Of a DNA stretch of 37,022 bases, positions 1 to 37,022 are shown piece by piece (within the stretch, counting starts at the first letter, position 1; each line of letters opens with the position of its first letter). The translations under genes were made by a program, and so were the position numbers. The stretch comes from Acidobacteriota bacterium. GTDB lineage: Bacteria; Acidobacteriota; Polarisedimenticolia; Gp22-AA2. The stretch covers positions 1-37,022 of the forward strand of contig QHXY01000297.1 in the NCBI GenBank assembly GCA_003223145.1. Direction: 5' to 3'. The notes beneath the pieces were generated by a model. That model did no database searches. It saw only the letters and a program-made list of their open reading frames with translations, and was not told the origin of the DNA.

Positions 1-196
1 ACCGTTTCGGGTCCTCGTCGGGGCGCGCCATCGCGCGCCGGTGGTCGTTCATGCAGAAGCCGGTCGAGTAGTGCAGCCCCACCACGTCGATCCCCTGCTC
101 GAGAAGCACCTTCGCCGCGAGGGTGCTGTCAAGACCTCCTGAGAGCAGTCCGATCGCACGGATCGTGCCCCCCGACCCTGCGGCTCGTTCGCTCAT
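1..196 (-). CDS. PP-loop ATPase of the ThiI/MnmA type, N-terminal part only
   Basis: This is the start of a gene that leaves the window at the left edge; 65 residues are visible. Residues about 16-26 read LLSGGLDSTLA, the SGG-D-S PP-loop that binds ATP in adenylating enzymes which thiolate tRNA or make related sulfur transfers. The next segment, GLHYSTGFCMNDH, resembles the early part of MnmA/ThiI-related thiouridylases. The ATG overlaps the TGA of the TusA-like gene (ATGA), so the two are probably translated together. A sulfur carrier next to a PP-loop ATPase suggests a sulfur relay to tRNA. The exact substrate cannot be told from this fragment. Confidence 0.75.
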   Translation of the reverse strand, partial: MSERAAGSGGTIRAIGLLSGGLDSTLAAKVLLEQGIDVVGLHYSTGFCMNDHRRAMARPDEDPKR

Positions 197-453
197 GGAG
201 TCTTCTCCCGGCGGCGGTTCTTCTTGACGAACAGTCGGTACTCGCGTCCGTTCTGCGCGTGACCCAGGTACTCGTGGCCGGTCGAGCGGCACCAGGCCGG
301 CAGGTCGACGAGAATCACGCGGTCGTCCGATACGACCTCCAGGATGAGGCCTGCCGTCATGGCTCTGATCCTCTCGGCAGTCCTGATGATCGGCACAGGA
401 CAGTAGAGGCCGACCGCATCGAGAACTTCGTCCGGGCGAACGGAGACATTCAT
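193..453 (-). CDS. TusA-like sulfur carrier protein
   Basis: An 86-residue protein of the usual TusA/YedF/SirA length. It contains the family signature LDAVGLYCPVPIIRTAERI at about residues 11-29, where the Cys-Pro pair carries the persulfide. Such proteins relay sulfur from cysteine desulfurases to acceptors such as tRNA thiolases. A second cysteine lies in PAWCRSTGHEY, as in many family members. The ATG at 453 is preceded by GGAG about ten bases upstream. Its stop overlaps the start of the PP-loop ATPase, so it is the first gene of a two-gene unit. Whether it is functionally TusA or a YedF-like paralogue cannot be decided here. Confidence 0.85.
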   Translation of the reverse strand: MNVSVRPDEVLDAVGLYCPVPIIRTAERIRAMTAGLILEVVSDDRVILVDLPAWCRSTGHEYLGHAQNGREYRLFVKKNRRREKTP

Positions 454-514
454 GTCATGCTCCACCCGCGGGCCCTGGATCCGCTTCGAGGTGACGGCGG
501 TCCGCGGAGACGGC

Positions 515-523
515 ATCTTAGCA
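515..523 (-). promoter_or_regulatory. Extended -10 promoter for the TusA-like gene
   Basis: On the minus strand the sequence reads TGCTAAGAT, a TGn-extended -10 hexamer (TAAGAT) about 60 bases upstream of the ATG at 453. No good -35 was seen. It lies in the only gap between the M28 peptidase and this gene. Confidence 0.45.
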
Positions 524-551
524 GAGCGCTCGGCGTCCGGGCAACGCGCCG

Positions 552-2819
552 CTACCGCGTACCGAGCAGGTGCCGGGACCCTTCGACCGTCGCCTGATAG
601 ACGAAGACCCGCGGGCCATCCGCCGCCGCATCCATCCCCAGGAGGTCGTCCTCGAAGTCCGCCTTCAGCTCGACCGACAGATCCCCCCCGTTCGGGACCA
701 GGAGGCGGAACGTTCCGACCGGGTCGTGCCGGGGAGTGATTTCCACAAACGTGTACTGATGGCGCAGCGCGTCTCCCCTTCCGGGCACCCGGAACCCCGA
801 GCGCGAGGTGAAGACATAGCTGATCCGGTCCGTGGGTATCGGCGCTTTGAGCTCGGTGGTGACGACCGTCTCCTCGCCACCGTCTCCGGGCACCGCTCCG
901 GCCTCGAAGCCGACGCGCTCGGCGGGGAACGGAACATCGAGGCGATCGGTCGTCGCGTCCGGGTCCAGGGCGCGGAGGCCCGGGGCTCGAAGCCGGACCC
1001 CGCGCAATGTGTCCAGGGAACGGACCATGGCGGTCGCCCGACGAGCCTGCACGTCGACCCGCTGGCGCACGCGGATCACCTGGCGGTGGCGGTAATCGTA
1101 CGCGGTGAGGACCGCGTTCGCGCCGGCCAGAGCGACCGACACGATGAGCGCCGCGAGACCGACGCGTCGCCCGGAGAGCCACCACCAGAACCGGCTGTGC
1201 AGGCAGTCCTGAAATGAAGCGACGTGAGCGACGTACAGAACGAACGGCATCGCCAGCAAGAAGACCGAGCCGAACAGAATCGGCGTCGGCGGGGACACAC
1301 CTCCGAGCTCGATCAACGTGCGGTAATCCTCGGGCGTGAGGAGCGTCGTCAGCGGCGCGGCGGCGGCAAGACCCAGGGCCAGCTTCCTGCCGGTGCTTTC
1401 GACAAACAGGGACGCCAGAAACATCGCCACGGGCCAGGCCATGAACACCGCGAGCTCGGGCCACCCGGCCCGGAGGGCCGTCACGACGCACAGCACCGGC
1501 ACGAGGAAAGCCGCCGCCAGGTACGGTCCGGGTTCGACGGTCGGCTTGATGCGCCGGAACAGGTTGAGACCCAGCCAGCCGGTCACGAGTGTCCACGCGC
1601 CCCCCTGGACGAGATGCAGCCCCTGGTGCGCCATCCATGGGTAACGGACGTGGTGCAGACGCTCCATCAGGGTCTCCGAGAGAAACATGCCCGCCAGACC
1701 CAGGGCGGTCGCGGCGGACGCAACGATGATCACCCGGATCGTCTCGGCGATGGCACGCGGGGCCGCGACAACCCGCACGCGCCTCAGGACCAGGAGGCAG
1801 AAGCCCAGAAGCGCCGCGCACGACACGAACGTGAGGGCGGTCGACGGCACGAGGATCCCCCTGCCGAACAGGGTCAGGGGCAGATAGTGCGGGTCGTCCC
1901 CCGGATCGAGCGGCGCCTGCTCCAGATTGTTCAGGATGTCGTCGACCACGCGGACGGCGCGCTCGAGCGCCCGCTCGCGCACGCCGCTGACGGCGTCTTC
2001 GACCGTGTGATAGCCCCACGCGGGATAGGTCCCGCTGAGCAGGAACGCCGGCACTTTCCGTTCGAGGAACGGCTCGTGGTCCGAGGAGTAGGGCAGACTC
2101 AGGAAGCGCGGCGCGATGCTCCACAGCGGTCGCGCCGCCACCCCTTCGACGCCGGTATCCCGGGTGGCGCGCAGCAGCAGCTCCTGCGCCCAGAGGGCGG
2201 GTGGTCTGGGCACCGGAGCGACCAGGAGATCGCCCCGGCCGACTAGCTCGAGCGCAATCACCGCCCGCACGGGAGTGAGATCGGCCTGCGCGACGAACTC
2301 ACGCGAACCCAGGAGTCCTTCCTCCTCCGCGCAGAACGAAATGAACTCGTATGTCAACCGGTGTGGACGGCCCGCGGCCCGGCGCGCGACCTCGAGCAGG
2401 ACGGCAACGCCGGAGGCGTCGTCATTAGCGCCGGGAACCGCGGCGTTCCGCGAATCGTGATGGGCGGCGACGATCACCGTGTCGGGGGACGATCCCTCCA
2501 GCCGGCCGATGACGTTCCTCGAATTGACCGAGCGCTCTCCTTCGCCGTACGTTACGAGGGGGACGTCCTGCACGGTCACGGACAGGCCCGCCGATTCCAT
2601 CTCGCCGCGCACGTAATCGGCCGCGCGCCGGTCGGCCTCCGTCCCGGTCTTGCGGGGGCCGATGGTTCCGGCGAGCATGAGGACGTGACGGAGCGCCCCG
2701 CCCGGCGCGCCGGCGGCGGACATTCCGGCGCGCGCGGGCGGCGCGAGCGTGATCGCAAGCAGCGCCGCAAGTGCAAGCGCGCGGGGGGGATACGTCGGGA
2801 CACTCGTTTCTTGACTCAC
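552..2819 (-). CDS. M28-family zinc aminopeptidase with C-terminal membrane domain
   Basis: A secreted or membrane-anchored metallopeptidase of about 755 residues. A signal peptide (ALALAALLAITLAPPARAG) precedes the M28 catalytic domain. Zinc-binding and catalytic residues are visible in AAHHDS, GANDDASG, CAEEEG and YHTVED. After the roughly 290-residue peptidase come about eight hydrophobic segments and a soluble tail of about 200 residues, an architecture like the membrane-bound M28 group that includes ER Fxna-type proteins. Substrate specificity is unknown. A GTG start 30 bases further upstream (2849) keeps the frame. The GTG at 2819 is preferred because the likely -10 element lies at 2830-2838 and because it puts the signal peptide nearer the terminus. 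Confidence 0.85.
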   Translation of the reverse strand: MSQETSVPTYPPRALALAALLAITLAPPARAGMSAAGAPGGALRHVLMLAGTIGPRKTGTEADRRAADYVRGEMESAGLSVTVQDVPLVTYGEGERSVNSRNVIGRLEGSSPDTVIVAAHHDSRNAAVPGANDDASGVAVLLEVARRAAGRPHRLTYEFISFCAEEEGLLGSREFVAQADLTPVRAVIALELVGRGDLLVAPVPRPPALWAQELLLRATRDTGVEGVAARPLWSIAPRFLSLPYSSDHEPFLERKVPAFLLSGTYPAWGYHTVEDAVSGVRERALERAVRVVDDILNNLEQAPLDPGDDPHYLPLTLFGRGILVPSTALTFVSCAALLGFCLLVLRRVRVVAAPRAIAETIRVIIVASAATALGLAGMFLSETLMERLHHVRYPWMAHQGLHLVQGGAWTLVTGWLGLNLFRRIKPTVEPGPYLAAAFLVPVLCVVTALRAGWPELAVFMAWPVAMFLASLFVESTGRKLALGLAAAAPLTTLLTPEDYRTLIELGGVSPPTPILFGSVFLLAMPFVLYVAHVASFQDCLHSRFWWWLSGRRVGLAALIVSVALAGANAVLTAYDYRHRQVIRVRQRVDVQARRATAMVRSLDTLRGVRLRAPGLRALDPDATTDRLDVPFPAERVGFEAGAVPGDGGEETVVTTELKAPIPTDRISYVFTSRSGFRVPGRGDALRHQYTFVEITPRHDPVGTFRLLVPNGGDLSVELKADFEDDLLGMDAAADGPRVFVYQATVEGSRHLLGTR

Positions 2820-2829
2820 CGGCGGGCGT

Positions 2830-2838
2830 AGATTAGCA
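2830..2838 (-). promoter_or_regulatory. Extended -10 promoter for the M28 peptidase
   Basis: The minus strand reads TGCTAATCT, a TGn-extended -10. A start site about seven bases downstream would leave only a few untranslated bases before GTG 2819, so the message may be nearly leaderless. This is inferred from sequence only. Confidence 0.35.
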
Positions 2839-2883
2839 TAAGGCTTCACGCGCGGAGATCGGCCGCGTTCAGCACATCAACCG

Positions 2884-3393
2884 ATGCCAGCACCGTCATG
2901 TTTCGCGCGCACGGCCGCCCTCGGTGCGGCGCTCGTTGTCCTGTGCGCCGGCCCGGCGCCTCTTCCGGCAAAGGCGAACGGCCGCCCCGCGCCGGCGTTG
3001 ACTACTGCCGAACCCACCCACGACGATTAGCCGACGCGGCTCCATGCCGCGATCGAGTCCGCGTTCGCCCGCTGCGATCCGTCGCCCCTCAGGACCGCGT
3101 TCTCGCCGCGCGTCAAGACGTACCTGGCGTCACCCGTGTTCGAGATTCCCGCCGGGTACTACGGCGCCGACCAGATCCTCCTGATGCTCCGCCGATGGTT
3201 CGCCGGCCGCACCACGATGCGCTTCCGTCTCGACCCGCTGGAGAGCGCCGCCCGGGCGGACGGCCGCCACATCGTGGCGGCCCGCTGGCAGTACCGGGAA
3301 GAAGGCTCGTCCCGCTCGAATGTGCGCCTTCTGTTCACCCTCGCACCGGAGGGTCCCGTCTGGTACATCCGCGAGATTCGCGAGCAGAAGTGA
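2884..3393 (+). pseudogene. Exported NTF2-like (DUF4783-type) protein interrupted by an in-frame TAG
   Basis: From ATG 2884 the frame gives a convincing Sec signal peptide (hydrophobic ALGAALVVLCAGPAPLPAKA) and runs to a TAG at 3028-3030. The same frame then continues without a stop to TGA 3391, encoding about 120 residues. That part has the pattern of small NTF2-like DUF4783 proteins: LHAAIESAFARCDP, then GYYGADQILLMLRRWF, then a C-terminal VWYIREIRE strand. The only standard start after the TAG (GTG 3136) would delete the first helix and all export signals. The gene therefore looks broken by a single nonsense change, or contains a sequence error. It ends five bases before the histidine kinase start. 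The family call is by pattern and is moderately secure. Confidence 0.6.
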
Positions 3394-3397
3394 ACCG

Positions 3398-6300
3398 GTG
3401 ACCGGCACCCTCCTGCTTGTTCTCGAAGGGCTGGTCCTGTGCATCTACGGCTGCGACGTGGCGCAGGGATTTGCGCTGCTGTCGCATCCGGGTCGATGGA
3501 TCCTGATCGTGAGCGCCGCTGCGGGCGGTATCGTGGCGCTCTACGACGCGCCACGGATCCGCCGGACCGTGCGGCCGGCTCTGCTCACCCTGGCCGCCGC
3601 GTCGATTATGGTCGGCGTGATCGGCGGCCTTGAGGAGCGCGGCGCGCGCCAGATCGAGAAGACCTGGAACGATGGCGCGCGCGATCGTCTCGAGGTGCGC
3701 GCCCGCGCGATCGAGGAGGACTTCCGGCGCTTCCTCGACGAGCTGGCCCGGCCGATTGAAGCGATCCGCGGTTCCACGGCGGACCGTCGGGCCGCCTTTC
3801 AGGCGCTGCTCGAGGCGCGGCAAATGAGCCGCCTGCCGCCCGAACGCCAGGGCCTGGCGATTTACCGCGGCGACGCTTCCGTCCTTGCCTGGGAGGGGAA
3901 CAACACCGACGCCCCCCGCGCTCTTCTGGCCGCGACCTGCCCGGGACCCACGTTTGGCACCGGCGGGGGCGGGGTCTCGCACAGGCTGTACGTCGCGGTG
4001 TGTTCTCCGGACGGCCTGCGCTGGGTGGCGGAGTTCGTCCTGGACCCGGCGCTGGATACCGCAGCGCGTGACGCGGCGGCGACGCGCCTGGAGTTCCTGC
4101 CGCATTGGGGGGAAGTGCGGCCGGCTCTCGTACGCTTCCGTGAGGACACGGGCGAACAGGATGAGCTGGCCCGGCTCTTCCAGAAACAGGGGGACCGGCA
4201 CTGGGGAGTCGGCGGAGGCGACGGCGGCGTGACCCTCGCCTTTCCCCTGCGGGCGCCTTCGGGTGAGCGCCTCGCGATCGTGAGTCTGAGGGACCGGCGG
4301 ACGACGCAGGAGGTCGGGGAGCACAGGCGAGTCTTTCGACTGATCGCCGGATGGTCCCTCGCTCTGGCATCCCTCATCGCCTGTCTCCTTCCCCTGCGCG
4401 CCAAGGCCGGTCTCCCGACGGCTCGCGGCGCGCTCCTGGGGAGCGCGGCGATCTGGTCGGTGCGCTGGTCCCTGCTGGTCTTCGCCGATCCGTCCGCCCT
4501 ACCCCATTGGCCGATCTACGACATCTCCATCTATGGTTCGTCCGCCTGGGGCGGTCTCCTGCGTTCCCCCGCCGATCTCCTGATGACGTCGGTGGCTCTT
4601 TGCGCGCAGGTGTGGATCCTGCAGCTGGCACTGGCGCGCTTCGACGGCGGGGCCCGGGCGCTCTGGCGCCGGCGGATCTACTATGGTGCCCTGGTATCCA
4701 CTCTGGCCCTGCTGGCGGGCGCGGGCGCCGCCCTGCACGCGCTCTTCGACCGCCTCGTCCTGGACGTCCGCCTCGATGTGAGCCGCGTCGAGACCGGAAC
4801 GCTCGCCTCCCCGCGGCTGGCCATCCAGGCCTCGCTCTTCTTCCTGGTGCTGGCGCTCGGTCTCATGCTGCGCGGACTCCTCGACCTGGCGCTGCGTCAC
4901 GGGTCCACACCGACTGATGGCCGGCTGCTGCGCGCTCTCAGGGGGGTCGGCTCAAGCGGGATTCCGCTCGCCCTGCGGACCACGGTCGCGATTCTTTTCC
5001 TGACGATTGCCTACGCTCCGATCCTGCACCATTCCTACGACCGGATGCGCCGCCGGTTCTTCGCGGATGAGCTGCAGCCGCTCGTGCTGGAGCAGAAACA
5101 GATGCGCCGGCAGGCGCTGCGGGACGCGCTGCAGGCGGCGCGCGATCCCGATTTTGCCGCCGTGGCCGCGCTGGCGGCGGAGGCACCCCCGGGTTCGGGC
5201 GCCGCGGCCTACCGCTTGTGGCGCGCGACGCCGGTCGCCGAACGGGGCCTGGCCTCGTCACTGCGCATCTTCGATAAGAATGGCACGATGCTCAGCAGGT
5301 TCGCGGTGGACTTTGCCCCGACCCTCGACGCTCCTTTCGACGAGGCGGAGGCCGCGGCGACCTCGGGCGTCGTGGAGGGGCCGCCGCATCCGGAGATGAT
5401 CGTGCGCAAGCCGGTGATCTTCGGGTCGCGCTGGGTCGGGGGTCGTCGCCTGCCGCTCCTGGTGGTCTTCAGCGTCTCGGACGACTACGACAACCTGCCG
5501 ATCCTCAGCGGCCGCACCGTCGGAACGGGGCTGTTGCGCGCGGCCGCCACGCCACGGAGCAATCCCGAGCTGCTCCGGACCGAGCCTCTCATGGCGGTCT
5601 TCTCGTCCACGCACGCCCGACTGTATGATTCGGGGGGCGAGATCCCGCCGCCGTGGCCCGACGTTCTGGCCGTCCTGGCGTCACGTGGCAGCGTCTGGAC
5701 GACCGACACGCTCGGAGGCGGCGAGTCGCTCGTGCTGTACTTTCGTGGAGCGCGCGAGATCTTCGCTCTGGCGCACCTGCGCCAGAACCGCACCTCGCTC
5801 CTGGCCGGTTACCTCCGGCAGGCTCTCCTGAATGGTCTTCTGGCCCTGCTGATCGCCTGCTTCGCCAAAGCGGTCCTCTGGGCCGCGCGCCCGGCGGCCC
5901 CGCGTCTCAGTACGAGCGCCACCTTCTCGGAGCGGCTGGTGGCGGTCTTCCTCCTGGCGGGGCTTCTGCCGTTGCTGACGCTCGCCTTTTTCGTGACGCG
6001 TTCGACCGCGCGGGAGATCGATCGGGACATGACGGCCACCGGGCTGGCCTCGCTCCAGGTGGCACGGCGGGTGGCGGAGGACTACCTGACCGTGACCCAC
6101 CCCGAGGAGGAGGGCTCCCTCGACGACGACGTCGTCTACTGGCTTAGCCGCGTCGTGCGGCAGGACATCAATGTCTATCGCGACGCCCGCCTGATGGCCA
6201 CGAGCGCCCGGGAGCTTTACAGCTCGGGACTCTTGAATGAGCGCCTGAACGGTGAATCCTACAGGGCCCTTTACCTGGATGGGGAGCCCTTCTGGCTGGC

Positions 6301-7768
6301 CGAGGACAGGACAGTCGGGCTCGACTCTCTGACGCTGAGCGCGCCGATGCGCATCGACCGTCGCGGTACCATCGGGGCCATTTCCATTCCTCTGATCGAG
6401 CACCGTCGCGCCGCCGCCCAGAAAGAAGAGGAAGGGCAGGACGCGGTCCTGATCACCACCTGCTTCGCAGTCCTGCTCCTTGGCGTGGTGGGCCACGCCG
6501 TGGCGCAGCGCGTGTCGCGACCGGTCACCGACCTGGCGGGCGCCGCGAGACGCGTGGCGCAGGGCGACCTCGACGTCCGAGTCGACACGACGGCAAGCGA
6601 CGAGACCGCGCTCCTGGTCGAAGCGTTCAACCGGATGGCCGCCTCCCTGCGGCAGCAGCGCGAGGATCTGAGGCGGAGGACCGACTATATCGAGAAGATC
6701 CTCCGCAGCGCCACCATGGGCGTGGTGTCGGTCGACGGCTCCGGCACGGTGATCACCGTCAACCCGGCGGCGCAGAGCCTCCTGGCGGCGGGCGGGCGTG
6801 GTCTCGACGCGGGTGAGAGCCTCCCTGCCCGTCTCGAGCGCGCGCCGGACCTGGCGCCGCTCCTCGCCGCCCTGCGCCGGGCGAGCGTCGGTCCGACCGA
6901 ACGCGAGGTCGAGATGGAACTGTCCAGCGCGCCAGGAGCCGCGGGAGCCGCGGCGGCGACACGCCGAGTGCGCGCGGTGTTCATCCCGTTCGCCCCGGAA
7001 GAGGGCAGGCCGCCGGGTCTGATCGTTCTCCTCGAGGACGTCACGGAAATCGTGCGCTCGGGCCGTCTGGCGGCCTGGGCGGAGATGGCGCGGCGCGTGG
7101 CTCATGAAATCAAGAACCCGCTGACTCCGATCCAGCTTTCGGTCGAGCATGTCCGCCGGGTCTTCAAGGCGAAGGACGCGCGCTTCGCGCAGGTCCTGTC
7201 GGAATGCCTCGACAACATCCAGAAGCAGGTCGAGGTCCTGCGGGCCATCGCTTACGAGTTCTCCGCTTACGCCCGTCTGCCCCAGATCCGCCCGGAGCCG
7301 ACCGGAGTGGCGGATCTCCTGGACGAAGCGCTCGGACCCTACGCGACCGCCGCGCCTTCCGGAATCTCCCTCCGGCGCGAGGTGGCGCCGGGTCTCTCAC
7401 CCGTCCTGGTCGATCGGACTGTCATGGTGCGGGCGCTGGTCAACCTGATCGAGAACGCCCTGCAGGCCATGCCGGAAGGAGGAACCCTCAGCCTCGCGGC
7501 CCGCGGCGCCGAGGCATCGTCCGGGCACAGGCGCATCGCGATCGAAGTGCGCGACACGGGATGCGGCATCCCGGAGTCCCTTCTGCCCCGTCTGTTCGAG
7601 CCCTACTTCTCGACCAAGAGCGGTGGTACGGGTCTGGGTCTCGGTCTGGCGCGGCGGGCGATCGAGGAGCACGGCGGGACCATCGTCCTGCGATCGCGCC
7701 CGGGACAGGGCACCCTGGTGACCGTCACGCTGCCGGCTGCTCCCGCCGGCGTGGTCGTCGCGCCGTGA
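3398..7768 (+). CDS. Giant NtrY-like membrane sensor histidine kinase
   Basis: A 1456-residue sensor kinase starting at GTG 3398, five bases after the preceding stop. The N-terminal half holds about ten hydrophobic segments in clusters (residues about 1-75, 310-550, 815-870), separated by three likely extracytoplasmic sensing regions. A last membrane segment near 1015-1035 leads into HAMP (about 1035-1085, RVSRPVTDLAGAARRVAQGDLDV), a PAS domain (about 1093-1200) and the HisKA domain. The phospho-acceptor His1236 sits in RRVAHEIKNPLTPIQLSVEH, the motif typical of NtrY. The ATPase boxes follow: NLIENALQAM, DTGCGIP and GTGLGLGLA. NtrY proteins are usually 700-800 residues, so this one is about twice as large. 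No response regulator gene is adjacent. Its stop overlaps the next gene's GTG. Confidence 0.93.
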   Translation: MTGTLLLVLEGLVLCIYGCDVAQGFALLSHPGRWILIVSAAAGGIVALYDAPRIRRTVRPALLTLAAASIMVGVIGGLEERGARQIEKTWNDGARDRLEVRARAIEEDFRRFLDELARPIEAIRGSTADRRAAFQALLEARQMSRLPPERQGLAIYRGDASVLAWEGNNTDAPRALLAATCPGPTFGTGGGGVSHRLYVAVCSPDGLRWVAEFVLDPALDTAARDAAATRLEFLPHWGEVRPALVRFREDTGEQDELARLFQKQGDRHWGVGGGDGGVTLAFPLRAPSGERLAIVSLRDRRTTQEVGEHRRVFRLIAGWSLALASLIACLLPLRAKAGLPTARGALLGSAAIWSVRWSLLVFADPSALPHWPIYDISIYGSSAWGGLLRSPADLLMTSVALCAQVWILQLALARFDGGARALWRRRIYYGALVSTLALLAGAGAALHALFDRLVLDVRLDVSRVETGTLASPRLAIQASLFFLVLALGLMLRGLLDLALRHGSTPTDGRLLRALRGVGSSGIPLALRTTVAILFLTIAYAPILHHSYDRMRRRFFADELQPLVLEQKQMRRQALRDALQAARDPDFAAVAALAAEAPPGSGAAAYRLWRATPVAERGLASSLRIFDKNGTMLSRFAVDFAPTLDAPFDEAEAAATSGVVEGPPHPEMIVRKPVIFGSRWVGGRRLPLLVVFSVSDDYDNLPILSGRTVGTGLLRAAATPRSNPELLRTEPLMAVFSSTHARLYDSGGEIPPPWPDVLAVLASRGSVWTTDTLGGGESLVLYFRGAREIFALAHLRQNRTSLLAGYLRQALLNGLLALLIACFAKAVLWAARPAAPRLSTSATFSERLVAVFLLAGLLPLLTLAFFVTRSTAREIDRDMTATGLASLQVARRVAEDYLTVTHPEEEGSLDDDVVYWLSRVVRQDINVYRDARLMATSARELYSSGLLNERLNGESYRALYLDGEPFWLAEDRTVGLDSLTLSAPMRIDRRGTIGAISIPLIEHRRAAAQKEEEGQDAVLITTCFAVLLLGVVGHAVAQRVSRPVTDLAGAARRVAQGDLDVRVDTTASDETALLVEAFNRMAASLRQQREDLRRRTDYIEKILRSATMGVVSVDGSGTVITVNPAAQSLLAAGGRGLDAGESLPARLERAPDLAPLLAALRRASVGPTEREVEMELSSAPGAAGAAAATRRVRAVFIPFAPEEGRPPGLIVLLEDVTEIVRSGRLAAWAEMARRVAHEIKNPLTPIQLSVEHVRRVFKAKDARFAQVLSECLDNIQKQVEVLRAIAYEFSAYARLPQIRPEPTGVADLLDEALGPYATAAPSGISLRREVAPGLSPVLVDRTVMVRALVNLIENALQAMPEGGTLSLAARGAEASSGHRRIAIEVRDTGCGIPESLLPRLFEPYFSTKSGGTGLGLGLARRAIEEHGGTIVLRSRPGQGTLVTVTLPAAPAGVVVAP

Positions 7769-9411
7769 GCCGCCGGCGCGGTCCGGCGGTGGCGGCGGTC
7801 CTCATGCTGGTCGCTCAGGCGCTCGCCTGCGAGAAGGAGACGCAACGCGCCGCGCGCAAGGCGTTCCAGGAGATCCTGGCGCGCGACCGTCAAACCGCCG
7901 AGCAGGCGGCCGCCCTGGAGACGTTCGTCCAGGACTTTCCGGAACCGAAGACAAATCCCTACCTGGTCCGGGCCTGCTCCATGCTGGCCGACTATCACGC
8001 CCGGGCCGGGCGAGCGGACATCGCCGCCTCCTGGTACGAGCGCGCCATCCGCGCCGACCCGGAGGACCCCGATCTCCTCAATGCCCTGGGCTTCCATTAC
8101 GCGCGCAACGGAATGAACCTGGATCGCGCCGTGTCGGTCCTGGAAGAGGCGGTGCGCCTGGCGGAAAAGCGCCGGCTCGCCTCGCGGCGCCAGGGATTCA
8201 TCAAAGACTCGCTCGGGTGGGCGTACCGCATGCGCGGCGACCTCCCTCTCGCGGTCGCGCTCCTGGAGGAGTCGTCGAGGCTCGCCCCCGGGACCCCGAT
8301 TATCCGGCAGCACCTGGCCGACGCCTACCACGCCATCGGCGAGCGCGACAAGGCCGTGTCGGTCTACCTCGATCTGTACCTGGCGGGTCGGGGGACGGAC
8401 CCCGGGCTGCGCGGCACGCTCCGGGCCATCGGGCGCGAGGGCGGCCCGGTCTATGCGCGGCAGGTCGGCCGCCGCATCGCGGAAGGTCTCGGCGCCATCC
8501 AGGAATCCGACAGGAAGGAGGCGGAGGCGTCCGGGGCGAGCCTCATGCACCTGGTCTCGGCCGACGGCCATCGTCTGGTCGGTTCGCTCTTCCCGCCCCG
8601 TGATCGATCCGTCCGAGGCAGTGGCTCAGCCCCCGGCCGCACGGCCGCCGTCCTCCTGCTGCATCCGCTGGGCTCCAGCCGGGCCTCCTGCGCGCCGGAG
8701 GCGGGAGCCCTCGCGGCCCGTGGTCTCTATGCTCTCACTCTTGATGTGCGAGGCCACGGGGGAAGCGTGAGCGAATCGCTTCCCGATGCTCATGCGTTCA
8801 GCGCGCGTCTCGCCGACAGTCTGAGAGGCGCCGACGCAGACGTGCGCGCTGCTCTGCAATGTCTGGCCCGCCAACCTCGAGTCGACGCCGGCCGGATCGG
8901 AATCGTCGGAGCGGGGCTGGGGGCGTTTCTCGCCGCCCGTGCACTGCAGGCGGACCCGCCATCGGCGCCCGCCCGCCCCGGCTCTGCGTTCCCGAGGCCG
9001 GTCGCTCTTGTCCTCCTGTCGCCCTGGGGACGTGCCGATGCCTACACCGATCTGTTGGGCCGGCTCGCCCCCGGCTCGGTGCTTCTGCTGGCGGGTTCGG
9101 AGGAGGGGGCGCCCCTGGCGACGGTCAAGGCGCTGGCGGCACCCGGGTCGGTCGCGGCGCCCCGCAGCCTCGTCGTCGACGGGCACGAGGCCCATTTCGA
9201 TCTGGTGGCGCGCCGCCCCGACCTCGTCGACGTCGTTGCCGGGTTTCTGGTGGAGCGTCTGGTGCCTGCGGCCGGCTCCACCGGAGTACGAGGGCCTGGC
9301 TATCTCCGTCCTGATGCGCGGAGAAGCGATCGCGATAGTCCCGGTTCACCCAGCGGACCTCGGCGTGATATTCGGCGGGATCGTCGAGGCTGCGCAGGAC
9401 GACCTGATTGA
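7765..9411 (+). CDS. TPR-repeat protein fused to an alpha/beta-hydrolase-like domain lacking the nucleophile
   Basis: A 548-residue protein whose GTG start overlaps the kinase stop (GTGA). An N-terminal hydrophobic segment ending ALAC suggests export, possibly as a lipoprotein. Residues about 60-215 form TPR-like helices (for example LLNALGFHYARNGMNLDRAVSVLEEAVRLA). The C-terminal half has an alpha/beta-hydrolase fold: VLLLHPLGSSR, LDVRGHGGS, an elbow in IGIVGAGLGAFLA and a final DGHEAHFDLV carrying the His. At the elbow, where relatives have G-x-S-x-G, residue 384 is glycine, so hydrolase activity is doubtful. The last 45 or so Arg/Gly/Pro-rich residues run antisense into the ABM gene and may be an artefact of a lost stop. 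Coupling with the kinase suggests an accessory role, which is inference. Confidence 0.75.
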   Translation: MSRRRGPAVAAVLMLVAQALACEKETQRAARKAFQEILARDRQTAEQAAALETFVQDFPEPKTNPYLVRACSMLADYHARAGRADIAASWYERAIRADPEDPDLLNALGFHYARNGMNLDRAVSVLEEAVRLAEKRRLASRRQGFIKDSLGWAYRMRGDLPLAVALLEESSRLAPGTPIIRQHLADAYHAIGERDKAVSVYLDLYLAGRGTDPGLRGTLRAIGREGGPVYARQVGRRIAEGLGAIQESDRKEAEASGASLMHLVSADGHRLVGSLFPPRDRSVRGSGSAPGRTAAVLLLHPLGSSRASCAPEAGALAARGLYALTLDVRGHGGSVSESLPDAHAFSARLADSLRGADADVRAALQCLARQPRVDAGRIGIVGAGLGAFLAARALQADPPSAPARPGSAFPRPVALVLLSPWGRADAYTDLLGRLAPGSVLLLAGSEEGAPLATVKALAAPGSVAAPRSLVVDGHEAHFDLVARRPDLVDVVAGFLVERLVPAAGSTGVRGPGYLRPDARRSDRDSPGSPSGPRRDIRRDRRGCAGRPD

Positions 9412-9517
9412 TGAATCCACGCGATCGGCGCATCAGCTTCAGCCACTCCTGTTGGTGCGCCTCGAACTCCTGGACCTTGCCGCTCCGCACGCGAAATGTG
9501 ACCAGGTCGACGATCAT
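9125..9517 (-). CDS. ABM-domain (antibiotic biosynthesis monooxygenase-like) protein
   Basis: The first 80 or so residues (MIVDLVTFRVRSGKVQEFEA onward, with AEVRWVNRDYRDRFSAH) match the small ferredoxin-like ABM fold found in quinone or heme-modifying monooxygenases and in many uncharacterised dimeric proteins. The ATG at 9517 has AGGAG seven bases upstream, a strong ribosome site. The last 50 residues are Arg/Pro/Gly-rich and overlap the tail of the opposite-strand hydrolase gene. The true protein may therefore end earlier, or the frame may be damaged near 9290. It follows the exported unknown by ten bases, probably on one message. The reaction is unknown. Confidence 0.6.
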   Translation of the reverse strand: MIVDLVTFRVRSGKVQEFEAHQQEWLKLMRRSRGFINQVVLRSLDDPAEYHAEVRWVNRDYRDRFSAHQDGDSQALVLRWSRPQAPDAPPETRQRRRRGRGGAPPDRNGPRARRRRGCGAPRPTRVPPAP

Positions 9518-9527
9518 GACAGTTCTC

Positions 9528-10118
9528 CTAACGCGTCCCGCGGGTCCCCACCGGGGCGGCGGGCGTGAAAATGACGTTGGCACCGATCTCGATGGCGTGA
9601 TCGAGCACGGCGATCCGGCGGATATCAAGGTTGACCGCCATCGGCCGGTCGCTGAATTTCCAGATGTCCTGGATCAACTCGGGCAGCTCGAATTTCGGAA
9701 ACGAGTCCTTCAGATCGACCGTCCCGAGCCCCGGCAGCAGGACCGGCAGGCTCGAGATGACCACGAAGTACTTGTTGAGCGAATCGTAGTGGCGCAGCAG
9801 GAATACCGGCGCCACGACCTGATCGACCGGAATCGTGGTGCCCTTCAACCGGACCTGGAAAGATGCCTTCGAATCCTGCAGTCTGAGGTCTTTCGGCTCG
9901 GACAGGGTCAGATCGATCTTGAGTACCTGGTTGCCCACGCTGAAGGTATAGGGAGTGGCCGCCTTCAGCCAATCCAGCAGGGCCGCCTCCGTGATCGTGA
10001 AGCGGACGCCGGAGCGGTCCGCGGCGGGCTCGGGGGACTGAGTCGCCGAGTACGGCATTGTCACGCCGAGGAGGAGCGCAACCCCGACTCCCGAGTATTT
10101 CTGTCTGCGCCTCATCAT
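9528..10118 (-). CDS. Exported protein of unknown function
   Basis: A 196-residue protein that I do not recognise. After MMRRRQKYSG comes a hydrophobic signal (VGVALLLGVTMPYSA), so it is exported. The mature part is rich in beta-strand-like stretches (VRFTITEAALLDWLKAATPY, VLKIDLTLSEP, RPMAVNLDIRRIAV), which would fit a lipid- or ligand-binding barrel, but no catalytic motif is visible. The ATG pair 10118/10115 lies just behind AGGG; 10115 gives the better spacing. An extended -10 promoter lies about 40 bases upstream. The ABM-domain gene follows ten bases after its stop, so the two may act together. Confidence 0.6.
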   Translation of the reverse strand: MMRRRQKYSGVGVALLLGVTMPYSATQSPEPAADRSGVRFTITEAALLDWLKAATPYTFSVGNQVLKIDLTLSEPKDLRLQDSKASFQVRLKGTTIPVDQVVAPVFLLRHYDSLNKYFVVISSLPVLLPGLGTVDLKDSFPKFELPELIQDIWKFSDRPMAVNLDIRRIAVLDHAIEIGANVIFTPAAPVGTRGTR

Positions 10119-10156
10119 GGCCCTGCCCGCTTCCCGCGATCGATCTGTCTGAAGCG

Positions 10157-10165
10157 AGTATAGCA
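10157..10165 (-). promoter_or_regulatory. Extended -10 promoter for the exported unknown and ABM gene
   Basis: The minus strand reads TGCTATACT: a TG, one base, then TATACT (five of six to consensus). It lies between the expected end of the MetE-like gene and the ATG at 10118, giving an untranslated leader of about 30 bases. Confidence 0.5.
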
Positions 10166-10201
10166 TGCTGGCCGGGGCCCTCCGAGGACTCGGACAGGCT
10201 C

Positions 10202-11121
10202 TCAGACCAGATCGCGGGCCGCGCCAGGCTCTGCAGCTTCGCGAACGCAACTTCGGGAGGCAGCGCGCCGAGATCGTTGGCGGTGCCGAGCAGAATGTTG
10301 TCGGGCGCCGGCAAACCGGTCGACGAGTGCAACGTCTCGATGATCTCGCTGGGGGTCTCGACCCGTTGCGTGCGTCCGTCCACCAACCCCAGCCCGATCC
10401 TGAGCGTTCCGGGGAAAGGCGCGCTCCCGAGCAGCGACAGGTTGGCCTTGCCGCCGACGCAGTCCAGGCTCAGGCAGCCGAGCCGCTTGAGACGGGCGAT
10501 GCCGGGGTACAGGTCGGCGACGTCGCCTCCCTCCAGGTGAAGGCAGAGCGTGGCGGTGACACCGCGGCCGAGGACCTCCCAGAGCCGCGTGAACAGCGGG
10601 AAATCCTCCTTGGCCTGCAGGATCGCCGGCTCATCAATCTGCAGCCACTCCGCGCCCGCGGCCTGCAGGGCCCTCAGCTCCTGGTTGAGGGCGATCGCCA
10701 GAGCCATCGCCAGAGCCATCGGGTCGTTGTACGCCCTGTCCTCCGACACTCGGGCGAGCGTGTACGGCCCCACCAGGACCGGCTTCACCGGCCTCGAGCT
10801 GCCCTCTCTGGCGAAAAGATAGTCCTCGCTCAGGATCGGTCTCCTCCAGGCGATCTCCGTGCCGATGATCGGCATGCGGTACGTCGCGCCACTGCCCGGG
10901 AACCCGTCGCGCGCCCCGCCCAGTGTGACACCCTCGAGGCGACCGGCGACGTAGGAGGCCGGGTCCTGCTGGCGCACCAGCCCATCTGTCACGAGATCGA
11001 GACCCGCCCGGGCCTGTGTCTCGATGACCTCGCGCGTGATCCGGTCGAGAACGGCCCCGTCGGCGGCGGCCGCGGTCGCGGCGCTCTTCCAGGGGAACGA
11101 TCCATTATTGGTCGTGAGCAT
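10202..11121 (-). CDS. MetE-like (cobalamin-independent methionine synthase family) protein, frame broken near the 3' end
   Basis: A protein of about 306 residues starting MLTTNNGSFPWKS at ATG 11121, with GGAGA upstream. It resembles the C-terminal TIM barrel of the MetE family: VLVGPYTLARVSED, AEWLQIDEPA and the late LGLVDGRTQRVE motif. Typical zinc ligands are not obvious, so the methyl donor and acceptor are uncertain. The open frame does not stop where expected. It runs another 577 bases through the next gene to 9625, ending in non-homologous sequence. Adding one G at about 10214 (GCGCGGCCCGC) would give ARDLV and a TGA at 10202-10204, just before the next promoter. I therefore place the natural end there. 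It starts 14 bases after the beta-propeller gene. Confidence 0.65.
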
Positions 11122-11135
11122 TGGCGTCTCCGCGG

Positions 11136-12221
11136 TCAGCCGCCTGACGAACGGGGATGCGGGTGTTTTCTGCCGGCGTCGCCACGGGCCGGCACGAAGG
11201 CGATGCCGTCCGGGGAGGCCCCGACCGCAATCGTCCGCAGAACCTCGAAGCCCGGGACGCTGATCACCGAGACACTGTTCGACCCGCTGTTGCCTACGAA
11301 GGCCCGCGATCCGGCAGGGTTGGTGGCCACTCCACCGGGCCCCTGCCCGACACGGATGGTCGTCTTCACCCGCCGGGCGAGGATGTCGAGGACGGTCACG
11401 TCGTTCGAGGCGCGATTCGTGACCAGGGCGGTGAACGAATTGGGCGTCACAGCGATACGAATGGGCGTGCGTCCCGTCGGCAGGCGGGCCAGGACCGCCC
11501 CGCTGTCCGCGTCCAGGATAGCGACCTGTTCGACCCCCTGGAGGGCCACCAGGACCCAGCGGCCGTTGGGTGTGACGGCGATCCCCTCGGGACCGTCCCC
11601 GACGGGAACGTTCTTGACGATGCGCAGCTCCGGGATCTTGAGGATCGTGACGCTGTCGGAGCCGACGTTCGCCGCGAAGGCCCGCGTCCCGTTCCCGGGA
11701 ACGACGACCATGTGCGCCCGGGCCTGCGTCGTTGTCAGCGAGCGCAGCACGACGTCGCGCGAGGCGTCGACCAGAAAGAAACGCCGGCTCCCCTCGCTGG
11801 TCAGGATCAGGTGTCGACCGTCCGGCGTCATCGCAAGACCATTCAGCGAATCGAAGCTCTCCGAGCGCAGCGTGCGGACGACCCGCGGGCCCTTCAGGTC
11901 GACGACCGAGATCGTCCTGTCGCGCCCGTTGGAGACATAAGCCTTGCGACCGTCGGGGGTGACGACGACCTCGTGAGGCTCCTGTCCGACCGGGATCGTC
12001 GCTTGAATCGCGTAGGACGGCACGTCGATGACCATCAGCGTGTTGTCGCGCCGGTTCACGACGAGGAGGCGCCCCTCGGTGGCCTGGTCCGGGTCCGGCG
12101 CCATTTCGGCGGCCGGGGCCCGTCCCGCGGCCTGCGCCAGGGTGAGAGGCGCGGCTGCGCCCAGAACGATCGAGACGGCGAGCAACGCAGCGGGACAGCG
12201 GCGTTCGACCATCCAATCCAT
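11136..12221 (-). CDS. Exported YVTN-type beta-propeller protein
   Basis: A 361-residue exported protein. A signal peptide (AALLAVSIVLGAAAPLTLAQA) is followed by about seven repeats of roughly 42 residues with the YVTN pattern: AYVSNGRDRTISVVDL, AFAANVGSDSVTILKI, ALVTNRASNDVTVLDI and AFVGNSGSNSVSVISV, each followed by G-x-x-P-x-G/E-I/V-x-V-x-P. This is the fold of a seven-bladed surface-layer-like propeller, usually a binding scaffold in the periplasm or outside the cell. No enzyme motif was seen. The start is ATG 12221 or 12212. It has its own promoter after tyrA and probably shares its message with the MetE-like gene. Confidence 0.85.
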   Translation of the reverse strand: MDWMVERRCPAALLAVSIVLGAAAPLTLAQAAGRAPAAEMAPDPDQATEGRLLVVNRRDNTLMVIDVPSYAIQATIPVGQEPHEVVVTPDGRKAYVSNGRDRTISVVDLKGPRVVRTLRSESFDSLNGLAMTPDGRHLILTSEGSRRFFLVDASRDVVLRSLTTTQARAHMVVVPGNGTRAFAANVGSDSVTILKIPELRIVKNVPVGDGPEGIAVTPNGRWVLVALQGVEQVAILDADSGAVLARLPTGRTPIRIAVTPNSFTALVTNRASNDVTVLDILARRVKTTIRVGQGPGGVATNPAGSRAFVGNSGSNSVSVISVPGFEVLRTIAVGASPDGIAFVPARGDAGRKHPHPRSSGG

Positions 12222-12264
12222 ATGGGTTCTGTGACTCCCCCTTCGTCGCCCCCCGGGCCGGGAG

Positions 12265-12273
12265 ATGCTACCA
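12265..12273 (-). promoter_or_regulatory. Extended -10 promoter for the beta-propeller gene
   Basis: The minus strand reads TGGTAGCAT (TGn plus TAGCAT) in the 70-base gap after tyrA, about 45 bases before the ATG at 12221. Confidence 0.35.
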
Positions 12274-12291
12274 GACCCCGTGAGTCGGCCG

Positions 12292-13146
12292 CTATCCCAG
12301 CAGCCGTCTTCGCGCCCGCGCGGCGCGGCGGAAGTGGGGGCCGGGCCGCTGGCCGAGGGCCGCACGGAGAACCCGCAGCTCGCGGATGAAGTCGTCGATC
12401 GCCCGCGCCGTAGCCCGGCGGTTGGTCCTGAGGATACCTTTCCAGAGCGCCGGGGGGCTCGCCGCGAAGCGGCTCATCTGCCTGAACGCCGGTCCGGCCA
12501 GGTGCAGTCGACCCCCGGCGGATGACGCCGCCGCGTTCACCAGCGCCACGCTGATGAGCTGCGGCAGATGGCTGAGCCGGGCCATCGTCCGGTCGTGCGT
12601 CGTTGCGCTGAGGTTTGCCGGGCGGGCGCCGAGCCGCTCCACCAGCGCCGCGACGCGCCCGGCGGCGGAGCGTCCCGCCGCGACGGAGGCGGGACAGAGA
12701 ATCCACGGCGCGCCCGTGAAGAGCGCTCCGCTGGCGCTGCGGATGCCCGATCGCTCCGACCCCGCCATCGGATGGCCTCCGACGAAGCGCCCGCCCAGAC
12801 CCGCGCGGCGCGCCGCGGCCACGACCACCTCCTTCGTGCTACCGGCGTCGGTGACCACCGCGGCCGGTGAAAGCAGCCGCGCGAGCCGGGGCAGGATTCG
12901 CAGAATGCCGTCGACCGGCATCGCCAGGATGACCAGGTCCGCGCCGGCGAGGCCGCGGGCCAGAGACGGTGTTCCTCTGTGAATCGCTCCACGCCGGCGC
13001 GCGGCGCGCAGCACCCCCGGTCGATCGACGCCGACAATCCTGACGCCGCGCGCCCTGCGGCGCAGGGCCAGACCCATTGACCCGCCAATCAGGCCCACAC
13101 CGACTATCGTGATCCGCCGAAAAGGGGCGGCGCCCCTCACCGCCAA
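12292..13146 (-). CDS. tyrA: Prephenate dehydrogenase
   Basis: A 284-residue NAD(P)-dependent dehydrogenase that oxidatively decarboxylates prephenate to 4-hydroxyphenylpyruvate for tyrosine. The Rossmann motif VGVGLIGGSMGLAL lies at residues 15-28. TDAGSTKEVV and the GGHPMAGSERSG motif around residue 125 are characteristic of TyrA. The length matches the single-domain type without a C-terminal ACT domain, so feedback control by tyrosine may be weak or work by another route. The first possible start is TTG 13146, two bases after the DAHP synthase stop; GTG 13140 is an alternative. It is the last gene of the trp/aro operon. Confidence 0.92.
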   Translation of the reverse strand: MAVRGAAPFRRITIVGVGLIGGSMGLALRRRARGVRIVGVDRPGVLRAARRRGAIHRGTPSLARGLAGADLVILAMPVDGILRILPRLARLLSPAAVVTDAGSTKEVVVAAARRAGLGGRFVGGHPMAGSERSGIRSASGALFTGAPWILCPASVAAGRSAAGRVAALVERLGARPANLSATTHDRTMARLSHLPQLISVALVNAAASSAGGRLHLAGPAFRQMSRFAASPPALWKGILRTNRRATARAIDDFIRELRVLRAALGQRPGPHFRRAARARRRLLG

Positions 13147-13148
13147 CT

Positions 13149-14054
13149 TCAGAGAGTCCGTCCGATCGCCGGCGCGATGATCCTGAGCTGGGCCATCAGC
13201 TCGGCGAATTGCTCCGGGTAGATCGACTGCGGCCCGTCGGACAGGGCGGCCTCCGGCTCATGGTGCACCTCGACCATGACGCCGTCAGCGCCCGCGGCCA
13301 CCGCGGCGCGCGCCATCGGAATAACCTTGTCACGCAGACCCGTGCCGTGGCTGGGGTCGGCGATGATCGGAAGGTGGCTGAGCTTCTTGATGATCGGGAT
13401 GGCCGAGATGTCCATCGTGTTGCGGGTGTAGTTCTCGAACGTCCTGATGCCGCGCTCGCACAGCATCACGTCGCGGTTTCCTCCCGCCATGATGTACTCG
13501 GCCGACAGCAGCCACTCCTGGATCGTGGCGGACAGCCCCCGTTTCAGCATCACGGGTTTCCTCTGGCGCCCCAGCTCCTTCAGAAGATTGAAATTCTGCA
13601 TGTTACGCGCGCCGACCTGCAGGATGTCCGCATACCCTGCCACTAGCTCGACCTGGTTGGTATCCATCACCTCGGTGATCACCAGCAGGTGGTGGCGATC
13701 CGCGACCCGGCGCAGGTGCCCAAGTCCCTCCTCCCCGAGACCCTGGAAGGTGTAGGGGGAGGTGCGCGGCTTGAACGCCCCGCCGCGCAGAATGCGCGCT
13801 CCGTAGCGCTTCACGGAGCTGGCGATGATATCGAGCTGCTTTTCACCTTCGACCGCGCAGGGACCCGCCATCATGACGATGTCATGGCCGCCGATCTGCA
13901 CATCTCCAATCCGGATGACGGTGTCCTCCGGCTGGAATGTGCGTCCGGCCAGCTTGTACGGCTCGGTGATCTTCACCACCTCGTGGACGCCCCGCATGAT
14001 CTCGAATTCGCGCGGATCGAGAGGTGTCCGGCTCGCCCCCACCACCCCGACCAC
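13149..14054 (-). CDS. aroF: 3-deoxy-7-phosphoheptulonate (DAHP) synthase
   Basis: The first enzyme of the shikimate pathway, condensing PEP with erythrose 4-phosphate. The barrel is complete: [55 protein letters not shown] and [10 protein letters not shown] are the standard metal- and substrate-binding motifs of the AroF/KDO8P-like class. The open frame's first standard start is GTG 14054, but homologous residues ([12 protein letters not shown]) continue upstream in the same frame without a start codon. A well-placed ATG at 14101 (AGGGGAG six bases before it) is one base out of frame. One extra G at about 14091 would join them as [12 protein letters not shown]. So the real start is probably 14101 with a one-base break. 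The usual N-terminal ferredoxin-like domain is mostly absent either way. Confidence 0.88.
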
Positions 14055-14149
14055 GGTCCGGGTGGAGCCGGTCGAGCGGTGGGCGTCGTATCCCTGACCA
14101 TGGGCGTCTCCCCTGCTCCTTCTCCGTCCCAGGCAGCCCGGCGGCCGCT

Positions 14150-14560
14150 TCAGTCCTGCGCGTCGTCGGTGCGCCCCGGCCCCGATAGGGAACCGCGCGG
14201 CGCTCCCGGCGCCGCGCTCCGGTCGGTCGCATGCCGCTCGATCCAGCGCGACTCGTCGATGATTCTCTCGAACAGCCTGCGCAGCGCCGCCGATTCCAGC
14301 GGTCCCCCGTTGGAGCGCTGGATGTTTCCCAGGACCTCCTCTTCCCGCGCCGGCTGGTAGATTGTCAGACCCCTCCGCCGCTTGATGCGGCCGAGCGCGA
14401 TGGCGCAGCCCGCGCGGTCGTTCAGCAGGCGCACGAGGCGTCGGTCGATCCCGTCGATCCGCCTGCGCAGCTCCTCCATCGCGTCGAGACGACCGGCGCC
14501 CCCCCCGTCCCGTTGTCGGGCTGGCCGCGCTGCCCCTCTGCGTCCCCCCCTGCGCGGCAT
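14150..14560 (-). CDS. Chorismate mutase (AroQ type)
   Basis: A 136-residue protein with a single AroQ-fold helical domain. Residues 28-110 carry [38 protein letters not shown] and [12 protein letters not shown], which supply the Arg, Lys and Glu residues of the active site. It converts chorismate to prephenate for Phe and Tyr. The N-terminal 27 residues are Arg/Gly-rich; translation may instead begin at Met28 (14479). It lies four bases after trpA and about 50 bases before the likely DAHP synthase start. This places the branch-point mutase between the tryptophan genes and the tyrosine gene tyrA. No prephenate dehydratase domain is attached. Confidence 0.88.
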
Positions 14561-14564
14561 GCCT

Positions 14565-15386
14565 TCAGCTCCGCAGGGCGCCGGTCAGGGTACGGCAAAA
14601 CGCCTCGACGGCGCCCTCCAGGTCGGGCGACGCGCCCTTCTCCTCGACGATGCGCACCAGGGCGCTCCCGACGACCACGCCGTCCGCGAAGGCGGCGATC
14701 GTCTTCACCTGTTCCGGGCCGCTGATACCGAACCCCACCGCGATCGGCAGCCGGGAGGCGAGACGCGCCGACTGGACCTGCTCGGCCAGCTCCGGCGGCA
14801 GGTTCTCGCGCGTTCCGGTGACGCCGGTGCGCGAAACGAAGTAGACGAACCCGCTCGCCTCGCGGCACACCCTGTCCACACGCTGGCGGGAGGAGGTCGG
14901 CGACAAGAGAAAGATCAGGTCGACTCCGGACTCCGCCAGAGCGCCACGCAAGTCGCCCGCCTCCTCCGGAGGGAGATCGGTCACCAGGACACCGTCCACG
15001 CCCGACGCGACGGCCGCCTTGGCGAACGTCTCCGGCCCCATGCGGTGGATCGGGTTGTAGTACGTGAACAGGACGACCGGCGGACTGCCGTCGGCTTGCA
15101 GGTCGGCCGCCAGATCGAGGCAGGAACCCAGCGTCACTCCGTTCCGCAGCGCCCGTTCCGACGCCCGCTGATTGACCGGGCCGTCGGCGATCGGATCGGA
15201 GAACGGCACGCCGATCTCCACCAGGTCGGCGCCGGCGTGAGCCAGCGCCTGGACGATGGTACGCGTTCGCCCGAGAGTCGGGTCGCCGGCCGTGACGTAC
15301 GGGATGAACGCGCAGCGGTCCTGCCCGCGGGCGGCGGCGAACGCCCCCGCGATCCGGCCCCCCGGCGTCATCCGACCCGCGCTCAC
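14565..15386 (-). CDS. trpA: Tryptophan synthase alpha chain
   Basis: A 273-residue TIM-barrel subunit that cleaves indole-3-glycerol phosphate to indole and glyceraldehyde 3-phosphate. The signature [19 protein letters not shown] carries the catalytic Glu and Asp. [12 protein letters not shown] at the N-terminus and [10 protein letters not shown] near the phosphate site are also present. Length and motifs are complete, so this gene looks intact. GTG 15386 overlaps the TGA of trpB. Its partner, the beta chain, is broken in this sequence, which makes the intact alpha chain notable. Confidence 0.95.
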
Positions 15387-16521
15387 GGTGAGGCGACCTC
15401 GGTCCCCTCGCGCGCCGCCACCTGCGCGACGTCCTTGTCTCCCCGGCCCGACAGATTGACGATCACGATCGAACCCGCCCGCCCGTCTCCTCCGTCCCGC
15501 AGCAGGTACGCGACCGCGTGCGCCGACTCCAGGGCCGGGATGATCCCCTCGAGCTCCGCCAGGGCGTGAAAGGCGGCCAGCGCCTCGTCGTCCGACGCGT
15601 GCGTGTAGGTGGCGCGTCCGCTGTCACGCAGGTGCGCGTGCTCGGGCCCGACCGCCGCGTAGTCGAGACCGGCCGAGACCGAGTGGGTCGGCAGGATGTT
15701 CCCGAACGCATCCTGCAGCAGGTAGGTCCGCGTGCCCTGCAGCACGCCGAGGCTGCCTCCCGCGAAACGCGCCGCGTGGCGCCCGGGAAAGAGCCCGGAG
15801 CCGCCCGCCTCGACTCCCACGAGACGCACACCGGGGTCGTCGAGAAAGGCGTGGAACAGGCCGATCGAGTTGCTGCCGCCGCCGACGCAGGCGATCGCCA
15901 CGTCCGGCGCCTCGCTCCCCGTCTGCCGCTTGAGCTGGAGCCGCGCCTCCTCGCCGATCACGCGATGGAAATCGCGCACCATGCGGGGGAAGGGGTCGGG
16001 GCCGAGCACCGAGCCGAGCACGGGCTTCCGGCCGCCACCGGTCTGACCTCCGCTCCCAGGAGCTTCATGCGGTAGACGTTGAGCGCCTGTCTTCGCATGT
16101 CCTCCTCCCCCATGTACACCGCGCAGCGCAGTCCGAACAGGGCAGCGACCATGGCCGTGGCGACGCCGTGCTGGCCGGCTCCGGTCTCGGCGATGACCCT
16201 GGTCTTCCCCATGCGACGGGCCAGCAGGGCCTGGCCGACGGTGTTGTTGATCTTATGCGCTCCCGTGTGGGCCAGGTCCTCCCTCTTGAGATAGACGCGC
16301 GTCTTGCCCCCGAGGCGCCTCGACAGGTTGTCGGCCCGGTACAGAGGCGTCGGGCGGCCCGCGTATGTTCGCAGGTAGTGATCCAGCTCCTTCAGGAAGG
16401 CGGGATCGGAGCGCGCCGTCGTCCAGGCCTCCTCCAGCTCCTGGAGCGGGCTCATCAGCGTTTCGGGGACGAAGCGGCCTCCGTAGCGGCCGAAGTGGCC
16501 GCCGGCATCGGGTGTCTTCAC
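15383..16521 (-). pseudogene. trpB: Tryptophan synthase beta chain, disrupted by an internal deletion
   Basis: Both halves of TrpB are present but in different frames. From GTG 16521 the N-terminal half includes [13 protein letters not shown], the PLP lysine in HTGAHKINN and AETGAGQHG, then [21 protein letters not shown]. Translation then leaves the family and stops at 15958. The C-terminal half resumes in another frame at [14 protein letters not shown], includes the PLP phosphate loop GGGSN and ends at 15383. Compared with Salmonella TrpB, about 24 residues of the linking segment (the SGS-TLKDA...W...HY region) are missing: about 72 coding bases are replaced by five. The break is near 16029-16033. 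The gene is flanked by intact trpF and trpA with GTGA overlaps. It is either a real inactivating deletion or an assembly error. Confidence 0.88.
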
Positions 16522-17156
16522 GACGGGCCCTCCAGCGCCTGCGCAGCCTCACGCACGCGTCTCATGAACTCGGCCAGAAGCCGGCGGTCCTTCCTGCCGG
16601 GGGCGGTCTCGACGCCGCTGTTGACGTCCACGCCGTAAGGCCTGGCCACGGCGATCGCTTCGCCGACGTTCTCCGGAGTCAGGCCTCCGGCCACGATCAC
16701 ACGGCGGTAGGCGGACGCCAGGCGCGCCACCGTCCAGTCGAAGGTCGCACCCGTCCCGCCCTTCTTTCCAGGCACGCGGGCGTCCAGGAGCGAGGTGTTG
16801 CAGCGGTAGCGCTGCACCGATTCCGGTCGGAACTGCGTGCCGACGCGGTGGGCCTTGTACCAGGGGATGGCGATCGCCTGGCAGGTTTCGGGCGGCTCGT
16901 CCCCGTGCAGCTGCAGGCAGTTGAGCCCGGCCAGAAGCGCCGTCGCTTCCATGACGCGCGGCAGCTCGTCGGCAAACACCCCGACGCGCACGACGAAGGG
17001 AGGCACGGCGGCGCACACGTCGTGCGTCAGCTCCGGCGCAACGCGCCTCGGGCTTCCCTCGACGAAGTTGAACCCCAGGGCGTCCACTCCGAGCTCGACG
17101 CCGAGCAGGGCGTCCTCCAGCCGGGTGATGCCGCACAGCTTGACGCGCACGTTCAC
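16518..17156 (-). CDS. trpF: Phosphoribosylanthranilate isomerase
   Basis: A 212-residue TIM barrel carrying out the third step from anthranilate (PRA to CdRP). The N-terminal [13 protein letters not shown] contains the catalytic cysteine motif. [23 protein letters not shown] and GVDVNSGVE, with its catalytic Asp and phosphate contacts, are all in order. The start is GTG 17156, which overlaps the trpC stop (GTGA); the frame extends upstream but without homology. Its own TGA overlaps the GTG of trpB. Nothing unusual in the sequence. Confidence 0.93.
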
Positions 17157-17941
17157 GACGCAGCGCCTCCCGCCAGCTCGCGCAGCGCCGCCCCCGGGTC
17201 GGCCTCGCGCATCAGCCTTTCGCCGATCAAGAAGGCGACGTACCCCGCGCCGCGCAGACGCTGGATATCCAGGGGAGTCTCGATGCCGCTCTCGCTGACC
17301 TTGATCAGCGGCTCCGGCAGGCGCGGTGCCAGCCGCAGCGAGTTCTCGATCGACACGCTCATGGTCGCGAGATCCCGGTTGTTCACCCCGACCACCGCCG
17401 CGCCGCATTCGATCGCCCGGTCCACCTCCTCCTCGGAGTGGACCTCCACCAGGGGCTCCATGTGCAACGAGCGGGCAACCCCGATCAGCGTCGCCAGATC
17501 CTTCGAGGTCAGGATGCGGGCGATCAGGAGGATCGAATCGGCGCCCAGGACGCGACTCTCGTAAACCTGATACTCCTCCAGTACGAAGTCCTTGCGCAGC
17601 ACCGGCACCGCGACCGCGCGCTTGGCATCCCCCAGGTGCTCCGGCGCGCCCAGAAAGAAGCGCGACTCGGTCAGGACCGACAGCGCCGCGGCGCCGGCGC
17701 GCGCGTAAGAGGCGGCGATCGCCGCCACGTCGGCGGCGGCATTGATCTCGCCCTTCGAAGGCGAGGCCTTCTTGATCTCGGCGATGATGTTGATCCGATC
17801 GCCCCGGCGGATGGCCGCGCCGAAATCCCGTGGCGGCAGGGCGGCGGTGGCCATCTCAATGACCCGGCGGAGCGGACGCTCCACCTTGTCCCGCGCCACC
17901 TGCGCCTTCTTGGCCTGCACGATCCGTTCGAGAACGCCCAC
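17153..17941 (-). CDS. trpC: Indole-3-glycerol phosphate synthase
   Basis: A 262-residue enzyme that closes the indole ring (CdRP to indole-3-glycerol phosphate). Typical motifs are LERIVQAKKAQVARDK at the start, INIIAEIKKASPSKG with the catalytic lysine, PVLRKDFVLEEYQVYESRV, EVHSEEEVDRAIECGA, VGVNNRDL and SESGIETPLDI. GTG 17941 was chosen because GGAGG lies five bases upstream and family similarity begins there. The frame is open to 17992 without homology. About 66 non-coding bases separate it from trpD, the longest gap between the main trp genes. Confidence 0.94.
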   Translation of the reverse strand: MGVLERIVQAKKAQVARDKVERPLRRVIEMATAALPPRDFGAAIRRGDRINIIAEIKKASPSKGEINAAADVAAIAASYARAGAAALSVLTESRFFLGAPEHLGDAKRAVAVPVLRKDFVLEEYQVYESRVLGADSILLIARILTSKDLATLIGVARSLHMEPLVEVHSEEEVDRAIECGAAVVGVNNRDLATMSVSIENSLRLAPRLPEPLIKVSESGIETPLDIQRLRGAGYVAFLIGERLMREADPGAALRELAGGAAS

Positions 17942-18007
17942 CCGCCCTCCCCGAGCGCGGCCCTCACTGCGGCGCGGTCCGCGCAGGTGCACCCCGCCGC
18001 GGTCGGC

Positions 18008-19030
18008 TCAGGCGTTGAGCGGGCAGAGCGCCCGCAGACGCTCCAGCACCCGCAGAGCGCCACCCGAGTCGATCGCCTGCGCGGCCAGCTCGACGCCTTC
18101 CTTGAGATCACCCGCTCGTCCCGCCACCACCAGGGCCGCGCCGGCGTTCAGAAGGACCACGTCGCGCCTCCGGCCGCGCTCCCCGCCCAGCACACTCCCG
18201 GCAATCGCCACGTTGCGCTCGACGTCCCCGCCCGCGAGCTCATCCACTCGCGCCCGCGGCAGCCCGGCGTCCTCCGGTGTCAGCTCGCCCTCGCGCACCC
18301 GGCCGTCCCGCAACTCCGCCACGCGGGTCGTCCCGTGAAGGGTGATCTCGTCGAGGCCGTGACCGTGCACCACCATGGCCCGTTCCGAGCCAAGCTCCCT
18401 GAGAACTTCGGCCATCACACGAAGACGGCCTGGGTCGTACACGCCCAGCAGCTGGTGACGGGCTCCCGCGGGGTTGGTCAGCGGACCGAGGATGTTGAAC
18501 ACGGTCCGCACCCCCAGCTCCCGCCGCACCGGGGCGGCATGACGCATGGCGCCGTGCAGCGACGGAGCGAACAGGAAACCGAGCCCGACCTCCCGGAGCG
18601 ATCGCTCGTCGGTCGCGACCGGGACATCCACGCGCACGCCCAGGCCCTGCAGGAGATCGGCGCTGCCGCAGCGGCTGCTCACCGAATGATTGCCATGCTT
18701 GGCGACCACCACGCCGGCCGCCGCGACGACGAAGGCGGCCAGCGTGCTGATGTTGAACGTGCCGGACGCGTCGCCCCCCGTGCCGCAGGTGTCGAGAATC
18801 ACCGGGGCGTCGCAGCGCACCCGCGTGGCCCGCTCGCGCATCACCCGCGCGAACTCGGTGATCTCGACCACCGTCTCGCCACGCATTCTGAGCCCGATGA
18901 GGAAGGCCGCCAGCCGCGCCGGCGGGACGCAGCCGTCCATGATCGCCTCGAACGAGGAGCGCGCCTCGGGCGCCGACAGGCGGACTCCGTCGACCACCTT
19001 GCCCAGGATCACCTGCAGCACATCCTCCAT
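18008..19030 (-). CDS. trpD: Anthranilate phosphoribosyltransferase
   Basis: A protein of about 340 residues that transfers phosphoribose from PRPP to anthranilate. The PRPP site DTCGTGGDASGTFNIST, the KHGNHSVSSRCGSADLL motif and FAPSLHGAMRHAAPVRRELG followed by NILGPLTNPA are diagnostic and complete. ATG 19030 gives the conserved start MEDVLQVILGKVVDG. GTG 19048 would overlap the end of trpG by 13 bases. It is separate from trpG, not fused as in enterobacteria. Confidence 0.94.
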   Translation of the reverse strand: MEDVLQVILGKVVDGVRLSAPEARSSFEAIMDGCVPPARLAAFLIGLRMRGETVVEITEFARVMRERATRVRCDAPVILDTCGTGGDASGTFNISTLAAFVVAAAGVVVAKHGNHSVSSRCGSADLLQGLGVRVDVPVATDERSLREVGLGFLFAPSLHGAMRHAAPVRRELGVRTVFNILGPLTNPAGARHQLLGVYDPGRLRVMAEVLRELGSERAMVVHGHGLDEITLHGTTRVAELRDGRVREGELTPEDAGLPRARVDELAGGDVERNVAIAGSVLGGERGRRRDVVLLNAGAALVVAGRAGDLKEGVELAAQAIDSGGALRVLERLRALCPLNA

Positions 19031-19035
19031 CGCGC

Positions 19036-19611
19036 TCACCCGGCCCACGGCCGTTCCAGGAAATTCTTCAGGAGGGCCTTGCCGTCCCGCGTCAGGACCG
19101 ACTCCGGGTGGAACTGCACGCCCTCGGTCGGGTGAAGCCTGTGACGCAGCCCCATGATCACTCCGTCCTCCGTGCTGGCCGATACTTCGAGGTCGGACGG
19201 CACGCTCTTCGGGTCGACGACGAGCGAATGGTAGCGGGTCGCCTCGAAGGGATTCTCGAGGCCGGCGAAGATCGTGCGGCCATCATGCCGGATCCGGCTG
19301 GTCTTGCCGTGCATCAGCGAGGGGGCGCGCACGACGCGGCCGCCGAACGCCTGCCCGATCGCCTGGTGCCCGAGGCAGACTCCGAGCACCGGCAACCTGC
19401 CCGAAAAGGCCCGCACCGCGTCGAGGGTGATGCCGGCGTCGTCCGGGGTGCGCGGCCCGGGAGAGATGACCAGGGCCTGCGGTCGCCGGGCGGAGATGCC
19501 TTCCACGGTGATCCGGTCGTTGCGGTACACCTCCACGTCCGCCCCGAGTTCCTGGAGATACTGCACCAGGTTGTAGGTGAAGGAGTCGTAGTTGTCGATG
19601 ACCACGATCAC
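19036..19611 (-). CDS. trpG: Anthranilate synthase component II (glutamine amidotransferase)
   Basis: A 191-residue class I amidotransferase supplying ammonia to TrpE. The catalytic triad region is present: the nucleophile Cys in VLGVCLGHQAIGQ and the His-Glu pair in GVQFHPES. The N-terminal IDNYDSFTYNLVQYL and ISPGPRTPDDAG are typical. GTG 19611 overlaps the trpE TGA. It could also serve para-aminobenzoate synthase, as many TrpG proteins do, because no separate pabA is visible here. Confidence 0.94.
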   Translation of the reverse strand: MIVVIDNYDSFTYNLVQYLQELGADVEVYRNDRITVEGISARRPQALVISPGPRTPDDAGITLDAVRAFSGRLPVLGVCLGHQAIGQAFGGRVVRAPSLMHGKTSRIRHDGRTIFAGLENPFEATRYHSLVVDPKSVPSDLEVSASTEDGVIMGLRHRLHPTEGVQFHPESVLTRDGKALLKNFLERPWAG

Positions 19612-21071
19612 GTCCGCGCCTCCGCCCGCTCGATCGCGTCGATCAGGGCCCCCGCCTTGCTTACGCACTCGCGGTACTCGCGGTCAGGGACCGAGTCGGC
19701 CACGATCCCGGCGCCGGCCTGCACGTGCGCGATGCCACGGCTCATCACGGTCGTGCGGATGGTGATGCAGGAGTCGAGGTTGCCGGAGTAGTCGACGTAA
19801 CCGACCGCGCCGGCGTACGGACCGCGGCGCGTGGTCTCCAGCTCTTCGATGATCTCCATGGCGCGCACCTTGGGCGCACCGGACACGGTGCCCGCCGGGA
19901 AGCAGGCCAGGAGACCGTCGAATGCGTCCCGGTCGGCCCGCAACCGCGCGGTCACCTCCGACACAAGGTGCATGACGTGCGAGAAGCGCTCCACCCCCAT
20001 GAAGTGGCTGACCTCGACGGTGCCGGGCCGGCCGACGCGCCCGAGGTCGTTGCGGCCCAGGTCGACCAGCATCACGTGCTCGGCCCGCTCCTTGGGATCG
20101 GTCAGGAGCTCCCTCTCCATCGCCCGGTCCTCGTCCTCATCCCGGCCCCGCGGGCGGGTGCCGGCAATCGGCCGCGTCCGGATCCGGTCCCCCTCCACCC
20201 GCACCAGCATCTCCGGCGAGGCGCCCGCCAGGGTGACCTCCCCGAAGTCGAGGTAGTACATGTAGGGCGAGGGGTTGATGCGGCGGAGGGCCCGGTAGAT
20301 CGAGAAGGGCGAGGCCCGGGCCCTGCGCTCGAAGCGCTGTGACAGGACCACCTGGAAGATGTCGCCGGCGCGGATGTAGTCCTTGGCCCGCCTGACGCTC
20401 GCTTTGTAGCGCGCCTGGCTGATGTTCGCTCGCCAGCGGTCGCGTCCCGGCGCGCGGCGCGCCGCCGGCGCCGCGGCTCGGCGCAGCAGATTCTCCATGA
20501 ACTCGATGCTGCGACGTGCGGCGCGGTAACGCTTGTCGAGGACTCTCGACTTCACGCGCTCGCCCCGCTCCTCGGTGCGGATGTTCGACACGATCTGGAT
20601 CCGCTGCTTCAGGTGATCGAACGCCAGAACGGTGTCGTAGATCCCGAACAGGATGTCGGGCACGCGCAGGTCGTCCTTGACGGACCGAGGCAGTCGCTCG
20701 ATCGACCGCACCACGTCGTAAGACAGGTAGCCGACGGCGCCGCCGGTGAATCGCGGCAGGTCCGGGAAGCGCACCGGACGGTGACTCGCCATGATCCCGC
20801 GCAGGGACTCGAGCGGGTCGCCCTCGCGCTCGCCGACCGTCGCCCGCACGAGACCCGCGGGGTCCCGCCCGAGGAATGAGTAGCGCGCAATCGCCTCGCC
20901 CCCCTCCACGGACTCCAGGAGGAACGGCTGCCGCGCCCCCCTCGCGATACGCAGGAAGGCGGCCACGGGCGTGAGCAGGTCGGCGTCGATCTCGCGGCAC
21001 AGCGGGACGACGTTCCCCTGCCGCGCCAGGTCCGGCAGGTCCGCCGCTTCGAGGTTGCACCCGTCCTTCAC
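19608..21071 (-). CDS. trpE: Anthranilate synthase component I
   Basis: A 487-residue chorismate-using enzyme making anthranilate with TrpG. The N-terminal PFLLESVEGGE contains the LLES element that binds tryptophan in feedback-inhibited TrpE, so allosteric control is likely retained. The catalytic part has RPIAGTRPRG, ELLTDPKERAEHVMLVDLGR, FPAGTVSGAPKVRAMEII and the C-terminal GAGIVADSVPDREYRE. All catalytic motifs are intact. GTG 21071 overlaps the stop of the upstream lipoprotein gene, so translation of trpE is probably coupled to that gene. Confidence 0.95.
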   Translation of the reverse strand: MKDGCNLEAADLPDLARQGNVVPLCREIDADLLTPVAAFLRIARGARQPFLLESVEGGEAIARYSFLGRDPAGLVRATVGEREGDPLESLRGIMASHRPVRFPDLPRFTGGAVGYLSYDVVRSIERLPRSVKDDLRVPDILFGIYDTVLAFDHLKQRIQIVSNIRTEERGERVKSRVLDKRYRAARRSIEFMENLLRRAAAPAARRAPGRDRWRANISQARYKASVRRAKDYIRAGDIFQVVLSQRFERRARASPFSIYRALRRINPSPYMYYLDFGEVTLAGASPEMLVRVEGDRIRTRPIAGTRPRGRDEDEDRAMERELLTDPKERAEHVMLVDLGRNDLGRVGRPGTVEVSHFMGVERFSHVMHLVSEVTARLRADRDAFDGLLACFPAGTVSGAPKVRAMEIIEELETTRRGPYAGAVGYVDYSGNLDSCITIRTTVMSRGIAHVQAGAGIVADSVPDREYRECVSKAGALIDAIERAEART

Positions 21072-21763
21072 GACTTCTTTTCGTCCTTCTCGAAGATCCC
21101 CAGAGTGCGCGGGACCTCGAACACGACCTCGATCGGCTCCTCGAGACCCTTGACCTTGAACAGCAGCCGCAACGGCACTCCGTTCAGCCCCGATTCGGGG
21201 ATGGGGAAATAGATCACGTCCTCCATGTACGACTGCGGCGGCAGGCTCACCTGATCGATGAGCAGACCGCGCCCGGAAGAGGATGGGTAGAAGTTGCTCT
21301 GCACGTAGGTGTACAGGCCGACGCCGATGAGGGTGAACTGGCGGTTCTGGACGAACAGCCGACGGTCCAGGTCGAGGCGCGGGTAGTGATCGGCGACCTC
21401 GCGGGAGGGCGCCATGGAGTACTGCTTCCCGAGGGGATCCTCCAGCGTGAAGGATTCACGGGTGATCTCGAACGTTCCTTTGGTCTTGTTTGCGACCTGC
21501 ACGAACAGAGGGAAATACGATTCCTTGCGGATCAAGCGGGCAGCATCCACCCCCGCGACCATCATCGCCAGCTTCCCGTCTTCCTTGTAGTTGTACGGGC
21601 TCAGTTTGTCGCTATAAGGGGTCACCACGTTCAGATTGCGCTCGAGCGAGGTGCATCCAGCGATTCCGACCGCCAGAGCCACAGCCATCCCGACTCGAAC
21701 CCGCCGCCACCCTCTCACCTGCGGCATCTCTGTCGGCCTCATCATGTCGATCGACCTCATCAT
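21068..21763 (-). CDS. Lipoprotein of unknown function preceding trpE
   Basis: A protein of about 231 residues that I do not recognise. After MMRSIDMMRPTEMPQV comes a hydrophobic signal, AVALAVGIAGC, ending in a lipobox cysteine, so it should be a lipoprotein. The mature domain has strand-rich segments (YFPLFVQVANKTKGTFEITR, RLFVQNRQFTLIGVGLYTYV) and an acidic/lysine tail (FEKDEKKS). Several in-frame ATGs are possible (21763, 21745, 21727, 21688). The start lies about 125 bases after the aromatic leader peptide and the stop overlaps trpE (GTGA). By position it belongs to the trp operon although it has no obvious metabolic role. The frame is open further upstream (to 21976), but that part lies in the leader region. 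Confidence 0.75.
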   Translation of the reverse strand: MMRSIDMMRPTEMPQVRGWRRVRVGMAVALAVGIAGCTSLERNLNVVTPYSDKLSPYNYKEDGKLAMMVAGVDAARLIRKESYFPLFVQVANKTKGTFEITRESFTLEDPLGKQYSMAPSREVADHYPRLDLDRRLFVQNRQFTLIGVGLYTYVQSNFYPSSSGRGLLIDQVSLPPQSYMEDVIYFPIPESGLNGVPLRLLFKVKGLEEPIEVVFEVPRTLGIFEKDEKKS

Positions 21764-21812
21764 GCATCTCGCTTCGATGGCGGGGGCGTCCCCGCGCGGC
21801 CCGGGTTCCGCT

Positions 21813-21887
21813 CCAGGGCGCACTTGCGCCCGGGCGCCCGCGCTCACCGGAGACGGCGGGGCCGGGACGGCTCCGCCGGCGCGCCGG
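21813..21887 (-). promoter_or_regulatory. Putative attenuator region of the trp operon: stacked GC hairpins
   Basis: Directly after the leader peptide stop (minus strand) lies the palindrome CCGGCGCGCCGG (21887-21876). A strong hairpin follows at 21878-21854: a six-base and a four-base stem separated by one A/C mismatch, with a three-base loop. A further hairpin lies at 21833-21813 (GGGCGC, AAGT loop, GCGCCC). The leader's last codons (GGCGC at 21895-21891) can also pair with GCGCC at 21882-21878, which would compete with the first large hairpin. No U-tract follows, so this is not a standard intrinsic terminator. Any control may act through Rho, pausing or translation. Confidence 0.5.
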
Positions 21888-22007
21888 TCAGCGCCACCAA
21901 TAGTAAGAGTGGTTTGTGTCGTGGAACAGGACGAAGTGAGGGGACCGCGCCGCCCCGCGGATCGTGAGGTCCACAAAGTCGTCCTCGCCGATGGGTCGAG
22001 CCTGCAC
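21888..22007 (-). CDS. Aromatic amino-acid leader peptide of the trp operon
   Basis: A 39-residue small open frame beginning at GTG 22007, with GGAGA six bases upstream and about 20 bases after the predicted transcription start. It ends HDTNHSYYWWR-stop: tandem Tyr (TAC TAT) and tandem Trp (TGG TGG at 21899-21894) one codon before the stop. Tandem codons for the end product at the end of a short leader are the hallmark of ribosome-mediated attenuation. The operon below makes both Trp and Tyr precursors. A second in-frame GTG at 21974, with GAGG upstream, would give 28 residues. Hairpins follow immediately. The assignment rests on pattern only; it is too short for homology. Confidence 0.7.
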   Translation of the reverse strand: MQARPIGEDDFVDLTIRGAARSPHFVLFHDTNHSYYWWR

Positions 22008-22035
22008 GGCCGATCTCCGAAAAGAAGGCGGCGTT

Positions 22036-22064
22036 ACTCTAGTACACGACCGGGATCGTGTCAA
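22036..22064 (-). promoter_or_regulatory. Consensus sigma70-type promoter of the trp/aro/tyr operon
   Basis: On the minus strand TTGACA (22064-22059, perfect -35) is followed by a 17-base spacer and TAGAGT (22041-22036, four of six). Transcription would start near 22029, about 20 bases before the leader peptide GTG. The -35 overlaps the stop codon of aroDE. Confidence 0.75.
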
Positions 22065-23584
22065 TCACGCTTCCCGCGCCGGGGCCGTGGTTTCGGGGGA
22101 GGCGGCCCCGCTGCGGCGCGGGGCTCCTCCCCGAGGGCTCCGAGCGCCACCCGGCGCATCAGTTCGACAGGGGCCTGGCGGCCGGTGAACAGGGCGAATT
22201 GCGCGGCCGCCTGCGCCACGAACATCTCCACGCCGCCCAGAGTCGATTGTCCGCGGCAGCGCGCCTCCCGCAGCAACCGGGTCTCTGGAGGGTTGTAGAT
22301 GATGTCATACACGATGGGAGCGGCGATCCAGGAGGCCGGAATCGGCGAGCGGTGGATCTCCGGCGCCAGACCGACCGAGGTCGCGTTCACCAGAAGGTCG
22401 CACGGGTATCGACGCAGGCGGGCCCAGGGGAGATGGCGCGCGCCGAAACGGCGCGCCAGAGTCCGCGCGCGCGCCGCGGTTCGATTGAAGACGGTGACGC
22501 GCGCGCCGGAGCGCACCAGTCCATCCACCACGGCCTGTGCCGCTCCTCCGGCCCCCATGACCGCGACGCGGGCGCCCTCGAGAGCCATCCGGCCGCGGAG
22601 CGGGGTCAGGAACGCCTCGACGTCCGTGTTGCGGCCTTCGAGACGATTCCACACCTTGACGACGGTGTTCACCGCCCCGACGCGCCGCGCGGTATCGTCC
22701 AAGGCATCGAGGTGCGGGAGGATCGCTTCTTTGTGGGGCAGCGTGACGCTCAAGCCGACGAGGCGCAGCTCGCTCAGGACCGGCAGGAATTCGGCCAGCC
22801 GGGACGCCTCGAACGGCAGATAGCAGTAATCGAGCCCGAGCTCTACGAGCGCCGCGTTGTGAAGGCGTGGGGAAAGCGAGTGCCCAATCGGGTAACCGAG
22901 AACACCGAGAAGCCGTGTCCCGGGTCCGATCAGGTGGAAGCGATAGAGACCGAACAACTCCTCGAGACAGACCTGGCCGGGAGCGCTTCCCGCCGCGCCG
23001 CGCGCCGGGGCGTAGACGGCGGCCGACCCCCACGAGGGCGCCAGGATCCTGCTGGGAACGCCCTTCGGGCCCATGCAAAACGCGATGAGCGACCCCGGTC
23101 CGGCGGACTGGAGCAGGTCACGCACCCTCACGATGTCGCTCGCGGCGTCCGCAAACGTGACGATCTTCGGGAGCGCGTCTCCCCCGGCCGCGCGCATCTC
23201 ACGGTAGAGCGCCTGCAGATCCGCCGGCGTCCCGTTGAAATCGTGGTGCGACAGCAGACGGCGCGTCCGCCCGCGCCCGCTCAGAAAGACGAGGTCCCGT
23301 TCGCCGAACTCCAAATCGACATAAGCGACGCCGGCGGCCAGGGCCTTCCGCAGAAGGGGCTCGCGCTCGGCCGGCCGGGCCGCTCCCCCCTGCTGGCGGC
23401 TGCGGACCGTGATCAGCTTGGGCTTGCCTTTGAGGGCGAGCATTCGATCCGCGTCCAGGTCCCTGACGAGATCCCAGCGCAGCTCGACCACGTCGGCGCG
23501 CGGGTCGGCGGCGAGGTAGGCGCGACACGCCGCCTCGGTGGTATCGCAGGCGACCACCTGGATGACGAGACAGCGCGAGGTCAA
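22061..23584 (-). CDS. aroDE: Bifunctional 3-dehydroquinate dehydratase (type I) / shikimate dehydrogenase
   Basis: A 507-residue fusion of two consecutive shikimate-pathway enzymes. The N-terminal 220 or so residues are a type I dehydroquinase: VVELRWD, the catalytic His in LLSHHDFNGTP, the Schiff-base lysine in PKIVTFA, and FCMGPKGVPSRI. The C-terminal 280 or so residues are AroE: LGYPIGHSLSPRLHN, the catalytic VTLPHKE, GAVNTVV, the Rossmann loop VMGAGGAAQAV, LLVNATSVG and GVEMFVAQAAAQF. The order is that of the plant and chlamydial fusions. It starts at TTG 23584, with GGAG six bases upstream, 17 bases after the cysteine synthase. It finishes in a Pro/Arg/Lys-rich tail overlapping the trp promoter. 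Confidence 0.93.
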   Translation of the reverse strand: MTSRCLVIQVVACDTTEAACRAYLAADPRADVVELRWDLVRDLDADRMLALKGKPKLITVRSRQQGGAARPAEREPLLRKALAAGVAYVDLEFGERDLVFLSGRGRTRRLLSHHDFNGTPADLQALYREMRAAGGDALPKIVTFADAASDIVRVRDLLQSAGPGSLIAFCMGPKGVPSRILAPSWGSAAVYAPARGAAGSAPGQVCLEELFGLYRFHLIGPGTRLLGVLGYPIGHSLSPRLHNAALVELGLDYCYLPFEASRLAEFLPVLSELRLVGLSVTLPHKEAILPHLDALDDTARRVGAVNTVVKVWNRLEGRNTDVEAFLTPLRGRMALEGARVAVMGAGGAAQAVVDGLVRSGARVTVFNRTAARARTLARRFGARHLPWARLRRYPCDLLVNATSVGLAPEIHRSPIPASWIAAPIVYDIIYNPPETRLLREARCRGQSTLGGVEMFVAQAAAQFALFTGRQAPVELMRRVALGALGEEPRAAAGPPPPKPRPRRGKRD

Positions 23585-23601
23585 AGCGCTCTCCGCGAGG
23601 T

Positions 23602-24525
23602 TCAGGACGGTCCGGGGCCTTCCGGGTACAGCGGTGTGCTCAGGTATTTTTCCCCGCGGTCGGGGAGCAGCGTCACGATGTGGCCCCTCTTGACCCTGCG
23701 GGCGACCTGCAGGGCCGCAAACATCGCGGTGCCCGAGGAGATGCCGGCGAAGATGCCCTCGCGGCGCGCCAAGTCGCGGGCGGTCTCAAAGGCGTCCGCG
23801 TCCATCACCGTCATGCGTTCGTCGACCAGGCTCCAGTCCATGATCACGGGAACGCGGGACTCCGTCATGTTCCTGAGGCCTTGCTGCGCGTGCCTGGGTT
23901 GCGGTTCCACCGAGACGACCTTCAGGGCCGCGTTGCGCTCTTTCAGACGCCGCGCCATGCCGACCAGCGTGCCGCAGGTGCCGAGCGTCAGCACGAGCCA
24001 GTCGACGCGCCCGCCGGTCTGTCTCCAGACCTCCTCCGCGGTGCCCTCGTAGTGCGCCAGGGTGTTGTCGGGATTGACGTACTGGCCGACACGAAAGTAC
24101 CGCGCGGGGTCCCGCGCATACAGGGCGTCGGCGAGATCCCACGCCTCATCCGAGCCGCCCTCTCTCGAGGTGAACACGATTTCGGCGCCGAGGGCACGGA
24201 GGATTTGCCGCCTCTCGATCGACACCCTCTGCGCCATGGTGATGACCACCCGGTAGCCCTTGACCGCTCCCACCATCGCCAGACCGATGCCGGTGTTCCC
24301 GCTGGAGGATTCCAGGAGCGTCATCCCTGGCTTGAGGTCGCCGCGCCTCTCGGCCTCCTCCACGATGCGCTGTGTGATCCGTTCCTTGACGCTGCCCATC
24401 GGGTTGAACCCCTCGATCTTTGCGTAGATCGGTGCCTCGGGCTCGGGGTTCATCCGCCGGATGCGCACCAGCGGCGTGTGACCGATCGTCTCCAGGATGG
24501 TGTCGCACGCGGAGGGCGTCTCCAT
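23602..24525 (-). CDS. PLP-dependent cysteine synthase family protein
   Basis: A 307-residue fold-type II PLP enzyme of the CysK/CysM/CBS group, which makes cysteine from an activated serine. IGHTPLVRI starts the domain. The PLP lysine sits in NPMGSVKERI, followed by LLESSSGNTGIGLA (substrate loop), GTCGTLVGMARRL (phosphate loop) and the C-terminal GIFAGISSGTAM. The NPMGSVKER loop differs slightly from the commoner NPGGSVKDR, and the choice between CysK, CysM and a cystathionine beta-synthase is open. ATG 24525 lies only nine bases after a consensus TATAAT, so its message may be leaderless. aroDE follows 17 bases later. Confidence 0.88.
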   Translation of the reverse strand: METPSACDTILETIGHTPLVRIRRMNPEPEAPIYAKIEGFNPMGSVKERITQRIVEEAERRGDLKPGMTLLESSSGNTGIGLAMVGAVKGYRVVITMAQRVSIERRQILRALGAEIVFTSREGGSDEAWDLADALYARDPARYFRVGQYVNPDNTLAHYEGTAEEVWRQTGGRVDWLVLTLGTCGTLVGMARRLKERNAALKVVSVEPQPRHAQQGLRNMTESRVPVIMDWSLVDERMTVMDADAFETARDLARREGIFAGISSGTAMFAALQVARRVKRGHIVTLLPDRGEKYLSTPLYPEGPGPS

Positions 24526-24534
24526 GGCGGCGGC

Positions 24535-24540
24535 ATTATA
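24535..24540 (-). promoter_or_regulatory. -10 element of the cysteine synthase gene
   Basis: A perfect TATAAT on the minus strand, with only nine bases between it and ATG 24525. No clear -35 is visible. The spacing implies initiation at or next to the start codon. Confidence 0.5.
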
Positions 24541-24601
24541 GTGCAGCGTCCGACGCGCCGTGGTCCGGGCGCGCGGACCGCCGGACGCGCAACGCCCCGA
24601 T

Positions 24602-24630
24602 TTGACACGGCCGGAGCGAGGGCATAGCAT
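24602..24630 (+). promoter_or_regulatory. Sigma70-type promoter of selD
   Basis: TTGACA (24602-24607), a 17-base spacer, then TAGCAT (24625-24630). The predicted start near 24637 gives a leader of about 30 bases to ATG 24667. It lies in the 141-base divergent region shared with the cysteine synthase gene. Confidence 0.65.
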
Positions 24631-24666
24631 TCGATCGCACCATTCATTTCGATTCGGGTGAGCCCA

Positions 24667-25728
24667 ATGAACGAGGCGACTGCGGCGAAGCTGACGAGCC
24701 ACGCCCGCTCCGGCGGCTGAGCGGCCAAGCTCAGTCCGGTGGACTTGAGCGAAATCGTCAAGGAATTCGCCGGGGCGGCCAAGACCGATCCCAACCTGCT
24801 CGTCGGCTTCGAGACCGGCGATGACGCCGGTGTGTACCGCCTCTCGGACGAGGTGGCCCTGGTCCAGACGGTCGACTACATCACCCCGGTGGTCGACGAT
24901 CCGTTTCTCTACGGGCAGGTGGCGGCGTCCAACTCGATCTCGGACGTCTACGCCATGGGTGGACGGCCACTCACCGCCATGAACCTGTGCAACTTCCCTG
25001 CCCGCAACATCGACAAGGCGTCGCTGCGCAAGATCCTGGAGGGCGGCTTCAGCAAGATCAAGGAGGCCGGCGCCACCCTGGTGGGCGGGCACACCGTGCG
25101 CGACGATGAGCTGAAATACGGTCTGTCGGTGACCGGTCTGATCCACCCGAAGCGGATCCTCACCAACGCCGCGGCGCGGCCGGGGGACCACCTGGTCCTG
25201 ACCAAGCCGATCGGCACCGGCGTGATCATCACCGGCTTCCGCCGGGGACTGGCGTCGGACGAGCTGCTCATGCGGGCCGTGGACTGGATGGCGGCCCTCA
25301 ATCGCGTGGCGTGCGAGACGATGCTCGAGTTCGACCCGCATGCCTGCACCGACGTCACCGGTTTCGGTCTGAGCGGTCACGCCCTCGGGATGGCCAAGGG
25401 CAGCAACGTCCGGATGCGGATCCGGTTCAAAGACGTCCCGCGGTACGAGGAAAGCCTCGACTTGATCGGCCAGGGCGTCGCCACCTCGGTGACCGCCTCG
25501 AACATGCAGGCGGCGGGAGACTTCCTGACCTTCTCGGGAAACTTCACCGACGAGGAGAGGTGGCTCATCGTCGACCCGCAGACCTCGGGCGGACTGTTGA
25601 TCTCCCTCCCCGCGGATCAGGCGCCGACGCTCGTCGCGCGCCTGCACGAGCGCGGCAACCGGGTGGCCGCCGTTGTCGGCGAAGTGGTGCCGGCCGACGG
25701 CAGGCCGGGTCTGGAAATCGTCAAGTAG
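24667..25728 (+). CDS. selD: Selenide, water dikinase (selenophosphate synthetase), a selenoprotein
   Basis: SelD makes selenophosphate from selenide and ATP, the selenium donor for selenocysteine and selenouridine. Read from ATG 24667 the frame gives LTSHARSGG, then TGA at 24718-24720, then AAKLSPVDLSEIV and a complete SelD. That includes FETGDDAGVYRL, LVQTVDYITPVVDDP, SNSISDVYAMGG, GGHTVRDDELKYGL, DVTGFGLSGHALGMA and DPQTSGGLL. The TGA sits at residue 18, aligned with catalytic Cys17 of E. coli SelD and three residues before the essential Lys. Sec is known at this site in many SelD proteins. A hairpin with SECIS features follows at once. Read as a stop, the gene would begin at GTG 24739 without its catalytic loop. 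Full length is 353 residues with Sec18. Confidence 0.93.
24718..24750 (+). promoter_or_regulatory. Sec UGA codon and bacterial SECIS hairpin in selD
   Basis: Eight bases after the UGA a hairpin forms: GCTCA-GTCC (24729-24737), loop GGT (24738-24740), GGAC, one bulged T (24745), then TGAGC (24746-24750). A bulged U in the upper stem and a GU in the apical loop about 18 bases after the UGA are the features SelB recognises in the E. coli fdhF element. Confidence 0.8.
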
Positions 25729-25730
25729 CG

Positions 25731-25745
25731 CTCGGAGCGGCCGAG
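25731..25745. terminator. Possible weak terminator between convergent selD and priA
   Basis: CTCGG-AGCGG-CCGAG forms a five-base stem in the 20-base gap between the two stops. There is no clear T-run, so this is only a candidate. Confidence 0.25.
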
Positions 25746-25748
25746 TCT

Positions 25749-28241
25749 TCAGAGAGTCGAGATCGGGTCGACGTCGAACACCAGGTTGTCCAAGCGGACG
25801 TTCCGTTTCTCCAGCTCCGGCAGGGTCTTCCCGAGGGCCTCCTGCATCTGCCGACGGCCCGGCGCTTTGACCAGGAGCTGGACGCGGAATTCTCCTCGCA
25901 GCCGCTCCAGCGGCGCCGGGGCGGGCCCCAGTACTTGAAGCCCACCACCCGCCACGCCGCGCAGCACCCTGCCGATGACCGTCGCCCGGACGCGGGCCCT
26001 GTCGAAGACGCGGTCTTTCACCAGGATCGCGGCCAGGACGGAGTACGGCGGGTAGTTCATGGCCCGCCGGTAGGCGAGCTCGCGCGCCGCGAACCCGGCG
26101 AAGTCGTGCTCACAGGCAAATCGAATGGCGTGGTGATCGGCGTAGTAGGCCTGCACGATCACCTCACCCTCGCGCTCGCCGCGGCCGCTGCGCCCCGCGA
26201 CCTGGGCCAGAAGCTGGAACGCCTTCTCACCGGCACGGAAGTCCGGAAGCCCGAGCAGGGCGTCGGCCGCCAGCACACCCACGAGGGTCACGTTGGGAAA
26301 GTCGTGGCCCTTGGCGATCATCTGCGTCCCGAGCAGGACATCGATCTCCCCCCGTTCGACACGCGTCAGAATCTCCTCGACCGAGCCGCGGCCCCGCGTC
26401 GTGTCCCTGTCGAGTCTCTCGATGCGCGCTCCCGGCAGCGACGCCCTCAGGATGGTTTCGAGGCGTTCCGTGCCGGTCCCGCCGAAATGGAGGTGGGCGC
26501 TCTTGCAGACCGGGCAGGCCCGCGGCTCCTCGCGGCTGTCGTCGCAGTAGTGGCAGCGCAGGCGCCGCTGCCGCAGGTGCCAGGTCATCGGAATGCTGCA
26601 GTTGCGGCACTGTATCGACTCGCCGCAGGAGCGGCAGAGGACGAAGGTGGAGAACCCCCGGCGGTTGAGCAGGACCAGGCTCTGCTCGCCGCGCCGCAGG
26701 CGCTCCTCGAGGGCCGAGAGCAGCCGTCGCGACAGGATCGATTCGCGGCCGACCTCCTCGAACTCGCGGCGCATGTCCACCCGCTCGACGGGGGGCAGCC
26801 CGGCACGGCCGATGCGCCCCGGGAGGCTCAACAGCCGGTGGCGGCCGCGCTGCGCGTGCAGGTAGCTTTCCATGGAGGGCGTCGCCGATCCGAGGACCAC
26901 GACCGCCCGCGCCATCTTGCCGCGCAGGATCGCCAGGTCGCGGCCGTTGTACCGCGGGTGCTCGTCCTGCTTGTAGGATGCGTCGTGCTCCTCATCGACC
27001 ACGACGAGTCCGAGATCGGGGATCGGCGCGAACACGGCCGAGCGGGTGCCGAGGACGACGTTCACGCGGCCGTCGCGGATCCGTCTCCACTCGTCATAGC
27101 GCTCCCCTCCGGTCAGACCCGAATGCAGCAGCGCCAGGACCTCGCCGAAGCGGGATCGCATGCGCCGCGCCAGGAGCGGCGTCAGACCGATCTCGGGGAC
27201 GAGATAGAGCGCGCTCCGCCCCGCCCGGACCGCAGCCTCGATGGCCCTCAGGTAGACTTCGGTCTTGCCGCTCCCGGTGATGCCGTGCAGAAGAAACGTC
27301 GTGAAGCATCGTTCGGCGAGGGCGTCCTCGATCGCTTCGATCGCTTTCTTTTGATCGGCGGTGGGCGATAGCTCGGCGAGGGGCTCCAACGCCAACCCGA
27401 GAGAGGCTGGCCGCCGGGGCACTTCCTGCGATTCGATCCGGACGAGACCGAGTTTCTCGAGCGCGCGTAGCGCGTCCCGCGGCGCGCCGGAGGCTTTCAG
27501 GAGAGCCGGCAGCGGCATCCGGCCGCCGGTCTCCTTCAGCACCGCGAGAATCCGGCGCCGGCGCGATCCCTTCACGGCCGCAGGTGGGTCGTCCCGGGTG
27601 CTCAGGTCGACGTGCTCTTCGAGGTACGGGCGTGGCCCCGGAGAGACGGCGACCTCGGTCACCTCCAGGAGCCCCCCGGCGCGGAGACGCTCCAGGGTTC
27701 GCGTCTTGAAGCGCGACCCGATGCGGCGACTGAGATCCTCCAGGCGGATCGCCGCGCCACGCTCCGACGTGAACTCCGCCACCACGCCGAGTATTTCTCT
27801 GGCGAGTGGATTGGCCGCGATCCGGGGGAGTGAAGTGTCCACAAGGACGCCGCCGCCCGCCTCGAGCGCCAATCTCCCCATCGCGGTCACCGACACGGTC
27901 CGGCGCACCCGAGCCTTCATACCGGGCAGGGCGCAGACGATCATTTCGCCCAAGGACGCAAGGTAGTAATCGGCCGCGAAGCGCGTCAGCGCGAGAATAG
28001 ACTCGTCGAGGACCGGCTCGGCGTCGAGGACCTGCTCGATCGATTTGAGCGGGTGCGGGGCATCGGCCGGCTCCTTCCCCTCCCGGAGGTCCAGGAGGTA
28101 TCCGGTCAGTCGGCGCCGGCCGAACGGCACGACGACTCGGACGCCACGACGGCATCGTGGGGCGAGCGCGGGGGGGACCGAGTAGGTGAACAGGCGTCGT
28201 ACCGGCCGGGGCACCGCGACCGATGCGAACAGGCAGGTCAT
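25749..28241 (-). CDS. priA: Primosomal protein N' (replication restart helicase)
   Basis: An 830-residue PriA that reloads the replisome at stalled forks. The N-terminal DNA-binding region begins [19 protein letters not shown]. The helicase core shows [14 protein letters not shown] (Walker A), [25 protein letters not shown] (DEEH box with the aromatic-rich loop) and [10 protein letters not shown]. Eight cysteines in [13 protein letters not shown] and CHYCDD...CPVCKS form the two zinc sites inserted in the core. [16 protein letters not shown] and QVAGRSGRG are the C-terminal helicase motifs. ATG 28241 overlaps the udg stop (ATGA). It is the last gene of the rpoZ-coaBC-udg-priA run. Confidence 0.95.
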
Positions 28242-29092
28242 CCCGCCGCTTTCAACTCGGCGATCACCTTCTTCATGTCGTCCCAGACCTCTCTCTTGGC
28301 AGCCGGGTTGCGCAACAGGTAGGCCGGGTGGAACGTCGGCATGACGCGGATTCCTTCCAAGTCATGGAAGCCGCCGCGCAGGCGGGTGATCGTCTCGCGC
28401 GTCCCCAGGACCGTCTGCGCGGCCGGCGTCCCGAGGCAGACCAGAACACGCGGTCGGATCGCCCTGATCTGCTGGAACAGGAACGGCGCGCACGTGCCGA
28501 TCTCGTCCGGGAGCGGCGTGCGGTTCTCGGGGGGGCGGCACTTCACGACATTGGCGATGTAGACCTCGCCGCGCTGCATTCCCATCGACTCGATGATCTT
28601 CGTCAGGAGCTGTCCGGCACGCCCCACGAACGGCTCTCCCTTGAGGTCCTCGTCCGCCCCGGGCCCCTCACCGACGAACATGAGTCGGGCGTCCGGATTC
28701 CCCACGCCGAAGACTATGTTCGTCCGGCCGCGGCACAGGCTGCAGCGCGTGCAGTCCCCCAGGTCCTCGCGGATCAACCGGAGTGCGGTGGCGGCGTCGG
28801 GCGCCTCGGGGGCGCGCGCCGTGGCGAGCGGCGAGACCGGTGGTGCGCCACCACGGCTGCGCCGCCCGGAACGGGCAGATCCCCCCCCGTCGACGTCCTC
28901 GAACCCACCGAACAACCCCGCCTGGACGACTGGCCTCGCCGGGGGCCCGCCGGTCGCCGTACCCGCCCATTCAGACGACACCTGCGCCGGCCGCCTCTCG
29001 GGCGCGACGAAGGGAAGCTCCTCGACTCCCAACAGACGAAGCCACTCGAGACGCGCCCGCAGGGCCTGCCAATCCCCAGGTGTCCGGATCAT
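28238..29092 (-). CDS. udg: Family 4 uracil-DNA glycosylase (iron-sulfur)
   Basis: A 284-residue enzyme removing uracil from DNA. The catalytic domain occupies about residues 105-284. Cysteines in [18 protein letters not shown] and [10 protein letters not shown] are placed as the 4Fe-4S ligands of family 4. [20 protein letters not shown] is motif A and the C-terminal HPAYLLRNP is motif B. The first 100 or so residues are a low-complexity Gly/Pro/Ala extension, as seen in several bacterial relatives. ATG 29092 overlaps the coaBC stop and its own stop overlaps priA. Confidence 0.92.
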
Positions 29093-30416
29093 GCCCCGGG
29101 TCTCCCCGCCGCCTGACGGAACGCCTGGCCGGAACCGACCGAAAGCAGCGGTCCAGCCAGATCGAGAATGGCCGCCGCCATCGATTCCTTCGACATCAGC
29201 GGCAGCTCGGTCCGGCCGCCGGAGCGGTCGAGTACCAGGGCGCGGTTGGTGTCCGCCTCGAATCCTTCACCCTCTTCCCCGATGCGGTTCGCCACGATCA
29301 GATCGAGGTTTTTCTTCTTCAGCTTCTTGAGCGCGTTCGACGCCAGGTCCCCGGTCTCGGCCGCGAAGCCGACCAGCACCTGTCCCGGTCGCTTGCGCCG
29401 TCCGAGCTCTTCCAGGATGTCGGGGGTCGGCAGCAGTCGGAGAAGGACGGCCCGGTCCGCGCCACCCTGCCTCTGGGCCCTCCTGCGCAGGACCTCCTTC
29501 TTGATTTTCCCCGGGGCGCGATCTTCCGGGCGGTAGTCCGCCACGGCGGCCGCCTTGAGGACGAGGTCGACCCCGGGCGCCTGGTTGAGCGCGGCGCGGA
29601 ACATCTCGTCGGCGGTGGTGACCCGCACCAGCCGGACGCCCGGCGGCGCCACGAGATAGGTCGGCCCGGAGATCAACGTGACGTCCGCGCCCCGCGACAC
29701 GGCTTCGGCGGCGAGGGCGTACCCCATCTTGCCGGTGGACGGGTTGCTGATGAAGCGGGCGGGGTCGAGGGCCTCGCGGGTAGGGCCCGCTGTCACGAGG
29801 ACGCGGCGGCCCTCAAGCGGCCGCGGAGTTTTTTTTTAGCCATCGCCAGAGCGGTCTCGACGATGGTCTCGGGCTCGGCCATGCGACCGACGCCCTCCTC
29901 ACCGCAGGCCAGCTCTCCCACACCGGGTTCGATGATGCGGACGCCGCGCGATTTGAGGAGCGCGATATTGGCCTGCGTCGCCGGGTGCTCCCACATCCAG
30001 ACGTTCATGGCAGGAGCGACGGCGACCGGCGCGGTCACCGCGAGATAGAAGGTGCTCAGAAAATCGTCGGCGATGCCGTGCGCGAGCTTCGCCAGAACAT
30101 CGGCGGTCGCCGGCGCAACCAGGAACAGGTCGAGACCGCGCGCCAGAGCGATGTGCTGGATGTCGGGACCGCGCGCCAGATCCCACTGATCCGTGATCAC
30201 GTCCTGCCCGCTGAGCGTCTGGAGCGTAAGCGGCGTGATGAACTTCTGGCCGCCCGCCGACATCATGACGTGCACCTCGGCGCCCGAACGGGTCAGGCCG
30301 CGGACAATCTCCGCCGACTTGTAGGCCGCGATGCCGCCGGTCACGCCCAGGGCGATACGCGGGCCGGAGCTCCCGGCCTGCTTTCGCGTATCCGATCCTT
30401 CAGTTTGCCGGCTCAC
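29089..30416 (-). CDS. coaBC: Coenzyme A biosynthesis bifunctional protein CoaBC, encoded in two frames joined at an A9 run
   Basis: CoaBC joins cysteine to phosphopantothenate and decarboxylates the product. From GTG 30416 the first frame encodes complete Coa[17 protein letters not shown], the His in [22 protein letters not shown] and [10 protein letters not shown]. It then reads [10 protein letters not shown] and stops at 29793. The second frame, open to 29089, encodes Coa[34 protein letters not shown], the lysine-rich [13 protein letters not shown]. Slipping back one base on the nine A at 29837-29829 gives [23 protein letters not shown], the normal CoaB entry, and a 442-residue fusion. Without slippage CoaB could begin only at GTG 29796 inside its first strand, overlapping the CoaC stop. 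Either programmed slippage, coupled re-initiation or a missing A in the sequence explains this. Confidence 0.88.
29806..29837 (-). promoter_or_regulatory. Candidate slippage site in coaBC: A9 run plus stem-loop
   Basis: GCT AAA AAA AAA CTC on the minus strand (A9 at 29837-29829) offers A-AAA-AAA slippery heptamers. Four bases later GCGGCC (29824-29819) can pair with GGCCGC (29811-29806) around a seven-base loop. A -1 shift here, or one extra A made by RNA polymerase, restores the CoaBC frame. Confidence 0.55.
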
Positions 30417-30672
30417 GATTCTCCATCCCCGACTCGTCGGCGGGGTAAGTCTCGGTCGTCACCTCGGCCACCTCCTCGACAGGATACTCTTCGGGGAAGG
30501 GGCCGTAGCTGTAAGGGATGACTCCGGACAGGACCTCCTGCATGGCGATGGTCACAGCTTTTCTGGCCGTCGTTTCGATGCGTGCCCGGGCGCCGCGCTG
30601 CAGCTGTTTGCACCGCTCGCCCGCCACGCTGATGAATTCGAACTTGTTGCCGATCGATGCCGTCGAGATCAT
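30400..30672 (-). CDS. rpoZ: RNA polymerase omega subunit
   Basis: A 90-residue omega subunit that helps assemble and stabilise RNA polymerase. NKFEFISVAGERCKQLQRGARARI and TARKAVTIAMQEVLSG match the conserved helices that wrap the beta-prime C-terminus. The acidic tail (PEEYPVEEVAEVTTETYPADE) is variable in the family. ATG 30672 has a strong GGAGG just upstream. It lies after an intrinsic terminator that follows gmk, and overlaps coaBC by 17 bases. Confidence 0.93.
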   Translation of the reverse strand: MISTASIGNKFEFISVAGERCKQLQRGARARIETTARKAVTIAMQEVLSGVIPYSYGPFPEEYPVEEVAEVTTETYPADESGMENREPAN

Positions 30673-30714
30673 GAACCCTCCAGAAGGGACGTCAGGAACT
30701 CATTCCCGTAAAGC

Positions 30715-30720
30715 ATTCTA
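30715..30720 (-). promoter_or_regulatory. Possible -10 element for rpoZ-coaBC-udg-priA
   Basis: TAGAAT (five of six) on the minus strand, about 45 bases before the rpoZ ATG and just after the gmk terminator. No good -35 is visible, as that position falls in the terminator stem. Confidence 0.3.
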
Positions 30721-30724
30721 ATCG

Positions 30725-30761
30725 AAAAGCGGCCCGCGGATCGAGGCGGCACGCGGGCCGC
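30725..30761 (-). terminator. Intrinsic terminator between gmk and rpoZ
   Basis: A perfect ten-base stem, GCGGCCCGCG (30761-30752) with CGCGGGCCGC (30738-30729), a 13-base loop, then TTTT (30728-30725). It starts 34 bases after the gmk stop. It should end or reduce transcription from the acyltransferase-lpxB-yicC-gmk unit. Confidence 0.75.
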
Positions 30762-30794
30762 CGCACGATCCGTCACCCGCGTGCCGGCGGCTCT

Positions 30795-31460
30795 TCAGGG
30801 TTCGGAGGCGAACTCCTGCACAATCCCCTCGATGCGGCGCATCTGCCGCGCGCCGCGGCAGCGGGTCGCCTCCAGGACGGCCCGCAGTTGACGGTAGGCC
30901 GTCTCCAGGTCGTCATTGATGATGACGTAGTCGTAGACCAGGCACTTCTCGACCTCCCCCCGCGCCAGGCTGAGGCGGCGAGCGACTTCAGGGGGACCGT
31001 CCGTGCCCCGCTTCTCGAGCCGATCCTTGAGGGCCGCCTTGCCGGGCGGCAGGATGAAGACCAGCACCGCCTCGGGGATCAGGCGGCGGATGTTCATCGC
31101 CCCCTGCGTGTCGATGTCGAGAAGGATGTCGCTCCCGCGCGCGACCGCCTCCCGCAGCCTGGTGGCCGAGGTGCCGTACCGGTGACCTCCCACGACGGCC
31201 CATTCCGCGAACTCGTGCCCGCCGCGCCGACGCTCGAACTCATCCTGGCCCACGAAGTGATAGTCGACGCCGTCCCGTTCACCGGCGCGCGGCGGGCGCG
31301 TGGTGAATGACACCGAGAACTCGATGGTTCGATCCTCCTCGAGGAGGCGCTTGCACAGTGTCGTCTTGCCCGCGCCCGAGGGCGCCGAGATCACGAAAAC
31401 CGAACCCGGCGAACCATCCGGTCGCCGGAGGCGGCCCTCGTCCCTGCGCGGCGGTTTCAT
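30795..31460 (-). CDS. gmk: Guanylate kinase
   Basis: A 221-residue enzyme phosphorylating GMP to GDP. The P-loop is SAPSGAGKTTLCKRL. The GMP-binding segment is SVSFTTRPPRAGERDGVDYHF, with ILLDIDTQGAMNIRR and VFILPPGKAALKDRLEKRG in order. Length and motifs are complete. ATG 31460 overlaps the yicC stop (ATGA). The neighbourhood yicC-gmk-rpoZ-coaBC-priA is a widely conserved bacterial gene order. Confidence 0.95.
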   Translation of the reverse strand: MKPPRRDEGRLRRPDGSPGSVFVISAPSGAGKTTLCKRLLEEDRTIEFSVSFTTRPPRAGERDGVDYHFVGQDEFERRRGGHEFAEWAVVGGHRYGTSATRLREAVARGSDILLDIDTQGAMNIRRLIPEAVLVFILPPGKAALKDRLEKRGTDGPPEVARRLSLARGEVEKCLVYDYVIINDDLETAYRQLRAVLEATRCRGARQMRRIEGIVQEFASEP

Positions 31461-32389
31461 TCGAGGTTCTGCACCTGTTCGCGGATCTTCTCGACCTCGG
31501 CCTTGATGCGCAGCGCCTCCCGGCAGATTGGCAGGGCCTCGGCCTTCGAGGAGATGGTGTTCGCCTCCCGGTTCATCTCCTGCATGATGAAATCCAGCGT
31601 CTTGCCGACCGGCCCCTCCGGGTGGCCGAGGGTCGCCTCCGCCTGCTCGACATAGCCCCGCAGTCTGACCAGCTCCTCGGTGACGTCGACCCGCCCGGCC
31701 AGGAGCGCGACCTCCTGCTCCAGGCGCCCCGGATCCAGCCCCCGCTCCCCTCGGAGCAGGTCCGCCACACGCTCCTTGACGCGGCGCGCGTACGCTGCCG
31801 GCAGAGCACCCGCATCCTCTTCGATGCGACGCGCCGACGCGCGAATCGCCTGAAGATGACCCTTGAGTTCATCGGCAAGGCGTGCGCCTTCGGCGGCGCG
31901 CATCGCATCGTACTGCGCGAGCGCCCGGCGCAGCGCTTCGGTGACCAGGGCCCGCTCCGCGCCGTCCGATCGCGGCGACTCCGCCTGCACCGAGATCGCC
32001 CCGGGCAGCGCCAGGAGCGTCTCGAGCCCGACCGCTCCCTTCAGCCGGAAATCCCTCTTCAGGCTGGCCGCCGCCCTCAGATAGGCCGCCACGAGGTCGC
32101 GGTTCACCTCCAGGCGGAACCCGGCGGAGCGCGGAGCCACCAGCATCGCGGTGATGTCGATGCGGCCGCGCGACACCCGCTCCTGGACTTCGGCGCGCAG
32201 AGCCGGCTCGAGGGCACCCAGATCCGCCGGGAGCCTCATCTTGACGTCCAGGAACCGGTGGTTCACTCCCCTCAGCTCCACCACCACCCGCACACCGTCA
32301 CTCTCGACCTCCCCCTGGCCGAACCCGGTCATGCTCAGCACCCGTGTTCGCTCGCGTTCCACTCCCATGCCGTCCCCGTCCGTCCCCAT
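31457..32389 (-). CDS. yicC: YicC-family endoribonuclease
   Basis: A protein of about 310 residues with the family's opening VLSMTGFGQGEVESDG and ELRGVNHRFLDVKMRLP, and the C-terminal DUF1732 signature GKTLDFIMQEMNREANTISSKA. E. coli YicC is an endoribonuclease involved in small-RNA turnover, so a role in RNA decay is likely. ATG 32389 (two bases after lpxB) was preferred; 32368 and 32410 are alternatives. It overlaps gmk, in keeping with the conserved pair yicC-gmk. Confidence 0.92.
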   Translation of the reverse strand: MGTDGDGMGVERERTRVLSMTGFGQGEVESDGVRVVVELRGVNHRFLDVKMRLPADLGALEPALRAEVQERVSRGRIDITAMLVAPRSAGFRLEVNRDLVAAYLRAAASLKRDFRLKGAVGLETLLALPGAISVQAESPRSDGAERALVTEALRRALAQYDAMRAAEGARLADELKGHLQAIRASARRIEEDAGALPAAYARRVKERVADLLRGERGLDPGRLEQEVALLAGRVDVTEELVRLRGYVEQAEATLGHPEGPVGKTLDFIMQEMNREANTISSKAEALPICREALRIKAEVEKIREQVQNLE

Positions 32390-32391
32390 CT

Positions 32392-33660
32392 TTACCGGGC
32401 CGCCTCGCATTCGATGACGCGCCCGCCGATCATATCCCAGGCGGTCGCGGCGACCCTCTCGATCGCGCCCGGCCGGCCGAGCCGGGAGCGCACCCCGGAC
32501 AGCGCCCGACGCATCTCCCCCGCGACCACCGGATCGGTCAGGATCCGCCGCAGCTCCAGGGCGATGCGCTCCGGCGTGCACTCTCGCTGGACCAGCTCAG
32601 GAACGATCCGCCTGCCGGAGATCAGGTTGGGCATGCCGACGTGCGGCACGTCCGAGATCAGCCGGGCGACCGCGAAGGTCAGCGGGTTCATCCTGTAGAC
32701 GATCACCATCGGGACGCCCAGCAGGGCGGTCTCGAGCGTCGCCGTCCCGGACGCCGCCACGGCTGCATCGCAGGCCGCCACCGCATCGTACCGCCCCTCG
32801 CGTACGAGCCGGCAATCGAGGTCGGCGCGCGCCACACCCGCCCCCTCAGCGCCTTTCTGCTCCGCGCGCAGGATCCTCTCCACCTCGTCCTCCACGAGAG
32901 TCGGGGCGATCGGGAGCAGGAACTGCAGGTCGCGAAACTCTTCCTGCAGCCGGCGCCCCGCGCCGAGCATCACATGGAGGTGAGAGCTCAGTTCGTTCCT
33001 GCGGCTCCCCGGGAGCAGCGCCACGGTCGGCCGTCCCGGATCGAGACCCAGGGGCCGGAGCGTCTGCTCCCTCGAGCGCGAGGGGTGGACGAGTTCCAAC
33101 AGTGGATGACCGACGAACTCGACGCGGACACCGGCCCGTCTGTAGATCTCTTCCTCGAACGGCAGGATGACCAGCATCCGATCCACCACCGAGACGATCT
33201 GCCGGACCCGGCCCTTGCGCCAGGCCCAGACCTGGGGGCTGACGAAGTACAGGACCGGCACCCTCGCGGCTCTCGCCTTCTTCGCCAGTCGCAGGTTGAA
33301 ATCGGGATAATCGATGAGCAGCACGAGATCGGGCCGATCCGCCGAGAACAGGATGTCCCGGGCTTCCCGGTAGGCGCTCCAGATGGCACGCGCGCTCGCG
33401 AGCACCTCGAGGAAGCCGGTCACCCCGATGCTCCCGGCATCGCCAAGCGGGCGCAGACCGGCCGCGCGCATGGCCGGCCCGCCGATGCCGGTGAACCGGA
33501 CGTGCCGGGCGCCGGCGTCCGTCGTCCCTTCCGGACGGGTGATGACCGGCTCGTCCCCGGGGCGCGGCCGGCCCGCCATCGCCCGCATCACCAGACTGCC
33601 GTAAAGGTCGCCCGAGGCTTCCCCCGCGACGATCAGGACGTGCGGGACGCCGCGGCTCAC
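32392..33660 (-). CDS. lpxB: Lipid-A-disaccharide synthase
   Basis: A 422-residue GT19 glycosyltransferase that joins UDP-diacylglucosamine and lipid X to make the lipid A disaccharide at the inner membrane. Typical motifs are VLIVAGEASGDLYGS at the start, FTGIGGPAM, DYPDFNLRLAKKA, YFVSPQVWAWRKGRV, LPFEEEIYRRAGVRVEFVGHPLLE, LLPGSRRNEL and SGTATLETALLGVPMVIVYR. An insertion of about 20 residues lies before RHVRFTGIGG. GTG 33660 overlaps the TGA reached by the acyltransferase gene only after its frame shift. Confidence 0.95.
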   Translation of the reverse strand: MSRGVPHVLIVAGEASGDLYGSLVMRAMAGRPRPGDEPVITRPEGTTDAGARHVRFTGIGGPAMRAAGLRPLGDAGSIGVTGFLEVLASARAIWSAYREARDILFSADRPDLVLLIDYPDFNLRLAKKARAARVPVLYFVSPQVWAWRKGRVRQIVSVVDRMLVILPFEEEIYRRAGVRVEFVGHPLLELVHPSRSREQTLRPLGLDPGRPTVALLPGSRRNELSSHLHVMLGAGRRLQEEFRDLQFLLPIAPTLVEDEVERILRAEQKGAEGAGVARADLDCRLVREGRYDAVAACDAAVAASGTATLETALLGVPMVIVYRMNPLTFAVARLISDVPHVGMPNLISGRRIVPELVQRECTPERIALELRRILTDPVVAGEMRRALSGVRSRLGRPGAIERVAATAWDMIGGRVIECEAAR

Positions 33661-34363
33661 GGCGCGGCAGGTCCGCGGGGTCCTGCGGCCGTCCCGGCGC
33701 GGTCATTGAGGGCCAGTGTCTCCGCCTCCTCCGTCAGACGATCGAGCGCTCCCTGGAGGGCCTGCCTCTTCACTTCCATCGCCTGACGGTCGGCAGTAAA
33801 CGGGACCTCGATCGGCTCGCCGAAAACGAAGACCGCCCGCGCGCACGGCAGCGGGATCTGGAAGGCGTCCCAGGATCGCAGAGTTTTTTTTTAGACGCGG
33901 CGAAGGCGATCGGGACGAGCGGGGCCCGCCCCATCCGGGCGGCCTCGATCGCGCCCATCTGCACGCGGTGGCGCGGGCCGCGCGGGCCGTCGGTGGCGAA
34001 GGCCACGTCCCGGCCGTCCCGCAGATGGCGGATCATTGTCTTCAGGCCGGCCACGCCGCCGCGACCCGTCGAACCGCGCACCATCTCGTGCCCGAATCTC
34101 TCCAGGGTGCGCGACACGTACTCGCCGTCCCGGTGACGGCTGCTCAGGACCACGAGTCTGCGTCCGTGCGCCTGCCCCAGGTACGAGTAGGTCATCATCA
34201 GAAGCTGGTCGTGGTAGAAGGCGTGGACGTAGGGTCGGTTGGCCCGGTGCAGGTCGAGGACCACGCTTTCGTTCACCGATCTCCAGCGGAGCATCCGGCG
34301 TAGAGCACGGATCAATCCGCTCGCCAGAATCGGCCCCAGCCACAATGAGAACCGCTCGCTCAG
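33657..34363 (-). CDS. DUF374-type lysophospholipid acyltransferase, two frames joined at an A9 run
   Basis: The first frame encodes a DUF374 acyltransferase related to lipid A or phospholipid acyltransferases: VHAFYHDQLLMMTYSYLG with the catalytic His-x4-5-acid region, SRHRDGEYVSRTLERFG, DGRDVAFATDGPRGPRH and GRAPLVPIAFAAS. It then reads SKKKLCDPG and continues non-homologously to 33770. Slipping back one base on the nine A at 33892-33884 gives SKKKTLRSWDAFQIPLPCAR, FVFGEPIEVP and a tail ending at a TGA that overlaps the lpxB GTG, as at other junctions of this operon. This supports the shifted frame as the genuine C-terminus (235 residues). The start is uncertain: CTG 34363 has a G-rich ribosome site, TTG 34345 is possible, and ATG 34468 lies upstream of the likely promoter. 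Confidence 0.8.
33855..33892 (-). promoter_or_regulatory. Candidate slippage site in the acyltransferase gene: A9 run plus stem-loop
   Basis: TCT AAA AAA AAA CTC on the minus strand (A9 at 33892-33884). Six bases on, GAT-C-CTGG (33877-33870) pairs with CCAG-ATC (33861-33855) with one bulged C and an eight-base loop. Context and direction of shift match the coaBC site. Confidence 0.5.
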
Positions 34364-34414
34364 AAGCGTCCCCCCTACCCGTCCTCGACCGAACGCATGA
34401 TCAGGCCGGCGGTC

Positions 34415-34423
34415 ATTATAGCA
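34415..34423 (-). promoter_or_regulatory. Extended -10 promoter of the acyltransferase-lpxB-yicC-gmk operon
   Basis: The minus strand reads TGCTATAAT, a perfect extended -10, about 50 bases before the likely start codon. No -35 match is seen at the usual distance, as expected for TGn promoters. Confidence 0.6.
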
Positions 34424-34568
34424 ATCGCGTTGAGGTGCCGGGGTGTTTCCGGTAATTCCCCGTGACATCCCGATGACCGAACGCAGCCCGTCTGTGACGA
34501 CCAGGAGGCTGCCCGGCTCGGCCGGCGCACCGATGCGCGCGCCCCGAGATCGGACCGGCCCCTGCTGA

Positions 34569-34577
34569 TGGTATAGT
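34569..34577 (+). promoter_or_regulatory. Extended -10 promoter of the epimerase gene
   Basis: TGGTATAGT: TGn followed by TATAGT (five of six), about 35 bases before ATG 34612. It is divergent from the acyltransferase promoter 150 bases away. Apart from these two promoters I see nothing in the 34424-34568 gap. Confidence 0.5.
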
Positions 34578-34611
34578 CTGGCGCTTTGTCACGGAGATGC
34601 CTCAGGATCTC

Positions 34612-35631
34612 ATGAACCCTCGGTCACGCCGTGCCAGCCGAGCCGAACCTCGTCGTCCCCGCCGCGTCCTGATCACCGGCGGCGCCGGATTCATCGGCTC
34701 CCATCTCTGCGACTACTTCCTTGCCAAGGAATTCGAAGTCGTCTGTGTCGATAATCTCCTGACGGGGACCACCGACAACATCTCCCACATTCGCAATCCC
34801 CGCTTCACGTTCATCAGTCTGGATGTGACCGGCTATATCTACATCGATGGCCCCGTGGACTACATCCTGCACTTCGCAAGTCCCGCGAGCCCCCGGGACT
34901 ACCTCGAGCTTCCGATTCAGACCCTGAAGGTCGGCTCGCTCGGCACGCACAAGGCGCTGGGACTGGCCAAGGCCAAGGGGGCGAAATTCCTCCTGGCCTC
35001 CACCTCCGAAGTCTATGGCGATCCTCTCGTGCACCCTCAGAAGGAATCGTACTGGGGCAACGTGAACCCGGTCGGGCCCCGCGGAGTCTACGATGAGGCC
35101 AAACGATTTGCGGAGGCCCTGACGGTCGCTTACAGGAACGCACATGGAATTGATACCAAGATCGTGCGCATCTTCAACACCTACGGGCCGCGGATGCGGC
35201 TCAATGACGGCCGGGCGATACCCGCCTTCATGACTCAGAGTCTGACCGGCCAGCCTGTGACGGTGTTCGGGGACGGCAGCCAGACCCGGTCGTTCTGTTA
35301 CGTCGACGATCTCGTCGAGGGGATCTACAGGCTGCTGATCTCCCGGCATCCTGGCCCCATGAACCTCGGCAATCCGGACGAGCTGTCTCTTCTCGAGATG
35401 GCTCGTCTGGTGATCCGCCTGACGGGCGGCCGGAGCCCGATCGTTCACCGGCCGCTGCCTACCGACGATCCCAAGGTCCGCCAGCCCGACATCACGCTGG
35501 CGACCAGGCACCTTGGCTGGCGGCCCAAGGTGTCCTTGGAGGCGGGGCTGAACAGGACCGTCGAGTATTTCCGGGAGCGCCTCGGAAAAATCACTCGGGG
35601 CGGGAGACGGCCCCGGGCATCACGCTCTTGA
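34612..35631 (+). CDS. NAD-dependent sugar epimerase/decarboxylase, UDP-glucuronate decarboxylase-like
   Basis: A protein of about 339 residues of the extended short-chain dehydrogenase family. [20 protein letters not shown] binds [40 protein letters not shown] and the catalytic Tyr-x3-Lys in [13 protein letters not shown] are typical of UXS enzymes that convert UDP-glucuronate to UDP-xylose. [10 protein letters not shown] and [16 protein letters not shown] complete the pattern. ATG 34612 has AGGA four bases upstream; ATG 34597 is in frame but has GGAG touching it. The product is probably a nucleotide sugar for envelope polysaccharide, matching the glycosyltransferase that follows. Confidence 0.9.
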
Positions 35632-35645
35632 AGCCGTCAATTCAA

Positions 35646-37022
35646 GTGAGCCCTGCGGGCGTTGCACGACGGGAGACGCTTCTTTGGTGCCTCCTGCTCT
35701 TTGCGCTCGGCCTGCTTCTCCGGGTTGCCTATCTCCATGTCCTTGGCATCGCGAGCCCGGAGAACGACGCAAAGGAGTACGCCGCCCTGGCGCGTCACCT
35801 CGCCGAGGGCCGCGGTTTCACCTCCGACGGGCTGACTCCGTCGACGTATCGCCCTCCGCTGTTCTCCTGGCTCCTCGGTGGGTGGTGTTACCTTCTGCAC
35901 AGCTCTTCCCTGCCGACGATGGTGGCCTTTCAGGCGCTCGTCCAGACGCTGTGTTCCCCCTTGACCTGTCTTCTTCTGCTTCAAATTGGGCAAGACAGGC
36001 GCACAGCGCTCACTGGAGGCCTGTTCGTTGCCGCCTACCCCTTCATCGTGTCGACGGTCGGTCAACTGTTGCAGGAGCCGACCCAGATGCTCGTGGCGAT
36101 CGGCATTGGGGTCGCGACCGTCGCATGGTGTCGCGAGCCGTCCACGCCACGGGCCGCCGTGTGCGGGCTTCTCTTCGGGTTGGGCGCGCTCGCGAAGTCC
36201 CCGTTTCTGGCCGTGCAGCCGGTCACCCTGCTTGTGTGGTGCTTCGGTCGAGATTTTCGTCGGCAGCTCCCGTTCAGGCAGATCGCTCTCGCCTGTGCCG
36301 TCGCGACCGCTGTCGTTCTTCCATGGACCATCCGGAACTACCGGGTGTCCGGCGGGCAGTTCATCCCGATCAATTCCCAAAACCAGACCTATCCAGTCTG
36401 GCTGGTGGCCGACGACAACTTCTACCCGAGGTATTCCCTGTCGGAACCCCTCCAAGAAACCTTCACGCCCCAGAAAGGCGTGGCGCTCACCTATGGCAAT
36501 AAGAGCGGTGTTGATTTCCTGATACGCACAAACGAAGAACTCCTTCGCATGGGCGAATCAGGGATCGGGATCCGGATCAGGAAGGGTCTGGCGATCGCGG
36601 CAAGGTCCTATCTTGTGCGGCATCCCCTTTACCTTCTCAGGATCACGGCGCGCGGCGCAGTGCTGCTCTTCTCGCCCGACGCGAGCGCGGGGCTGTCCCG
36701 GTTCCTGGTCGCCCGGATCGTGGCGATGATCCTGTTTCACCTGCCGCTGGCAGCGGGGCTCGTCATCGGCATCGTGCGGGCAGGCCGCGAAAAGAACGCG
36801 TCCTGCATGGTTCTGGCGTTGTTTGCGGTGGCCTATCTGCTTGTCCACGCTCCGGGGACGGGCGGTGGTGGTCGATACAGCGTTCCGGTCATTCCGATCT
36901 TGATGGCCGTCGGCAGCTACGGTCTCTGGGGCAACCGCTCCGCCTCCTCCTTCTGCATGACGACAAGCAGCCGTGTCCCGAACAGCAGCGGCCAGCCGTC
37001 CAGCACCCTGTCCAGTCGTTTC
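35646..37022 (+). CDS. GT-C type membrane glycosyltransferase (ArnT/PMT-like), runs off the window
   Basis: A membrane protein of at least 459 residues, still open at the right edge. An N-terminal membrane helix (LLWCLLLFALGLLLRVAYLHV) is followed by the acidic loop SPENDAKEYAALARHLAEGRGF, with the Asp/Glu expected of GT-C enzymes, and STYRPPLFSWLLGG. About nine further helices follow. Such proteins move sugars from lipid carriers to proteins or lipid A outside the inner membrane. GTG 35646 is used; TTG 35628 would overlap the epimerase stop (TTGA). The last 35 residues, after LMAVGSYGLWG, are Ser-rich and lie antisense to another frame's likely gene end. The true stop may be near or past the edge. 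Confidence 0.8.
   Translation, partial: MSPAGVARRETLLWCLLLFALGLLLRVAYLHVLGIASPENDAKEYAALARHLAEGRGFTSDGLTPSTYRPPLFSWLLGGWCYLLHSSSLPTMVAFQALVQTLCSPLTCLLLLQIGQDRRTALTGGLFVAAYPFIVSTVGQLLQEPTQMLVAIGIGVATVAWCREPSTPRAAVCGLLFGLGALAKSPFLAVQPVTLLVWCFGRDFRRQLPFRQIALACAVATAVVLPWTIRNYRVSGGQFIPINSQNQTYPVWLVADDNFYPRYSLSEPLQETFTPQKGVALTYGNKSGVDFLIRTNEELLRMGESGIGIRIRKGLAIAARSYLVRHPLYLLRITARGAVLLFSPDASAGLSRFLVARIVAMILFHLPLAAGLVIGIVRAGREKNASCMVLALFAVAYLLVHAPGTGGGGRYSVPVIPILMAVGSYGLWGNRSASSFCMTTSSRVPNSSGQPSSTLSSRF
36917..37022 (-). CDS. C-terminal end of a convergent gene, possibly a SAM-dependent methyltransferase
   Basis: The minus strand is open from the right edge to TAG 36917. It encodes 34 residues with LDRVLDGWPLLFGTRLLVVMQK followed by a charged tail. 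This resembles the last strand of class I methyltransferases linked to polysaccharide clusters, where a hydrophobic LLVV strand is followed by Lys/Glu. The fragment is too short for a firm call and overlaps the plus-strand glycosyltransferase frame. Confidence 0.4.
   Translation of the reverse strand, partial: KRLDRVLDGWPLLFGTRLLVVMQKEEAERLPQRP

Follow-up and report, generated by a model that had tools for sequence, protein, structure and literature searches.

Introduction

In Escherichia coli, the trp operon stands behind trpL, a short translated frame with its own promoter, tandem Trp codons, and mutually exclusive hairpins. The threonine and branched-chain leaders (thrL, ilvL, and ilvB) carry control codons for several amino acids. 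For TnaC, the step downstream of the leader is Rho, and no intrinsic terminator is needed right after it. Previously, trpL-type attenuation has been described in Proteobacteria and Actinobacteria, as a system built from Trp codons, a U-tract terminator, and hairpins that exclude each other (PMC1262725). Attenuators in Acidobacteria were noted in 2010 to be nearly all without function (PMC2965389). A 2005 paper singled out tyrA supraoperons equipped with attenuators as worth studying but did not mention leader peptides (PMC1173090). Our literature search found no description of Trp/Tyr leaders in open-access papers; most subscription journals lay outside that search, and the novelty claimed here is limited accordingly.

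The present study examines a 37,022-nucleotide stretch of DNA from an Acidobacteriota bacterium (contig QHXY01000297.1), hereafter the window. A sequence-only reading had proposed that it holds an aromatic leader peptide ahead of a trp-aro-tyr operon. Our analysis gives a probability of roughly 75% to the reading that the element is a leader-peptide cis-regulator of a lipoprotein-trp-chorismate mutase-DAHP synthase-tyrA operon, which would act as a hairpin switch set by codon stalling.

The leader and its operon

For comparison within the family, we used six species: the window genome (G000), G001, G002, and G003 from the same genus, and G005 and G006 from other genera. The leader is on the minus strand. 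It is flanked by aroDE (22061-23584) on one side and by a lipoprotein gene (21068-21763) on the other, and its elements are as follows.

22036..22064, minus strand: sigma-70-type promoter TTGACA-N17-TAGAGT, recognized by sequence and by the same site in five other family members
22014..22018, minus strand: Shine-Dalgarno sequence GGAGA of the leader, invariant in six species
21888..22007, minus strand: leader reading frame, GTG at 22007, 39 codons MQARPIGEDDFVDLTIRGAARSPHFVLFHDTNHSYYWWR, TGA at 21890-21888, kept in relatives
21966..21989, minus strand: 24-nt block GGCGAGGACGACTTTGTGGACCTC within the leader frame, without a difference among four species of the genus
21891..21905, minus strand: control codons TAC TAT TGG TGG CGC (Y-Y-W-W-R), with Y-x-W-W-R-stop in 6/6

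The promoter, GGAGA, GTG, and 39-codon frame ending in Ser-Tyr-Tyr-Trp-Trp-Arg-stop (SYYWWR) are thus all present as the sequence-only reading had claimed; the strand, which it left unstated, is minus. The −35 box TTGACA (22064-22059) and the −10 box TAGAGT (22041-22036) are separated by a 17-nt spacer and match the consensus at 10 of 12 positions. Promoter-like sites of that quality occur twice in 8 kb, against 0.2 in shuffled sequences; the second one (24602, plus strand) was assigned to another gene. The transcript would start near 22029 on the minus strand. A longer reading of the frame, with 58 codons, was rejected since its start falls inside the promoter. The leader frame has no Pfam match, and a search of the region against Rfam, with Trp_leader and T-box included, gave only a chance-level match (asX3).

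The genes around the leader are listed below.

22061..23584, minus strand: aroDE (3-dehydroquinase/shikimate dehydrogenase), upstream of the leader, by Pfam; its stop overlaps the −35 box of the leader
21068..21763, minus strand: lipoprotein-like gene, first after the leader, open reading frame with uncertain start codon and no Pfam family
19608..21071, minus strand: trpE (Pfam PF00425, PF04715)
14565..19668, minus strand: trpG, trpD, trpC, trpF, trpB (interrupted), and trpA, open reading frames with the gene order of relatives
14150..14560, minus strand: chorismate mutase (Pfam PF01817)
13149..14054, minus strand: DAHP synthase (Pfam PF00793)
12292..13146, minus strand: tyrA, prephenate dehydrogenase (Pfam PF02153, PF20463)

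The operon therefore reads lipoprotein-trpEGDCFBA-chorismate mutase-DAHP synthase-tyrA, all on the minus strand, and the lipoprotein and trpE reading frames overlap. Conserved elements and operon genes together bear out the proposal of a leader with its own promoter ahead of a trp-DAHP synthase-chorismate mutase-tyrA operon, with the correction that the first gene behind the leader is the lipoprotein gene and trpE comes next. The order cysK-aroDE-leader-lipoprotein-trp-chorismate mutase-DAHP synthase-tyrA is the same in G001 and G002, and in G005 up to the end of its contig. An M20-type peptidase gene sits between leader and lipoprotein gene in G005 and G006. A lipoprotein-like gene is found directly upstream of trpE in families f1, f2, f9, f10, and f11. 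Within trpB of the window (15950-16025, minus strand), about 67 nt present in G001 and G002 are missing and the frame is broken, which is either an assembly error or a real lesion of the window genome.

Conservation within the family

The 39-residue peptide as query matched G001, G002, and G003 with E values of 1e-11 to 5e-14 and G005 with 5e-7. Identity to the window peptide is 66-71% within the genus and 55% in G005, and each of these four leaders is preceded by a TTGACA-N17-TAnAGT promoter. In G006, from a third genus, a 42-codon frame occupies the same place behind TTGACA-N17-TACAGT and ends in YDSYCWWR-stop. Across the family members, the −10 box is TAGAGT, TAAAGT, or TACAGT. The leader ends are HSYYWWR (G000), NHYFWWR (G001), YFYYWWR (G002), NHYHWWR (G003), TSYYWWR (G005), and DSYCWWR (G006). 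Hence, Y-x-W-W-R-stop is invariant in 6/6, where x is Y, F, Y, H, Y, and C in the same order. Judged by the recurrence of promoter, GGAGA, start codon, and WWR-stop end in five relatives, the leader is not a product of chance. G004 and G007, of the same family, neither support nor contradict this conservation, since only a distant trpE paralogue was seen in them.

Aligning the upstream regions of relatives had been suggested with the sequence-only reading; in that alignment, the small frame and its aromatic codons are kept. The reading had, however, emphasized a YYWW ending. The Trp pair of that ending is conserved, but the Tyr pair is not: two adjacent Tyr codons occur in 3/6 family leaders, and only one Tyr codon is invariant.

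Residues shared between the leaders of G000, G001, and G002 are encoded by identical codons in 86-92% of cases, compared with 56-66% in the trpE, aroDE, and lipoprotein genes. The 24-nt block does not differ between four species, although synonymous positions elsewhere have diverged strongly. With codon identity this high and the block unchanged, selection in the leader acts on RNA or DNA and not on the peptide alone.

These patterns bear on two explanations in which the peptide itself would be the functional product. The frame might encode a small functional protein unrelated to operon regulation, as its length of 39-42 residues and the 55-71% identity in relatives would allow. We find this scarcely credible, given the lack of a Pfam match, the poor conservation of most G006 residues outside the C-terminal end, and the nature of that end, a cognate-codon run whose like recurs phylum-wide in unrelated peptides. 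Alternatively, the peptide could be a nascent arrest peptide resembling TnaC, which would sense a free amino acid through F-H-x-T-[ND] and E-D-[DG]-F and act through Rho. The N-terminal half and FHxT[ND] are indeed conserved in 5/6 leaders, the stop codon directly follows WWR, and no intrinsic terminator is present. Even so, an arrest peptide is very unlikely here: the nucleotides are better conserved than the residues, G006 keeps little except the C-terminal end, and the genes under TnaC control are catabolic, while a biosynthetic operon preceded by tandem cognate codons fits codon sensing.

Leaders across the phylum

Acidobacteriota trpE loci were fetched with their flanks (119, later 139). 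Small frames with a Trp cluster lie upstream of trpE in the sense direction at 53/118 loci, compared with 8 in antisense. About 20 of the sense matches are the AroE C-terminus QFEWWTG read in frame and were excluded as leaders; just ahead of trpE in aroDE-trp loci such as L112, L116, and L133, this conserved end mimics a Trp leader and yields false positives. Where aroDE leads the operon, Trp-cluster frames are found upstream of it in 31/43 loci in sense and 3/43 in antisense. Leaders of the phylum include SYWWWYRTATEGAAGV, AWWYWCTSEEASALA, RYWWWYRSTAEGAAV, YYTYYWWFKR, and YWWWFFYFTNL.

A hairpin followed by a U-tract starts 39-88 nt past the last Trp codon in 57/66 retained leaders. Complementarity between a segment after the control codons and the 5′ arm of that hairpin, as for an antiterminator, beats 95% of shuffles in 40 of the 63 leaders scored. 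In G360, for example, TGAAGGGGCG in the leader is followed by CGCCCCTTCA and then by TGAAGGGGCG-TTTTTATTTT. By its sequence, the sister-family layout is a textbook arrangement of mutually exclusive antiterminator and terminator, and leader tails such as T-E-G-A are an antiterminator RNA segment read as protein. Searches against Rfam at seven sister leaders matched no family. The window leader is part of a set of trp/aro leader peptides that is widespread and, it seems, has not been described before.

Some individual loci deserve mention. In G235 (L205, family f64), a 13-codon frame, MAIRSFFWRNGNH, lies 58 nt before trpE; its operon includes chorismate mutase and DAHP synthase and lacks tyrA, and the frame is possibly a Phe/Trp leader. 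In G044 (L105, family f16), the leader VFFVFGYNYAWRWYSS, with runs of Phe, Tyr, and Trp, lies 68 nt before trpE; the cluster also holds chorismate mutase and, about 11-12 kb on, a divergent tyrA. The genome G270 (family f37) has two trp operons, L194 and L202, each with its own leader (GNYWYWR and GYRWCWWR, respectively).

Tyr codons and tyrA

Reading of the Tyr codons predicts that their presence depends on whether the operon makes Tyr. Tyr is found within four codons of the Trp cluster in 35/35 leaders of operons with tyrA and in 7/21 without (p = 2e-8). The leaders in this table were picked automatically from loci of sufficient length for a judgment, except that two wrong picks, G005 and G218, were corrected by hand; fully uncurated, the counts with and without Tyr are 33/0 where tyrA is present and 7/14 where it is absent. 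No other residue approaches the association seen for Tyr, which itself shows no link to tyrA at other places in these peptides. To allow for the shared history of related genomes, we compared non-overlapping pairs drawn from a TrpE tree; four independent pairs went as predicted, none in the opposite direction, and one was a tie.

Close relatives show the same relation. In family f37, Tyr occurs in 3/3 leaders with tyrA (control segments YYWYW, YDYWYW, and YRWCWW) and in 0/5 without (among them NWHWW, QWRW, MWCW, and LWCW). The single member of f33 without tyrA has the leader GWWWWCF. Among the seven tyrA-less exceptions that do carry Tyr, five precede operons with DAHP synthase, which feeds Tyr too; G069 is a doubtful automatic pick, and G021 has neither gene.

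A simpler account would have the leader sense Trp only, with the Tyr codons as passengers or as a means of slowing the ribosome. In the window's family, the Trp-Trp pair is invariant and the second Tyr position varies (Y, F, H, or C), and Tyr is present in some tyrA-less leaders (G041, G042, G059, G024, G016, and G021), as such an account would allow. Nevertheless, we consider it unlikely: Tyr is the sole residue that tracks tyrA in the full table, the independent pairs all point the same way apart from the tie, and Tyr is missing from leaders of close tyrA-less relatives (G378 and the five f37 members). We therefore favor joint sensing, and these leaders probably respond to Trp and Tyr together. 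The dual Trp/Tyr input that had been proposed from adjacent Tyr and Trp pairs thereby gains strong comparative support, although adjacent pairs are not the conserved unit.

Candidate hairpins behind the leader

The control codons and the sequence behind the stop can form two hairpins.

21873..21899, minus strand: candidate 1:2 hairpin, WWR-stop codons with CCGGCGG, foldable in 6/6 at −7.7 to −14.6 kcal/mol
21854..21878, minus strand: candidate 2:3 hairpin, CGGCGG...CCGCCG, foldable in 6/6 at −13.5 to −19.4 kcal/mol

The two are mutually exclusive in 6/6, and the choice between them would fall where a ribosome on the Trp codons or the stop sits. The consensus pairs CGCUG/CGGCG of the 1:2 hairpin are invariant, and so is CCGGCG behind the leader stop in six species, although it is noncoding. 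Covariation was not meaningful across the six leaders, where variation is small (the RNAalifold covariation term is unfavourable), and it neither supports nor refutes either hairpin because the sequence hardly varies. The competing GC hairpins put forward in the sequence-only reading are thus foldable and conserved in position, but covariation does not demonstrate them; since GC-rich sequence folds such hairpins easily, we treat the switch as a hypothesis. A further hairpin inside the leader, GTGGAC with GTTCCAC, shows one compensatory change, in G005 only, which is too little to claim.

Between the leader and the first gene, no U-tract terminator was found in G000, G001, or G006, and the candidate in G002 is spurious. 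The earlier remark that a leader of this kind without such a terminator would be unusual holds for the window's family, as nearly all sister families carry one. The window's family is not the sole terminator-less case, since leaders with YYWW, YSWW, or MYWWFW at L096 and L098 (family f13) and at L167 (G081) likewise have no U-tract terminator close behind.

It is doubtful that a GC-only hairpin after the leader brings about classic intrinsic termination, as in the sisters but without the U-tract. The classic layout of the sister families speaks for such a hairpin, as does G005, in which a strong hairpin ending in GGAAGGGGCTTTC, with three T, lies about 120 nt after the leader stop. Yet the U-tract is absent from three of the family's species, and the region that would hold a 3:4 terminator is as stable as its shuffles (z between −1.3 and +0.5), so that a uniform 3:4 terminator for the family was rejected.

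Attenuation might instead be translational, with a stalled ribosome exposing the start of the next gene, which would be translationally coupled to trpE. The missing terminator and the overlap of the lipoprotein and trpE frames suit this idea, as does the fold predicted for G001, which has the WWR-stop region paired to where the lipoprotein gene starts. The other five species did not show that pairing, and what follows the leader is a lipoprotein gene in one genus and a peptidase gene in the others, which makes this mechanism rather improbable. What we retain, as a hypothesis, is a codon-stalling switch. The search for a terminator in the window's family came up empty, which is why we do not file the element as a classic attenuator; with covariation absent from the hairpins behind the leader as well, classic attenuation is not supported for this family.

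Discussion

From this arrangement, we infer ribosome stalling, sensing of charged tRNA, and a hairpin switch. RNA polymerase would start near 22029, and a ribosome would translate the 39-codon frame. When charged tRNA-Trp is scarce, and to a lesser extent when charged tRNA-Tyr is, the ribosome would slow on the Y-Y-W-W codons. Since the stalled ribosome would cover the WWR-stop segment, CCGGCGG would pair with CCGCCG (2:3) instead of with the codons (1:2), and the operon would be expressed. With Trp and Tyr plentiful, the ribosome would reach the stop next to segment 2 and leave, giving the off state. As the family is without the U-tract terminator of its sisters, the off step could be Rho termination, a hairpin without U residues, or an effect on translation. 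The fuller proposition is that a single leader integrates Trp and Tyr starvation for a fused trp-tyr operon, that its Tyr codons come and go with tyrA across the phylum, and that the leader of the window's family acts through Rho or translation without an intrinsic terminator; this is tentative, and we put it slightly short of even odds.

The window leader would work much as E. coli trpL does, and it shares with trpL the string of Trp codons TGGTGGCGC (WWR), a promoter of its own, a short frame, candidate exclusive hairpins, and a trp operon behind it. In contrast to trpL, it has Tyr codons before the Trp codons and a stop immediately after WWR; its family is without a U-tract terminator, its operon adds DAHP synthase, chorismate mutase, and tyrA, and it belongs to a different phylum. 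Like thrL, ilvL, and ilvB, it carries control codons for several amino acids, in line with what the operon makes; here, however, the amino acids are aromatic, and the second codon type follows the presence of tyrA among relatives. The trp attenuators of Corynebacterium and Streptomyces resemble those of the Acidobacteriota sisters in coming from GC-rich genomes and in having two or three UGG codons, a terminator, and an antiterminator (PMC1262725). Compared with these actinobacterial systems, with their poly-U and Trp regulatory codons, the window's family is without the U-tract and adds Tyr. With TnaC of the E. coli tna operon, it would have in common a Trp-responsive leader peptide (PMC8429421, PMC3902921). 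In neither would the downstream step need an intrinsic terminator right behind the leader. TnaC, on the other hand, senses free Trp and induces a catabolic operon, whereas the window leader presents tandem cognate codons before a biosynthetic one. As far as sequence comparison goes, the window leader would be a novel form of ribosome-mediated attenuation.

Across the phylum, tyrA is gained and lost by operons, and the Tyr codons of the leaders follow it. The phylum-wide set of trp/aro leaders is therefore a natural experiment in adapting a sensor that reads codons to new inputs, and the window's family supplies a case in which the terminator is missing and the leader is still conserved. Furthermore, the set makes dual-input sensing directly testable with reporters.

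Follow-up and report, generated by a model that had tools for sequence, protein, structure and literature searches.

The question raised by one gene in the window (the whole stretch of 37,022 nucleotides of Acidobacteriota DNA that was analysed) is whether a UGA near the start of a selD reading frame ends translation or is read as selenocysteine (Sec). The frame runs from an ATG to a TAG and is interrupted by this single UGA. An automatic gene caller would report only what lies downstream, a simple open frame from a GTG that lacks the catalytic loop, so the Sec reading restores the full extent of a gene that standard callers would shorten. A sequence-only reading of the same DNA had proposed that SelD here is itself a selenoprotein and is easily mis-annotated. 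The shortened frame does exist, which makes the risk of mis-annotation real in principle, and the selenoprotein claim is supported by what follows. When the gene is read through the UGA, its product scores 373.2 bits against TIGR00476 (curated cut-off 125) and carries the PF00586 and PF02769 domains (AIRS N and C). The preferred reading, held at a probability of about 96%, is a selD gene in which the catalytic residue, Sec18, is inserted at the UGA under the guidance of the SECIS hairpin behind it. SelB carrying Sec-tRNA-Sec would insert Sec at this codon, the hairpin would guide the insertion, and the product would make selenophosphate from selenide and ATP; both the enzyme activity and the actual incorporation of Sec are predictions made from sequence. 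The coordinates are collected in Table 1.

Table 1. Features of the selD locus and neighboring or selenium-related genes of the window, numbered from the first letter of the window
Feature	Position	Strand	Basis
selD, encoding a SelD of 353 residues with predicted Sec18, stop TAG	24667..25728	+	translation with TGA read as U
UGA in place of the catalytic Cys codon, predicted to encode selenocysteine	24718..24720	+	alignment to 3u0o and 2yye; kept in relatives
Table-11 open reading frame, GTG start, 329 aa, without the catalytic loop	24739..25728	+	list of open reading frames
Predicted bacterial SECIS hairpin	24729..24750	+	fold of -10.8 kcal/mol; conservation of pairing
Upper stem of the predicted SECIS, 4 bp	24734..24737 with 24741..24744	+	
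Loop of the predicted SECIS, GGU	24738..24740	+	
Competing hairpin that encloses the UGA and excludes the SECIS	24715..24736	+	fold of -13.0 kcal/mol
PALP-family gene, cysteine synthase-like, transcribed away from selD with 141 bp in between	23602..24525	-	
Gene with a TusA/SirA-like C-terminal part	193..2124	-	judged by eye
ATP-pyrophosphatase-like start, adjoining the TusA/SirA-like gene	2..292	-	

The UGA stands where the catalytic Cys is expected. In a phmmer alignment, U18 falls on the catalytic Cys (Cys17) of PDB entry 3u0o, which we take to be the SelD of E. coli, confirming the earlier placement. The motif at the site is UAAK here, CGCK in 3u0o, and CAAK in 2yye, presumably the SelD of Aquifex aeolicus, in which the residue would natively be Sec. 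Because CGCK corresponds to UAAK, the second Cys of the E. coli enzyme (Cys19) is Ala here, as had been claimed. A search of 41 genomes of the class returned 37 strong SelD matches, and 36 full-length proteins were kept; the SelD of genome G010 was left out because a contig end cuts it off before the UGA site. Exactly the same UGA is found in 31 of the 36, and a Cys codon (TGC or TGT) in the other 5, which makes Sec-SelD the main form in this class. A wider search at 1e-40 covered 396 genomes of the phylum and matched SelD in 256, and among the 150 phylum matches listed, 116 have one TGA and 33 have none, the last being the cut-off SelD. Named Acidobacteria relatives, two of them gp22, have SelDs that are 85-89% identical to this one.

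Two observations on gene content can be set beside these counts. One genome (G064) holds two different UGA-containing SelD genes (G064:C364 and G064:C66). The PALP-family gene adjoins selD in four of five close relatives' loci searched, and the fifth (L024) gave no match.

Could the UGA be a genuine stop after all, with translation restarting at the GTG to give a protein without its catalytic loop, or with the gene a pseudogene or the product of a sequencing error? The 329-residue table-11 frame would suit such a restart, and from the available text of PMC4513850, some termination at the UGA is to be expected in true selenoprotein genes as well. However, the recurrence of the same UGA throughout the class argues against a stop, and relatives keep both the UGA and the homology upstream of it. 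The 17 codons 5' of the UGA also evolve as protein: compared with five close relatives, the summed differences are 6, 6, and 25 at codon positions 1, 2, and 3, and therefore this stretch is translated. A stop would further cost the enzyme its catalytic residue, a site that is occupied by Cys in all 25 Cys-SelDs read. A genuine stop, a pseudogene, or an error is thus very improbable, and the frame is coding on both sides of a UGA that is best read as Sec.

A bacterial SECIS is expected just 3' of such a codon, and the hairpin proposed earlier is present there. Its loop lies 17 nt after the UGA, and the lower stem has one bulged base. The available text of PMC13188914 gives four constraints on bacterial SECIS elements: a loop of 3-9 nt with an upper stem of 4-16 bp, a G in the first two loop positions, a distance of 16-37 nt from UGA to loop, and a minimum free energy of at most -7.5 kcal/mol. 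The values for this hairpin (3-nt loop and 4-bp stem, GGU, 17 nt, -10.8 kcal/mol) agree with all four. The bulged U and the GU of the loop, which had been offered as marks of the element, are not conserved, for in relatives the bulge on the 3' side is a C or is absent and the loop reads GGA, GGG, or GGC. All 27 distinct UGA sequences share the second G of the loop (column 22).

The hairpin folds as had been suggested, but its energy is not special. The fold of 24718-24757 has a z of -1.29, with 25 of 200 shuffles equally stable, and 37 of 305 downstream codon-phased windows within selD are as stable. RNAalifold predicts zero consensus pairs across the 27 distinct UGA sequences. In wider windows, the more stable competing hairpin can be the minimum-energy fold. 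All eight of its pairs are kept in 10 of 10 sequences of the own and sister families (f1 and f2), and 4 to 8 of the 8 in the other 21 sequences. A recoding switch formed by this UGA-enclosing hairpin was considered and is not claimed because its bases are shared with the SECIS stem, so that its conservation is inseparable from that of the SECIS.

Since neither energy nor RNAalifold gave support for the hairpin, a recoding test was relied on instead, in which the 27 distinct UGA sequences were recoded synonymously according to the codon usage of the individual genes. The 5-pair helix of these sequences has 117 Watson-Crick pairs compared to 69.1 +/- 4.0 after recoding, and none of 2000 recodings reaches the observed number. 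With one sequence per family (the first listed, 11 families), the count is 53 against 29.1 +/- 2.5, again with 0 of 2000. Measured against shuffles, 87.4% of the cells in the helix are paired compared to 77.7 +/- 1.9; 12 cells have changed on both sides, and pairing drops when the helix is slid. At the codon level, the Gly or Ser wobble base opposite the Asp GAC of the 3' arm is T in 18 of 20 sequences, and GGT and AGT together make up 98 of the 751 GGN/AGY codons in those selD genes. The helix register is broken in three f3 sequences (G016, G017, and G018).

Because the sequences tested had also served to choose the helix, the result was replicated outside the class with a register-free measure, the longest stem. 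The samples were 20 of the 96 other-class UGA SelDs and 20 of the 31 other-class SelDs with no stop among the matches listed. In the 20 Sec-SelDs, the longest stems sum to 89 compared to 57.5 +/- 4.1 in recoded sequences (0 of 1000), with stems of merely 2-3 bp in 5 of the 20. The 20 Cys-SelDs from other classes have no excess pairing by this measure (60 against 61.2; 673 of 1000), nor do the five Cys-SelDs of the class (14 against 16.7; 975 of 1000).

These results bear on the proposal that the hairpin merely follows from GC-rich codons and the G/S-P-x-D-L motif of the protein. The ordinary energy of the hairpin for selD and the lack of an RNAalifold consensus agree with that proposal, and the residues encoded go part of the way to fixing GGNCC and GACCT. 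Nevertheless, synonymous recoding keeps the residues and loses the pairing, and the effect recurs outside the class with the Cys-SelDs as a negative control, which leaves a by-product most unlikely. The hairpin is thus a selected element: its pairing is under selection in Sec-SelDs and not in Cys-SelDs, which is indirect evidence for its predicted role in binding SelB and directing Sec insertion.

Selenocysteine insertion also needs its machinery, and selA, selB, and selC had been expected elsewhere in the genome. The host assembly (3.86 Mb, 474 contigs, 88% completeness, with selD on contig C273) has selA at 550 bits and a complete selB at 332 bits with the winged-helix domains SelB-wing_2 and wing_3. 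That part of the expectation stood, but selC did not turn up: no tRNA-Sec was found in this assembly by the Rfam scan, by a search with an anticodon/T-loop pattern, or by comparison with a congener's tRNA-Sec block. The one RF01852 match over the cut-off is tRNA-Ser(CGA), the one match to the pattern was judged by eye to be no tRNA, and the tRNA-Sec block from congener G008 finds no equivalent in the assembly, just a 46-base match inside another locus. The Rfam scan scored 150 of the 643 candidates in the assembly, so a tRNA-Sec may have been missed. In three congeners of 92-100% completeness (G005, G007, and G008), tRNA-Sec is present with the anticodon UCA, along with a UGA-SelD, selA, selB, and an FdhA-like gene with one TGA, and the strain studied here probably has tRNA-Sec as well. 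An ETF-QO-like gene adjoins tRNA-Sec at the loci of the congeners.

The machinery is found in the near-complete relatives, and it accompanies the UGA-SelD through the class. Among the 31 genomes with a UGA-SelD, selA is present in 30 (G017 is without it) and selB is over the cut-off in 30 (G038 is without it). A tRNA-Sec of >=63 bits is present in 25 of them, with 78 of the 659 candidates scored, so that others may have been missed; the six without one are the own genome (G000), G002, G006, G011, G031, and G039. All 30 loci given to ARAGORN were called tRNA-SeC, each with the anticodon UCA. Genome G020, listed as 100% complete, has tRNA-Sec and selB and no selA match.

The further selenoproteins that had been anticipated have a predicted example in the same genome. 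A second UGA-containing gene (G000:C219) codes for an FdhA-like alpha subunit (formate-dehydrogenase-like; 630 bits, cut-off 666), with its UGA at the Sec-His site in NRTUHAPS and a hairpin with a GGUCU loop. At 16 FdhA-like loci read in the class, the site is UGA in 14 and Cys in 2. A changed code or near-cognate readthrough might instead place Trp or Cys at the UGA of selD. This would agree with a frame open on both sides of the codon but is extremely improbable: TGA ends 18 of the 22 open reading frames picked in the window and is therefore the normal stop of a standard code, the UGA coincides exactly with the catalytic Cys and has a selected hairpin behind it, and the genome has selA, selB, and the second UGA gene.

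Sec decoding in this genome probably has at least one further client, the FdhA-like enzyme. The selenoproteome is a lower bound because FdhA was the sole other selenoprotein model searched. The selenouridine synthase model TIGR03167 matches none of the 41 class genomes, with a positive E. coli control, so that SelD here most likely serves Sec decoding. The use of Sec in Acidobacteriota is known, and the available text of PMC12013277 describes one species with three known selenoprotein genes.

Some features of these genes were noted in passing. The FdhA-like gene (L125, 1-3408, minus strand) is followed by NuoE- and NuoF-like domains. Its product is without the N-terminal region of the model, as the TIGR01591 match starts from position 53, and FdhA-like matches in families f1, f2, and f4 likewise begin near position 50. 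In the window itself, the C-terminal part of one gene resembles TusA/SirA (MNVSVRPDEVLDAVGLYCPVPII...), and SirA-like proteins are often selenium-linked.

The five Cys-SelDs of the class (L042, L043, L044, L046, and L047, from genomes G022, G023, G020, G019, and G015) all belong to family f3 and form one clade with support of 100/100 and a branch length of 1.08. All five carry an N-terminal PF11823 domain, a Se/S carrier. A point conversion of Sec to Cys within f3 is unsupported; the separate, long-branch clade and the extra domain suggest that these Cys-SelDs arose by replacement rather than by a single codon change.

Outside the class, PF11823 is present in 2 of 20 Cys-SelDs (L141 and L157), and a class V aminotransferase domain of the NifS or Sec lyase type in 5 of 20 (L142, L146, L147, L148, and L155), one of them partial. 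In total, 12 of 25 Cys-SelDs are fused, 7 to PF11823 and 5 to an aminotransferase, compared to none of 51 Sec-SelDs. Fewer than 66 open codons lie upstream of the Sec codon in 43 of the 51, too few for either fusion domain, and the other 8 have the two SelD domains and nothing else. No probability is attached to this bias because the sample was hand-picked and its members are related. The bias as such is already known: according to the available text of PMC4561486, SelDs fused to NADH-dehydrogenase-like or NifS-like domains have Cys in all but one case. PF11823 is the Pfam family also called DUF3343, for which a role as selenium chaperone has been proposed from gene neighborhood (PMC5322559, available text). 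A PF11823-SelD fusion is not mentioned in the accessible parts of the mostly open-access literature consulted, which include PMC4561486, PMC5322559, and PMC13188914. The fused Cys-SelDs, including the fusion to the PF11823 carrier, are a more novel side observation than the Sec-SelD itself. They bear on the form in which selenium reaches SelD in the cell, which a 2026 review calls "incompletely elucidated" in its available text (PMC13188914). One could tentatively imagine two designs of SelD in Acidobacteriota, a stand-alone Sec form and a Cys form often fused at its N-terminus to a selenium supplier, in which Sec would allow the use of freely delivered selenium and Cys-SelD would profit from channelled selenium, although this reading as a whole is rather doubtful.

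How does this gene compare to known systems? Sec-SelD is the second most widespread family of bacterial selenoproteins. Set against the Aquifex aeolicus Sec-SelD (2yye/2zod), the protein here belongs to the same family, has one Sec at the same position in the N-terminal loop, shares the (U/C)AAK motif, in which Ala takes the place of the second E. coli Cys, and differs in no categorical way. The E. coli Cys-SelD (3u0o) is of the same family too (224 bits), but Cys17 is replaced by Sec and Cys19 by Ala. Like the SECIS of E. coli fdhF and the bacterial consensus, the element here is a stem-loop just 3' of the UGA, with a 3-nt loop that begins with G, a spacing of 17 nt, and a fold of -10.8 kcal/mol. 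Unlike the fdhF element, whose loop is presumably GGUCU, it has a GGN loop in selD and no conserved bulge, whereas the hairpin in this genome's FdhA-like gene does have a GGUCU loop. Sec-containing SelDs are an established family of selenoproteins (PMC1794560, PMC4561486, and PMC13188914, in their available text), and in one reference set Sec is present in 19% of the SelDs detected, at a position that never varies (PMC4561486). The gene is thus an ordinary Sec-SelD, and what is new is the instance itself, the prevalence of the form across the class, and the recoding evidence for its hairpin.
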